From: Acidobacteriota bacterium
GTDB taxonomy: Bacteria > Acidobacteriota > Terriglobia > Acidiferrales > UBA7541
Direction of reading: 5' to 3'
NCBI GenBank assembly: GCA_003225315.1
Contig: QHZD01000040.1
Location: 1 to 52,242 of the forward strand
Length of the DNA: 52,242 nt
Below, one piece after another: positions 1-52,242 of the stretch. The stretch's first letter is position 1; each line of letters starts with the position of its first letter. The notes under the pieces are model-generated. The model saw only the letters and a list, made by a program, of their open reading frames with translations. It searched no databases and was not told the DNA's origin. A program made the position numbers and the translations under genes.

Positions 1-113
<113 letters not shown>

Positions 114-122
114 TAAAGTAGT

Positions 123-160
123 CGTGGCTCAACCCGCTATGGTGTGCGGGTCATGCCACG
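123..160 (+). other. stem-loop just downstream of 16S rRNA
   Basis: Two stacked stems: cgtggc (123-128) pairs with gccacg (155-160), and acccgc (132-137) pairs with gcgggt (146-151), closing a small loop. Its place ten bases after the mature 3' end suits a processing or trailer structure. The role is inferred. Confidence 0.5.
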
Positions 161-369
161 CAAGCATCCCTAAGCTCTCACGGGCCGTGGGGAGGCACGC
201 TCAAGCTCTTCACGCTTCGGTGTGAACAGTGATTTACTCTCACTGCCCTTCTTCGGCTTAGGCTGAAGTCACGGTAGCTTCGGGCAGATTCTGGCAGATC
301 GTATTCGAGTTTCTCCTGAGCGTTTTTCAGCGAAGGGTCAAAGAGCAAAACAATCTGCATTTGCGACTT

Positions 370-401
370 AGGGCCGCGTGATTCTTCCGCGGCCCTTTTT
401 G
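370..401 (+). terminator. intrinsic terminator of the 16S rRNA transcript
   Basis: A perfect 8-bp GC stem, gggccgcg (371-378) with cgcggccc (388-395), is followed at once by ttttt and then gttttt. It is oriented to stop transcription coming from the 16S gene. No tRNA-like sequence lies between the 16S end and this hairpin, so the transcript seems to end here without reaching a 23S gene. Confidence 0.85.
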
Positions 402-511
402 TTTTTGGCGCGACGAAAATTACGCTAGCGAGCTTAGTTATTGAATTGTTAGGAATTCGTGGTCGGGCCATGATCGCTTGCCTCCAAAGATTCGCGAACG
501 TTGGGCGGTAT

Positions 512-1411
512 CTACTCCGACGGGTTCCTTTGAGAATGTCTGTGAGGCAGGGTTGAGTGGAAAGTCGCTTTGGAGATTGGTGCGGAAACGACGTTTCCAG
601 AGATTACCGGATGGAGTGTTATCTCAAGCTCCGAGTATTCCGTTCCGTTGGCATCGGTGCGTTCCTGTAGGACGAGGGATCTGCCGAATTCTTTGTAACC
701 TGAATCGCAAACAAACGAACCTTCGGCGTCGTCCCAATCCATCCCCAGCGCGAAGTAAGCCCGATAAGTTCCAGGGGTCAATCGCCGGATGCTAACGCGA
801 CTATGATTTCTGACATACACGCTCCGTATTGTCTGGCCTGAATCTGAGGCGACAAGGTTCAAGACCGCATCGTCGTCGGTCCCGTTAACAATTTTGAGTA
901 TTCCGTACCCTTCTGTCCGCTCCTCGTCACCCAACAAGAACCCGTTTGCCAAGCGTTGGGCATCTCTCTCCTGACAGTTTTGGGGTGGTGGTGCTAACGG
1001 TGCCTCCGAAGCAGGAGCAGGTGCGCGAGCCGAAACTACTGCTTGAGATTCTGATTTCGCGGCGGAAGCGCTAATCGTAGCAGCTTCATTTGAAGGCTGC
1101 TTCTTGCCAAAGAATTCAACGCTTACAGAAATCAGAATTGCCGTGACAACGAACGATAATAGACCTATCAGAATCCGGCGGCCAGGTCGACTGGAAATTA
1201 CCTTGGACCACAATGAGATTAGGCCACTCTTAGTGGCACGCCACGGCCATGATTTCGGAGAGTGAATGCTGGCGGAATCTAAATTAAGTTGCTTAGGCGG
1301 CAAAGCGATCAAGACAGGAGCGCCGCACCCGGCACATCTAAGCTGCCTTCCTAATTGCTCTAGGGATGCGTGATGAACGGTTCCGCACAGCTCACATTTT
1401 ACGTCAACCAT
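512..1411 (-). CDS. zinc-ribbon, single-pass membrane protein of unknown function
   Basis: The 299-residue protein opens with a zinc ribbon: Cys6-x2-Cys9 and Cys26-x2-Cys29. A low-complexity linker follows, then one hydrophobic helix at about residues 80-101 and an Ala/Pro-rich stretch to about 148. The C-terminal 150 residues look like a beta-rich globular domain with an NGTDDDA motif and a GTYRAYFALG motif, probably outside the membrane. Start is ATG at 1411. The layout (cytosolic ribbon, helix, outer domain) resembles zinc-ribbon membrane proteins of unknown role. It is not clearly in an operon; a decayed toxin-antitoxin remnant lies upstream on the same strand. Confidence 0.75.
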   Translation of the reverse strand: MVDVKCELCGTVHHASLEQLGRQLRCAGCGAPVLIALPPKQLNLDSASIHSPKSWPWRATKSGLISLWSKVISSRPGRRILIGLLSFVVTAILISVSVEFFGKKQPSNEAATISASAAKSESQAVVSARAPAPASEAPLAPPPQNCQERDAQRLANGFLLGDEERTEGYGILKIVNGTDDDAVLNLVASDSGQTIRSVYVRNHSRVSIRRLTPGTYRAYFALGMDWDDAEGSFVCDSGYKEFGRSLVLQERTDANGTEYSELEITLHPVISGNVVSAPISKATFHSTLPHRHSQRNPSE

Positions 1412-1506
1412 TACCGTCTGAAGTTATCGCCTGAATGGATTAGTCGTCAATGCCCGTGCCGTATGCTTTGCGCTTTTTGCCAAGCGTGCGGTTTATCCTT
1501 CACCTT

Positions 1507-1664
1507 TCAAGGTAGTAGATATAGCTGCATTTCCGGCATCGAGAAGTCTTTGCGGTGTCAGTTAGCGATGCGCAGCCGTGTTCAATCGCGATGGCAGCCA
1601 CAATCGTATCCGCCACAGTCAACGTGCGGCCTTTCCTGGTCCATGTATCAGGATCGACGTGTCC
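1507..1664 (-). pseudogene. vapC toxin remnant (PIN domain C-terminus only, frameshifted)
   Basis: Reading leftward from about 1664, the translation gives a typical PIN-domain C-terminus: RTLTVADTIVAAIAIEHG followed by LTDT. About 90 N-terminal residues, including the first catalytic acids, are missing. The frame then slips. Near 1549-1556 the bases read GAC ACC GC where family members usually have Asp-Asn-Arg. Adding back one A restores the frame, which then reads KDFSMPEMQLYLLP and stops at 1507-1509. Both the deletion and the one-base loss point to a dead toxin. The identification rests on motif recognition. Confidence 0.65.
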
Positions 1665-1674
1665 GGCAGCGGCT

Positions 1675-1890
1675 TCATTTTTTCGCGTTCCGCCGCTTAC
1701 TCTTGCGTTTCTTTTCGCTCTCCTGTCGGAGCTCACGGACCCACGCCGCAGCACCGCCAGCCAGCTCGGGATGATCCGTGCCTTTCCGCGGAGGAATACC
1801 GCTTTCCAGGAAACGCAATAGCTTTTTTCGCCGCACAGCTTCCTGGGCTGTCTCGTGGGGCAACAGAATATCAGCACGTTTGTCTTTCAT
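1675..1890 (-). CDS. small basic protein, probable orphan antitoxin of a dead VapC
   Basis: This 71-residue protein (ATG at 1890) has an N-terminal half with a helix (HETAQEAVRRKKLLRFLES) and a middle motif HPELAGGAAAWVRELRQESE, ending in a Lys/Arg-rich tail. It lies about 10 bases upstream of the VapC remnant in the same direction, the usual antitoxin-then-toxin order. Calling it an antitoxin depends mainly on this neighbour; I do not recognise a classical DNA-binding fold. If so, it survives without an active toxin. Confidence 0.5.
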   Translation of the reverse strand: MKDKRADILLPHETAQEAVRRKKLLRFLESGIPPRKGTDHPELAGGAAAWVRELRQESEKKRKSKRRNAKK

Positions 1891-2087
1891 AGGCTAGCAC
1901 TCACTATGCGCCTGCCCAGTGTGTCATAAGGTGTGTGCCAAGTCTTCGAGATATATTTGTCCCCTGTTCGGAGGAGCGGTGAACGATTCGCTACTCATTC
2001 CGCCATTTCGCGTTGACCACCTGACTGAGCCAACTTAAAATTGTTATTGTGTCCGTCGCGTTAATCTGAGGGAGAAAGGCCCAGCCC

Positions 2088-2573
2088 ATGCGCCGTTCCT
2101 TCGCTGTGCTTCTGTGTTCGGTCAGCCTGCTTGCTAACCCCGCTTTTGGTCAGAGTGTCGCTATTGCACCGGTCCGAGTCGCCGCAGGCGTCGTCCTAAA
2201 ATTTCATCTACAAACTCGTCTTAATCAGACTAGTGGAGATGCCGTAGACGCCCTTCCAAAAGGCACGGTCCTGGAGGTCAGAATGCTCGACTCCGTCGAT
2301 TCAGACTCTGATCGTGACGGCACTGAATTTCACGGCACGCTGGTGGTCCCTCTAGTCTCGGGAGGAGAGGTGATTATTCGTTCCGAAGCGGAAGTACGAG
2401 GCTTGCTGGTCCTTCTGAGAAGCAAAACCCATCCGGAGGGCTTCCGATATGAGCTTCTTGTTACGGGACTTACGGACCGCGGGAAATCCTATGACCTGAC
2501 GGCATCACTCAATCCTTCTTTCGTTGATCCTGCGGTTCAGCCTGAAGCGGATTCGAAGTCCGCGACGGAATAA
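2088..2573 (+). CDS. secreted beta-rich protein (VirB10/TrbI-like domain), unknown role
   Basis: 161 residues, with a Sec signal peptide (Met-Arg-Arg, hydrophobic core, cleavage near AFGQ at about residue 22). The mature part carries a pattern also seen in the proteins at 3501 and 5836: a short strand, an LDSVDSDSDRDGTEF segment, a VPL strand, a GGEVIIRSEAEVRG strand, then a regulated-length loop. This resembles the beta-barrel repeat of conjugation proteins VirB10/TrbI, but no other secretion genes lie here. It is probably a periplasmic or surface protein of unknown role. It stands alone, with about 200 bases free upstream. Confidence 0.65.
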   Translation: MRRSFAVLLCSVSLLANPAFGQSVAIAPVRVAAGVVLKFHLQTRLNQTSGDAVDALPKGTVLEVRMLDSVDSDSDRDGTEFHGTLVVPLVSGGEVIIRSEAEVRGLLVLLRSKTHPEGFRYELLVTGLTDRGKSYDLTASLNPSFVDPAVQPEADSKSATE

Positions 2574-2864
2574 ATCTCGCGTCAACCCCAGACTATTCAA
2601 CTCGCTCGGTCACGACGCCAGAGATCACCCTAATTCCATACCGGGTCTTGTAATGGTGCGTGCAGAATCTAGCCAGATTTGAAATGAATGATGAAGAGAT
2701 TTCCCGTTCTAGTACCTATTTCCCGGGAAGATTTCTATTGCCAGCCCCCCGCGTAAGCTCAATATTCGACAGAGGATGTAAGATTTTTCACGCCAACCAG
2801 TGGTCGTGGCAGATTTACTGCAAAAACAAACAGGCTCGGCCGAAAATCCTAGGAGGGTTCAAAA

Positions 2865-3236
2865 ATGAAGAATGTCGGACGAGTATTTCTTACCACTGTG
2901 GCCGGTCTAACTCTCGTTGTAGCAGTCTGGGCCTTTTCACCGCCCACGACCCACCAGGCCGCGCTTCTAAGTCTGTCAAGCAATTCCAACGCTCCACAAG
3001 AGCAATCTGTATCCGGTAAGATTGCTTCGGTGGAGAAGACTTCGTTCACTCTCACCGTGGGGCAATCGCAAACTCAGAACCTGCAGCAGGATCCAAGCAC
3101 TCCCAAGACCATGACCTTCATGATCGATAAGAATACGACCATAGATGGCAGCCTCAAAGTTGGCGCCAACGCCGATGTAACGTATCGCCAGGAAAAAGGC
3201 TCCAACCTTGCGATTAGCGTCCGCGTTACCCCGTAA
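2865..3236 (+). CDS. small secreted OB-fold-like protein (DUF5666-like)
   Basis: 123 residues. RBS aggagg at 2850-2855 and an ATG at 2865 fix the start. A hydrophobic N-terminal segment (VFLTTVAGLTLVVAVWAF) acts as a signal peptide or anchor. The mature part has the SGKIASVEKTSFTLTVG and FMIDKNTTIDGSLKVGANADVTYR pattern of small beta-barrel domains (DUF5666 and relatives), in which a 'K.G..V.V.Y' strand closes the barrel. Function is unknown; it is likely periplasmic. A strong hairpin at 3301-3336 follows. Confidence 0.7.
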   Translation: MKNVGRVFLTTVAGLTLVVAVWAFSPPTTHQAALLSLSSNSNAPQEQSVSGKIASVEKTSFTLTVGQSQTQNLQQDPSTPKTMTFMIDKNTTIDGSLKVGANADVTYRQEKGSNLAISVRVTP

Positions 3237-3300
3237 TTCGCGGACTCGTGGTTTCGCGATTGCATTTGGCGCTACTGCGCGAACAACTTCACTAATGGTT

Positions 3301-3336
3301 CCAGCGAAGGGTGGTTTTATTTACCACCCTTGCTGG
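3301..3336 (+). terminator. strong stem-loop after the secreted OB-like gene
   Basis: Fourteen pairs with a single bulged G: ccagc (3301-3305) plus aagggtggt (3307-3315) pair with accaccctt (3323-3331) plus gctgg (3332-3336), closing a tttattt loop. There is no long T run after it, so it could stop transcription weakly or protect the 3' end. Confidence 0.6.
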
Positions 3337-3500
3337 GTGCCGAAGCGTAGCATCTAGTAGTAACGGTACATCCAGATTACGCCCAGGCGGAATTTCTTAC
3401 TTCCCGATCGGAATGTATCATCAATAAACCACGTCATTTGAGTATGTTAGAAGGACATCCTCTGGCAAAAACACTGCGTTCGAAACTGCCGGAGGTGTTC

Positions 3501-4121
3501 ATGAAAGTAACCAAACGCTCCTACGGTGTGGTCGGAGGTCTGGCGGCACTGTCGCTGGCACTTGGGCTTGGCGTCGCCATGAGGGTGCGTGCAGGCAGCC
3601 GTGACGCTACGACGCTGCCGCAACACACGCCGATCCAAGTGGTTCTCGATCAGCCTGTCTCGGCGGACCGGACCAAAGCCGGTGATCGCTTCGCAGCAAC
3701 TGTTGCGCAGCCGGTCATCGTCGATGGAAACACAGTGATTCCCAAGGGCGCCCGCGTTAGCGGCGTCATCGTGGAATCACGGCATGGTGGACGAATCAAG
3801 GGAGATGCGGACCTGCGCCTCGCCCTCCACAGCGTTAGGGTGAATGGGACAAGTTATCCCATCCATACAACGGCGTTTCACCGCTCCAGCAAGGACCACA
3901 AGAAGCGAAACTTGCTGATGATTGGTGGCGGCGCCGGAACTGGCGTGCTCATCGGCGCGCTCGTCGGCGGCGGTGCAGGCGCTTTGATCGGCGGTCCAGT
4001 CGGCGCTGGCGCCGGGACTGCCACGGCGATCTTGACCAACAAGAAGGACGTCAAGCTCCCATCCGAGACGCACCTGACGTTCAAACTCTCCGAGCCGGTT
4101 TCCATCTCGGCAAAGAGCTAA
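3501..4121 (+). CDS. secreted beta-domain protein with Gly-rich hydrophobic segment
   Basis: 206 residues from ATG 3501. The in-frame upstream start at 3438 is rejected because ggaggtgttc at 3491-3500 is a good RBS for 3501. An N-terminal hydrophobic segment (residues 10-27) is a signal or anchor. The core reads VVLDQPVSADRTKAGDRFAA, then VIVDGNTVIPKGARVSGVIV: a 'must be set before, switchable' style domain shared with the proteins at 2088 and 5836. A long Gly/Ala segment (about residues 138-178) with repeated GGGAGTG, LIGALVGGGAGALIGG resembles a glycine-zipper membrane helix pair. A final strand (LTFKLSEPVSI) closes the domain. Role unknown. Confidence 0.7.
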   Translation: MKVTKRSYGVVGGLAALSLALGLGVAMRVRAGSRDATTLPQHTPIQVVLDQPVSADRTKAGDRFAATVAQPVIVDGNTVIPKGARVSGVIVESRHGGRIKGDADLRLALHSVRVNGTSYPIHTTAFHRSSKDHKKRNLLMIGGGAGTGVLIGALVGGGAGALIGGPVGAGAGTATAILTNKKDVKLPSETHLTFKLSEPVSISAKS

Positions 4122-4180
4122 CGATCACGAAGACTGTCTCTGGGCAGTCTTCCCACGCTGAAGTAATTCAGCTTCCACCT

Positions 4181-4212
4181 GGGCCCGCCGCGCTTTTCTC
4201 TGCGGCGGGCCC
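4181..4212 (+). terminator. GC-rich intrinsic-type terminator
   Basis: An 11-bp perfect stem, gggcccgccgc (4181-4191) with gcggcgggccc (4202-4212), closes gcttttctct and is followed by ggtgcatttt. A second, weaker hairpin sits just before it (gaagactg 4129-4136 with cagtcttc 4145-4152). Both lie after the secreted-protein gene ending at 4121. The remainder of the gap to 4416 shows nothing else I can name. Confidence 0.65.
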
Positions 4213-4416
4213 GGTGCATTTTGGTCATCTACTATCTCCAGCGCAGTGAACAACCTCCCGCGGAGATTCGTGAAACAATTGCAATCAATTCCAGCTGGGA
4301 GTACGCTCTGGCAGGCCTCACCCCTTCCAGGTTTGCAAATCGCTTCGATCGCTTCGTGAGGCAGGGCCCATCTCCGTGATTGCCGGTTCGCCATGATCCG
4401 GAGGAGGAGGAACCTC

Positions 4417-4869
4417 ATGTCAGCCGATGCCGAAAACAAAGCCATCATTCGGCAACTCTATGAGGAAGTTTGGAACAAACGCCGGCTCGAACTGGTGGAC
4501 GAAATCCTCTCTCCCAGTCACGCTCTCCACGATCCCAACGCCACTGGTTCGGCGGTTGGCCCTGAAGCGTACAAACGCCTAGTCACGCGTTTTATCACTG
4601 CCTTTCCTGATCTGCGATTTATCATCGAAGACTCTTTTGGTGAAAATGAAAAGCTGGCCATTGCGTGGACTATTTCCGGCACTCACAAGGGCGAATTCAT
4701 GGGAATCCCCGCCACGAACAAGAAAGTGTCCGTAGACGGAATCACAATCATCCACACCGTGAATGCCAAGGTCATGGATTCCTACGTCAGCTGGGATGTT
4801 TGGGGACTGATGCATCAGCTTGGCGTCGTTCCCGCCTTTGGAGAGCCGAAGGGCGTGGCCGCTCGCTGA
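4417..4869 (+). CDS. SnoaL-like ester cyclase family protein
   Basis: 150 residues from ATG 4417, preceded by the strong RBS gaggaggagg at 4401-4410. The sequence has the SnoaL/NTF2-like pattern: an N-terminal helix (NKAIIRQLYEEVWNKRRLE), an FPDLRFIIED strand, a TISGTHKGEFMGIPATNKKV strand pair and a final DSYVSWDVWGLMHQLG. Family members bind small hydrophobic molecules in a cone-shaped pocket, and some are polyketide cyclases; most environmental copies have no known substrate. Cytosolic, no signal peptide. Confidence 0.8.
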   Translation: MSADAENKAIIRQLYEEVWNKRRLELVDEILSPSHALHDPNATGSAVGPEAYKRLVTRFITAFPDLRFIIEDSFGENEKLAIAWTISGTHKGEFMGIPATNKKVSVDGITIIHTVNAKVMDSYVSWDVWGLMHQLGVVPAFGEPKGVAAR

Positions 4870-4980
4870 TCAGGGGCTTCAAGTAGTTGAAGACTCACTC
4901 TTCGCAAGTGACTGACCCCACCTTCCCAAATTGAAACGATTTCCAGTTTTCCCGCACTACGCTAAAGGAAGGAGTACATC

Positions 4981-5190
4981 ATGGCGGGAAAGGTTTCTCT
5001 CGTGCTCGACGCCATTTACGACATTTTGATTATGGACGCCGACGGTCAGCGCCTCGAATTGGAGAGTTATAAGGACTTAGAGACGGCCCGGCGGCGGCTC
5101 CCAGCGCTTGCTGCCCAGTACCCCGGCACGAAAGTCGCGCTCTGGAATCGGCACACGCGAGTCATCCTGGCCGAGAGCGAGGGTTATTGA
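4981..5190 (+). CDS. small conserved protein, paralogue of the gene at 46226-46429
   Basis: 69 residues, ATG at 4981 after RBS aaggag. The pattern Tyr-Asp-Ile-(Leu/Phe), then a short loop, E..KDLETARRRLPALAAQYPG and a C-terminal strand (KVALWNRHTRVIL) matches the small protein at 46226-46429 (YDIFRKD..., VQDLETASLRVRELAARSPG, YFVFSQG). Both probably fold as strand-helix-strand domains. Function unknown. Confidence 0.65.
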   Translation: MAGKVSLVLDAIYDILIMDADGQRLELESYKDLETARRRLPALAAQYPGTKVALWNRHTRVILAESEGY

Positions 5191-5366
5191 ATCCGCGGCG
5201 CACCTAGATTTCCGGCACCGCACGTTTCCAGGACTGTTCTTGCGCTGGCGACTTCCGATTTCTTCGATTTGAACGATTGAATCTTTCGATGCCATCTCAA
5301 GCGAATTTCGAGGAGATGGCGTTCCATTAATTGTAAAATGGGAGCAGCAGTCGAAAGGGGAAGAGC

Positions 5367-5591
5367 ATGTCCAAGAATGGGAAGAGTTCCTCGCCAACCG
5401 TGAAAAAGCCGCGGGCAGCTGAAGTGCGTCCGACTAGGGAAGAAATCGCGTTGCGCGCCTACCAAATCTATTTGGAGCGCAGCGGCGCACCCGGAAATGC
5501 GCTTGAGGACTGGACCCGCGCGGAGCGCGAGTTGCTTGAAGAATCCGGCAAGCCTCGCCGCAAGCCCGGGCCGAAATTGGTCGCCGCTTAA
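5367..5591 (+). CDS. DUF2934 domain protein
   Basis: 74 residues, ATG 5367 preceded by aaaggggaag. The centre (about residues 25-55) is the DUF2934 signature: RAYQIYLERSGAPGNALEDWTRAERELLEE. Lys/Arg-rich tails flank it. The domain is common in Acidobacteriota and Proteobacteria; no biochemical role is established. It stands alone. Confidence 0.85.
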   Translation: MSKNGKSSSPTVKKPRAAEVRPTREEIALRAYQIYLERSGAPGNALEDWTRAERELLEESGKPRRKPGPKLVAA

Positions 5592-5835
5592 GCGTGCCGG
5601 ATTCCAGCTGCCGGCGATATTCCAAGGCCAGCGTAGCGCGGCCACCTCCGGCCGCCGCCTCCTTGTGCCACACCTGGCGCGTGTCCTGCAATTTGCCTCC
5701 AAATCCGAGAATAGTTAGTCTCGAACATATTTGCGAGAGCTGCCTTCGGTGCCTCATGAGTCGAAATTGCGCAGAAATGTTCTCGCATCTGTGTATATAC
5801 TTCGGTTAAGGCAGCCATCTCTTGGAGGTGGATAC

Positions 5836-6576
5836 ATGCAATCCCTCTCAAACTCCCTACTCTCCGCGTTTCTGTTCTTCTCGACTTGTACTGCTGATTC
5901 ACTCCCTGCACCAACCGCCGTGCCGCCAACCCCTGCTAGCAAGATCCAGCAGTTCGCGGCCCCGTCCTCCCAAGAGCCTGCGGCAGCTTCCCAGTCCAGT
6001 CCATCGGGACCAGCTCAGCCGAAATCCGCGCCAGGATTTGCATTTGGACTCGAAGAGGGCACGCCCGTCCCGCTGAAGCTTGCCCGCGAGCTTTCCTCCG
6101 CCAAAGAAGCCCCCGGCAATAGGGTAGATTTTGAGGTGGCGGAAGACATCAAAGTGAACGGCCTAGTGGTGATCCCGAAGGGAGAAATGGCCTGGGGCAC
6201 AATTGTGGATGCAAAGCCGAGACGGCGCCTGGGCCGGGCCGGCAAACTCGACGTGCGCATCGACGAAGTGCGTCTCGCAGACGGAGAACGCATCCCTCTG
6301 CGAGCCTCTCAGGAATCCAAAGGCAAGGGACGCTCCGGGGCGATGACGGGCGCTATCATTGCCAGTGGCGTTCTCTTTTTTCCAGCTGCACCCCTGTTTC
6401 TTTTCATACATGGCAAGGATGTGGTCATCGCCAAAGGGGCACCTGTTACTGCCTATATCGATCAGAACACTGCGCTCGACCGGTCAAAATTCGAAGCACT
6501 GCCTGCTGCACCTTCTGACCGCCCCGCAGTCCGGCCGGCCACACCTCCGTCCGCTTCAGCCAAGTCCGTTGAATGA
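5836..6576 (+). CDS. secreted beta-domain protein (third paralogue in the window)
   Basis: 246 residues from ATG 5836, with RBS ggagg at 5824-5828; an upstream in-frame start at 5731 has no such signal. The signal peptide runs to about residue 21. A Pro/Ala/Ser-rich linker leads to the shared domain: GTPVPLKLARELSSAKEAPG, then VDFEVAEDIKVNGLVVIPKG and an RLADGERIPLRAS strand. A hydrophobic stretch (GAIIASGVLFFPAAPLFLF) may lie in the membrane, and a VIAKGAPVTAYIDQ strand closes the fold. This is the clearest copy of the domain also present at 2088 and 3501. Role unknown; probably cell envelope. Confidence 0.7.
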   Translation: MQSLSNSLLSAFLFFSTCTADSLPAPTAVPPTPASKIQQFAAPSSQEPAAASQSSPSGPAQPKSAPGFAFGLEEGTPVPLKLARELSSAKEAPGNRVDFEVAEDIKVNGLVVIPKGEMAWGTIVDAKPRRRLGRAGKLDVRIDEVRLADGERIPLRASQESKGKGRSGAMTGAIIASGVLFFPAAPLFLFIHGKDVVIAKGAPVTAYIDQNTALDRSKFEALPAAPSDRPAVRPATPPSASAKSVE

Positions 6577-6712
6577 GCCGTGCTCTCCTCTTTGCGCTCT
6601 TTACACGCTGTTACCTTACACCTCGGCCTGTCCCTAAGTTCAGGTATAACCGCAAAGGCAATTCAGACCATTGCTTCCGCTGTTTCCTCACCAACGATTC
6701 TAGAATCAAGGA

Positions 6713-8422
6713 ATGACCCAGCCTTCCAAAGGCGCCGCCGCTTTCCTGACGCTTTTTGGACTGTCGTTTCTATGCGGGGGCCTCGCCTCCGCTTACGCGC
6801 AGCTGGTCAGCCACAGGAATTTCGATACGTTCCAACTCGCCCTCGGCATCATGGTCGCCTCGGTTTTTGCTTTCATTGGTGGCGGGCTCATCTATGCAGC
6901 CTTCCGGGGATACGCGCTCTTAAAGCAACAGGCTGCCCGCATGGAAGGAAATCCACTCTCCCCCTGGTTGTGGCGGACGGATTGGGCCTCGCGCCGGGCG
7001 GAAAGCCGAAACAAGAAGAGCGAAATCAACTATTGGGTGATCTGCATTTTATGCAACATGATCACGCTTCCCGTGGCTGCGAATCTCGTTCCGAAGATGG
7101 TTCGTGCGAACGATCCTCGCGTATTCTTAGTTCTCGGTTTTTCGTCACTCGGCTTGATTCTTCTTGTAAACGCCCTGCGCGCCACGATTCGCCACCGGCG
7201 CTTCGGCGACACTTACATTGAGTTCGATGCGCTTCCGTTCTTACCGGGCGAAAAAGTGAGTGGAAGGATTCACCTGAAATTCGAAACTCGCGCGGAGCAC
7301 GGCGTCGATCTAAAGCTCTCTTGCGTGCGCAAAATCGTCACTGGATCAGGCGACAGCCGCAGCACCAGTAAAGTCGTTCTCTGGGAGGCGGATCAGAATG
7401 TTCCCGCCGGGGCCGTGCAGCCAGGGCCGCTTGGCCTTGCCATTCCCGTGGAATTTTCAGTCCCCGCAGACAGTTTGGTAACCAATCTCGACAATCCGAA
7501 TGACCAAGTTCTTTGGATACTCCACGCGCAGGCGGACGTGCCCGGGGTGGATTACTCTGACGATTTTGAAATTCCCGTTTTTCGCGGCACAACTTCGTCC
7601 GCACCGGCCAGTAATTTCGGAATGCGAATTACAAGTGGAGCGGACACTCTCGCTTTTCCTGCATCGCAGCCCACGGAGACAGATTCCAACGACGTCCCGC
7701 AGCCCGCGCATATCAAGGCCGTCGTTTCGCCGAGTTCCGGCGGCACCGAATTCTATTTTCCGCCGTTGCGGAATCCCAGCCGCGCACTGATTCTGCTCGT
7801 TGTCACCGTGGTCTGGAGCGCGGTGATTTACCTGATGTACCAGAAACATGCGCCGATGTTGTTTTTTGTTCTTTTCGGCCTGACGGACGTACTGATCATC
7901 GCGGGCTTTCTGCACACTACGTTTGGCAGTTCGCTTATTAGCGTCCGCAGCGGAGAGATTCTTTCGCGCCGGGGAATCCTCGGCCTGGGGCGCGCCCGCA
8001 CAATCCAAGTTTCCGAAGTGGTTTCCATTCTGCCGGTGGTCAGCATGCAGCAAGGCGGCAGTTCGGACAACGCGCTGCACGCGATTCGAATGCGATTGAA
8101 GGATGGCAGAAAAATCAGGCTGGCTGACGAAATCGCCAGCCGACAGGAAGCGCGCTGGGTGGTATCGCAGATCGAAACATTGTCCGGCTTGAAACTGGAC
8201 ACGCATGTGGAAGTGGATCTGCCGCTCGGTGTGCCTGTTACACCCATCCTGCAAGAGCCAGGGCAGACGTTCACTCAGGCACGGCCGAGCACGTCGACGG
8301 CGACATCCCTCGGCGTGTTCTTTGTGATGGTGTTCGGTATGTTCGGTTTTCATGGCTTGGCGGATGTCGTCGTTCACTTCCCGCATAAGCAACTCGCGGA
8401 CGGAAGCAGCAGCTCCTGTTAA
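6713..8422 (+). CDS. multi-pass membrane protein with large beta-rich soluble domain
   Basis: 569 residues. Hydrophobic helices lie near residues 8-28, 41-62, 106-125 and 136-155. A soluble beta-rich region follows (about 160-350) with FLPGEKVSGRIHL and IPVEFSVPAD strands that recall arrestin-like or immunoglobulin sandwiches. Two more helices (about 358-403), a basic region and a last helix near 535-556 close it. I do not recognise a characterised family. The next gene starts 10 bases after its stop, so the two may be co-transcribed. The start codon choice is uncertain because the RBS is weak. Confidence 0.7.
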   Translation: MTQPSKGAAAFLTLFGLSFLCGGLASAYAQLVSHRNFDTFQLALGIMVASVFAFIGGGLIYAAFRGYALLKQQAARMEGNPLSPWLWRTDWASRRAESRNKKSEINYWVICILCNMITLPVAANLVPKMVRANDPRVFLVLGFSSLGLILLVNALRATIRHRRFGDTYIEFDALPFLPGEKVSGRIHLKFETRAEHGVDLKLSCVRKIVTGSGDSRSTSKVVLWEADQNVPAGAVQPGPLGLAIPVEFSVPADSLVTNLDNPNDQVLWILHAQADVPGVDYSDDFEIPVFRGTTSSAPASNFGMRITSGADTLAFPASQPTETDSNDVPQPAHIKAVVSPSSGGTEFYFPPLRNPSRALILLVVTVVWSAVIYLMYQKHAPMLFFVLFGLTDVLIIAGFLHTTFGSSLISVRSGEILSRRGILGLGRARTIQVSEVVSILPVVSMQQGGSSDNALHAIRMRLKDGRKIRLADEIASRQEARWVVSQIETLSGLKLDTHVEVDLPLGVPVTPILQEPGQTFTQARPSTSTATSLGVFFVMVFGMFGFHGLADVVVHFPHKQLADGSSSSC

Positions 8423-8432
8423 GCGGCCAGTG

Positions 8433-9236
8433 ATGCCGCGCGTTTTTTCGCCTTTAAGGGATGAGGATGTAGAACGCGTACGCGCACTCCCTGCCCAGGC
8501 GCAGGCGGAAGAGTTGCTTGAACGCGCCATTGGCCACGACACGCGTGCCCTGGAACTTTTCGATGAGCTAGTTGACGGCTGGCGTGGCCACATTCGAATG
8601 AGCGACCGCATGAAGCAATTGGAGCGGCGCTCGGAGTTTTCCAAGGATCTGCGAGTACGTTACGCCAACGCGGACATTAATCTTGTGCTGGAAGGCTGGC
8701 AAAAGAACGAGCATGCAGCCGATCTGTTGATTCAGCGCGCGCTGTCTGACCCGCGCTACCGTGCCTGGGCGGTCTACTATCTCGGGATGTTGGCGGGCCG
8801 CGGTGTGGACTACGAGCGCATCCATGGCCTGCTCCTGAATTATGCGCGGAACGATAAGGATCCAGTTGTGCGCCAGTGGGCCGTCGAGAGAATGCGCTTT
8901 CTGGGCAAAGACGAAGTTCTCGACGAGCTGTTCACTTCGTTCACGGAAGATCCCGCAAACTCCGTGCGCGATCGCGCGGGCTGCAATATGTCCGATTGCG
9001 GAATCTTCACTCGCAAGCAGCGAATGAGAATGGTGCCGAAGCTCCTCGATCTGGCCATGAATCCTCGCACAACCGGACCAATGCGAAGCTGGACGTTCCG
9101 CGCGCTTCAAGAAATCACGGATGAAAGTCTGCCCGCAGACGCGCTCGCCTGGAGCCGCTGGTATCAGGAACACGGCTCCGAAAAATCGGCTGAATTCGAA
9201 CGCTCGGAATGGTGGCAGGTCCGCGGCGACGAATAG
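8433..9236 (+). CDS. HEAT-like alpha-helical repeat protein
   Basis: 267 residues if started at ATG 8433, directly after the preceding stop; an upstream in-frame start at 8352 would overlap the membrane protein by 70 bases. The sequence is almost all helical. The repeated pattern of short helices ([56 protein letters not shown]) is that of HEAT/PBS-lyase-type repeats, which usually bind proteins. No signal peptide. It may work with the membrane protein upstream. The specific partner is unknown. Confidence 0.65.
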
Positions 9237-9342
9237 CGCCTGGGAGCTGAAGCCCCCCCTCGACTGCACGACAATTTCAAAAACACAGCCATTCACAGAG
9301 ATGCTCTGCGGTGTAGACTACCTCGCCGGGGAAGCTACATCG

Positions 9343-10272
9343 ATGCCGACAACTCAAGAAAAGCAGGAACACATTCGCATTGGCGTGGATCTTGGTGGCA
9401 CCAAGATTGAATTCATTGCGCTCGAGCGAGACGGCAGGGAATTGCACCGCCACCGCATTGCTACGCCGCGGCACGATTATGACGGCACGGTGCGCGCCAT
9501 AGCGGAAGCGGTGCGAGAGATCGAGAAAAAACTCGGGCGAAGCGCCACGGTCGGCCTGGGAATCCCCGGAACCATCTCCACAAAGACCGGCTTGGTGAAA
9601 AACGCCAACTCCACGTGGCTGAACGGGAAACCGTTCGACAAGGACCTGGGCCGCGCGCTGGAACGTGAAGTACGTTGCGCAAATGACGCCAACTGCCTGG
9701 CGGTTTCCGAAGCCACTGACGGTGCGGGCGCGGGCAAGCACATCGTCTTCGCAGTGATATTAGGGACGGGCTGCGGTGGCGGAATTGCCGTGGATGGCCG
9801 TGTGCACAGCGGTTCGAACGGAGTCGCCGGCGAATGGGGACACAACACTTTGCCGTGGATGCGGCCGGACGAGTTTCCCGGCTCGGCTTGCTACTGCGGG
9901 AAGAACGGCTGCATCGAAACGTGGATTTCCGGAACGGGACTGGAAGCAGATTATAATCGCGCGACAGGAGTCGCCCTCAATGGTCCCGAGATCATCGCGC
10001 GAAGTAGCGCAGGTGAAGCGGTCGCGCTTGCCGCTCTCGGTCGATTTGAACACCGCCTCACGCGCGCTTTAGCGCACCTGATCAATCTTCTTGACCCGGA
10101 TGTAATCGTGTTAGGTGGAGGCGCTTCGCAGATTCCGCGCATCTACAAGAATGTTCCGCCCTGTCTGAAAGAGTACGTTTTTGGCCACGAAGCAGACACG
10201 CCGATTCTTCCGGCTAAACATGGAGACGCCAGTGGAGTACGCGGCGCGGCCTGGCTTTGGCCTTTGGAATAG
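9343..10272 (+). CDS. ROK-family sugar kinase (fructokinase-like)
   Basis: 309 residues from ATG 9343. The ATP loop GVDLGGTK is at the N-terminus. Catalytic Asp lies in CANDAN, the second phosphate loop reads [13 protein letters not shown], and the ROK zinc site is complete: GEWGH followed by [11 protein letters not shown] final adenosine motif [10 protein letters not shown] completes the fold. The enzyme should phosphorylate a hexose with ATP in the cytosol. The sequence resembles Mak-type fructokinases, but the substrate cannot be fixed from motifs. The terminator at 10281-10316 ends the transcript. Confidence 0.88.
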
Positions 10273-10280
10273 GAAATGAA

Positions 10281-10316
10281 GGGCCCCGCCAGCCCGGTTC
10301 AGAACGACGGGGCCTT
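10281..10316 (+). terminator. terminator between converging ROK kinase and VOC genes
   Basis: ggccccg (10282-10288) pairs with cggggcc (10308-10314) and is followed by ttt. It sits between two convergent genes, so it may serve both strands. Confidence 0.6.
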
Positions 10317-10340
10317 TCCGTTGGATGAAGTCAGAAGGTT

Positions 10341-10829
10341 TTAGCTCTTCCCGGCGGTTTTGGCCATCTTCGCGGTCCACTCTGCGGAGCGCCGCTTCAT
10401 CTCCTCGGGAGCTACGTCTTCGATGTGCTGCGCAAGGCCCCACTGGTGGCCAAAGGGATCGGTCAGCTTGCCGTAGCGATCGCCCCAAAATTGATTTTCA
10501 AGTGGCATGTCCACCTTGGCGCCCGCAGCGAGAGCACGGTTGAAGGTAGCGTCCACGTTTTCCAAGTACAGGAAAAGACCACACGGGTTCTTGGTTCCCG
10601 GCGTGGGCGCGCTGGACATGCCGGGGAACTCGTCGGCCAACATAAGGCGGGAGTCCCCGATTTGTATTTCGGCGTGACCGATTTTTCCGTCAGGCCCGGC
10701 CATTCGCATAATTTCCGCGGCGCCGAAGACCGACTTGTAAAAATCAATCGCCTTGGCTGAGTTCTTGCAAGTTAAATATGGCGTAACGGTGTGATACCCC
10801 TTAGGAATTGCTTGGACAGAATTTGGCAT
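10341..10829 (-). CDS. VOC-family protein (PhnB/glyoxalase-like)
   Basis: 162 residues from ATG 10829, just behind the reverse-strand RBS aggagatcat; a longer frame to 10979 lacks such a site. The PhnB-type pattern is present: TVTPYLTCKNSAKAIDFYKSVFGA, then HAEIQIGDSRLMLAD, FLYLENVDATFNRALAAGA and FWGDRYGKLTDPFGHQWGLA. Such proteins fold as paired beta-alpha-beta-beta-beta units and may hold a metal, but most PhnB-like copies have no known reaction. Cytosolic. It faces the DinB gene across a divergent promoter region of about 165 bases. Confidence 0.88.
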   Translation of the reverse strand: MPNSVQAIPKGYHTVTPYLTCKNSAKAIDFYKSVFGAAEIMRMAGPDGKIGHAEIQIGDSRLMLADEFPGMSSAPTPGTKNPCGLFLYLENVDATFNRALAAGAKVDMPLENQFWGDRYGKLTDPFGHQWGLAQHIEDVAPEEMKRRSAEWTAKMAKTAGKS

Positions 10830-10996
10830 GATGATCTCCTTGGTTGTTTTGGACGTGCGCGCCGAAAACGGGAGGGAGCAAAGCGCAGCACGCGTAAGGG
10901 TGTAAATACGCCTGTGTTGTGGCTTAGTCAACCACCAGTTCTTAACAATAGAGCGGCGAGAAAAACCCGCCAAACCCACGTATAAGGATGGACTTC

Positions 10997-11608
10997 ATGA
11001 GATACGAATTCCTGGTTGAAACATACGAAACCGAACGGATCAAAGTGGTGAGCGTGTGGAGTGAATTCCGCGACAGGGACCTTCCGATTCGTCCGCGAGA
11101 GAGTGACCCGCGAGGGCGAAGCGTGCACGAACAAATGGTACATCAATGCGTGAGCGAAAATCTTTGGTTTATCAACATGCTGGGAATTGACGTTGGCGCG
11201 CCGCCGCTTCCCGTGACAGAGACTCGTCTGGAATTCATGAAGCGCTATGCGGAAGATAGCGGAAAGAGGCTCGCGGCCCTGCAGGCGAAGGAAGAAGTTT
11301 GGTGGGAGTCGGAAACGAGATTCTTTGACGTGCAGCGATCACGCGCATGGGTGATGGTTCGAAGGATTGCGCACACTGCCCACCATCGAGGCCAGCAGAT
11401 GGCGATGCTCCGAATGGTGGGAGGAGACTTGCACAGCAATTACGGACCCACGGCCGATACCGGCGGCCTCATGCAGAATCATGCGCCGACCATCTACGGC
11501 TATCCGAGCCTCGAAGCATTAGTCGATGGAGAGGCCACGGGGGGCAAGAAGACACCGCTGCCGGGGGCAGCGGGCAAAGCCGTGACCGAGCGCCCGGACA
11601 AGAAATAA
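10997..11608 (+). CDS. DinB-family protein
   Basis: 203 residues from ATG 10997; the ATG three codons upstream (10988) overlaps the RBS aagga at 10984-10988, which fits 10997 better. The DinB four-helix pattern is seen: VHEQMVHQCVSEN near residue 45, and RRIAHTAHHRGQQMAMLR near 125, supplying the metal-binding histidines. DinB/YfiT proteins are small metal enzymes, some of them thiol transferases; the substrate here is unknown. The C-terminus ends in a Lys/Pro-rich tail. The Cu/Zn superoxide dismutase gene converges on it 25 bases away. Confidence 0.82.
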   Translation: MRYEFLVETYETERIKVVSVWSEFRDRDLPIRPRESDPRGRSVHEQMVHQCVSENLWFINMLGIDVGAPPLPVTETRLEFMKRYAEDSGKRLAALQAKEEVWWESETRFFDVQRSRAWVMVRRIAHTAHHRGQQMAMLRMVGGDLHSNYGPTADTGGLMQNHAPTIYGYPSLEALVDGEATGGKKTPLPGAAGKAVTERPDKK

Positions 11609-11633
11609 TTTTGAGAAGCGGCGTGGTCGGGGG

Positions 11634-12143
11634 TTATTCCGGCTTGGTGATGACGCCGCAAGCGATGCGCGGCGGCGCACCCGAGCCGGTGCCACCCGCG
11701 ACGGCGTGAATGACAATCGCCGTGCCGCCATTGCTGAAGACGGAATTCTCGTCTGTGCCGAGCGTCACGTTCGGCGCAACCGTGCTGGCGTGAGCCGTGC
11801 CATCCGCAGCGACGATCAACGCAAAGTCCGGGATATCGCCCGCGGGCATTCCCTCATGGGCGTGGCCCCCGAAATGTGGACCAGCGGACTTGAAGTCGGG
11901 AGGCTCGCACTTTGCCACCTGATGGATATGTATGGAGTGTTCGCCAGGCGGCAGGTTCTTGATGTCAATCTTGATGGTAACGCCCTTGGTGGCCGGCGTC
12001 AGAGTCGCAGTGCCGACGCTTTGGCCTTGCGCATTCTTGATGTCCACGGTGACGGGCTTCGCCGCGGCGCGGGCATAACTGTTCTGCGCAAGGATCAGAC
12101 CTGTTGCCGACAAGAACAGTGCTGCACATGCGATTGATCTCAT
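11634..12143 (-). CDS. sodC: Cu/Zn superoxide dismutase, periplasmic
   Basis: 169 residues from ATG 12143, placed by the reverse RBS gaggagaacc; five codons upstream is a weaker ATG. A signal peptide runs to about residue 22 (ILAQNS). Metal ligands are visible: His-x-His in [10 protein letters not shown], a third His in [16 protein letters not shown] with zinc His/Asp, and the last His in AIVIHA. The two disulphide cysteines appear in VAKC and RIACGV. It converts superoxide to peroxide and oxygen outside the cytosol. The fold and length are normal for bacterial SodC. Confidence 0.9.
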
Positions 12144-12402
12144 AACGGTTCTCCTCACGAGGAATGGTGTTCCAGGATTAGCACTCTCTCAGAAAAACGC
12201 CCCACTTCAATCTATCGCAATATCAGTTGAGAAGTAACAACTTGTTCTCAAACTGACAGCCTCGGGGGAATTTGCAGGCATTCGGGAGCGCCCTGTTGGA
12301 TCGCCAAAATTCGCTTGGGGAAAGGAGTCATTTGGAACGGGCCATGCGTCTGAGGCATTATAAGTGCGAGATGATAATCGTATTTTTAGAAAGGGTACCG
12401 CT

Positions 12403-13596
12403 ATGCGAGCACGAAACATTCTCACCTTAGCCTTCACATTCTTGCTGTCTTCTATGGCGCCGGCGCAAGTAACGCACGGCCAAAAGCCAAAGCTGCCGGC
12501 GCCGTTCATGACGAAGTCAGCGAGCAACGCACCCGAAATGGGGAAACCGCCAGCGGGATTTCTGCCTACAGTCCCAAAGGGATTCCATATAAACGTATTC
12601 GCAACAAAATTCAAGTATCCCCGCTGGCTGACGATCGCCCCGAACGGAGATATTTTTCTGGCCGATTCCGGCGCAGGAGAAATCGTCGTGATGCGCGACC
12701 CGCAGAAAACCGGAGGAGCAAAGGAGCGCGAGACTTTCGTGAATGGGCAGCGGGAGCCGTTTGGCATCGTCTTTCACCAGGATTATGTGTACGTCGGAAA
12801 TACGAACGAAGTCGTGCGGTTTCGTTATGACCCAAAAACCTCCAAACGGCTTGGTGAAAAGGAACATTTGATGGACTTGCCGACGGGCGGACATAGCACA
12901 CGGGCGCTGGCTTTTTCCGCCGACGGCAAGCATCTTTTCGTCTCCGTGGGTTCCAATTCCAATATTGACACGGGAGAGGATTCACGGCGCGCCGCCGTAA
13001 CTATCTGCGATCCCGACGGGAAAAATGCGCGGCTCTACGCAACCGGACTCCGGAATCCGGTGGGACTGGCGCTTGAGCCGATAACAGGGGAGGTCTGGAC
13101 GACGGTGAACGAACGCGATCGTCTCGGCGATGATCTTCCCCCGGATTACTTCACGTCGCTGAAAGATGACGGATTCTACGGATGGCCATACAGCTACATC
13201 GGCGGTAACGTCGACAGCCGCGTGAAACAAGAACATCCGGAACTCGTCGCGCGGGCCATCATTCCCGATGTATTGCTTGGCGCTCACGTGGCCCCCATTC
13301 AATTTACGTTTTATAACGGGAAGCAATTTCCGGAGAGCTATCGCGGCGGCGCATTCGTTGCGGAACATGGCTCGTGGAACCGTTCTAGTCGTGCCGGATA
13401 CCAGGTCGCGTTTGTCGCCTTTAAGGATGGCAAACCTTCTGCTGATCCCGTGCCCTTCCTGACTGGCTTGGTTCCCGATCCAACGAAACCCGATGTCTAC
13501 GGACGGCCCGCCGGCGTGGCGGTTGCGCCGGACGGCTCCTTGCTGGTGTCGGATGACGGAGCGGCGGTGATTTACCGCGTGTCCGCTGCGAGGTAA
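12403..13596 (+). CDS. secreted PQQ-dependent sugar (sorbosone) dehydrogenase-like protein
   Basis: 397 residues from ATG 12403. The signal peptide spans about residues 1-22 (ends MAPAQ). The rest is a six-bladed propeller of the glucose/sorbosone dehydrogenase family: PRWLTIAPNGDIFLAD, EPFGIVFHQDYVYVGN, GLRNPVGLALEPITGEVWTTVNERD, DGFYGWPYSYIGG, and FVAEHGSWNR. Relatives oxidise sugars or aldoses in the periplasm with PQQ, although many homologues have untested substrates. No PQQ synthesis genes are in view. The large surface protein gene converges 12 bases downstream. Confidence 0.82.
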   Translation: MRARNILTLAFTFLLSSMAPAQVTHGQKPKLPAPFMTKSASNAPEMGKPPAGFLPTVPKGFHINVFATKFKYPRWLTIAPNGDIFLADSGAGEIVVMRDPQKTGGAKERETFVNGQREPFGIVFHQDYVYVGNTNEVVRFRYDPKTSKRLGEKEHLMDLPTGGHSTRALAFSADGKHLFVSVGSNSNIDTGEDSRRAAVTICDPDGKNARLYATGLRNPVGLALEPITGEVWTTVNERDRLGDDLPPDYFTSLKDDGFYGWPYSYIGGNVDSRVKQEHPELVARAIIPDVLLGAHVAPIQFTFYNGKQFPESYRGGAFVAEHGSWNRSSRAGYQVAFVAFKDGKPSADPVPFLTGLVPDPTKPDVYGRPAGVAVAPDGSLLVSDDGAAVIYRVSAAR

Positions 13597-13608
13597 CAAC
13601 CGGGCTCA

Positions 13609-16092
13609 CTACTTCACTGTCAGCGTCAGTTGAACAGGCTGGAGCTGGAGCGGCGTCCCTGACAAAGACGTCGCCGATGTCGTAAGCATGATCGTCGAAG
13701 TTCCCGACGGCGTGACGACGGATTGCGGCGGGGAGGGAGATGGCGTAACCGCCGAGTTTGCACTGCCACAGCCCGCTGCACAGAACACTGAACACAAGAG
13801 AATTCCGACGAAGGCACTGCAGTACGCCAAGCGCCTCGCGCGAAGAACGCGATCGAACATCGAGCGATTCTTGGCGACCTTCATTAAGACCAGAGCGAGC
13901 GTAAGCAGAAGCAGCATGCGAATTCCGACCGGAAGAACGAAACGTTCCGGAATCGAGGGCGGCGACATGGCGCCACCACTGGTGGATATGGTCACTGTAA
14001 ATCGTGCGGCGACACCACTCACGATCGAAACAGTTGCGGGAACTTGGCACGCCGCTCCAAGTGGTGCACCGCTGCAGGCGAACGACACCGTGCCGCTGTA
14101 GCCAGCCCCGGGCGTTAGCTGCAACAGATATTGCGCGGTTTGACCGGCCGATACAGAAGCGGTCGTTGAACCGTTTGGAGCCGCTCCTGCCGTGAATGCG
14201 GGACTGGCACTGGCGATAAGCGAAACGGTTTGCGGTGAACTCGGCGCATCGTCGGTAATCGTAAGAATTGCCGCACGTTGTCCCTGACCAATTGGATTGA
14301 AGACCAGCGAAATCGTGCAGTTGGAGGCCGGTGCGACCGGCGCCGTGCAATTGTTAATGAATATGAATTCCGAAGCGTTTGCGCCACTCAGCGAAACCGA
14401 CGACACGTGGAGCGGTCCTGTGCCTGAGCTAATCACTGTCAGTGTTTGCGTCGTCCCCGATGTTCCCTGGGTGATCGCCGGGAACGACGGAAGTGCGGGA
14501 GTAAGGCTGACGTCGGGCACTGCAGCGACGCCCGTGCCGTTCAGCGCAAGAGTTTGCGGACTTCCAGGAGCATTGTCCGCGACCTGGAGCGTCGCCGAGA
14601 ATGCGCCAGCGCTCGCAGGCAAGAAGTTGATGCTGACGGAACAATTTGCGTTGGGAGCGAGCACCGACCCGCAAGTATTGGTTTCAGAAAAACTCGAGGC
14701 GTTTGCCCCGCTGATGGAAATGGAATTGATGGAGAGATTCTGACCGCCGCTGTTAACAACGGAAAACACCTGGGTGGGGCTGCTGGTGCCAACCGTGGCG
14801 CTAAAATTTGCGGTGGATGGAAAAATCTTTGCGGCAGGGCCGCTCGCGGCTTGGACGGGATTACCCGAAATGGCGAGGCCTAATGACCCACCAATTCCGG
14901 TCATTCCACCGTTGAAAGGCGATCCGGGAATTTCCACGAGATTCCCGGATACCTGGTCGACCTGATAGACATGGATTCCGATGCCGAGTCCGGCGGCGAG
15001 AGAATAAATGTAAGGCCCGATTGGATCTGCGACGGCACTGGCCTGCGAGAAGGAAATTGTGCTGATCGGGCCCTGGACGGACGTCAACACCCCGGAATTC
15101 TGATCTACAGAATAGGTAACCGTACCGTCGCTTCGACTGACATATAGGAATTTTCCGGAGTTCTCGGCGACCAGGCTATCAGGGAAAATGTTTAATCCAA
15201 GCTGCAGCGATGCACAGGCTTGAATTGCCGTACCGTCCACGGGAGAGAGCACGCAGCTATCCAGACCACCGACGTTTCCGCCCCAGCCGACAAACGCAAA
15301 GCGAGCGAGCGGATCCAGAGCCAGGGAGCGTCCCACTGCCGGCGGGCTGTCGGCCAAGCCCAAGTAGCCCAGCGTACCCGACGCAGGATCAATGGAATAG
15401 ACTTCCGCGCCTCCAATTTGCAGCTTGTTCTGGCCTTGGCTCAATCCAACGTAAAGGTGCAGGCCTTTGGGATCGGTGAGCAATTGCGCGGGCGCACCGC
15501 CAGTGTTCGTTTGAATGCTGTGCTGCGTGACGAGGACAGGACTGAGCCCAGACGTGTCAATGGCCAGCGAGACGACGGCGCTTAGTCCCGGAATGTCACC
15601 CAGAAAATAGCCGACAAAGAGGAACTTGCCCGATTTTTCCGCAGCAATGGAGATCGGCTGTGATGGCGCGAGATTCGGATTGATCGTTGGTGGAACCTGG
15701 AAAGGAGACGCCGGAACTTCAGAAAGCGCTCCGGACGCCTGATCAATTTGAAACATGGAAATGTTGTTGCTCTTGGCATTCAAAATGAAGAGGAACTTGC
15801 CCTGGCCGTCGATGGCCATGAGTCCGCCTTCAAATCGTTCGGGGATTGGGAACCCCGTAATCAGGTTGAGCCCGCCTGTTTGCGCGGCCTTCGTGAATCC
15901 GGACACCACGGAAGTCGGTGAGTTTGGCTGGGAGCCATAGACATATTGTTGAGAAGAGGTCTGTGCTCCTGCGGCGGAAGGGAATCCGCCGATGAAACTC
16001 AAGATAAGGAATTTGAGAGCCTTAAGATAGAGCGGAATTCTTTTCTGAAAAAGGAAAGGTGCAAGCGGACGGGATTTAAGTTGTGTGGCCAT
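13609..16092 (-). CDS. surface beta-propeller protein with choice-of-anchor-D domains
   Basis: 827 residues from ATG 16092, with reverse RBS aaagggaag. A signal or anchor helix occupies about residues 28-42. A seven-bladed lactonase-like propeller fills about 45-440, with repeated 'GKFLFV' and 'DQASGALSEVPASPF' blades. Two choice-of-anchor-D (Ig-like) domains follow, marked by FSATVGTSSPTQVFSVVNSGG and SGANASSFSETNTCGSVLAPNANCSVS patterns. After another Ig-like region, hydrophobic helices near 725-745 and 756-778 should anchor it. A Ser/Pro-rich tail ends the protein. Such proteins are common in Acidobacteriota envelopes; no enzyme activity can be assigned. Confidence 0.8.
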   Translation of the reverse strand: MATQLKSRPLAPFLFQKRIPLYLKALKFLILSFIGGFPSAAGAQTSSQQYVYGSQPNSPTSVVSGFTKAAQTGGLNLITGFPIPERFEGGLMAIDGQGKFLFILNAKSNNISMFQIDQASGALSEVPASPFQVPPTINPNLAPSQPISIAAEKSGKFLFVGYFLGDIPGLSAVVSLAIDTSGLSPVLVTQHSIQTNTGGAPAQLLTDPKGLHLYVGLSQGQNKLQIGGAEVYSIDPASGTLGYLGLADSPPAVGRSLALDPLARFAFVGWGGNVGGLDSCVLSPVDGTAIQACASLQLGLNIFPDSLVAENSGKFLYVSRSDGTVTYSVDQNSGVLTSVQGPISTISFSQASAVADPIGPYIYSLAAGLGIGIHVYQVDQVSGNLVEIPGSPFNGGMTGIGGSLGLAISGNPVQAASGPAAKIFPSTANFSATVGTSSPTQVFSVVNSGGQNLSINSISISGANASSFSETNTCGSVLAPNANCSVSINFLPASAGAFSATLQVADNAPGSPQTLALNGTGVAAVPDVSLTPALPSFPAITQGTSGTTQTLTVISSGTGPLHVSSVSLSGANASEFIFINNCTAPVAPASNCTISLVFNPIGQGQRAAILTITDDAPSSPQTVSLIASASPAFTAGAAPNGSTTASVSAGQTAQYLLQLTPGAGYSGTVSFACSGAPLGAACQVPATVSIVSGVAARFTVTISTSGGAMSPPSIPERFVLPVGIRMLLLLTLALVLMKVAKNRSMFDRVLRARRLAYCSAFVGILLCSVFCAAGCGSANSAVTPSPSPPQSVVTPSGTSTIMLTTSATSLSGTPLQLQPVQLTLTVK

Positions 16093-16301
16093 GTGTCTTC
16101 CCTTTGGCCGTCAGTCATGCGGCATTTTTAGGTTTCCGAGAGGGAAACAACAGCGGCCTGACGTTAACCCTGAAAAGTAGGACCGTCAAGGTAAATAAGC
16201 AGATAGGCAAATATGAAAGGAATTCATCCTGAGGAATCAACAAGTTGCCGGTTCTTTGACGAAAGCAGGAAACTTTCGTTAAGACAGGGAATGGAGACGT
16301 T

Positions 16302-17177
16302 TCACTCTTCGCGAAGGATGCGCATAAGCTCGGTGGCGGCATGCGGAAGGCGCGCCCCGCGACGCGATATCAGGTAAACGTGCCGCGGCATATTCATTTG
16401 CCGGACTTTTACTTCCTTCATCCAACCGCGTTCGATCTCCCAATACACGCACATGCGCGGCACGATGGCCACGCCCATGCCCATCTGCACGAAGCGTTTG
16501 ATGCTCTCGATGGTGGGCATTTCGATGGGCATGTTGAGAGCGGTGCGGTTTCTCGCAAACAACTCGATGACTCGGCGGCGAAAAGGAGATTCGACGCTAT
16601 GCGCAATAAAGGTTTCTTCGCCAAGCTCCGCGACGTCGACTTCGCGCTTTTTCGCCAGGACATGCTTGGGATTCACTACCAGGGTCAGCTCGTCCTTGCG
16701 GACTTCCGTGGCCAGAAGCTGCGCGTCCCGAGGGACAAAAGAGATCGCTCCCAGATCCAACCGGTAGTTCAGGACTTCATGAGGGATGTCCCGGGAGAGC
16801 ATGCGGTGTACACGCACCTGAACGCCGGAATGCCTTTCACGAAACTTGGCCAACGCGGGGAGTAGGGCGTGAATCGAGCTCTCATTGACGCCCAGAGAGA
16901 GTTCGCCGCGCTTCAATCCCTCCAATTCGGAGAGACCTTTCTTAACTTCATCGCGCAGGTTGATCAGGCGTTCTGCGTAGTCTTTCAGAAGTGTGCCCGC
17001 ATCAGTGAGACGGACGGGCCGCGCCCCTCGGACGAAGAGCGGCTGTCCGAGCGAGTCCTCCAGCTTGCGGATCGCCAGGCTGATAGCCGGCTGGGTGCGA
17101 TAAAGGCGCTCCGCGGCGCGGGAAAAACTGCCTTCTTTTGCCACCATCAGGAATACCTGCAATTCTCCGAGATCCAA
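16302..17177 (-). CDS. LysR-family transcriptional regulator
   Basis: 291 residues. The start is TTG at 17177, supported by the reverse RBS ggagg a few bases upstream. The winged helix (residues 1-60) is standard: LQVFLMVAKEGSFSRAAERLYRTQPAISLAIRKLEDSLGQPLF. The effector domain (about 90-291) has the usual SIHALLPALAKF start and GMGVAIVPRMC strand. It is divergent from leuA with 107 bases between starts, so it may control leuA and itself. The effector is unknown; leucine-pathway intermediates are one guess. No sign of truncation. Confidence 0.9.
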   Translation of the reverse strand: MDLGELQVFLMVAKEGSFSRAAERLYRTQPAISLAIRKLEDSLGQPLFVRGARPVRLTDAGTLLKDYAERLINLRDEVKKGLSELEGLKRGELSLGVNESSIHALLPALAKFRERHSGVQVRVHRMLSRDIPHEVLNYRLDLGAISFVPRDAQLLATEVRKDELTLVVNPKHVLAKKREVDVAELGEETFIAHSVESPFRRRVIELFARNRTALNMPIEMPTIESIKRFVQMGMGVAIVPRMCVYWEIERGWMKEVKVRQMNMPRHVYLISRRGARLPHAATELMRILREE

Positions 17178-17200
17178 GCAAACCTCCAGTCGCCGCCAGT

Positions 17201-17235
17201 ATAAGACGAAATTATCAAAAGTAGAATAAAGATAA
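17201..17235. promoter_or_regulatory. candidate LysR operator between lysR and leuA
   Basis: A 4-7-4 dyad, ATAA-N7-TTAT (17201-17215), has the geometry of LysR boxes, and a second dyad, TTATC-N14-GATAA (17212-17235), overlaps it. Both lie in the 107-base divergent gap. This AT-rich patch stands out from its surroundings. The assignment is inference from position and symmetry. Confidence 0.4.
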
Positions 17236-17284
17236 ATTGGACCGCAAGGTGCCTCCTGTGCGTTACTAGAGCATGGGAGACTCT

Positions 17285-18478
17285 ATGGACGTCGTACGCA
17301 TTTTCGACACCACGCTCCGTGACGGCGAACAGTCCCCGGGCTTCTCCATGAACACCGAGGAGAAGATTCGCCTGGCGCGACAGCTTGCCGCCCTGAACGT
17401 GGACGTGATTGAAGCCGGCTTCCCGATTTCGTCGCGCGGTGACTTGGAAGCAGTTCAAAAGGTCGCCAAGGAAGTTCGCACCGTGCCCATCGCGGCCCTC
17501 GCCCGCGCCAGAAAAGAGGATGTAAATGCCGCCGTCGAAGCACTGAAGCCGGCGGCTGCCCCCCGCCTGCATATCTTTCTCGCCACCTCCGATCTGCACC
17601 TCCGCGTCAAGCTGAAGATGACCCGTGAGCAGGCTCTCGAAGCCATCGGCTCGATGGTTCGCTTCGGTCGGCAGCATGTCGGCGAGGTGGAGTTTTCCGC
17701 CGAGGATGCCGGACGAACCGACATCGATTTTCTGTGCCAGGTGTGCCGCTCTGCGGTAGATGCCGGGGCGACGGTCCTGAATTTGCCGGACACCGTGGGC
17801 TATGCGGTGCCGGAAGAGTATGGCGCGATGTTTACCAAGGTCCGTGAATACCTTGGGGATCCGCAGGGAGTCACGCTTAGCGCGCACTGCCACGACGATT
17901 TGGGTATGGCCGTCGCGAACTCGCTTGCGGCGGTTCGCGCCGGCGTGCGCCAGATCGAATGCACTATTAACGGAATTGGCGAACGCGCGGGAAATGCGTC
18001 CCTCGAGGAAGTTGCTGTAGCCCTGGCGGTTCGCAAGGATACCTTCGGTGTAACGACAGGCATTCGCCTGGAAGAGCTTTTCCCCACCAGCCGCATGCTT
18101 ACTGAAATCACGGGAGCACTAGTGGCACCCAACAAGGCGATTGTGGGCGCAAACGCCTTCGCGCACGAAGCGGGAATTCACCAGGATGGCATCATCAAGA
18201 ATCCACTCACTTATGAAATCATTTCGCCGCAGACGGTTGGTGTGCCGGCACGTTCGCTGGTTCTCGGAAAGCACTCCGGCCGCAACGCTCTGCGCATGAC
18301 CCTGCGCGATTTGGGTTACGACGCGAGCGACACCGAGCTTGCGGAAGTTTACAGCCGCGTGACCGCGCTGGCCGATCAGTCCAAGCAGGTGCGTTCGCGA
18401 GACATTCTGGCCATTGCGCACGAAGTGATTCGACGGCGGCCCGCGGCGATGGCTGCGGAATCGTCTTCTGCCGCCTGA
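17285..18478 (+). CDS. leuA: 2-isopropylmalate synthase, short form without regulatory domain
   Basis: 397 residues from ATG 17285 (RBS gggag at 17275-17279; an ATG at 17273 overlaps the RBS). The catalytic TIM barrel is complete: DTTLRDGEQSPG binds the substrates, HCHDDLG supplies metal histidines, and GIGERAGNASLEE and HEAGIHQDG are present. It condenses acetyl-CoA with 2-oxoisovalerate, the first leucine step, in the cytosol. Full enzymes are about 510 residues; this one stops after the first subdomain (KQVRSRDILAIAHEV) and lacks the C-terminal leucine-sensing domain. It may therefore escape leucine feedback. A related 2-oxoacid chain-elongating role is possible. Confidence 0.9.
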   Translation: MDVVRIFDTTLRDGEQSPGFSMNTEEKIRLARQLAALNVDVIEAGFPISSRGDLEAVQKVAKEVRTVPIAALARARKEDVNAAVEALKPAAAPRLHIFLATSDLHLRVKLKMTREQALEAIGSMVRFGRQHVGEVEFSAEDAGRTDIDFLCQVCRSAVDAGATVLNLPDTVGYAVPEEYGAMFTKVREYLGDPQGVTLSAHCHDDLGMAVANSLAAVRAGVRQIECTINGIGERAGNASLEEVAVALAVRKDTFGVTTGIRLEELFPTSRMLTEITGALVAPNKAIVGANAFAHEAGIHQDGIIKNPLTYEIISPQTVGVPARSLVLGKHSGRNALRMTLRDLGYDASDTELAEVYSRVTALADQSKQVRSRDILAIAHEVIRRRPAAMAAESSSAA

Positions 18479-18586
18479 CGGGGCTGCGCCCAAGAGTTTT
18501 GCAAAGCCTGTATCGCGCGGTTCTGACCCTTCCTGCAAAGTGCGCGTGGCTTGCCGGATTTCTGTCAATATAATATGGGGACCACC

Positions 18587-19693
18587 ATGAAGAAGACTAT
18601 CGTCCTTCTGCCGGGAGACGGTATCGGCCCGGAGGTGACGCGGGCGGCCGCGGCCGTCCTGCGTGAATCTGCGCAAGAATTTAATCACAAGTTTGACTTC
18701 ATGGAATTTCCTATCGGTGGCGCGGCCATCGATGCCGCAGGCACTCCGCTTCCCAACAAAACGCTGGACGCCTGTCGCAAAGCCGACGCCATTTTTCTGG
18801 GAGCCGTCGGCGGACCCAAGTGGGATGCGCTGCCCGTAGGGAAGCGCCCGGAGAGCGGGCTGCTCGACCTTCGAAAAGGGCTCGGACTCTACGTCAACGT
18901 GCGCCCCGTGAAGCTGCTCGAGCCGCTGCGGGGTATTTCTCCCTTGAAGGCCGACCGGCTCGGCGACCTGGACCTTGAGATTGTGCGCGAACTTGCCGGT
19001 GGAATGTATTTTGGCGAGCGCGGAAACACCACGGAAAAGGGCGTCGAGCGCGCCTGGGACACGGAATCATATTCGACGCCCGAAATCGAGCGCATTACCA
19101 CATTTGCTTATGCGCGCGCGGATAACCGCTCGCGACGGCTGTGCTCGGTAGACAAAGCGAACGTTTTGACCAGCTCGCAGCTTTGGCGCCGCACCGTCTC
19201 GGCTATGAGCGCCGTCTATCCCACCGTGAAACTCGAGCATATGTACGTGGACAACGCCGCGATGCAGTTGACGTTGCGGCCATCGCAATTTGACGTGATG
19301 CTCAGCAGCAACATGTTCGGCGATATCTTGAGCGACGCAGCCGCGGCACTAGTTGGGTCGATTGGGCTGATTCCCTCGGCCAGCTTTGGTTCGTCCGCCC
19401 CGCTCTTCGAGCCCATTCACGGTTCAGCGCCGTCCCTGGCTGGAACGGACTCCGCCAATCCCATCGGCTCGATTCTCAGCGCCACTATGATGCTCCGGGA
19501 CGCCTTCGGCCTTTCACTGGAAGCAGACTGGGTCGAACAGTCGCTCAATCGAGTGCTTGCCGGCGGTTACCGAACGCCCGACATCACCGAGCCCGGCACC
19601 CGCACAGTAGGAGGCTCAGTCTTCACCGAAGTCCTTCGGGAAGAGATGCAGCGCACTTTCGAACACGCCGAGCGTTACGGCTGGGGCGTCTAG
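18587..19693 (+). CDS. leuB: 3-isopropylmalate dehydrogenase
   Basis: 368 residues from ATG 18587, just after a gggg stretch; an upstream in-frame start at 18551 is not needed. Motifs: VLLPGDGIGPEV at the start, a LDLRKGLGLYVNVRP substrate loop, KANVLTSSQLWRRTV with the catalytic Lys, and FEPIHGSAPSLAGTDSANPIGSI with the NAD site. It oxidises and decarboxylates 3-isopropylmalate. leuA lies about 110 bases upstream on the same strand; leuC and leuD are not here. The length is normal. Confidence 0.93.
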   Translation: MKKTIVLLPGDGIGPEVTRAAAAVLRESAQEFNHKFDFMEFPIGGAAIDAAGTPLPNKTLDACRKADAIFLGAVGGPKWDALPVGKRPESGLLDLRKGLGLYVNVRPVKLLEPLRGISPLKADRLGDLDLEIVRELAGGMYFGERGNTTEKGVERAWDTESYSTPEIERITTFAYARADNRSRRLCSVDKANVLTSSQLWRRTVSAMSAVYPTVKLEHMYVDNAAMQLTLRPSQFDVMLSSNMFGDILSDAAAALVGSIGLIPSASFGSSAPLFEPIHGSAPSLAGTDSANPIGSILSATMMLRDAFGLSLEADWVEQSLNRVLAGGYRTPDITEPGTRTVGGSVFTEVLREEMQRTFEHAERYGWGV

Positions 19694-19697
19694 CGCC

Positions 19698-20361
19698 GTG
19701 ACCTCCCCAGGAACTTCGGATGTTAATTTCTGGCCGTCTCCACAACATGCCAAGGACTATCTGCAGCGGGCGGACTCCATTCCTCATCGCCGCGAAGGCG
19801 AGGCGACACTACTTTGAATTTCTGCCCGCACAACTCGGCCGTTTCCTCGATCTCGGCGCTGGGGGCGGTCGCCTCCTGAGGTTTGTCAAATCGGCGCGAC
19901 CTGCGTCTATGGGCGTGGCTTTGGATTTTTCACCGACCATGCTCCAGGTGCTGCGGGATACCTTCGGAAGTGAACCCGGGATTACCATCATCGAGCACGA
20001 TCTCGATCGCACCCTTTCGGAGTTGGGTCGGTTCGATGCCGTGGTTTCCAGCTTTGCGATCCACCATGTGTCCCACGCGCGCAAAAGTTCCCTGTACGCC
20101 GAAATCTTTGCCCTACTGAACCCCGGCGGAGTCTTCCTTAACCTGGAGCATGTTGCCTCGCCAAACGATTCCTTGCACCAGCGATTTCTCAATGCGATCG
20201 GCTACACAGTCGAGGCAGAGGATCCCTCGAACAAGCTCCTTGATTTCGAGGTTCAGCTTGCATGGCTGCGTCAGATCGGATTCGTAGATGTCGATTGCCA
20301 TTGGAAGTGGCGCGAACTGGCTCTGCTCGCGGGCGCCAAGCCACCCTTGAGCAGCGCGTGA
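19698..20361 (+). pseudogene. SAM-dependent methyltransferase, broken by a one-base frameshift
   Basis: A GTG at 19698, four bases after leuB, opens a frame reading TSPGTSDVNFWPSPQHAKDY, RADSIPHRREGEATLL, then stops at 19815-19817. The protein continues in the next frame from gaa 19816: EFLPAQLGRFLDLGAGGGRLL, with the SAM loop, FDAVVSSFAIHHV and a GGVFLNLEHV motif. Removing one T from ttt at 19813-19815 joins them as EATLLEFLPAQ, the pattern expected of this family. So an extra T disrupts a class I methyltransferase. A sequencing error is the main alternative. The substrate is unknown. Confidence 0.75.
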
Positions 20362-20580
20362 AACGCGAGCACCTGAGGCAAGGGGTCTGCTTGCGAGAAG
20401 CCCCTGACAATGCTACTTTTACACTTTCCGAAGCAGCTTGCGGCAAACCAGAGTCGGGGCCACACGGCGATATGGGCAAGGCGCGGGCTGAGAATCCGTT
20501 ACACTGCCGTCTGACCATTTGACCAAAGATGAGAAACATCATTACTCATCGCCATTTTCTTGAGCTATTCTCGTGGCGGA

Positions 20581-22986
20581 ATGGTCGCCGCTCGTCGTAG
20601 GCCCCCTATGTCGCAGCCCGGATCCAATGCGCACCATGTCTTGCCTGCCGCCGGGACCGGCGCCCTCTCCTATTGGCGCGTCGAAGGCTCTCTTCTCGAA
20701 CTCGGCGCCTTGCGCCCGGTCGGTTTTTTCACCTGGAACTCGCAAAGCTTTTCCGAACGCTGGGCGCGGCGCGCGGGCATGGCTGGCATGGCTCTGGCGC
20801 GGCCTTTCGCTTATTTTGCCAGCCGCACGTTCGCGACTCGCTTCCTGCACACATTGCTCCGCGGAGTCAGCCGCGATCGCCTGGATCTCTTGGGCGAGGA
20901 GTACTTCCACTATGTGCTGAAGCCGCAATTGCGGCGCGAGGCCGCCGAGAAGCTGATCGATGCGGTCCGGAACGGTGAACGCGTCGTCCTGGTTGGCCAG
21001 CTTCTGGAAAACATTCTTCGTCCATTGGCGCACCATTTCGGCGTCGACTCGTTCGTCTCGAATCGCTTGGAATTTCGCGATGGCAAGGCCACCGGGCGGC
21101 TCCTCGATCCCATCGTGCGCCCGCGCGGACCTTTGGCGTGGATCGCCAGCGGCGAAACCGACGGCCGCATCCCGCGCGAGAAACTTCTTACCAAGCTTGG
21201 CTGGACAGAGAAGCCCAGGCATCTTGAAAACGCATTGAAGTCTACCGCCCGGCCAGCCGTTCCGTCGGGCAAGTCCGTCGCGCTCTTCGGGAAAACTCCG
21301 CGTGTCGACCGTCTCTCGGTGCGCGAAAATCTAGCGAACCGGCATCTGCTCCTCATCGGTGTAACGGGGTTTATCGGCAAAGTCTGGCTCGTCGACTTGC
21401 TCGAGAATATTCCCAACATTGGCAAAATCACTCTGTTGATTCGCCGCAACCGCACGACGTCCGCGCTCCGCCGCTTCGAAAAAATTGTCGAAGAATCTCC
21501 TGCATTCGATATCGTCCACGAGCGCCACGGCCGCAAGCTAGGCGCATTTCTAAAGCAGAAACTGGAAGTTGTCGAAGGGGACGTGAGCCTCCCTGGTCTC
21601 GGACTCGACGAGGAAACCCAGGGGCGGCTCGCAAATTCCCTCGATCTCATCGTCAACAGCGCCGGCTTGACGGATTTCAACCCCGACTTGCGCGACGCCC
21701 TCTCTTCCAACGTGGATTCGGCAATCCATTTACTCGATTTTCTCCGCAAGTGCCATCACGCCGGCTTGATGCATCTTTCTACTTGCTACGTTGTTGGCAT
21801 GCGCGACGGCCGCGTCACCGAAGAGCTGCACGACAATTACAACCCTGCCGGCGATTCCCAATTCGACGCCCAGCGCGAAGTCGGGTCGCTGCGTGAAACC
21901 ATTCGCCGCGTCGAAGAACGTGCCCAAAGCCCCGAGCTCGACAAGGCCCTTCGTCGTCAGGCGCTGGGACGAGGTGGCAATGAAGCTTCCGCTCCGGCCG
22001 CGGAGCTTGACGGTGTTTTGAAACGCAATCGAGCTCGCTGGGCGCGCAATCGGCTCGTGCGCGTCGGCCTGCGCCGGGCGCAGCATCTCGGCTGGCCCAA
22101 TACGTATACGTTCACAAAAAGTCTTGGCGAGTCCATCCTCGCGCGCCGCGGCCGCGATCTGCCTATTGCCATCGTCCGCCCGTCCATCGTGGAAAGCTCG
22201 GAGCGCTCTCCCTTCACTGGCTGGAATGAAGGCATCAACACGTCCGGGCCGCTTTCCTACCTTCTCGGCACGAATTTCCGCCAGCTCCCTTCGAACGAGC
22301 GGAAGTGTCTTGACGTGATTCCCGTCGACATGGTCTGCCGTGGAATGACGCTCATCGCTTCCGCGGTTGTCGCGCGCCGCCACGCGCGCTTGTACCAGCT
22401 TGCGACTTCCGCGATCAATCCCGTCAATATGGGACGCAGCATCGAGCTCACCGGGCTCGCCCACCGCAAACATTACCGCACGACGAACGGTATCGATAGC
22501 TGGCTCAAGGTGAAATTTGAATCCATCCCGGTTTCGAAGCAGCGCTACGAGCGCCTCTCGATTCCCATGCAGAAGGCCTTAATCTCTCGCATCAATCGCG
22601 CTGCTATTTCCCTACGTATGAAGAAACCGCCGCTCGCCCGCGCCGAACGAGACCTGATCCGCGCCGAAAAACTGATCGAACTCTACGAGCCATTTATTCT
22701 TCACAACGAACATGTCTTCGAATGCGAGAACGCGCGTCTGCTCTCCGCCATGCTTCCGCCCGACGAGCGTCCGCTCTTCGATTTCGCCCCCGAATCGATC
22801 GACTGGTGGGACTACTGGATCAACGTGCACATCCCGGCGCTGCGCCGCTGGTGCTATCCGCTAATGGAAGGCCGCCCGCTTGAATCCCGTGAGCCACGCG
22901 CGCTGGATTGGACTGGCGATCCGGCGCATGGAGCGCCGCTTTCCAAAGCCGCTACGCCTTCAGACCCTTTATGGCGATCTTCGTAA
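20581..22986 (+). CDS. fatty acyl-CoA reductase fused to a degenerate HAD domain
   Basis: About 801 residues from ATG 20581; ATG 20608 is equally possible, as neither has a clear RBS. Residues about 20-215 resemble a HAD phosphatase, but the DxDGT nucleophile motif reads RVEGS and the next serine motif reads LVGQ, so it should be inactive. From about 255 a long-chain acyl reductase domain begins: [19 protein letters not shown] (NADPH loop), HLSTCYVVG and the YTFTK active-site pair. The C-terminal third (about 585-801) is the sterile-type tail. It likely reduces fatty acyl-CoA or acyl-ACP to alcohol or aldehyde. First gene of a coupled operon. Confidence 0.82.
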
Positions 22987-24128
22987 CCGGCTCGACCGGC
23001 TATCTCGGTAGTTATCTTGCTGCGGGGCTCCTCACCGGCTACCGCGACAAGCTGAGTCTCCTGGTCCGCGCCAAAACTGAACAGGAAGCACGCGAGCGCC
23101 TCTGGACTTCGCTGCAACTCCATTTCAACTTTCCCGAATTCATCGAATATTTGAACACCCGGGTCCGCATTTTTCGCGGCGACCTTACTGCCGAGCGTTT
23201 TGGCCTCTCCGATGACGAATACCATGCCCTCGTCGACAGCACGGATTCCTTAATCCATTGCGCTGCTTCGCTGAACCGCAAATCGGAGAAGCAGTGCCTC
23301 AACGTGAACCTGCGAGGCACGCTCGAAGTCATTCAACTCGCCCGCCGCGCTCAGAATCGCAACGGCCTACGCCGCTATTCGCACGTTTCCACCGTCGCCG
23401 TCGCGGGAAAAAGAAAAAACGAAATCGTCACCGAAGACGCCGCCATCGACTGGTCCCGCTCCGATTACGATCCCTACGCGCGCACCAAGAAATTCTGCGA
23501 GCACATGGCCAATCAGCTTCTCCCCGATGTGCCCAAGACGTTTTTTCGTCCCGCCATCGTTATGGGAGACAGCCGCCGGCCGGAGACTTCGCAATTCGAT
23601 ATGGTCCAGGCTTTCCACGTTCTCGCTCAGATGCCTGTTCTTCCGCTCCGTCCCCAGGATAAAATCGACATCGTGCCGGCCAACTACGTCGGCAAAGCAA
23701 TCGTGACCATTCATCAAAAAGAGCCGCCCGCCCACGGCATCTATCACTTGTCCTCCGGCACGGGCTCGCAGACCTACCAAGAGCTGACCGACGCCATTGC
23801 CCAGGCCGGCGCCATGCTTCGGCCCATCTATTTCCCATTTCTGGGCGGACCTTTTTCCAGCACCGTCAACTGGGTCGCCAATCGCAGCGGCGCTGCTGGA
23901 TACGGCGCTTCGCTGTTGAAAGTCTTCTGGCCCTATCTCGACTGGAACACCGTGTTCGACAATTCCCGCGTCGTCGCGGAACTTGGCGAAGCGCCCGCAA
24001 AATTCTCGGCCTATGCCCCCCCGCTTCTGAAGTACTGCCGCGAGAACAAATTCCAGTTTCCAGCCAAGCCCTGGCCCTCCAATTCGGGAGCGGGTAGGAA
24101 TGCCGTCGCCGAGAGAGCCCGCGCATGA
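22971..24128 (+). CDS. SDR-type acyl (thioester) reductase-like protein
   Basis: 385 residues from ATG 22971, overlapping the previous stop by 16 bases; the longer upstream frame is less likely. The extended-SDR fold is intact: [36 protein letters not shown] and the active pair YARTK, then [13 protein letters not shown]. It resembles thioester-reductase domains and plant male-sterility reductases. With the first gene it could make two reduction steps on an acyl chain, or act on a different headgroup. Its stop overlaps the next start by four bases (ATGA). Cytosolic; some C-terminal hydrophobic residues may touch the membrane. Confidence 0.8.
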
Positions 24129-25564
24129 CCGATTTTCTCCTTGTCGCCTGGGTTAGCGCCCTGATTGAGATTACCCGTTTCGGATGGATGTTTGGCCTCG
24201 GCGAGCGCTGGACGCCGGGTGAAAAACTGAAGCTGCTCTTTGCCGGTTACAACGGTACGCGCAACACCGGCAGCGATGTGCGCGTCCAGGAAATGCTGCG
24301 ACAGATTCGCCACGTTCTTGGCGCGGAGCACGTCGACTTCAGCGTCATGACGCAAAACTTCGACCGCACCAAAGGCTACTTCGAAGGTACCCGCCAGGTT
24401 CATCTTCCCGACGTTTACCCGCCTTTTCTCTTTCGCGAAGTCCGCGCCAACCACGGCGTCATCGCCTGCGAAGGCTCCATGTTCAAGAGCAAATTCGCTA
24501 ACGCCCTCACCACTATGATGATCGGTTCGCTGGGTCTGGCGTCGGCTGAAAATAAGCTCTCGCTTGCCTACGCTGGCGAAGCCGGCCACATGGACGCGCT
24601 CATTCAATCGATGTGCGCGCGCTACGTCCCTGATTCCCTGGTCATCACGCGAAACGTGGAATCGCAAACGCTCCTCAGTTCGCTCGGAATCCCGACGGAG
24701 CTAGGCACTGATACGGCCTGGACATTCGAGCCGCATCCTCCAGAATACGCTCGCAAGGCGCTTCGCGATGCCGGATGGGATGAGAGAATTCCCATCCTCG
24801 TCCTCTGCCCCATTCATCCTTTTGTCTGGCCGGTAAGAGCTTCCATCGCGAAATACATCGCGCGCGCCACGACCGGCACCTATAAAGACAGCCAGTACCG
24901 CACTGTTTATTTCTTCGAGTCCGGACCCGAAGTCGATAGGAGATTTCAGCACTACATTTCTGGATTCACCAAGGCTACTCAAGCCTTCACTCAACGCCAT
25001 CGTGTGTTTCCAATTCTTGTGGCCATGGAGCGCCTTGACGCGGTCGCCTGCCGTGAGATTGCCGCGCGCATTCCCGGCACGCCGGTTTTCAATTCCGACG
25101 ATTACGACATGTTCCAGCTCGTCTCCATCCTGCACGCGTGCTCTTACATGGTTTCCTCGCGCTACCACGGCATTGTCACTTGCATGCCCAGCCTCGTGGC
25201 CTCTGCGGGCGTGACCATGGACGAACGCATCCGCAATCTCATGCGCGAGCGCGGGCATCAGCATCTCTTTCTTACCGTCGATGACCCCGATCTCGAACCG
25301 AAGCTCCTCCAGGTCATGGAAACTCTTGTTGCGGAAGCCGACTCCGTCCGCGAAGGCATCGGGCAAACCGTTGTCCGCAATCTCAAAGTGATGGCCCGCA
25401 TGGGCACGTTCCTCGAAGACGTTGTCCGGCGGACCTATCCGGAGTTTCCGTTGCGTTCGGGCGTTTTCTCCTGGGAAGATTATCTGCCGCCCCTCAGCAA
25501 GAGTCTGACTCATCTCGCAGAGCGCTACGATTCTTCACCGGCCGCGCTCGCGGCAGTTCGCTGA
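24125..25564 (+). CDS. polysaccharide pyruvyl transferase family protein
   Basis: 479 residues, ATG 24125 overlapping the preceding stop. The CsaB-like layout is visible: a first Rossmann domain beginning [23 protein letters not shown], a linker [15 protein letters not shown], then a second domain with [23 protein letters not shown], the typical H-containing donor loop. Family members move pyruvyl groups from phosphoenolpyruvate onto sugars. A short N-terminal hydrophobic segment ([12 protein letters not shown]) may hold it at the membrane. Its presence inside a lipid operon is unusual; the acceptor may be a lipid-linked group. Only six bases separate it from the ligase. Confidence 0.85.
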
Positions 25565-25570
25565 TCCTGC

Positions 25571-27256
25571 ATGCCCAATTTTCTAGAAACGATTGTGGCT
25601 CAACTGAAGCGCGCCAGTGGCCGCGTGGTTCTTCGCCAAATTCACGGTGATCGCTTTATCAGCGTGACGGGCAGGGAATTGCTCGATCAGATTCAGCTGG
25701 TCCGTTTGTTCCTTCGCGGCTCCGGCGCCCAGCCTGGTGATCGTTGCGCTCTTCTCGCGCCCAACTCCATTCGCTGGGCAGCTTTCCATTTGGCGCTTAT
25801 GGCCGAAGGCGCGATTGTCGTGCCACTGTATTTCCGTCAAGCGCCCCCCGAACTCGTCGCTATGACGAAGGATTGCCGGCCGCGCCTCATTTTTGTGAGT
25901 GACGCTGCGCTCGGCGATAGCGTGGCCCAGGCTTGGGCCGACGCTCCGCGCCGCGTCCTTTTCGAGGAAGCCCTCCAAGGATCAGCGCCTCAACCCCGCC
26001 TTCCCGATGTGCCCAATCCTCGCCAGGACAGCGATATCGTCACCATCATCTACACTTCCGGAACCTCCGGTGAGCCGAAAGGGGTTTGCCTCAACGTCGA
26101 AAATCTCAACCACATGCTCTCGTGCACCACGGAACGCCTCAATCAACTGATGGGCGCTACCCGCGAGCCCGACCGCGTCTTCCATTACCTGCCCTTCAAT
26201 TTTGCGGCCTCTACGATTCTGCTGCTCTCTTGTCTCTCGCGCGAAAGTGTTCTTACTCTCTCGACCGATCTCAACAAGCTCGCCGACGAAATCCGCCTGG
26301 CTTCGCCGAATTATTTTCTTAACGTCCCCACGCTGCTGGAGCGCGTCCGCCGCGGCGTCGAGGAAGCCATTACCAAACGGCCTGCAGTCATCCGTTCCCT
26401 GTTTTCGAAAGCGCGTGCCGCTTGGCAACGGTTGCACGTCGGACGCGGCCGTGTAAACGATACATTCTGGCTCGCCCTTGGCCGCGTGCTCATCTTTCGG
26501 AAGATTCGCGACCGATTCGGCCCGCACCTTCGCGCGCTGATCTGCGGTTCCGCCCCGCTCGCTCCAGAGACGCAGCAGTTTTTCCTGATGCTTGGCATTC
26601 CCGTGCTCCAAGCGTATGGACTCACCGAAACCACCGGCATCTGCACGCTCGATGATCCGCGCGTCCCCGTCGAGCCCGGATGCGTCGGTGCCGCGATCAC
26701 CGGCATCGAAATGAAGGTTGCCGAAAACGATGAAATCGTCGTGCGCGGTCCGCACATTTTTCGGGGCTACTGGAACCGCCCCGAAGAAACTGCCCGCGTC
26801 CTCCAAGACGGCTGGTTTCACACCGGCGACCAGGGCGAAGTCAACGTTCGCGGAAATTGGCGCATCAGCGGCCGCATCAAGAATCTGATCATTTTGAATT
26901 CAGGCCATAACATTGCGCCCGAACCCGTTGAGGAAAAGCTCGCCCGCCTTCTTCCCGCGGTGCAACAGGTCGTAGTCGTTGGCAATGGCCGCGGCTACCT
27001 CTGTGCGCTCCTGACTGGCGCGGTCGAACCTGCAGCCGTTCAATCCGCTCTCGATGCCGTGAATCCGGAACTCCCGCATTACCGCCAGATTCGGGATTTC
27101 ACGATTGTCGGCGACGCGTTCACCCCGGAAAACGGTTTGCTCACCGCCAACGGCAAACTGCGTCGCGACGCCATCAATGCGCGTTATGCGGCCGAAATCA
27201 ATGCCATGTACGATTCGAAAGCCGTCCGCGAGGCCGCTAGCAGGCAGCACGCATGA
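25571..27256 (+). CDS. acyl-CoA/acyl-ACP synthetase (AMP-forming)
   Basis: 561 residues from ATG 25571. Adenylation motifs: IIYTSGTSGEPKG (A3), YGLTETTG (A5), GWFHTGDQG (A7), a RIKNLIILNSGHNIAPEPVE hinge (A8) and the C-terminal lysine in TANGKLRRD (A10). It should activate a fatty acid with ATP and pass it to CoA or a carrier protein. A larger insert after A3 is typical of long-chain synthetases. It ends with a four-base ATGA overlap with the hydratase gene, so translation is coupled. Cytosolic, perhaps membrane-associated. Confidence 0.9.
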   Translation: MPNFLETIVAQLKRASGRVVLRQIHGDRFISVTGRELLDQIQLVRLFLRGSGAQPGDRCALLAPNSIRWAAFHLALMAEGAIVVPLYFRQAPPELVAMTKDCRPRLIFVSDAALGDSVAQAWADAPRRVLFEEALQGSAPQPRLPDVPNPRQDSDIVTIIYTSGTSGEPKGVCLNVENLNHMLSCTTERLNQLMGATREPDRVFHYLPFNFAASTILLLSCLSRESVLTLSTDLNKLADEIRLASPNYFLNVPTLLERVRRGVEEAITKRPAVIRSLFSKARAAWQRLHVGRGRVNDTFWLALGRVLIFRKIRDRFGPHLRALICGSAPLAPETQQFFLMLGIPVLQAYGLTETTGICTLDDPRVPVEPGCVGAAITGIEMKVAENDEIVVRGPHIFRGYWNRPEETARVLQDGWFHTGDQGEVNVRGNWRISGRIKNLIILNSGHNIAPEPVEEKLARLLPAVQQVVVVGNGRGYLCALLTGAVEPAAVQSALDAVNPELPHYRQIRDFTIVGDAFTPENGLLTANGKLRRDAINARYAAEINAMYDSKAVREAASRQHA

Positions 27257-28062
27257 AAATGAGAAATTTCACCGGCAGGACGCTGCGCTGGGAATGGCGC
27301 GAAGGCGTAGTCGAACTGACCCTTGATCATGCTCCTGCCAACGAAATTGGCACCGCCATGCTCGCCGAACTGGAGAAGTTTGTCGCTTCGTTCGAATCGC
27401 TGGCCCCGGAGACTTCTGTCTGCATTTTTGTCAGCGCGAAGAAGTCCGTTTTCTCCGCTGGGGGAGATTTGCGCGAACTGTACGCGACCGCTGCGGCAGT
27501 TCCTGCAAGAGATCGCCCCGCAGGCGTGCGCGCTTTTCTCGAACGCATCCACGCCGTAATGAACGCCATCGATGCCGCTCCCTTTGTCACCATCGCCGCT
27601 GTCCACGGCGCCTGTCTCGGTGGAGGACTTGAGCTCGCTCTTGCCTGCGACATGATCATCGCCGACAAAATGGCGCGCTTTGCTTTCCCCGAACTCCGCC
27701 TTGGATTCATCCCCGGCTTCGGCGGTATCCCGCGCTTGAAACGCGATCTTGGCAATGCTTTCATCCGCGATTTGCTCTTTACCGGACGAACCGTCAACGC
27801 TACGCGTGCCCAAACCATCGGCCTCGTTGCGCAGCTTGCCGGTGAAGGCGAAGCGCTTCGCATCGCGCGCTCGACTGCTGCGCAAATCATCAAGTACGAC
27901 GCCGTAACCCGTGCCGCCGCCAAGAAATTCATCAAGCCCATTCCCCACGATGAACTTCGCCGCGAGATCGACCTCTTTTGCGAACTCTTCACTCGCCCCG
28001 CCGTCATGGCCGCCCTCAAAAAATTCGTCGAAGACTCCGGCCCCATGCCGTATCTCCCCTGA
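27253..28062 (+). CDS. enoyl-CoA hydratase/isomerase family protein
   Basis: 269 residues, ATG 27253 overlapping the ligase stop. The crotonase fold is clear: VHGACLGGGLELALACDMIIAD gives the oxyanion hole and first Glu, and FPELRLGFIPGFGGIPRL gives the second Glu and PGFGG. It should hydrate or isomerise a 2-enoyl thioester. In this operon it may process an acyl chain before or after reduction. It is the last of five overlapping genes; a frameshifted nuclease gene of different composition follows. Confidence 0.88.
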   Translation: MKMRNFTGRTLRWEWREGVVELTLDHAPANEIGTAMLAELEKFVASFESLAPETSVCIFVSAKKSVFSAGGDLRELYATAAAVPARDRPAGVRAFLERIHAVMNAIDAAPFVTIAAVHGACLGGGLELALACDMIIADKMARFAFPELRLGFIPGFGGIPRLKRDLGNAFIRDLLFTGRTVNATRAQTIGLVAQLAGEGEALRIARSTAAQIIKYDAVTRAAAKKFIKPIPHDELRREIDLFCELFTRPAVMAALKKFVEDSGPMPYLP

Positions 28063-28082
28063 AACTCAACCCAGGAGGCGAA

Positions 28083-28644
28083 GTGGACGCTTTTGAAATA
28101 ATCATCGGAAGGATCTTCGAGCATCGGGGCTATTGGGTGAAATGTGGCTTCAAGGTTGAACGCACAAAATCTGAGAAACGACGAATCGGACTTCCGAACG
28201 CTCCACGTTGGGAAACTGATCTCCTCGCCTACAAGTCAGCTACGAATGAATTGTTGGTGATTGAGTGCAAATCATTTCTCTACGGACCGGGAGTTAGGTA
28301 CGCCGCAGTCGTAAGGTCAGATCATCGAAGCTCAGATCGATACAAACTCTTCAACAACGAGCTCTTACGACAGGTTGTTCTGAATCGACTGGTCAAACAG
28401 CTTGAGGCATCAGGTTCCTGCCCGGAGGAACGCGAGAATTTCTATGTGTTTGGCCGCAGGGAGAGTTGTTTCTGAGGATGACAGGAACAAACTGAAGCAG
28501 CATTTTGCGAGGCAGCGTTGGCTTTTTTTCGGCGAGGAGAGCATCCGGCAAGCGTTGAAAGATATCGCTGCTTCGGGCTATGAGAATGACGTTACATCTG
28601 TCGTTGCCAAACTGTTCTTAGGACCAACCCTTCACGCGCGGTAA
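28083..28644 (+). pseudogene. PD-(D/E)XK nuclease-like gene, split by a one-base frameshift
   Basis: RBS ggagg at 28074-28078 precedes GTG 28083. The first frame reads VDAFEIIIGRIF, then WETDLLAYKSATNELLVIECKSF, a D...ExK pattern of restriction-type nucleases, and stops after VFGRRESCF. A second frame picks up from gcc 28453: AAGRVVSEDDRNKLKQHFAR, ending LFLGPTLHAR. Deleting one G at 28452-28453 joins them as ENFYVFAAGRVVSEDD, giving about 186 residues. AT content is higher than in the flanking lipid genes, which suggests an acquired gene. It could also be a sequencing error. Confidence 0.65.
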
Positions 28645-28750
28645 GCAGCGATGAGGGCCCGCACCTAGCCGAAATTCCAGGTCCAACCTAGCCATCCGGC
28701 GGATGTATACGCCAGTGCTCCTGTTGCATCTTGTTCATGGAGGTAGAGAA

Positions 28751-29665
28751 ATGTCAGCAGAACTCATTGAACTTTCGAATGCGTTGGCCCAGATCACCGA
28801 TCACGCCGCGGCGTCTGTGGTTGCCGTCCACGCCGAGGCACGCGGCTCCTCGAGCGGAGTCCTTTGGCGCGAAGGAGTCATTGTTACGGCGGAACACGCT
28901 CTTCGCCGCGACGAAGAAATTCAAGTAACGCTGCCCGATGGCCGTGTTGTGCCTGCGACTCTCGCAGGCCGCGATCCTTCGACCGATCTTGCTGTCTTGA
29001 AATGCGCGGACGCAGGCAATCGTTTCGTCGAGCGCGGCGATGCCTCAGCCGTTAAGCCGGGCGGCATTACGTTGGTTGTAGGACGGACGCGAGCCAGCGG
29101 TCCCGTGGCGGCACTTGGAGTCGTGAGCCTTGTGGTCTCTGAACGCCGCACGTGGACTGGCTCCTCGCTTGCCCCATACATCCGGCTCGATGTCGGCCTG
29201 CAACCGACGGCTGTCGGCGGCGCGGTAGTTGATGCGCACGGCAAAGTCCTCGGAATCGCATCGCCGCGTTTTGCGCGATTCGGCGCCATTGCGATCCCGG
29301 CCGCCACGGTCGATCGTGTCACCGAAACCCTGTTGAAAAAGGGCCGCATCCCGCGCGGGCATCTCGGCGTGGCACTGCAGCCGGTGCGTCTCCCGGATCA
29401 TTTGCGCCAGTTGCTTCAACACAAAGAGAAGACCGCGGCCATTATTCTCGAGGTCGAGCCCGATGGGCCGGCCCAGAAAGCGGGAATCGTCATCGGCGAC
29501 ATCCTGGTGTCTTTGGCAGGTCAGCCTGTTTCGCGTCCCGAAAATGTCCAGTCTCACTTGCAATCCGAAAATATTGGCAAATCTCTGGTCGCGAAGATTC
29601 TTCGCGGAGGCGCCGTGCGCGACGTGACCATCGCTGTCGGCGACCGTGCGAACGAAGGAGAGTGA
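28751..29665 (+). CDS. S1C protease homologue with lost catalytic serine, PDZ domain
   Basis: 304 residues from ATG 28751 (ggaggtagag RBS); a 16-codon longer frame is unlikely. A trypsin-like domain (about residues 20-195) keeps His49 (TAEHAL) and Asp79 (STDLAVL), but the nucleophile motif GNSGGP reads TAVGGA, with Val155 where Ser belongs. A PDZ domain fills about 200-300 (HLGVALQPV, ILEVEPDGPAQKAGIVIGDIL). There is no signal peptide, so it is cytosolic, unlike DegP. It is probably a binding partner or regulator of the intact protease that follows two bases after its stop. Confidence 0.8.
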   Translation: MSAELIELSNALAQITDHAAASVVAVHAEARGSSSGVLWREGVIVTAEHALRRDEEIQVTLPDGRVVPATLAGRDPSTDLAVLKCADAGNRFVERGDASAVKPGGITLVVGRTRASGPVAALGVVSLVVSERRTWTGSSLAPYIRLDVGLQPTAVGGAVVDAHGKVLGIASPRFARFGAIAIPAATVDRVTETLLKKGRIPRGHLGVALQPVRLPDHLRQLLQHKEKTAAIILEVEPDGPAQKAGIVIGDILVSLAGQPVSRPENVQSHLQSENIGKSLVAKILRGGAVRDVTIAVGDRANEGE

Positions 29666-29666
29666 T

Positions 29667-30530
29667 ATGGCCATTGCCGGATTTGGTGAGATCGCTGAAC
29701 AACTTCGCCGCTCGACGGTCCTAATTCATTCCGGAAGTCGCGGGAGCGGTTCCGGTGTGATCTGGTCCAGCGACGGCTTGATCGTGACCAACGCTCACGT
29801 GGTCCGCGGTTCAAACGTCCGCGTCCAACTCTGGGACGGACGGGAGATCGAGGGAGCCATCGCCTCACGCGATCCACGCCGCGACCTGGCAGCGCTCCGA
29901 ATCAGCGCGGATTCTCTGCCGGCGGCGTCCCCTGCGGACTCCTCGCAACTTCGTCCGGGTGAGCTCGCCATTGCCATTGGCAACCCGATGGGCTTTGTTG
30001 GCGCGCTCACCACCGGCGTGATTCACGCCATCGGCCCGTTGCGCGGGCTTGGCTCGCAAACCTGGGTGCAGGCCAGTGTGCGGCTCGCTCCCGGCAATTC
30101 CGGCGGGCCGCTGGCTGACGCTCGTGGTTATGTGATCGGCATCAACACTATGGTTGCTGGCCGACTCGCGCTCGCCATCCCGAGCAACGCGGTTTGCGGC
30201 TTTGTTGCGGGCGGTCCACGCAGCGCGTGGCTTGGTGTTGCCGTCCATCCCGTGCGGCTGCCACGCGCCAATGGCCACGCTTTTGGTCTTGTCCTGCTGG
30301 AAGTCGAGCCTGGCAGTCCGGCCGCGCAGGCGTCGCTGATGGCCGGTGACATTTTGCTGGGCACGGAGGAAAAGGGGTTTCAATCGGTCGAATACGTTGC
30401 GGCGGCGATCGATGGTCAAGGCTCGCGCCTGCTGCGTCTCGAATTCCTTCGCGGCGATTACTCGCGAGTCCGTCGCGTGACGGTGCGGTTGGGAGATTCG
30501 AACGACGGAAAGGATGTAATCGCTGCGTGA
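29667..30530 (+). CDS. S1C serine protease with intact triad, PDZ domain
   Basis: 287 residues from ATG 29667. The HtrA-type triad is complete: His44 in TNAHVV, Asp73 in RRDLAAL and Ser145 in APGNSGGPLA. A PDZ domain follows from about 195 (WLGVAVHPV, LEVEPGSPAAQASLMAGDIL). No signal peptide is present, so the enzyme should work in the cytosol. It pairs with the inactive homologue just upstream; the two share about the same layout and likely arose by duplication. Its stop overlaps the next gene's GTG start. Confidence 0.85.
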   Translation: MAIAGFGEIAEQLRRSTVLIHSGSRGSGSGVIWSSDGLIVTNAHVVRGSNVRVQLWDGREIEGAIASRDPRRDLAALRISADSLPAASPADSSQLRPGELAIAIGNPMGFVGALTTGVIHAIGPLRGLGSQTWVQASVRLAPGNSGGPLADARGYVIGINTMVAGRLALAIPSNAVCGFVAGGPRSAWLGVAVHPVRLPRANGHAFGLVLLEVEPGSPAAQASLMAGDILLGTEEKGFQSVEYVAAAIDGQGSRLLRLEFLRGDYSRVRRVTVRLGDSNDGKDVIAA

Positions 30531-31165
30531 TCCGTGTTTTTATCGTCGCAGCTTCGCCGCTGATTCGCGCGGGCCTGCAGAGCATGCTGGCGGACAGCCG
30601 CGTCGACGTCGTAGGCAGCGCGCCGGATCTCGAATCCATTTCAGCGCAGCTCGTCGATGTTGAGCCTTATGTTGTTCTGGTTGAGGCGGCGGCAGACGCT
30701 CATCAAGAATTGCTGGACATGCTTGAGGATACAGAAATTGAGCGCGAGTATCCCGTCATCGTGTTATCGGAGCAGATCAAAGCCGATTGGCTGTCCGATG
30801 CGCTTCGTGCTGGCGTGCGCGCCGTCTTACCCCGTGAAGTCACACCGGAACAACTTCGCGCTGCTCTCGAAGCTGCTGCCGCCGGACTGCTCGTCGTTCA
30901 TCCCTCGGGACTGGATACGGTTCTTCCTGCCACTGCCGGCTCCTCCGCGCCTGACGACGAATTGCTTGAGCCCTTAACAAAGCGCGAGCGCGAAGTGCTT
31001 CAAATGCTCGCCGCGGGACTCGCTAATAAAGAAATTGCTGCTCGCCTCGCAATCTCCGATCACACTGTGAAATTCCATGTAGCTTCGATTTTGGGCAAGT
31101 TCGGCGCCTCCACTCGAACCGAAGCCGTTTCTGTGGGAATTCGCCGTGGTCTCGTTCTGCTCTAA
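30527..31165 (+). CDS. LuxR-type regulator with degenerate receiver domain
   Basis: 212 residues from GTG 30527, overlapping the protease stop (GTGA). The C-terminal LuxR HTH is normal: LTKREREVLQMLAAGLANKEIAARL, ISDHTVKFHVASILGKFGA. The N-terminal receiver keeps the fold but not the phosphorylation chemistry: the acidic pair is Ala8-Ala9, the phosphoacceptor Asp is Glu53 (VVLVEAA), and the usual Lys motif reads LPRE. It is probably not phosphorylated. Control may instead come from its protease neighbours. Target genes are unknown. Confidence 0.85.
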   Translation: MIRVFIVAASPLIRAGLQSMLADSRVDVVGSAPDLESISAQLVDVEPYVVLVEAAADAHQELLDMLEDTEIEREYPVIVLSEQIKADWLSDALRAGVRAVLPREVTPEQLRAALEAAAAGLLVVHPSGLDTVLPATAGSSAPDDELLEPLTKREREVLQMLAAGLANKEIAARLAISDHTVKFHVASILGKFGASTRTEAVSVGIRRGLVLL

Positions 31166-31251
31166 GAGCGTCTTCAAAGCGTCATAACGCGCGTGAAGCG
31201 TCGCGTTGAGAATTTTCTTTCCTGGCGAAGGAATGATAAATTGACCTTTCC

Positions 31252-31494
31252 ATGCGAACCTTGGAACAAACCACGCAGGAAGTCTTGGACTTGGCGGCGA
31301 AGCATTTTCAATTGCCATCGGGTTCGCTCGCCCCGGATGACGATTTTTTCAAGAAGCTGGGCATCGATAGCTTACAGACGCTGGAAATGCTTTCACGCCT
31401 CGAAAATCATTTTGGCATCGAACTGCCGGACTATGAAGTTCAGGGTGTCAGCGACTTCAAGACTCTGGCTGAGCGGATTCAATCCCGCCTGTAA
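31252..31494 (+). CDS. acyl carrier protein
   Basis: 80 residues, ATG 31252, predicted acidic four-helix protein. The phosphopantetheine site is GIDSLQ with Ser at about residue 40, within [20 protein letters not shown]. It carries acyl groups as thioesters. Its stop overlaps the next ligase start by one base (TAATG), so the ligase is the likely loading enzyme. It is separate from any primary fatty-acid synthase genes in this window. Confidence 0.92.
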
Positions 31495-33206
31495 TGCTGG
31501 ACCTTTCGAAATACCAATCCGTTGGAGAAGCGCTGCGGGATGCGCTGGACCAGTATGCGAACGAAGTGTGCCTGATCGAAGCCGACCGCGAGCGGGAAAA
31601 AGAGCGCCTGACCTATCGCGACTTCAAGCAACGTGCGCATCCGCTCGCAAAAGCTTTACAGGATAGCGTTTTCTCCGCCGGCGCTCGCGCCGGCATTATC
31701 ATGACCAATCAGTCGAAGTGGCTGATCTCCGCTTACGCGATTTTTTTTGCGGGCGGCGTTCTCGTTCCCCTCGATTACAAACTGACACCCGACGAACAGT
31801 GGCAATTGCTCAAGCATTCTGAAGCCAGCCTTCTCATCACGGAATATCCAATCTGGCGGCAGCTCAGCGGCTCGCCCGGCCGTGCCACTGCGACGAACGT
31901 GCAAACCGTGCTGGTCACGGAAGCGCCCGCCAACGCTGATCTCTCCGGCGCGCAGCGCTGGGAAGAATTTCGCGGAACCGGCGAGCCTGTCTTCGTTGCG
32001 CGCAAACGCAGCGACACCGCCTGCGTTGTCTACTCGTCCGGAACCGGCGGCCGTCCGAAGGGCTGCATGATGACGCACGAAAATTATTTGGAGCAGTGCG
32101 TCGCCCTTACGTCGCTGTATCCGTTCTGGCCGGGCGTGCGCTACCTCAGTATTTTGCCGACGAACCACGCCATCGATTTTATGGTTGGTTTTTTTGGGCC
32201 GTTCACTTGCGGCGCCGCGGTCGTGCATTTGCGCACGCTGCGTCCCGAATATGTGCGCCAAGCTTTTCCAAAATACAAAATCACTTACGTGAGTCTGGTT
32301 CCTCTTGTCTTGAAAAATCTGCAGAAGGGCCTGCAAGCGCGTTTCGATGCGCTTCCACTGGGCAAACGCAAGATTTTCAACGCGCTCGTTGGCGTGAACA
32401 AAGCGCTGACAAAAAGCCGTCCGCGTCTCGGGATCAGCCGCCTGCTGCTCAAGCAAGTTCACGAAGCGTTTGGCGGAGCGCTTCGAGCGATCATTGTTGG
32501 CGGCGCCTTCAGCGAACCCCAGACGCTGCAATTTTTCTACGACCTTGGGATTCCTGTCGCCAATGGATACGGACTTACGGAAGCGGGCACGGCGATCACG
32601 GTCAACGATTTGAAACCCTTTCGCGCGGACACCGTCGGCAAGCCGCTTCCGGGCATGGAAGTGCGGATTCTAGAGCCGTCCGCGGACGGCGTCGGCGAAG
32701 TCGCTGTCCGCGGCAAAACCGTCATGGCCGGCTACTTGAATGAGCCGGAACTCACGGCAGAGACAGTCGTTGACGGCTGGCTTCTGACCGGCGACCTCGG
32801 CCGCTTTGACGGCGCGGGTCATTTGCAACTCGCGGGCCGCAAGAAAAACATGATCGTCACCGAGGAGGGGAAAAATATTTATCCTGAAGACATCGAAACC
32901 GTATTCGAGAGCCTCTCTGTGAAAGAATTTTGCGTGCTCGCCGCCAACTACATCTGGCCCAAACGCTCGATGACCGGCGAAAAACTTGTGCTGGCGCTCC
33001 ACCTCGAGGAGGGACAACAGTACAGCGAAGAACTTCACCAAGACATCAACGCGCGTAACAATCGCCTGATAAACTACAAGCGTATTCATGGGATCGTCTT
33101 GCTGGACGAGGACTTTCCCCGTACGGCTTCACTCAAGATCAAACGCAACGTCCTGGCGGAACGGCTCGCGAAGCTGGACAGCGGCACTGCGATTCTGCCT
33201 TTGTGA
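31494..33206 (+). CDS. acyl-ACP/AMP-dependent synthetase
   Basis: 570 residues from ATG 31494. Motifs: [21 protein letters not shown] (A3), [12 protein letters not shown] (A5), GWLLTGDLG (A7), [19 protein letters not shown] (A8) and a C-terminal lysine in TASLKIKRN (A10). It should activate a fatty acid as acyl-AMP and load it, most likely on the ACP coded just before. It is divergent in sequence from the ligase at 25571. The lipid kinase gene begins about 60 bases later. Confidence 0.9.
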
Positions 33207-33268
33207 TGCAAACTTGAAAATGATTGCGTGGAACGGAAATTAAAACTTCGGATTCGTTCGTGCTTCCC

Positions 33269-34168
33269 ATGGACCGGTTTTTCGCCATCGTAAACCCCGC
33301 CGCCGGTGGCGGCCGCTCTGCGAAACTCGCGGGGCCTGCGCTCGCACGTTTGCGCGAAAAAGGGCTGAAGGTCGACGTCATCGCTTCGACCGGCCAGGGG
33401 CACGCGGTGCAGCTTGCGCGAGAGGCCTGCGAGCAAGGCTACCGGCGCTTTCTTGCGGTCGGCGGTGACGGCACGGCTCATGAAATTCTCAACGGGGTGT
33501 TTACGGGACGCAGCGTGGTTCAGCGCATCGCGCTGGGATTCCTGCCGCTGGGCACAGGCAATTCTTTCTTGCGTGATTTTGCAAAGGACGGAGCCGCAGC
33601 TTCGTTGCAGGCGCTGCTCGAAGGCCGCACGCGGACCGTCGATCTTTTGCGCTTGACGCACGCACAAGGCGAGATTTACTCCTTCAATCTTTTGAGCATG
33701 GGCTTTACTGCGGATGTTGCCGAGCTGACGAATCGCATGTTCAAGCCGTTCGGCGGCCTCGGCTATTTGCTCGGTGTGTTCGTGCGCGTGGCGCAGTTGC
33801 GCCGGCGTTCCCTGGCCCTGCGCTGCGATGACGACGCGGAATGGGACGAAGGGCGCTCTCTTTTCCTGACGTTCAACAACAGCAAGTACACCGGCGGAAC
33901 GATGCTGATCGCGCCGGATGCCGATCCCACTGACGGATTGATTGAATTTGTGCGCTGGGGCCCCATCGGGCGGCTGGGATTGCTTCGTACATTGCCACGT
34001 CTTTATGACGGTTCTCATATCAAACATCCGCTGGCTTCGCGGCGCGCCGTACGCCACGTGGAATTCAAGGAAGCCGCGCCCATAGACGTCATGATCGATG
34101 GAGAAGTTGTGAGCGTGGAGTGCCGGGCGCTCGACATTCTTCCCGCCGCCGTGGACGTCTTCATATGA
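33269..34168 (+). CDS. diacylglycerol kinase-family (YegS/LCB5-like) lipid kinase
   Basis: 299 residues from ATG 33269; GTG 33260 is also possible. Motifs: FFAIVNPAAGGG, the phosphate loop VGGDGTAHEILNGV and PLGTGNSFLRD, with a second domain ending VMIDGEVVSVECRA. It phosphorylates a lipid with a free hydroxyl, such as diacylglycerol, a sphingoid base or an ether-linked alcohol. Its stop overlaps the acyltransferase start by four bases, so the two act together. Cytosolic, membrane surface. Confidence 0.88.
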   Translation: MDRFFAIVNPAAGGGRSAKLAGPALARLREKGLKVDVIASTGQGHAVQLAREACEQGYRRFLAVGGDGTAHEILNGVFTGRSVVQRIALGFLPLGTGNSFLRDFAKDGAAASLQALLEGRTRTVDLLRLTHAQGEIYSFNLLSMGFTADVAELTNRMFKPFGGLGYLLGVFVRVAQLRRRSLALRCDDDAEWDEGRSLFLTFNNSKYTGGTMLIAPDADPTDGLIEFVRWGPIGRLGLLRTLPRLYDGSHIKHPLASRRAVRHVEFKEAAPIDVMIDGEVVSVECRALDILPAAVDVFI

Positions 34169-34926
34169 AAAAATTTTGGCTGGCGATCCGCAGCGCCATA
34201 CTTTGGTTTCTCAGCATCCTGCATTTTTTCATTGTTGCGCCGATGCTGGTAGTCCTGGGAATTTTTCTGGATGCGCGCAAACACGATTGGTTGCAACGCA
34301 CGTTCTGCCGCCGCATCGCTTTTTTGTCGGGCGCGCGAGTGGAAGTAGTGCGGTCCGCCGGTTTCGATCCGCAACGGACCTGCTTCTTCATGTCCAACCA
34401 CGTCAATCTTTTCGACCCGTTCATGCTGTACTGCGCCATCCCGCAATTCGTCCGCGGATGGGAATTGGAATCGCACTTCAAAATTCCGGCGTACGGCTGG
34501 CTGATGAAGCGCTTCGGCAATGTGCCGGTCCCGGATGTGCGGCGCCCGTCGGATTTGAAACGCATGTGGCGGCTCACGCAGGATGCCGTCGGTGGGGGCA
34601 CCAGCCTGATTATTTTTCCTGAGGCCAAACGGACGCGCAACGGGCGCGTGGATCAATTCCAAGACGGCGGTTTCCGCGTGGCGCAGCAGCTCCGCATTTC
34701 GATCGTGCCAGTGAGTATCGTAGGCTCGTTTCAGCATCACCGGACGGGGCACTGGATGCTGTGGCCAGCGAAGGTCACCGTTCATTTGCATGACACCATC
34801 GAGACAAAGGGACTCACGAAAGAAGACGTGCCGACGCTGCGCGAACGCGTTCGTGAAATCATAGCGACGCCCGTGGAAGAAAATCTCCGACAGACGCATG
34901 GAGGCACTAAGCAAAATCGGGGCTAG
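34165..34926 (+). CDS. 1-acylglycerol-phosphate acyltransferase-like (PlsC family)
   Basis: 253 residues from ATG 34165. An N-terminal hydrophobic segment (about 5-32) anchors it. The HX4D motif reads NHVNLFD, and the FPEG..R loop reads FPEAKRTR. It should transfer an acyl group to a phosphorylated glycerol-type lipid. Sitting after the lipid kinase, it could acylate the kinase product. The substrate (acyl- or alkyl-glycerol phosphate) cannot be told from sequence. Confidence 0.87.
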   Translation: MKKFWLAIRSAILWFLSILHFFIVAPMLVVLGIFLDARKHDWLQRTFCRRIAFLSGARVEVVRSAGFDPQRTCFFMSNHVNLFDPFMLYCAIPQFVRGWELESHFKIPAYGWLMKRFGNVPVPDVRRPSDLKRMWRLTQDAVGGGTSLIIFPEAKRTRNGRVDQFQDGGFRVAQQLRISIVPVSIVGSFQHHRTGHWMLWPAKVTVHLHDTIETKGLTKEDVPTLRERVREIIATPVEENLRQTHGGTKQNRG

Positions 34927-35242
34927 TCAGCAAAGAGATCCCTTCGTCGGCACGTGGGCCCCCACCCCCCCACATGATTCTGTATCAATATTAAAGGAAA
35001 GGACTTACAAAAAAAGCATTTCGTAAGTTATTGATTCTAAAGAGCGCCGGTCGGGTTTGTTTTGGAATAGCAAGGGCCTCAAACGGACCCTAAAAAGAAA
35101 AAGCGGGAGCGAACTGCCGCACTCCATACGTAGTTACCTACGGCGTTAAGTATGCCACAGGGCAAAAGAAAGTCAAGGAAAACTCTCTGGTGGGGTTCGC
35201 TTTCGGAAGGGCCTTATTTGTGAGAACGGGACGAGGCGTGAG
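34927..35242. other. intergenic region between converging lipid genes
   Basis: Between the PlsC stop and the CDP-alcohol transferase stop. It includes a C-run near 34970 and an AT-rich patch near 34985-35040. I see no gene, tRNA or clear U-tailed terminator. Confidence 0.6.
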
Positions 35243-35860
35243 TTAGAGCGAGAGCTTGATTCCGGGGAGGATGCGGCCGGCCTTGGTTTCCTGCCAGGTG
35301 AAATAGATGCGGTGGATAACGGTGAGCGTGGAAACGACGGCAATCGCCCAGAGGACCGGCCCCATGCGATTGAAGATTCCACCGATGATGAGCAGAACGA
35401 TGCGCTCGGGGCGCTCCATGAAGCCGACTTTACAGAGTGGAATGAGGGACTCGGCGCGTGCGCGCGCATAGCTGACCATGACGGAGCCGGCAGTGGCGAC
35501 GGCGGCGAGAACGACGTAGGGAGTTCGGCCAGCCACGGAATAGTAGACCAAGAGACCCATGTAGAGGGCCATGTCCGCGTAGCGGTCCAACGTGGAATCG
35601 TAGAAGGCGCCAAAAGCAGTGACGCGGTTCTGGCGCCGCGCGACCTGGCCATCCAGCATGTCCAGAAATCCGGCGAAGAAAATAATCAACGCGCCGGTGA
35701 AGAATCCGCCCACGGCAAAAAAAGCGGCGGCGATAAAGTTCACGACCAATCCAAGAAATGTAAGAAGGTTGGGATTGATTCCCGTAGCGGCGATCACGCC
35801 GACAATTTTGTCAAGCAGCCATTTGCTGCCGGTTCCAATTCCCCCGGTTAACGTAGCCAT
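35243..35860 (-). CDS. CDP-alcohol phosphatidyltransferase
   Basis: 205 residues from ATG 35860. The family motif D-x2-DG-x2-AR-x8-G-x3-D-x3-D is exact (DMLDGQVAR, then GAFYDSTLD). About six membrane helices follow. The enzyme transfers a phospholipid headgroup from or to CDP-activated alcohol; the sub-type resembles inositol-phosphate or phosphatidylglycerol-phosphate synthases, but the substrate is not fixed by motif. It converges on the PlsC operon and could supply or finish the same lipids. Confidence 0.88.
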   Translation of the reverse strand: MATLTGGIGTGSKWLLDKIVGVIAATGINPNLLTFLGLVVNFIAAAFFAVGGFFTGALIIFFAGFLDMLDGQVARRQNRVTAFGAFYDSTLDRYADMALYMGLLVYYSVAGRTPYVVLAAVATAGSVMVSYARARAESLIPLCKVGFMERPERIVLLIIGGIFNRMGPVLWAIAVVSTLTVIHRIYFTWQETKAGRILPGIKLSL

Positions 35861-36155
35861 AAGCGACTAATAGTGTCTCAGAATTACCGCAGATTCGCGA
35901 AATCGCGTGTTGGGTGAGTTTGAATTTTGACCCCTATTGTCACGATTAAGAAAATCCAAACTGACTCGCAACCCGAAATCGCCACCGGATTCGGAATGCC
36001 GCGAATCCTCCAACGGCAGGGGCTGGCTGCCAACGGACGTTTGCGCGTGCCAATTTGGATGGAGAATTTAGATCATTTGCATGCGTCAATTGTTCTTGAC
36101 GGAGAATGGGCTTCATCCTACAGTCGGGAAGTCTGAGAACATACGACAAAATACA

Positions 36156-36809
36156 ATGAGCGAGCTTAATCGACGCAAGTTTCTACTGCGCGCGGGAACA
36201 GGTTTCAGCGCCGCGTGGGTTACCGCAAACTGGCCTGCCCTGTTGTCCGCCGCGACTCACGCGCATAACGCCGCGAAAGCAGCGACGCCGCCAAAGTTCG
36301 AATTCTTCACTCCGGAAGAGGCTGCCGAAGTCGAAGCGATCACCGCCCGAATCGTACCGACGGACGACACTCCCGGAGCGCGCGAAGCGGGTGTCGTTTA
36401 TTTCATCGATCATGGGCTGGTTACTTTCGGAGCCGACGACCAAAAAACGTACCGCGAAGGACTGCCCGAACTGTCTGCGAGAGTGAGCGAGTTGTTCCCG
36501 GGCGTTATCAAATTCTCCAGCTTGACGGCGGAACAGCAGGACGCGGTCTTGCATTCGTTCGATGAAAGCGCGCCCGCCGGCCGAAGAGGGTTCCGGGCAC
36601 GCCCGGGTGCGCAGAATTTTTTTGAGACACTCCGCCAGCACACGATCGCAGGATTTCTGATCGATCCCGAGTACGGCGGCAACCGCGACGGGGTTGGATG
36701 GAAGCTGATTGGGCGCGAACGCGAACATGTGTTTCAATCACCGTTCGGCTACTACGACAAAGACTATCCCGGCTGGCAATCGGCGGCGAAAGAAGCGGAC
36801 AAGACATGA
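36156..36809 (+). CDS. gluconate 2-dehydrogenase subunit 3-family protein (Tat-exported)
   Basis: 217 residues from ATG 36156. The N-terminus NRRKFLLRAG is a twin-arginine signal, then a hydrophobic core. The mature part matches the small subunit family of membrane GMC dehydrogenases (FFTPEEAAEVEAITARIVPTDDTPGAREAGVVYFID). These subunits aid folding and export of the FAD subunit. The FAD subunit gene overlaps its stop by four bases. Periplasmic. Confidence 0.88.
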   Translation: MSELNRRKFLLRAGTGFSAAWVTANWPALLSAATHAHNAAKAATPPKFEFFTPEEAAEVEAITARIVPTDDTPGAREAGVVYFIDHGLVTFGADDQKTYREGLPELSARVSELFPGVIKFSSLTAEQQDAVLHSFDESAPAGRRGFRARPGAQNFFETLRQHTIAGFLIDPEYGGNRDGVGWKLIGREREHVFQSPFGYYDKDYPGWQSAAKEADKT

Positions 36810-38470
36810 TGGTGGACCAGCCTCGTTACAAAACTTCCGACGAAGTGGATTTTGTGATCGTGGGCTCCGGGGCAGCCGGAGGCATCCTCGCCAAGGAACT
36901 TTCGACCAACGGATTTCGCGTGGTCGTGCTGGAACAAGGCCCTTACCTGACGGAAGCCGATTTTACGCACAATGAAATCGAAATCCTGGCGTTAGACAAG
37001 CTCACCAACCATCCGAAACTCCAGCCAACTACGGTTCGGAAAACGCCGGACGAGAAGGCCAAGCAGCAGCGCGCGCTGGTCTATGGGCGGTGCGTGGGTG
37101 GGACGAGCGTACACTTCACCGCTAATTTCTGGCGGTTTCACGAAATTGATTTCATCGAGCGCAGCAAGGTGGGGCCGGTTCCCGGCGCGGGGCTGATGGA
37201 TTGGCCGATCACCTACGCGGATCTCGAGCCGTACTACACGAAAGTGGAATGGGAAATCGGAGTTTCCGGGCAAGCCGGCGCCAGCCCGTTTGATCCGCCG
37301 CGGTCGAAGCCTTATCCGATGCCGCCGCTGCCAGTGAAATCGTCGGGCGTGATTTTCGAGCGAGCCGCGCGGAAGCTAGGCTGGCATCCGTACCCGGCGC
37401 CGATGGCGATCCTTTCTCAGGCGAGGGCGGGACGAAGCGCATGCGTGAATTGCGGATTCTGTCTGGGCTTCGGATGCGAAGTCGGTGCGAAGTCCAGCTC
37501 GCTCGTTGCCGCCATCCGCGTTGCGGAACGAACGGGGCGCTGCGAGATTCGGCCCAATTCTTATGTGCATCGCATCGAGATGGACGCCAATGGGCGCGCG
37601 ACCGGCGCGGTGTACTTCGACGAGAAGCGGGCCGTGCATCTGCAGAAGGCCAAGGCGGTGGTGGTGTGCGCGAACGGGGCAGAGACTCCGCGCTTGCTAT
37701 TGCTCTCCGCGAACAAACAATTTCCCAACGGGCTCGCGAACTCCAGCGGGATTGTCGGCAAGTACCTGATGTTCAACAGCGGCGGTGTTGTGACCGGCCA
37801 GTTCGAGCACCCGCTCAACGACTACAAAGGCTACGCCGTCAGCCGCGTGCTGCACGATTTCTACGAGCTCGATCCGCAAAAAGTCGGCTTTTACGGCGGA
37901 GGGGGACTTGACGCGCGGTTCGATTTCACGCCAATCAGTTTTGCTTTCGGCGGGCTTCCGCCCGGAACACCGCGCTGGGGAAAAGATTTCAAGGCGGCGT
38001 TGGCTCTGGATTTCAACCGCACCATGGAAATTTTCTGCCATGGCACTTCCTTGCCGGTAGAAAACAACAGCTTCTCGCTTGACCCCGACTTGAAGGATGC
38101 GTGGGGGCTGCCAGCGCTGCGCCTGACGTACAAGGATCATCCGGATGATTTGAAACTGGGCAACTGGATGTTCGCGCGCGCACATGAGCTTTTTGACGCC
38201 GCAGGCGCACAGAAAAAGTGGAGTTTTCCGGCAGGGGAACAGCAATTTGGCGTGCACTTGCTTGGGACATGCCGAATGGGGAATGACCCGAAGACTTCGG
38301 TTATCAATGCGGATCACCGCACGCATGACGTCAAGAACCTCTTCCTTTGCGACGGCAGCAGCCTGGTGACATCTGGGCGTGGCCAACCCACCATGACCAT
38401 CGAAGCCCTGGCGTTCCGAGCCGCCGACCGCATCACGGCGCTGGCGAAGCGGGGCGAAATCAGCGCCTGA
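36806..38470 (+). CDS. GMC-family FAD dehydrogenase subunit
   Basis: 554 residues from ATG 36806 (ATGA overlap). FAD loop VIVGSGAAGGILAKEL at the N-terminus, GMC substrate domain, and the C-terminal catalytic region with GVHLLGTCRMGNDP and GRGQPTMTIEALAFRAAD. A Cys-rich patch, CVNCGFCLGFGCEVGAKSS near residue 212, is seen in many bacterial sugar or alcohol GMC dehydrogenases. No own signal peptide; it is probably carried through Tat by the small subunit. With the cytochrome 87 bases downstream it forms a periplasmic oxidation module for a sugar or alcohol. Confidence 0.9.
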   Translation: MMVDQPRYKTSDEVDFVIVGSGAAGGILAKELSTNGFRVVVLEQGPYLTEADFTHNEIEILALDKLTNHPKLQPTTVRKTPDEKAKQQRALVYGRCVGGTSVHFTANFWRFHEIDFIERSKVGPVPGAGLMDWPITYADLEPYYTKVEWEIGVSGQAGASPFDPPRSKPYPMPPLPVKSSGVIFERAARKLGWHPYPAPMAILSQARAGRSACVNCGFCLGFGCEVGAKSSSLVAAIRVAERTGRCEIRPNSYVHRIEMDANGRATGAVYFDEKRAVHLQKAKAVVVCANGAETPRLLLLSANKQFPNGLANSSGIVGKYLMFNSGGVVTGQFEHPLNDYKGYAVSRVLHDFYELDPQKVGFYGGGGLDARFDFTPISFAFGGLPPGTPRWGKDFKAALALDFNRTMEIFCHGTSLPVENNSFSLDPDLKDAWGLPALRLTYKDHPDDLKLGNWMFARAHELFDAAGAQKKWSFPAGEQQFGVHLLGTCRMGNDPKTSVINADHRTHDVKNLFLCDGSSLVTSGRGQPTMTIEALAFRAADRITALAKRGEISA

Positions 38471-38556
38471 TCTTGCGCCCAATTCAGCAAAACCCAGTTG
38501 CTTCTTGTAACCGCGCTGCGTGCGGCTTCGTCAATTTATCTGCGAGGGTCAAAATC

Positions 38557-39711
38557 GTGAATCGAAATGGTGCGAAATTCTGGCTAGCCGTGTGCGGAAC
38601 ATTGATGTGCTTGTTGTTGGCGATTGCAGGCGCGTGGGCACAGTCGAGCGCGTCTAAATCCGCGACGGCTCCGGCGGGGCCAAAACTTGCGGAAGAGGAA
38701 TTCAAAAATATCCAGGCGCTCAAGGGAATCCCGGCCGAGCAGGTGATTCCCTCGATGCAGTTTATTGCGGCATCATTGGGCGTCGAATGCGAGTACTGCC
38801 ACGTAGCGCACGCGAACGAAAAGGACGATAAGAAGCCAAAAGTCACGGCCCGCAAGATGATCAACATGATGATGGCGGTCAATAAGGATAATTTCGAGGG
38901 CCATCGCGAAGTGACTTGCTACTCGTGCCATCGAGGCTCCGCGGATCCGGTGGGCACGCCTATCATCACAGACGATGAGCCCCGGCGGGCAGGCGGGGAA
39001 GAGAAAAAAACCGGCGAGGCAAAACCCGTGCTGCCGGCGGCTGACGAATTGCTAAACAAGTATCTTGCGGCTATCGGCGGAAGCGAGGCGCTTCGAAAAA
39101 TCACGAGCCGCGTGCAAAAGGGAACGCTTACTGTATTTGGCGGCCAGCATTTTCCAGCCGAGGTTTATTCGAAGGCTCCGGACAAGCGCGTTTCGATCAT
39201 GCGCCTGCAGAGCGGGGACAGCGTCACGGCGTTTGACGGGAAACAAGGATGGCTCAGCGTGCCGGGACGCGTGCATATGATGTCGGCGGCGGAAAACGCC
39301 GCCGCGCGCATCGATGCTGATTTTTATTTTCCTGCACACTTGAAGACGCTGTACGAGAAATTCAGCGTTGATCCCGGTGAAAAAATCGATGGCCATGACA
39401 CTTATCTGGTCGTGGGGCGCACCCCGGGCCAGCCGCCGCTGCGCTTGTACCTGGATAAGGAGTCAGGGCTGCTGCTGCGGCTGATTCGGTACGCGGAAAC
39501 CCCTCTTGGGACTAACCCGACGCAGATTGATTACGCGGATTATCGCGACGCGAACGGCGTGAAGATGCCGTTCCGCTGGACGCAGGCGCGACCGGGCAAC
39601 CGATTCACTATTCAAGTTGAGCAGGTTCAGCAGAATGTTCACGTGGACGATGCCAAGTTTGTCGCTCCGCCGCCACCGGCAGCAGCGGCACCAAAGCCTT
39701 CGACCCCGTAG
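38557..39711 (+). CDS. diheme cytochrome c (reaction-centre subunit-like) with LolA-like domain
   Basis: 384 residues from GTG 38557 with gagg at 38543. A signal peptide covers about residues 8-29. Two heme sites follow: CEYCH (78-82) and CYSCH (121-125), with a Met-rich helix between them and the VTCYSCHRG signature of the photosynthetic reaction-centre cytochrome c family. No photosynthesis genes are near. From about 160 a second beta-rich domain begins (LLNKYLAAIGGSEALRKI), resembling outer-membrane-lipoprotein-sorting folds. It is likely the electron acceptor of the GMC dehydrogenase. Pro-rich tail. Confidence 0.85.
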   Translation: MNRNGAKFWLAVCGTLMCLLLAIAGAWAQSSASKSATAPAGPKLAEEEFKNIQALKGIPAEQVIPSMQFIAASLGVECEYCHVAHANEKDDKKPKVTARKMINMMMAVNKDNFEGHREVTCYSCHRGSADPVGTPIITDDEPRRAGGEEKKTGEAKPVLPAADELLNKYLAAIGGSEALRKITSRVQKGTLTVFGGQHFPAEVYSKAPDKRVSIMRLQSGDSVTAFDGKQGWLSVPGRVHMMSAAENAAARIDADFYFPAHLKTLYEKFSVDPGEKIDGHDTYLVVGRTPGQPPLRLYLDKESGLLLRLIRYAETPLGTNPTQIDYADYRDANGVKMPFRWTQARPGNRFTIQVEQVQQNVHVDDAKFVAPPPPAAAAPKPSTP

Positions 39712-39782
39712 ACCTGGTTCGGTTTGCAGGAAATCAAACAAGGGGAGCGATTCTCCGCTGGAAGTACGGATCCGACCAAGAA

Positions 39783-39827
39783 TGGTGGGCCTGGGTGGAC
39801 TTGAACCACCGACCTCGCCCTTATCAG
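39783..39827 (-). mobile_element. attachment-site scar: exact 3' half of tRNA-Ile(GAU)
   Basis: Read on the reverse strand, 39827 to 39783 gives the anticodon loop CTGATAA (anticodon GAT), the 3' anticodon arm, variable loop, a full T arm with TTCAAGT, acceptor CAGGCCC and encoded ACCA. Upstream of the loop, where the 5' half should be, sequence is unrelated. A break exactly in the anticodon loop is the signature of tyrosine-integrase insertion into a tRNA. No intact tRNA-Ile was seen elsewhere in the window, so the partner end is outside or lost. Confidence 0.8.
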
Positions 39828-40243
39828 TGTAGCGTGGTTAGGTTTTACAACAACTTACAAGACCGCGGGGACTGCCAAACTACGCGGAAGTCATATAAGA
39901 CGAAGGTTCTTGTGGGCTGGGTTGTGGGTTGGAAAAAGTCCACAAACTCCGAAACAGTCCCAAATTTATTTCCCGGAACCTCTTTCTGGCTAAACGGGTG
40001 GTCTCAATGGGTCGACGCAACACTTGCTCGAAGTCTTCTTTTAGAGGTCTACGAGGCTGCTTTCGTTCGCGAGTGCTGATTCAAAAAGAACACTGCCCTG
40101 CTTAGGTTGTGATTGGGTCTTGCCGCACAGACCGATCCTCATGGAGAAGTATTGTCAAATCAACCGACTACCAGGTGTTGCATCGACCGGTTGAGCCTGC
40201 ACGCCTAATCGGGCGTTTTCCGTTCTCGGTCGCATCCAAACCA
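39828..40243. other. gene-poor stretch right of the tRNA scar
   Basis: AT-richer than the DNA to the left. Open frames here begin inside the antisense of the tRNA scar and look spurious. I see no integrase, although one often lies next to such a site. Confidence 0.55.
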
Positions 40244-40501
40244 TCACCTTTCATCCCTCTTATAGTCTCTCTTCCATTCCACCCAGCGTTTCGCGATAAA
40301 CCACAATGCCGTGAAACCAAGTGCGAGAAAAGCCGCACCCGCGATGATCCTTGCCGTTTGGGTCAGATCCGAGGTGGAAACCCCATCGTAGAGGAGGGAT
40401 GCGCCGCCGACCAGGAGACAGACCGAGGCCAAACAGAGCGCGAAGTTGTCGAGCGGATTTAACTTTGGTCTCGCGTCCAATGGCACTCTGGGCGCCCTCA
40501 T
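40244..40501 (-). CDS. small two-helix membrane protein
   Basis: 85 residues from ATG 40501, overlapping the zinc-ribbon gene's stop by four bases. Two hydrophobic helices (about residues 20-38 and 50-70: FALCLASVCLLVGGASLLYD, IIAGAAFLALGFTALWFI) and a basic, Arg/Lys-rich tail (KRWVEWKRDYKRDER). Function unknown. A longer frame to 40609 lacks support. Confidence 0.6.
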   Translation of the reverse strand: MRAPRVPLDARPKLNPLDNFALCLASVCLLVGGASLLYDGVSTSDLTQTARIIAGAAFLALGFTALWFIAKRWVEWKRDYKRDER

Positions 40502-40710
40502 GCACCTACCCTTGTGCCAAACAGGGGAGCTAGGACTTCGCGATCCGCGCCGCGATTTGTTAGAACGGGTTGGTTGTAAGGCTTTTTCATCTCCGAACCG
40601 CAGCAACATCTAACGTTGAATTCTCCCTCGATGGAACCTTTCGTCACCTCGATTTCAGCTGCGCACTCGCGATTTTGGCAACGATATCGCTGCCCCTTCT
40701 GCAAGATCAT
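40498..40710 (-). CDS. small zinc-ribbon protein
   Basis: 70 residues from ATG 40710. Cysteines are arranged as CQNRECAAEIEV and VRCCCGSEMKKPY, a zinc-ribbon or metallothionein-like pattern common in small bacterial proteins. Its stop overlaps the start of the small membrane protein (ATGA), so the two form one short operon. Role unknown. Confidence 0.7.
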   Translation of the reverse strand: MILQKGQRYRCQNRECAAEIEVTKGSIEGEFNVRCCCGSEMKKPYNQPVLTNRGADREVLAPLFGTRVGA

Positions 40711-41213
40711 GCTCAGTTACCCCCGTAGGACTGGTCCAAGCAAATGCTATCCGCCGACACGAATTGCGACTTATTTCTGACTCTTTGCTCGCTTTTCCGA
40801 CCAGATCAACTCCAAAAAGGCAAATCAAGAGATAGCCTCGTCTCCGTCGAGCCACCGTGGCTGAAGGCGGAAAATTCTTTATTCAATGCAGGTGCCGGAA
40901 GTCAGTAGGGAAACAGGGTTCTTCAAGTCATTGCTCCACCACAGGTTAAACGTTTTGTTTTGAGGGTAACGAGACAGCCCGACTCGAACTAGCGAAGGCA
41001 AAACGTGTGACGAGTCACCGGATTGTGGTGCCGCTCTCCTGCTTGTTGGATGCTCCTTGACTTGTCCCCCCTCTCTGTTGAAGGTCGCAAATTCTAAGTG
41101 TGGTCGGGAAACCGACCACCATAGACCGACTACCTCAAGACCTCCCGCACGTTTCGTAACCTACCCGCGGGTCCGTATTCACCGGGTCCCAGATTTCATC
41201 TCAGGAGAAAAAA
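40711..41213. other. long upstream region of the peptide-precursor gene
   Basis: About 500 bases with no convincing gene. It holds a perfect hairpin (41100-41119) near its right end and the RBS caggaga just before the precursor ATG. The rest is featureless to my reading. Confidence 0.55.
41100..41119 (+). promoter_or_regulatory. 8-bp hairpin with GAAA tetraloop in peptide-gene leader
   Basis: gtggtcgg (41100-41107) and ccgaccac (41112-41119) pair perfectly around the tetraloop gaaa. It lies 95 bases before the peptide ATG. It may be part of a structured mRNA leader. A short echo, gaccgac, follows at 41124. Confidence 0.5.
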
Positions 41214-41549
41214 ATGTTTTCCAAAAAGGGAATGTGTTTCTTTTTGTTTGTAACTGCCGTGCTTCTGCTCGCAACAGCTCCTGGTTCGTTCCAGGGGCAC
41301 AATCAGAACAATAAGGACAAGATTCGAGCCGACGGGACAGAACCGCCTCCACCGCCGATACCTTGGCCGTCAGGAACAACCGCCGTGCCGTTGTTCAAAG
41401 CTGATGGTACCGAGCCCCCGCCTCCTCCTATCCCTTGGGGCCAGGCCGTCACTGAGGGGAAATTCCAGAAGGTTCAGATTGCTGATGGGACAGAACCTCC
41501 TCCACCCCCGATACCTTGGCCAAAAAGCACAGTCGGAATCGCAGCATAG
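41214..41549 (+). CDS. secreted precursor peptide with three ADGTEPPPPPIPW repeats
   Basis: 111 residues, ATG 41214, RBS aggaga. A Sec signal peptide (FFLFVTAVLLLATAPGS, to about residue 25) precedes three exact copies of ADGTEPPPPPIPW at residues 39-51, 63-75 and 90-102, with variable spacers rich in Lys, Gln and Val. The third repeat nearly ends the protein. The copies differ at many synonymous codons, so the peptide sequence is under selection. Multi-copy motifs after a signal peptide recall pheromone or modified-peptide precursors. Function is unknown; the neighbours (membrane protein, unknown proteins, regulator) support a cassette. Confidence 0.8.
   Translation: MFSKKGMCFFLFVTAVLLLATAPGSFQGHNQNNKDKIRADGTEPPPPPIPWPSGTTAVPLFKADGTEPPPPPIPWGQAVTEGKFQKVQIADGTEPPPPPIPWPKSTVGIAA
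41328..41519 (+). repeat. three tandem-spaced 39-base coding repeats
   Basis: Repeat units at 41328-41366, 41400-41438 and 41481-41519 each encode the same 13 residues. Units 1 and 2 differ at 11 of 13 codons, 2 and 3 at 9, 1 and 3 at only 4, all synonymous. The units are old duplicates kept for their protein sequence. Confidence 0.9.
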
Positions 41550-41557
41550 CTGATCCT

Positions 41558-41594
41558 AATCGGGGAGAAGACTGCCGGAATCTTCTCCCCGATT
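41558..41594 (+). terminator. 14-bp stem-loop between peptide and membrane-protein genes
   Basis: aatcggggagaaga (41558-41571) pairs without a mismatch with tcttctccccgatt (41581-41594). It sits nine bases after the peptide stop and 35 before the next start. It has only a weak T tail (gtgtta), so it may attenuate transcription or protect the peptide message, letting the peptide be made in excess over the genes downstream. Confidence 0.75.
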
Positions 41595-41629
41595 GTGTTA
41601 CGCTTCACGCAAACCTCGAGGGGTTCAAG

Positions 41630-42391
41630 ATGTTGTCCTCACTGTTTTGGGTAACCGGGCTCGTTCTTGAGAGCGTCCTGTTGGTACGGGCACTGCAAGG
41701 GAATTTGCAGAAGTATTACAGTCTTTTCTATTTGTATTTGATTTCCGTTTTTCTCCGGTCAGCTTCCCTTTTTGTGATTTACCACTTGTGGCCAAACTTC
41801 TACTCGCCTGCGTATTGGTTCACCCAGTTCTTGATCGTCCTTCTGGGATGTGCGCTTGTTTGGGAGGTTTACAAGGTTGCGCTTGCACAGTATCTCGGTG
41901 CGGCTCGCATGGCACGCAACGTGCTTGCCTTCCTCTTCATCTTGGCAATCACAAGAATTTTCGTGAAAGCATGGAACAGCCCGAACTGGATCCCCGGAAG
42001 GACGACACTAGAAACGGAACGTGATTTGCGGATCGTGCAGTTGGCGCTTCTGATCGGTTTGGTTGGTCTTTTTGCCTCCTACGCAATTCCCCTGGGCCGA
42101 AATCTCAAAGGGATTATCTATGGTTACGGCCTGTTTATCGCTAGTAGCGTTGCTCACTTGACAATTAGGGATTATCTCGGAGACAGCTTCCAGCGCGCCT
42201 GGCAGTACATACAGCCCACCTGTTACCTCGTTGTTCTCGTGATGTGGTGTGCGACTCTGTGGTCCTATGCGCCAATTCCACAACCCACAAACGAGCCGCA
42301 ACTCGAAGCCGATTATGAGTCTTTGGTTGCCGCAACCAGGAGGAAACTGCATTCAGCGCGCAGTTACATCCTTAAGGCCATGCGACCATGA
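41630..42391 (+). CDS. seven-helix membrane protein of the peptide cassette
   Basis: 253 residues from ATG 41630 (gagggg RBS). About seven hydrophobic helices (near 3-20, 30-52, 61-81, 94-113, 133-153, 163-180, 195-213) and a cytosolic basic C-terminal helix. No known family is obvious to me. It follows the peptide gene and overlaps the next start by four bases. It could be a transporter, sensor or modification partner for the peptide. Confidence 0.75.
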   Translation: MLSSLFWVTGLVLESVLLVRALQGNLQKYYSLFYLYLISVFLRSASLFVIYHLWPNFYSPAYWFTQFLIVLLGCALVWEVYKVALAQYLGAARMARNVLAFLFILAITRIFVKAWNSPNWIPGRTTLETERDLRIVQLALLIGLVGLFASYAIPLGRNLKGIIYGYGLFIASSVAHLTIRDYLGDSFQRAWQYIQPTCYLVVLVMWCATLWSYAPIPQPTNEPQLEADYESLVAATRRKLHSARSYILKAMRP

Positions 42392-42960
42392 GTGTGCTTG
42401 CGTATTTTCTGCTGGCGGCAGTGATAATTGTGAGCGTTTGCTTACTCCTTTCGAGGCGTGGTGGGCGAAGAGATTTCGACTGGGAAGGCATTGGAACCGG
42501 GCAAGAAACTTCCCTTCCTGGTGGATGGGATTCCCTCGCTTCCGAACTGAGCGCCAGGATTTTCGATCCGGAAGACTTGAATTTTGTTGCGAGTGAAGCG
42601 TCCCGGCAACTTACGCGACAGTTTCGACGAGAGCGTACCATGCTCGCGCTTGACTGGCTGCGAGCAGTTCGCGGCCAAGTCAATCATTTGATTCGGGCTC
42701 ACCTCAGAGCCGCACGGGGAAACGCTGAGCTCAAGCCGGCGGAAGAAATAAAGCTGGGATTCGAGTTTCTTGTTTTTCAACTAACAAGCGGAATCCTCTA
42801 CTTAGTGATCTGGGCGTTCGGCCCTCCGCGTGCCGCAAAGCTTGTCGGATATTCACTGGAATTGGCCGGGCAAATGCGAAAGGTGACCGAAGATATCCTC
42901 CCAGCCGGTCGTCCGGTAGTCGCGGACTTAATGGACAGCAAACAGGAGCCGAAGAGCTAA
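42388..42960 (+). CDS. membrane-anchored protein of unknown function
   Basis: 190 residues, ATG 42388 overlapping the membrane protein stop. A single N-terminal helix (residues 4-21) is followed by a soluble helical region with paired basic stretches (LTRQFRRERTMLALDWLRAVRGQ), then a second hydrophobic segment (FEFLVFQLTSGILYLVIWAFG). Likely cytosolic face. No family recognised. It is co-transcribed with its neighbours. Confidence 0.7.
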   Translation: MSVLAYFLLAAVIIVSVCLLLSRRGGRRDFDWEGIGTGQETSLPGGWDSLASELSARIFDPEDLNFVASEASRQLTRQFRRERTMLALDWLRAVRGQVNHLIRAHLRAARGNAELKPAEEIKLGFEFLVFQLTSGILYLVIWAFGPPRAAKLVGYSLELAGQMRKVTEDILPAGRPVVADLMDSKQEPKS

Positions 42961-42982
42961 ATCGAAATTCGATAGCGTACGT

Positions 42983-43453
42983 ATGCACGGTGAACTCAAA
43001 CACGAAGATGTCGAGGCGGCTCGCAGGGATCTTGCGGATCGGACCTTGGCGAAGATTCGTGGAGATTTCGCCCGCCTGATATATCTGGCTTCTATGCGCG
43101 ACTACAATACGGGCGAGTACCACCACGAAGGGCTCGCTTGCCGGTTCAGCGAGAGCGTTGCTGGAAGGGCTATTGGGAGTTGCCATCATGACGCGTTTAG
43201 GCGGTTGGTTCTCTACTCGGTAAAACAACTTGTCGAGGAACTTGAACTTTACGCTGATTCCAACTGCACTACAGCCTCCGAGCTTGTTCGAGTTTGGGAG
43301 AAGCTGCAGCCTTACAGAATCGCAGTCCCCTTGGAATGCGGTCCGGTCGTGGCTCGTTTTTTTGCCTCAAATATCAGGGCCGCTTTGGCAATCTTGCAGT
43401 CTCGGCAGTTGCGGGCTCGTCGGGAGGAACTATCCGCATTGCCAAGCCCGTGA
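42983..43453 (+). CDS. helical protein of unknown function
   Basis: 156 residues from ATG 42983, 22 bases after the previous stop. Mostly helical with conserved-looking Cys/His spots (EYHHEGLACRF, GSCHHDAFRRLVLY). No domain recognised. Its last 80 bases overlap the 3' end of the converging regulator gene. Confidence 0.6.
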   Translation: MHGELKHEDVEAARRDLADRTLAKIRGDFARLIYLASMRDYNTGEYHHEGLACRFSESVAGRAIGSCHHDAFRRLVLYSVKQLVEELELYADSNCTTASELVRVWEKLQPYRIAVPLECGPVVARFFASNIRAALAILQSRQLRARREELSALPSP

Positions 43454-44201
43454 CACGCCCCACGATTTCAGCTTCGCTTTCGTATTTGAATTGGCGAATC
43501 GCGCACCCTGATGATGGATGAGGAACCAGCATGAGCTGACTTCCTTGGAGTTCGCACCAAGAACACACATAACCGTCACGCAATTCCACGAAATAGATCG
43601 GCCGCTCATACTCCGTCTGCCATTTGAGCGGTAGTATCTTTTTAACGTTCGGGTCAATTTGCACAAAAGAGCCGGGGCGCAAAAGAGGGTACAAGGTCCT
43701 GTCTTCCAGCCCGATGTACCCGTACATGCTATGCCGGACATCCAGATGTTGGATGACTGCTATCGGCACTTCGCCCCAGATTTCCACCATACGGGACAAG
43801 AGGTTTGTCTTATCCCTGTTGAATCCCCGGTCAAAGCGGACCGGGAAAGTAACCGTCCCGGTCTGGTCAAAAACTTCGACAGGCGTCAAGTGGGTCTGCG
43901 GAAGCGGCATCTCAATCTGTAGCTTGTTGATCTTCTGAACGTCCACACCATAGAGCTGAAGAAGATCGCCGAATTTGACATGGTAGATGACGCTCAAGCT
44001 ATAGAGCTTGTAAATGCTCGGGATGGACTCCGAGTTCTCAATCTCTGTAAGCCACGCGTTAGAGATGTGGAACTCCTGATTCCCCTCGGAATCTATAATT
44101 TTCTGGCTCAGATCTGTGACATCGCGTGTGGTCATTCCGAGCCGCAAGCGAAGTTCCTTTAGCTGTTCACCCGCGCGCAAGATTGATTTGGTTTCCGACA
44201 T
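43374..44201 (-). CDS. HTH regulator with S24/LexA-like C-terminal domain
   Basis: 275 residues from ATG 44201; the longer frame to 44333 is rejected. An XRE-type HTH covers about residues 9-80: AGEQLKELRLRLGMTTRDVTDLSQ, ISNAWLTEIENSESIPSIYKLYSLS. The C-terminal part (about 155-255) follows the S24-like pattern (LLRPGSFVQIDPNVKKI, PIYFVELRDGYVCSWCEL), but a catalytic Ser/Lys pair is not evident. It likely represses DNA nearby and senses a ligand or peptide. It converges with the peptide cassette. Confidence 0.8.
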   Translation of the reverse strand: MSETKSILRAGEQLKELRLRLGMTTRDVTDLSQKIIDSEGNQEFHISNAWLTEIENSESIPSIYKLYSLSVIYHVKFGDLLQLYGVDVQKINKLQIEMPLPQTHLTPVEVFDQTGTVTFPVRFDRGFNRDKTNLLSRMVEIWGEVPIAVIQHLDVRHSMYGYIGLEDRTLYPLLRPGSFVQIDPNVKKILPLKWQTEYERPIYFVELRDGYVCSWCELQGSQLMLVPHPSSGCAIRQFKYESEAEIVGRVTGLAMRIVPPDEPATAETARLPKRP

Positions 44202-44518
44202 GTCGTTTGAAACGGGACAAAAGTACCGCAAGCTTTTCCACGTCAGTAATTTGTATGAATTTGGAGTGCTGATATCGAATGCAAGCCGACCCAGCACACC
44301 GGTCAAGACTACGTGATTCTGCGCAGATTGCAAACCTTCCGCCCGAATAATTGATGGCTTCCCACAGCGAGTTATGAACTATCTACTTACAATTGTTGAA
44401 GTTGTGTTGTGAAGCCAAGTCGTGGAGGTAAGGGTACCTGTGTACCGCCCGATTTTCCGCTTCGTACCATATCAAACAGCGGAGTGAACACCCATAATGT
44501 GAGGTGAAGGAGACACAC

Positions 44519-44866
44519 GTGGACCTAATGGCACCGCCGGATAGACGGAAGTTCCAAGTGCGTTGCGATGCAGGGAGTTCAGGTCGATTTGAGGTCGGCA
44601 CGGACACCTTATCGGTGCGTGTCGGGCAACGAATGCGAGCGGGAAAACAGGAGGAGATGTGGGATTCCGTTCAAATCCTGTGCAAAGAGCAGTCGGATGG
44701 GTCCCTCACCGTTGAGGTGATTGTTTGTCACCCAGACTGGGAAGAAGCAAAGACAATTGCGGCAATTCATTCGCGCCCTCAGGATGAGGGCACAGCAACG
44801 CCGAGTTTAAAGTGTGATCTCCAAATGTCAGGACCTGATGAATTACAGCGGGCGAGCGGCGCATAA
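44519..44866 (+). CDS. small protein of unknown function
   Basis: 115 residues from GTG 44519, supported by RBS aaggag at 44507-44512. Probably a small beta-rich protein (KFQVRCDAGSSGRFEVG, EEMWDSVQILCKEQ, LTVEVIVCHPDWEEAK). No family recognised. It faces away from the HTH/S24 regulator. Confidence 0.55.
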   Translation: MDLMAPPDRRKFQVRCDAGSSGRFEVGTDTLSVRVGQRMRAGKQEEMWDSVQILCKEQSDGSLTVEVIVCHPDWEEAKTIAAIHSRPQDEGTATPSLKCDLQMSGPDELQRASGA

Positions 44867-44908
44867 CATTTGCCTTTCCGGTGAGCTCAACCGGGAGGTC
44901 GACAGAAG

Positions 44909-45181
44909 CTAGTTGGTTAGCCTATTCCCCCCACCCCAGATTTTTGGGGCTTCGCCAGGTAGCGGTTCTGCGGGTTCATCTTGCCCTTCTTTCGCCGCTC
45001 TGAGTGGCGGTAGCAACACGATTTCCCGATTCACCGTTCTGCCTTTCCCCCTTAGGTTCTGCGCGAGCGGTTCCCAGCATTGGGCGCAGATATCGTATTC
45101 CTTGCCCTCAATTTCCTTCTGCAGACAATCTTTCACCTCGCCGCATAGATCACAAACAATTATATGATTCCCCTCTGGCAC
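44909..45181 (-). CDS. small zinc-ribbon protein
   Basis: 90 residues from GTG 45181. Two CxxC pairs, CDLCGEVKDC and DICAQCWEP, make a zinc-binding ribbon. A Lys/Glu/Pro-rich tail follows. It ends an apparent run of three reverse-strand genes after two PilZ proteins. Role unknown. Confidence 0.65.
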   Translation of the reverse strand: MPEGNHIIVCDLCGEVKDCLQKEIEGKEYDICAQCWEPLAQNLRGKGRTVNREIVLLPPLRAAKEGQDEPAEPLPGEAPKIWGGGNRLTN

Positions 45182-45232
45182 TAATTAGAATAGCGCAAGA
45201 GCAAGACTGTTTCACGATCGACACGTCTCGTG

Positions 45233-45559
45233 TCAACGTAACAATCGCTTCAGCACGTTTTCCAGCAAAATTCGGTCTTTCAACCGTAATTTCTTGAACT
45301 CGACACCCATCCCCTCGCCGGCAACAATATTTCGCACGATGGCCTCTGCCTGCACGTTCCCACCGGGCACTTCAAACGAAAGTCTCAGCTTCGTGCCCAC
45401 TGGAGGTGGATCGGAAACGGAAATGAACAGTCCTCCCATGCCTAGCGTCCTGACCCGCGAAAAGAGTTGCAGGTCGCCACCATGCCAAGCCACCCGCATG
45501 CCCTTCGGCAACGAGATGCGCGGGTATTGGCGCTTCTTACAAAGAACCTCCTCGGCCAT
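45233..45559 (-). CDS. PilZ-domain protein, degenerate second motif
   Basis: 108 residues from ATG 45559 with reverse RBS ggaggtgag; a longer frame to 45652 overlaps the neighbour. The RxxxR motif (RQYPR) is present, but the usual D/NxSxxG motif reads TLGMGG, so cyclic-di-GMP binding may be weak. Its neighbour has a good motif. Cytosolic. Confidence 0.8.
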   Translation of the reverse strand: MAEEVLCKKRQYPRISLPKGMRVAWHGGDLQLFSRVRTLGMGGLFISVSDPPPVGTKLRLSFEVPGGNVQAEAIVRNIVAGEGMGVEFKKLRLKDRILLENVLKRLLR

Positions 45560-45590
45560 GCGGTGCTCACCTCCGGATGTGACGGAAGCT

Positions 45591-45947
45591 TCAGCGCGAT
45601 TTGCGAAGATTTTCGATCCAGACCAACAGTGTTGCATTGGAGTCCGGAGCAACGTCCAGAAATTCGAGGCCTATTCCCACTTCCGGTTTCACGACACGGA
45701 CGACTGCAAGTATCTTCACTTCCTGGCCTTCCTGCTTGAGCGTTGCGCGGACTCGGGCGCCGACGTCCAAGGTGCGACGAGCACACACAAAACATCCTCC
45801 CAGAGAAAGATCGGAAGTCACCCCACTCACGCGACTCCCGGATTTCAATTCCAGCATCTCCGTGTCGGCTGCGAAAGGATGGCGGATCGAATACCGCCGG
45901 TTACGCACACTGGATTCTTTGGTGCGTTTGTCCTCGTCAGATTCCAT
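45591..45947 (-). CDS. PilZ-domain protein (probable cyclic-di-GMP receptor)
   Basis: 118 residues from ATG 45947 (reverse RBS gaggagatag). RRYSIRHPF and DLSLGG supply the two cyclic-di-GMP motifs, with beta strands following to LEFLDV. It likely binds cyclic di-GMP and changes a partner's activity. The second PilZ gene starts 31 bases after it, and a diguanylate cyclase lies 3.4 kb away. Confidence 0.85.
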   Translation of the reverse strand: MESDEDKRTKESSVRNRRYSIRHPFAADTEMLELKSGSRVSGVTSDLSLGGCFVCARRTLDVGARVRATLKQEGQEVKILAVVRVVKPEVGIGLEFLDVAPDSNATLLVWIENLRKSR

Positions 45948-46225
45948 GCAGCTATCTCCTCAATTTAGCAAACTCTTGCTTACGTCACGGAGTAATCTTC
46001 CAACAGAATGAGTCTCTCAAGTCCTTTAGTCTGATGGAGATTTCTTTGTGGGAGAAGATCTTTGCTCCGTGCGAACTGTGAATGGGCCAACATCTTTTTG
46101 GCTTCTCCCAGAAGGCGCCGCATGCAGAGGCATTTGTCAGCGGACGAGCAGCCGGCCCAGCAGCACACGGACAAATTCAAAACAGAAGAAATGAGATCAG
46201 GTTTTCGTTTCGAGAAAAGATGGAC

Positions 46226-46429
46226 CTAGACAGCTAACGCAAACACGCGTGGCGGCGTGCTGCTTACAATTTCCTGCGATCCCTGGGAAAAAACAAAGTA
46301 TTCGCCCGGTGAGCGGGCCGCCAATTCCCTTACGCGAAGGCTCGCCGTTTCGAGGTCCTGCACCTCTTCCATCCAAACCGGCGTGCCGAGAAGGTCTTTC
46401 CTGAATATGTCATATGGAGTAGCTTTCAT
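46226..46429 (-). CDS. small conserved protein, paralogue of 4981-5190
   Basis: 67 residues from ATG 46429 with reverse RBS gaggga; a TTG one codon upstream is less likely. YDIFRKDLLGTPVWMEEVQDLETASLRVRELAARSPGEYFVF shows the same strand-helix-strand layout as the 4981 protein. Function unknown. Confidence 0.65.
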   Translation of the reverse strand: MKATPYDIFRKDLLGTPVWMEEVQDLETASLRVRELAARSPGEYFVFSQGSQEIVSSTPPRVFALAV

Positions 46430-47374
46430 CAAAGCTCCCTCTAGGTGACCAAGTTTAGCGATGGGGGACCGCTCCGCTATTTGGCGTTAAGCGTGCATTC
46501 TTGTAGCCAGCGACCCAAGTTTTGCTTAATTGCCTGATATTTCAATGACTTACGAGGATTCGTTATTCGACCCTAGGCGCAAACGTTAGAGGTAAACTCC
46601 GCAAATTTTCGTGGCCGAACCGGCATTTTTTACATACCACCACCATGGTCTCCCTCACCATGATGTTCTCGGCAAACGCCCCGTCCTTGACTCTACGGAC
46701 AGGGAAAATCTCTTTTTTCCCGGGTCGAGAACGTGATGGTTCACGGCTGTATTGATGCAAAGGCGACGACGCCAAATATAGAACGAGAATTGGCGGGCCA
46801 GGGTGCTAGTTTGGGCGTATGGGTAGTTTCCCTCCGTCAAACAGTGATCAGAACGCTCAACGCCGCAGTCAGCGTGTCTATATGTTAAGTGGAATAGGTC
46901 GGGGCCGCAGTTCGCCCCGCTGCCGTTCGCGCCATTAGAGCATAGCTGTGTTTCGATGGCCACTCCTGGAACGGAGGCCTGTGACGCCGTAGGCGGCGCG
47001 CTTAGGCCGTAGTGGAGGGAGTGGCCATCGCGGGCTATTAGGCGAGCGGGTAGCCTTTGGCATTCTGCCGGCTGCGCTCTTTGCATTACTTCCGAGTTGC
47101 TAAAAATAACCGGTCCAAACTGCTTGCACAGTGTAAGTGCAATTAAATCCAACAGTTTGGCCAGTTAAGCCCGTCATCCGCCCGCAATCAGCGGCAGGCT
47201 CCTAATGGAGCTTTCCAACGTCCCAAAGCGGGACTTCGGGGCGCGATCCCCCAACATTGGAACGTCGCAGGAAAACTCCGCTGATGAGGACTTCCCCGTT
47301 TCATCGCTGGGGGATTCATTGAGCTGCGCTTCGCAATCGCGCGAGTTCGGAAAGGAGATGACGGGCCACCGCCG
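46430..47374. other. gene-poor 940-base stretch with one nested hairpin
   Basis: No frame here looks coding: open frames lack RBS, family motifs and consistent composition. The outstanding structure is the nested hairpin at 46954-47030. Near 47215-47330 are further imperfect inverted repeats (for example atccccc with gggggat). Confidence 0.5.
46954..47030. repeat. 77-base nested inverted repeat (structured element)
   Basis: Three nested stems: cgatggccactcc (46954-46966) with ggagtggccatcg (47018-47030), 13 bp perfect; ggcct (46976-46980) with aggcc (47004-47008); cgccg (46985-46989) with cggcg (46994-46998). There is no T run. It may be a structured RNA, a recombination site (attC-like) or a small mobile repeat. 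Confidence 0.65.
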
Positions 47375-47704
47375 CTATAGGCTCTGGGCAGGCTTGGGCT
47401 TATATGTGTTGCCCGAAGCCTTTGGTGCGTGGGCGTTCCGGTACTCGTCCAGATCGATCTCGCTGATACGGTAATGTGTTTGCGGGGGACAGTTTGAATA
47501 CGTGGCCAGCTCACGGTGGAGCCTCAGAGAGCAGATCTCGGGAGCGTCTTGGTAACGTACGCGTCGGGAATTAAATGCCTCGTTCACAATTGTCAGCGTA
47601 AATTCGCGGATCTCGCTCGAAGCTTGCCTCACATGGAAATTGTATTCGCGGACGAGTGCTTTGACTTCGAAACCGACGAACAGGACGATAACGGTATCGC
47701 TCAT
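47375..47704 (-). CDS. protein of unknown function paired with an HTH regulator
   Basis: 109 residues, ATG 47704 overlapping the regulator's stop by four bases. Predicted alpha/beta protein with REYNFHVRQASSEIREFTLTIVNEAF and YRISEIDLDEYRNAHAP. No family recognised. Co-expressed with the regulator; a partner or target role is guessed. Confidence 0.6.
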   Translation of the reverse strand: MSDTVIVLFVGFEVKALVREYNFHVRQASSEIREFTLTIVNEAFNSRRVRYQDAPEICSLRLHRELATYSNCPPQTHYRISEIDLDEYRNAHAPKASGNTYKPKPAQSL

Positions 47705-48777
47705 AAGAGCCTCTTCGTTCTAGCATGTGAGACTTTCCCTGGCTTCCCTCTTTGCTTCTTGGTCGTATTGCCTCTGCTCCCTGCCCAACGCTGGATTGCC
47801 CTTTTCCTGCCGTTAAGTTGCATCTGTTTCTCGATGCCAGCCGCCTCCAGATATTTATGCATCGGGGCGACTGACCCTTCGGGCTGGGACTGGCCCAGTG
47901 TTTTTTTCCGCGCGCTCTGGGCCGTGAGCGGGCGAAAATGAAGCGGGTCCCTGAGGTTCTGCAATTCCCGGTAATAATAAAGCGGCGTGGGGCGCTTCCC
48001 GTTGAACCTCAGTCTCTTTAGAAACTCGATTTCTTCCCCGGTCGCATCACCACTCACAGACTGGTGCCGAAGGAATTCTTTGAGCCCCGGCTCTTCCTCC
48101 GTTTGAGCAGATTCCCTTTCGACAAACTCAAATTTCTTTGCGTAACCCGGAATTAGTCTCCGATTCAAAACGACTTCCATCCCAAAGGTTGCGAGATCGA
48201 TATCCCAAGATTCGATCAGCGGATCCAGGAAGGAAACGCAGTTCTCCACTGACACGCTGAAGGCATCCGCGTCCAGGAACTCGAGGATGCTGACTCGCAA
48301 CGCTTCATAACTTCGGCCGCTGAGCCGCGCCACCGAGTGGAGCCAGGTTTCACTTTCCAATTCGTCTTTTGCGACTCTCTTGACCAAGTCCAAGAGCTTT
48401 TGTGTGACGAGGCGCTCGAGTTCGCCGAAGGGCTGCTTCTCAAATATCACCCGCACTTGTTTTTCTTTGCCGGGTGCGCACTTGCGAAGAATCAACTCTC
48501 GACCCTCTCTAAATAAGGGCTTGGGTGGATCGTCTAGATTCCGCTTCAACACCTCTCTACGCTGATGGTCCGCCAGCTTCGCAAGCTTGCCGCCCGGGAG
48601 CTTCAAGAATTTCCCCATCTTGGCGTAAATGTCCGTCCGCCCCGGTTCCGGGGGTAATTTTTTTCGAGTCAGCAGCTGCGAAATGTAGGACTCCGTGACC
48701 TCGGCAGCGGCCGCCAGGTCTCTTTGCTCCAGCCCCAATTCTTCCAGCCGCTGTTTGATCACCAGGCAGACATCCAC
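47701..48777 (-). CDS. XRE-type HTH regulator with long C-terminal domain
   Basis: 358 residues from GTG 48777 with gaggga upstream. Residues about 5-60 form the HTH (RLEELGLEQRDLAAAAEVTESYISQLLTRKKL). The remaining 300 residues are mostly helical with a basic tail and no known domain. It likely autoregulates through the palindromes at 48793-48873. Followed by a small coupled gene. Confidence 0.75.
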   Translation of the reverse strand: MDVCLVIKQRLEELGLEQRDLAAAAEVTESYISQLLTRKKLPPEPGRTDIYAKMGKFLKLPGGKLAKLADHQRREVLKRNLDDPPKPLFREGRELILRKCAPGKEKQVRVIFEKQPFGELERLVTQKLLDLVKRVAKDELESETWLHSVARLSGRSYEALRVSILEFLDADAFSVSVENCVSFLDPLIESWDIDLATFGMEVVLNRRLIPGYAKKFEFVERESAQTEEEPGLKEFLRHQSVSGDATGEEIEFLKRLRFNGKRPTPLYYYRELQNLRDPLHFRPLTAQSARKKTLGQSQPEGSVAPMHKYLEAAGIEKQMQLNGRKRAIQRWAGSRGNTTKKQRGKPGKVSHARTKRLL

Positions 48778-48792
48778 GGCGTCCCTCGCTCA

Positions 48793-48873
48793 ATTAACTG
48801 GCACTGATTAACTCCGAAAATACTCTCAGATTGTACTTGACAGGTCAAGTTAATTAACCTAAATTAGTTAAGG
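48793..48873. promoter_or_regulatory. candidate operator with GTTAAT half-sites
   Basis: The attaact element occurs at 48793-48799 and 48807-48813 (14 bases apart), and a perfect palindrome gttaattaac lies at 48849-48858, followed by another ttagttaa. Four related half-sites in 80 bases upstream of the HTH gene suggest an autoregulatory operator. It also lies ahead of the gene at 48954. Confidence 0.5.
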
Positions 48874-48953
48874 TACTGAGGGAGTCTTCAGATCAGCTGA
48901 ACCACCAGAGGTTATCTGAATCCCCCCTTGGCCAGCCAACCAAGGAGGTTGAC

Positions 48954-49274
48954 ATGTTTGCACGCAAAGTATCGATGCACCTGAAAAGCGACGGTGCCCT
49001 GGCATTCAAGCAGAAGATTGAAAGTGAAATTATTCCCGTGCTACGCAAGCAGAAGGGATTTGTCGACGAAATCACCCTCCTATACCCAAGCGGAAAGGAA
49101 GTTCATGCCTTCAGTCTGTGGGAGACTGCGGAACACGCGGAGGCTTACAACCGTGAAACGTATCCGGAAGTGACGAAGATTCTGGCGTCCGTGGTCGAAG
49201 GTACGCCGCGGGTGCAAACGTACGAAGTCCTCAATTCAACGATTCAAAGGACTGTCGCTGCAGTAGCGGCCTGA
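48954..49274 (+). CDS. ABM-type monooxygenase-like ferredoxin-fold protein
   Basis: 106 residues, ATG 48954, RBS ggagg at 48943-48947. The dimeric alpha-beta barrel pattern of the ABM family: FARKVSMHLKSDGALAFKQKIESEIIPVLRKQKGF, then SLWETAEHAEAYNRETYPEV. No cofactor motif; family members include quinol monooxygenases and heme enzymes, but most have no known role. A strong hairpin follows it. Confidence 0.75.
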   Translation: MFARKVSMHLKSDGALAFKQKIESEIIPVLRKQKGFVDEITLLYPSGKEVHAFSLWETAEHAEAYNRETYPEVTKILASVVEGTPRVQTYEVLNSTIQRTVAAVAA

Positions 49275-49296
49275 AGCCAGCAGGTCCTTTCGTTTG

Positions 49297-49323
49297 GAGG
49301 GGGCGGGCTAAGTCCGCCCCCTC
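49297..49323 (+). terminator. 10-bp GC hairpin after the ABM-like gene
   Basis: gagggggcgg (49297-49306) pairs with ccgccccctc (49314-49323) around gctaagt. It has no T run. It ends the small gene or isolates the diguanylate cyclase downstream. Confidence 0.6.
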
Positions 49324-49368
49324 AAGTTGTCCGGCAGAGGGGAAACGCAGGAGCACGCGAGATTTCCA

Positions 49369-50244
49369 ATGCTTAAGATGATCAGGGAACGGGCTGCAGA
49401 TGCGCTGTTACGGCCAGAGCTCCTATGCGGGGAAGCAAACTTCCGCACCTTAGCTGAAGCTATTGCGTGTGCGGTATTCATTAGTCACGGCGAGCGGCTG
49501 CACTATGTGAATCATGCCGCCGAGACTATCACCGGATATGCACGAGAAGAGCTTTTGTCCATGACCTTCTGGGATTTAGTCCATCCTGATTGTCGAGAAC
49601 TGGTCTCAAACCGAGGGGGCGTGCGACAAGGGGACGCCGAGCAGCATGCGGTCAAGATTCTCACAAAGAACGGCGACGAGCGGTGGCTCGATATCAGTAC
49701 AACGATGATCGAATTTGATGGAATGCTGGCCAGTGTGGTTTCCGCATTCGACGTCACGGAACGCAAACACGCAGAAGAGAACGTACAACTTCTTGCCGTG
49801 ACTGACCCGCTTACCGGTTTAGGTAACTACCGTCGGCTCACTGAAGCGCTCGACGCAGAGGTCAAACGCACCGGGCGCACCGAACGACCGTTTGCCATTT
49901 TACTGCTCGACCTGGATCAGTTGAAAAAGATCAACGACCGCTACGGCCACTTGATCGGCAGCCAGGCGCTGTGCCGCCTCGCCGATGTACTCCGCGTCTT
50001 TTGTCGAGCAATCGATACGGCCGCGCGATACGGTGGCGATGAGTTTGCCGTCATCCTGCCCGAGACAACGGCGGCGGCGGCAAGGCTTGTTGCATCGCGC
50101 ATCCGTAGCCGGCTAGCCATGGATAGTCTCCAGCCACCGCTTTCCGTGAGCATCGGCGTGGCTGTATATCCCCAGGATGGTGAAACGATTGAGGCCTTGC
50201 TTCGTACCGCAGATCGCGAGTTGTACGGGATGAAGCCGGTGTGA
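49369..50244 (+). CDS. PAS-GGDEF diguanylate cyclase
   Basis: About 291 residues from ATG 49369 (49378 also possible). A PAS domain spans about 20-140 (FISHGERLHYVNHAAETITGY, DERWLDISTTMIEFDG). The GGDEF domain follows with LAVTDPLTGLGNYRR, LLLDLDQLKKINDRYGH and the intact active motif YGGDEF. It should make cyclic di-GMP from GTP. No membrane helix, so cytosolic. Two PilZ proteins at 45233-45947 are possible receivers. Confidence 0.9.
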   Translation: MLKMIRERAADALLRPELLCGEANFRTLAEAIACAVFISHGERLHYVNHAAETITGYAREELLSMTFWDLVHPDCRELVSNRGGVRQGDAEQHAVKILTKNGDERWLDISTTMIEFDGMLASVVSAFDVTERKHAEENVQLLAVTDPLTGLGNYRRLTEALDAEVKRTGRTERPFAILLLDLDQLKKINDRYGHLIGSQALCRLADVLRVFCRAIDTAARYGGDEFAVILPETTAAAARLVASRIRSRLAMDSLQPPLSVSIGVAVYPQDGETIEALLRTADRELYGMKPV

Positions 50245-50380
50245 GGAAGAACCCACTCCGTTAGTTTATATCTTTGTGAGTTCACCGGGCAGGCTGGTTC
50301 ACAAGAACGCTTTTCCGGAAACAGAGATGAAGTAAACAACCTGCGGAAGGTAATTCATAGATTCGTTCAAGGAGAAATGT

Positions 50381-50647
50381 ATGTACTTTCTGTCGTGGAT
50401 CATCGTTGGGTTGGTTGCCGGCTGGTTAGCGGGAAAGATTCTCAAGGGTAATGGATACGGTCCGTTGATGGACATGGTGATAGGCATTGGCGGAGCTGTG
50501 GCGGGCGGATTCCTCATGCGCTCGGCAGGCTTTTCTGGCTATCGAGGAACGATTTACACAACGCTAGTCGCAATAATTGGAGCCGTACTTCTGACGCTGC
50601 TCGTAGGTTTCGTGAACGGCAGAAGGCTTTACGCGCAGCAACTCTAA
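50381..50647 (+). CDS. GlsB/YeaQ/YmgE-family stress membrane protein
   Basis: 88 residues, ATG 50381 after aaggag. Three helices with Gly repeats (FLSWIIVGLVAGWLAGKILKG, DMVIGIGGAVAGGFLM, YTTLVAIIGAVLLTLLVGFV) match the YeaQ/YmgE small membrane family linked to stress. Seven bases separate it from the next gene. Confidence 0.85.
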   Translation: MYFLSWIIVGLVAGWLAGKILKGNGYGPLMDMVIGIGGAVAGGFLMRSAGFSGYRGTIYTTLVAIIGAVLLTLLVGFVNGRRLYAQQL

Positions 50648-50654
50648 ACGTCAC

Positions 50655-51140
50655 GTGGCTAACACTAAAATGCCAGACACTAATAGAGCAGGGACGACTT
50701 TGATTAGAGAAGGCACGCCTTTGCCGACGAATCTGTCGATCGAAAGTGAAGCGTTCTTGACTGGCTGGAGAATCATCAAGAATCTCGATCGCTCTACGCT
50801 GGCCCGAAACATCGAGGGTGCGAATTGGAACTTCTTCTACCTGGCCGGCGAGATCAGAGCTACCGTCCTGGGTCGTGACCGTTCAGGAACCCTGCGCAGG
50901 GCAGTCAGACGTGTGCTGGCGAAGCAGAAGGGGCAGAAGTTTAACTCCTTGGAGATTACGAACGTCGTTTCGAAATGGTTCCTCGGGATTCCTTTCATAA
51001 ATATTACCGCCCATTTGAGGCATATCCAACAAGGTATTGGCCTGGTCCCTGCAAAGGATTCTGCCCTGAGAATGCCTGTTGGCGCCCCAAACAAAGAAAT
51101 GCCCACAAAGCGATATACGGCCCTGATTCCAAGTTCTTAG
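50655..51140 (+). CDS. protein of unknown function
   Basis: 161 residues from GTG 50655. Central helical region (GWRIIKNLDRSTLARNIEGANWNFFYLAGEIRATVLG) and a basic linker (TLRRAVRRVLAKQKGQKFN). No known domain. Likely co-transcribed with the stress membrane protein, seven bases after its stop. Confidence 0.6.
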   Translation: MANTKMPDTNRAGTTLIREGTPLPTNLSIESEAFLTGWRIIKNLDRSTLARNIEGANWNFFYLAGEIRATVLGRDRSGTLRRAVRRVLAKQKGQKFNSLEITNVVSKWFLGIPFINITAHLRHIQQGIGLVPAKDSALRMPVGAPNKEMPTKRYTALIPSS

Positions 51141-51161
51141 CAATTCGTAGGAGATACGGAA

Positions 51162-51836
51162 ATGAAAACGATACGCAGTTCGATTCTTTTTTTTGTTGTC
51201 TTGCTTCTTTCGGCGCCACTGCTTCGTGCGCAGGATCTTTCCAAGTATCGGCACTTTACACTTGGAATGAGCTTGACCAGACTGCTGGAGCGTACCGGCC
51301 AAAAGATGGCCGATGTGAAGTTGATTCATGGCCGTCCAACGCTGGTTCAGGAAGTAAATTGGTGGCCGCCAAGCCTTCCCGGGGCTTCGTTCCAATCGGA
51401 TACCGTTGAACAGATTCTTTTCTCTTTCTACAACGGCGAGCTCTACAAGATGTCTGTGACTTACGATCGAAACTCCACGGAAGGGCTCACCGCGGAGGAC
51501 ATGGTGAAGTCCATCTCAGCGAAATACGGCCCGGCGACAAATGTTGCGCTAGAGATCGATTCCGCCAAGAACGACCGGTATGACGATAGGCAAAAGCCTG
51601 TCGCATCTTGGGAGGATGCACAATACTCCTTCAATCTTGCCCGTTCTTCCTCCACTGATCATCTTGGGCTCATCATTTACTCCAAGCGAGTCAATGCTGA
51701 AGCTGAGCTTGCCGCTGCGGAGGCTGTGAAATTAGAGGAGCAAGAGGGCCCGAATCGCGAAGCCGCACGCCAGAAAAAACAAACGGATGACCTGGAAGTG
51801 GCCCGGCAGAAGAATCGGAAGATTTTTCGGCCGTAG
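51162..51836 (+). CDS. secreted protein with coiled C-terminus
   Basis: 224 residues from ATG 51162 with aggaga. Signal peptide (ILFFVVLLLSAPLLRAQ). Mature part is alpha/beta (FTLGMSLTRLLERTGQ, LVQEVNWWPP, EQILFSFYNGELYKMSVTYD) and ends in a charged coiled-coil region (AEAELAAAEAVKLEEQEG to the end). Role unknown; probably periplasmic. Confidence 0.65.
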   Translation: MKTIRSSILFFVVLLLSAPLLRAQDLSKYRHFTLGMSLTRLLERTGQKMADVKLIHGRPTLVQEVNWWPPSLPGASFQSDTVEQILFSFYNGELYKMSVTYDRNSTEGLTAEDMVKSISAKYGPATNVALEIDSAKNDRYDDRQKPVASWEDAQYSFNLARSSSTDHLGLIIYSKRVNAEAELAAAEAVKLEEQEGPNREAARQKKQTDDLEVARQKNRKIFRP

Positions 51837-51904
51837 TGTTGGCCTAGGGCCGCAAAAAAGTTGATTGTTCGAGTTTTGGAATGGATTGAATAGAGGCCAA
51901 AGAA

Positions 51905-52225
51905 ATGACTGTGAATATCACTCCCCTGCATGACCGCGTCCTCGTACGGAGGCTGGAAGAGAAAGAAACCGCGAAGGGCGGGATCATCATTCCCGATACG
52001 GCGAAAGAGAAACCTCATGAGGGCGAAGTAATAGCCATCGGAGCCGGCAAGATTGAAAAGGGCCATCGCATCCCGCTCGATGTGAAGGTGGGTGACCGGA
52101 TCTTGTTCGGAAAATACACCGGCAACGACATCAACATAGACGACCAGGAGTATTTGATCCTTCGCGAGGAGGAAATCCTGGTGAAAGTCAGCGGAATCGC
52201 CAAAGCGGCATCCGGCAAGAAGTAG
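51905..52225 (+). CDS. groES: co-chaperonin GroES
   Basis: 106 residues, ATG 51905. Standard GroES fold: [15 protein letters not shown] at the start, [14 protein letters not shown] mobile loop, [32 protein letters not shown]. Forms a heptameric lid for GroEL. GroEL should follow just beyond the right edge. No full CIRCE (TTAGCACTC-N9-GAGTGCTAA) is visible in the 70 bases upstream. Confidence 0.95.
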
Positions 52226-52242
52226 GTTTCACCCGTACCGAA

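Follow-up and report, generated by a model that had tools for sequence, protein, structure and literature searches.

In fungi, the alpha-factor precursor is exported and carries several short peptide copies with spacers, and its receptor Ste2 is a seven-helix protein with the N-terminus outside and the C-terminus inside the cell. In the Gram-positive Agr and RRNPP systems (Rap/Phr, PlcR/PapR), a small exported peptide precursor is encoded beside its regulator and the specificities are varied. The 7TMR-DISM and LytS-type receptors of bacteria carry their signalling domains on the same chain. Bacterial seven-helix proteins proposed or shown to be receptors include RgsP of the 7TMR-DISM kind (PMC6107284) and the LytS-type BtsS (PMC10653868). 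Our literature search brought up no account of peptide signalling of the kind considered below.

We analysed a window of 52,242 nucleotides, the whole stretch of contig QHZD01000040.1 used here, from an Acidobacteriota genome. Its sequence contains an exported-looking repeat precursor, a seven-helix protein (7TM) and a DNA-binding regulator (P5), which together look like an undescribed bacterial peptide-signalling system of soil Acidobacteriota (Table 1). The genes for the precursor, 7TM, the membrane-anchored P3 and the helical P4 follow each other on one strand, the 7TM gene and P3 overlapping by 4 nt, and the P5 gene converges on P4, with which it shares 80 nt. This layout agrees with the sequence-only reading, which had described a signal-peptide precursor with three exact copies of ADGTEPPPPPIPW, three downstream genes in the same direction, the first two overlapping, and a converging HTH regulator. 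The palindrome, the hairpin and the motif of Table 1 are additions to that reading. The precursor, 7TM, P3 and P4 do not reach any Pfam or NCBIfam cut-off, and P5 could be placed by its HTH domain only. By logic alone the cassette would be one more peptide-signalling system; its novelty rests on four of the five proteins falling below these cut-offs.

Table 1. Features of the cassette, with positions counted from the first letter of the window.
Feature	Positions	Strand	Description	Basis or remark
Palindrome	41101..41118	.	TGGTCGGGAAACCGACCA, 18 bp; proposed P5 operator	7/7 half-sites; begins 113 nt before precursor start codon
Precursor	41214..41549	+	111 aa; starts like a signal peptide; core present in three copies	ORF, hydrophobicity; relatives found
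Core copy 1	41328..41366	+	ADGTEPPPPPIPW	repeat and codon comparison
Core copy 2	41400..41438	+	ADGTEPPPPPIPW	repeat and codon comparison
Core copy 3	41481..41519	+	ADGTEPPPPPIPW	repeat and codon comparison
Hairpin	41558..41594	+	perfect 14-bp stem, past precursor stop	folding z -3.0
Motif	41596..41605	+	TGTTACGCTT, the window's version of TGYTANNMTT; lies after the hairpin and before the 7TM gene	
7TM	41630..42391	+	253 aa; topology predicted as N-out/C-in; candidate receptor of the peptide	
P3	42388..42960	+	190 aa; by eye, a single hydrophobic stretch at the N-terminus plus a soluble part; candidate relay partner	
P4	42983..43453	+	156 aa; all-helical model	
P5	43374..44201	-	275 aa; N-terminal HTH, possibly S24/LexA-like C-terminal part; candidate output regulator	

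The signal-peptide-like start of the precursor was judged by crude hydrophobicity. The three core copies of the window are 13 residues long and identical; the core is proline-rich and acidic (calculated charge -2.2; calculated average mass 1373.5 Da if unmodified), contains no cysteine and has no membrane anchor after it. At the DNA level the second and third 41-nt copies are 68 % and 90 % identical to the first, and every difference within the 13 codons is synonymous (pS 0.77, pN 0.00), so the copies are not recent duplications. Across the precursors examined the number of copies ranges from 1 to 10. Within 23 multi-copy precursors we obtained a pS of 0.483 versus a pN of 0.021, where taking near-identical stretches as repeat units lowers pN, and two precursors (L109, L113) are counted one copy short. 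This difference between synonymous and nonsynonymous divergence led us to reject a chance repeat. The repeats might also have been part of a larger structural protein, as the sequence-only reading had considered, and this was rejected because the precursor has only 111 aa and the cassette is conserved. Some distant precursors, e.g. those of L136-L139, have a hydrophobic stretch at the end.

The cassette is conserved in soil Acidobacteriota, sometimes with several per genome. The home genome contains five 7TM-P3-P4-P5 cassettes, four of them with a recognised precursor; each core is different, so these would be parallel channels. Among 121 related genomes, a 7TM match lies within 5 kb of 101 of the 114 P4 matches and 104 of the 133 P5 matches, P5 is found near 107 of the P4 matches, and 23 of the P5 matches have no P4 within 5 kb. 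Seen from the other side, 101 of the 150 7TM matches listed, out of a larger number, have P4 within 5 kb and 49 do not. The counts draw on all P4 and P5 matches and on 123 of the 150 7TM matches, with some weak matches near P4 included and others left out; none of the other 27 7TM matches is on a contig with a P4 match or a remaining P5 match. In loci fetched by P4 alone, a small signal-peptide-like ORF precedes 31 of the 32 assessable 7TM genes (strict motif in 25). Of 38 7TM ORFs, 6 had no sequence upstream of them; those that were split or short (e.g. L120) were skipped, and near-duplicate cassettes were kept. The 29 loci fetched by 7TM alone, which are the best-scoring of their list, showed the motif, composed after seeing examples, in 20 cases, only such an ORF in 4 and neither in 5 (L135, L145, L147, L149, L151). 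The background is 33/354. A first regional fetch left 5 of 20 7TM genes without a recognised precursor (L061, L065, L069, L070, L071). One pattern scan that also took in other taxa resulted in 52 stretches, of which 45 were confirmed, all 45 with titles naming Acidobacteriota or groups within it. The initial proposal would have fallen if such precursors occurred mostly without these neighbours; many Acidobacteriota have precursors of this kind next to members of those families.

In the predicted topology of 7TM, K and R are richer in the inside loops. The only invariant residue among 42 7TM sequences is W206. A Foldseek search with the 7TM model returned 49 GPCR chains and one designed GPCR-like fold in 50 listed rows, the Ste2 structure 7ad3 being row 17, but none was below 1e-3 and TMq was about 0.44, at most 0.45. 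The best VIA match has a Z of 13.2 and, across 204 residues, an rmsd of 4.4, within the range stated for helical bundles. We regard the GPCR-like shape of the model as a weak match and claim no homology; neither Pfam at E ≤ 0.1 in the 42 members nor the PDB sequence search gave a GPCR family match. Like the 7TMR-DISM and LytS-type receptors, 7TM is a seven-helix bacterial membrane protein, but it differs from them in that signalling domains of their kind are absent from the Pfam matches of the 42 members. P4 has invariant residues including D16, R39, Y46, H48, H68 and W105. Its fold search came up empty, the top matches having a Foldseek E of 0.76 and a VIA Z of 4.9, which does not by itself point to a new fold. 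PDB sequence searches with 7TM, P4 and P3 returned nothing useful. No known signalling domain that would carry a signal from the membrane to P5 was found in 7TM, P3 or P4.

The HTH of P5 was recognised in 34 members by HTH models, accompanied by a few stray single matches. Its C-terminal part is outside Pfam, and comparing its profile with those of five S24 proteins, out of 24 S24 places located, resulted in a P of 4.7e-5 and a probability of only 41 %. From the HTH/S24 regulator originally proposed, the HTH part holds by the Pfam models, and the S24 part is plausible but weak at that probability. P5 shares with S24/LexA-type regulators the N-terminal HTH and possibly the C-terminal part, but its Ser and Lys positions differ. 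With the 34 sequences brought into register by eye, the former is occupied by T 22, M 3, S 3 (L109, L113, L077), W 2, R 2, Y 1 and N 1 and the latter by W 33 and F 1; the catalytic Ser/Lys pair of S24/LexA was not found in them. Since the Ser position is mostly T and the Lys position W or F, self-cleavage is not expected.

A 7/7 palindrome precedes 11 of 36 precursors, at -102 to -131, where 0.21 would be expected (L068 was left out for its short upstream sequence). Its third base goes with the P5 residue after 'EN', which is S/T in 15/15 scorable TGGT-type sites and K/R in 11/15 scorable C-type sites. This comparison omits L092 and L063, which could not be scored, and all sites with a score under 12; it includes some near-duplicate rows, and for L060, which has two P5 genes, the other one may have been read. 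The home genome has three exact copies of the palindrome, two of them ahead of precursors and one ahead of an ECF sigma gene. That ECF gene is not conserved: only two of the 121 genomes, the home genome included, have a match at E ≤ 1e-40. Many other palindromes lie in other places, and a pattern scan gave 29 matches versus 7 with a control pattern. A looser half-site pattern gave 30 matches in the home genome versus 10 for its control, too numerous to be read as a regulon. Copies of the palindrome were also seen 193-205 nt before an oxidoreductase-like gene (named by eye) in six relatives; this may be an unrelated site.

Past the precursor, the hairpin has a mean z of -2.4 across 37 cassettes and could serve as a terminator, attenuator or mRNA end. 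It is missing from the list of a simple promoter/terminator scan, which found fewer sites than in shuffles. The motif TGYTANNMTT, composed after viewing the sequences, is present in 23/37 cassettes versus 0.18 expected from mononucleotide shuffles and may be an extended -10-like element.

We compared core and protein distances on 56 cassettes with a DG-type core and all four genes, thinned to 37 by 7TM distance and to 36 after removal of L052 (no core), with one spurious L115 core also removed. Core distance tracks 7TM distance when P3, P4 or P5 is controlled for (partial r 0.33, 0.32 and 0.37; p 0.002, the smallest possible), values that leave out cassettes without a DG-type core and come from Mantel tests, which can be too liberal. 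Controlling for 7TM, the values for P3, P4 and P5 are negative (-0.10, -0.14, -0.21). All 37 cassettes show the same pattern, mostly lower (7TM given P3 0.21, P4 0.27, P5 0.42). By halves of 7TM, outer given inner is 0.17 (p 0.016) and inner given outer 0.12 (p 0.086); when only the loops are compared, the inner ones given the outer reach 0.22, no weaker than the outer given the inner at 0.18. The covariation therefore extends beyond the outer face of the protein.

The best explanation, to which we give a probability of roughly 60 % judging from these sequence comparisons, is that secreted peptides are sensed by 7TM and that P5 controls the peptide gene. The precursor would be exported via its signal-peptide-like start, and a protease whose gene lies elsewhere would cut it, freeing several short acidic proline-rich peptides around ADGTEPPPPPIPW. 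Conserved adjacency and covariation suggest that 7TM is the matched receptor, and from conserved linkage P3, perhaps with P4, may pass the signal on. P5 may bind the palindrome ahead of the precursor gene and set peptide output in a feedback loop, as its covariation with the palindrome supports, and in the home genome it probably also controls the ECF sigma gene. Speaking against this explanation are the lack of signalling domains found in 7TM, P3 and P4, covariation that reaches the inner face, the 7TM genes with no recognised precursor, the 7TM and P5 matches with no P4 nearby, the weak fold match, the poor conservation of the ECF gene and the palindromes in other places. The sequence-only reading had left a choice between a signalling and a natural-product system. 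Signalling gains from the core-7TM covariation, the palindrome covarying with P5 and the palindromes near ECF sigma genes; the natural-product option gains nothing, as no modifying enzyme or ABC exporter was found in the cassette or among ten neighbouring ORFs scanned.

An adjacent, covarying core/7TM pair, with covariation beyond the outer face too, would also be seen if the peptide harmed relatives or competitors while 7TM protected the producer and P5 controlled production, and multi-copy precursors fit this as well, as does the presence in one genome of several cassettes whose cores differ. We consider such antagonism unlikely. Proline-rich antimicrobials are cationic, whereas the window core is acidic, a dedicated exporter or modifying enzyme was not seen, and the retention of P3, P4 and P5 with 7TM exceeds the needs of an immunity gene. 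Moreover, defence models matched nothing in the cassette except the HTH of P5, weakly (0.0065), for which reason a defence system was also rejected.

An enzyme would likewise covary with its substrate, and surface material is often repeat-bearing and proline-rich, so 7TM and P3 might instead mature, attach or assemble a proline-rich product at the surface, by analogy with exosortase/PEP-CTERM. This is improbable, given that a conserved catalytic-looking set is absent from the 42 7TM sequences (W206 alone) and that the window core lacks a following membrane anchor, though precursors of the L136-L139 type end hydrophobic. An archaeosortase model was touched by only one of the 42 members, at 0.003, with no such match for P0002, and the exosortase link was rejected. 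A modified-peptide product (RiPP) is very improbable and was rejected as first choice: repeated cores are known in some RiPP precursors, but the cassette and its ten scanned neighbours lack a modifying enzyme and the cassette genes match no such family.

The proposed peptide-sensing cassette resembles alpha-factor/Ste2 in its multi-copy exported precursor and dedicated N-out/C-in seven-helix protein. It is, however, bacterial, its genes are adjacent, no G protein was seen and no sequence relation was found, and here the HTH regulator and palindrome would close the loop. With Agr and RRNPP it has in common a small exported precursor next to a regulator and differing specificities. It differs from Agr in that an AgrB-like protease and a histidine kinase are absent from the Pfam/NCBIfam matches of the five window proteins and that the window core has no cysteine, and from RRNPP, with its cytosolic HTH and TPR receptor, in that a TPR model is absent among the eight families listed for the 34 P5 members.

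Acidobacteriota are abundant in soil. Tentatively, and with rather more doubt than confidence, we suggest that they have a peptide-pheromone language of their own. Every precursor would have its matching seven-helix receptor, GPCR-shaped but working with no G protein, and a P3/P4 relay would lead to a non-cleaving LexA-like regulator that controls the peptide gene as well as, in certain genomes, ECF sigma genes, with four or five channels per genome possible. If true, this would be a class of peptide receptors unlike the known bacterial ones; it would also provide a list of peptides with their matched 7TM proteins, and the short peptides would be open to direct synthesis and assay.

The cassette is real and conserved, and the precursor belongs to it. 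The Pfam and NCBIfam matches of its five window proteins all fell short of their cut-offs: DUF2615 (0.7) for the precursor, DUF7260 (0.022) and aCcr1 (0.027) for the helical protein P4, and HTH models (0.003 and above) for the regulator P5, with no match at E ≤ 1 for the seven-helix protein 7TM or the membrane-anchored P3. Among scanned relatives, P5 proteins matched HTH models and the others gave scattered single matches only. We infer that the host, with a genome of 4.98 Mb, is an acidobacterium, because all 45 of the 45 confirmed records with the P4 pattern are titled Acidobacteriota or groups inside that phylum.

Features of the cassette and the TGGTYGGNNNNCCRACCA sites in the home genome
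Feature	Position	Strand	Remark
Precursor	41214-41549		three identical ADGTEPPPPPIPW copies
7TM, seven-helix protein	41630-42391		
P3	42388-42960		
P4	42983-43453		
P5, HTH gene	43374-44201	minus	converging
P4/P5 overlap	43374-43453		3′ ends, opposite directions
TGGTYGGNNNNCCRACCA site 1			before window precursor
TGGTYGGNNNNCCRACCA site 2			before precursor on contig C29
TGGTYGGNNNNCCRACCA site 3			129 nt before ECF sigma gene start

Profile searches of 121 related genomes matched 7TM in 95, P4 in 74 and P5 in 79, and the genes are linked. Within 5 kb, 101 of the 114 P4 matches had a 7TM match and 107 a P5 match; 104 of 133 P5 matches lay near 7TM and 110 near P4. Among the 150 listed 7TM matches, 101 were near P4 and 101 near P5, and those away from them are mostly weaker, distant members. 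All five P4 and six P5 matches of the home genome fall inside five cassettes (the window, C29, C7, C1 and C9), and contig C19 carries a sixth, distant 7TM match without P4 or P5. The 7TM profile also matches at least 52 of 396 evenly drawn genomes of the phylum, a lower bound with six candidates scored per genome. The P4/P5 convergent overlap measures 44-116 bp in 50 of 50 pairs, one cassette being counted twice (L127 = L160).

Natural loss is seen in a near relative (L079:5380-7234), where DNA similarity to the window starts at window position 42362, in the last part of the 7TM gene. The stretch fetched from it has no precursor and is missing most of the 7TM gene, the P3 frame is broken by a stop, and P4 and P5 are intact. 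P4 and P5 pairs were also seen in fetched stretches without a 7TM gene at L085 (6 kb of sequence upstream of P4) and L122 (little).

Fetching by P4 alone gave 45 loci with 38 full-length 7TM ORFs, six without upstream sequence and 32 assessable. A small signal-peptide-like ORF stands before 7TM in 31 of these 32: in 25 it carries the strict motif, and in six it looks proline-rich by eye. The remaining one has no such ORF. When loci were fetched by 7TM alone, the motif was present in 20 of the 29 best-scoring ones, a small ORF of this kind without it in four, and neither in five; as background, 33 of 354 comparable ORFs elsewhere in the loci carry the motif. Another set of 20 regions held a precursor candidate in 15 (L072 doubtful), and none was found in L061, L065, L069, L070 and L071. 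At E ≤ 0.01 a direct search with the precursor matched 21 of the 121 genomes. Every one of the five matches below 1e-6, that of the home genome among them, has a 7TM match as its neighbour, and the weaker ones are mixed. Three near-identical small ORFs of the signal-peptide-like kind stand in tandem before a distant 7TM gene (L131), and one of them contains an unread base.

Precursors carry from 1 to 10 core copies (10 in L143). In the 23 multi-copy precursors, 48.3% of synonymous sites vary between copies against 2.1% of nonsynonymous ones: the peptide itself is conserved inside one precursor, and the core varies across cassettes.

This variation follows 7TM. Core and 7TM distances are correlated over 36 cassettes (r 0.43), also when controlled for P3, P4 or P5 (0.33, 0.32 and 0.37; p 0.002), and with 7TM controlled the core is negatively correlated with P3, P4 or P5. 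Mean distance is larger for P3 (0.73) than for 7TM (0.65), so P3 is the faster-evolving protein and rate alone does not explain the pairing. The signal extends beyond the outer face of 7TM: it is 0.17 for the outer half given the inner (p 0.016) and 0.12 for the inner given the outer (p 0.086), or 0.18 and 0.22 in loops alone, and the C-terminal tail adds none (0.02). The covariation fits a ligand and its partner. A receptor, an immunity protein and a processing enzyme are all compatible with it and are not told apart. Antagonism with self-protection by 7TM, and processing or anchoring of the product by 7TM and P3, are both live rivals of peptide signalling.

The 7TM model is confident (pLDDT 86, pTM 0.80). 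Predicted inside loops are richer in K+R (mean 2.0-2.6 per loop vs 1.0-1.6 outside), which suggests an N-out/C-in orientation. With Foldseek, 49 of the best 50 rows were GPCR chains, led by class B peptide-hormone receptors, at weak scores (no listed row below 1e-3; TMq ≤ 0.45). The VIA Z of 13.2 lies inside the range where the tool warns about helical bundles. The modelled protein appears to resemble GPCRs in arrangement; we do not claim descent.

P5 carries an HTH domain, and its C-terminal part aligns weakly with S24; in that register (n=34) the serine position holds T in 22 and S in three, and at the lysine position 33 have W and one has F. Palindromes (7-4-7) are enriched before precursors: perfect ones starting 102-131 nt upstream occur in 11 of 36 cassettes vs 0.21 expected, and those with at least 6 of 7 pairs in 19 of 36 vs 3.9, many of these cassettes being related. 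The half-site covaries with P5. Third base G goes with S/T after 'EN' in 15 of 15 scorable cases and C with K/R in 11 of 15 (the others T, N, S and S), in counts that include near-duplicates and with the third base entering site choice only via symmetry.

The home genome has three copies of TGGTYGGNNNNCCRACCA and zero of the control pattern. Sites occur in 21 of 121 genomes, with 29 distinct sites vs 7 for the control. We place 11 before precursors (that on G013:C38 assigned from 7TM position alone), three near ECF genes and six before a gene that looks by eye like an oxidoreductase, and leave nine unassigned. The gene after the home ECF gene has an RskA_C (anti-sigma) match slightly below cut-off. 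A second palindrome, with one mismatch (L198:4040-4057), lies 412 nt from the one preceding this ECF gene. In relative G013 other ECF genes have two more sites nearby; one of these overlaps the 5′ end of the ECF open frame, and the other lies about 510 nt before the gene. The ECF gene is only a tentative output of the regulator, because the home gene has a match in just one other of the 121 genomes at E ≤ 1e-40. In six relatives (L200, L207, L212, L213, L214 and L216) a TGGTYGG-type palindrome stands 193-205 nt before the oxidoreductase-like gene, and may be another regulator's site.

The precursor stop is followed by a hairpin (mean z -2.4; below -2 in 22 of 37 cassettes), and next after it TGYTANNMTT, a motif defined once the sequences had been inspected, occurs in 23 of 37 vs 0.18 expected. 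The two elements may allow separate dosing of the peptide and 7TM messages.

We found no description of this cassette system in the literature searched, which left most subscription papers and bioRxiv preprints outside. Linkage of the genes, selection on the core, core-7TM covariation, and the enrichment of the palindrome together with its covariation with P5 are computational results. Peptide signalling is in our view its best explanation, with a probability of about 0.6. The peptide would then be exported, cleaved and bound and its signal relayed, in a direction of regulation that we infer.
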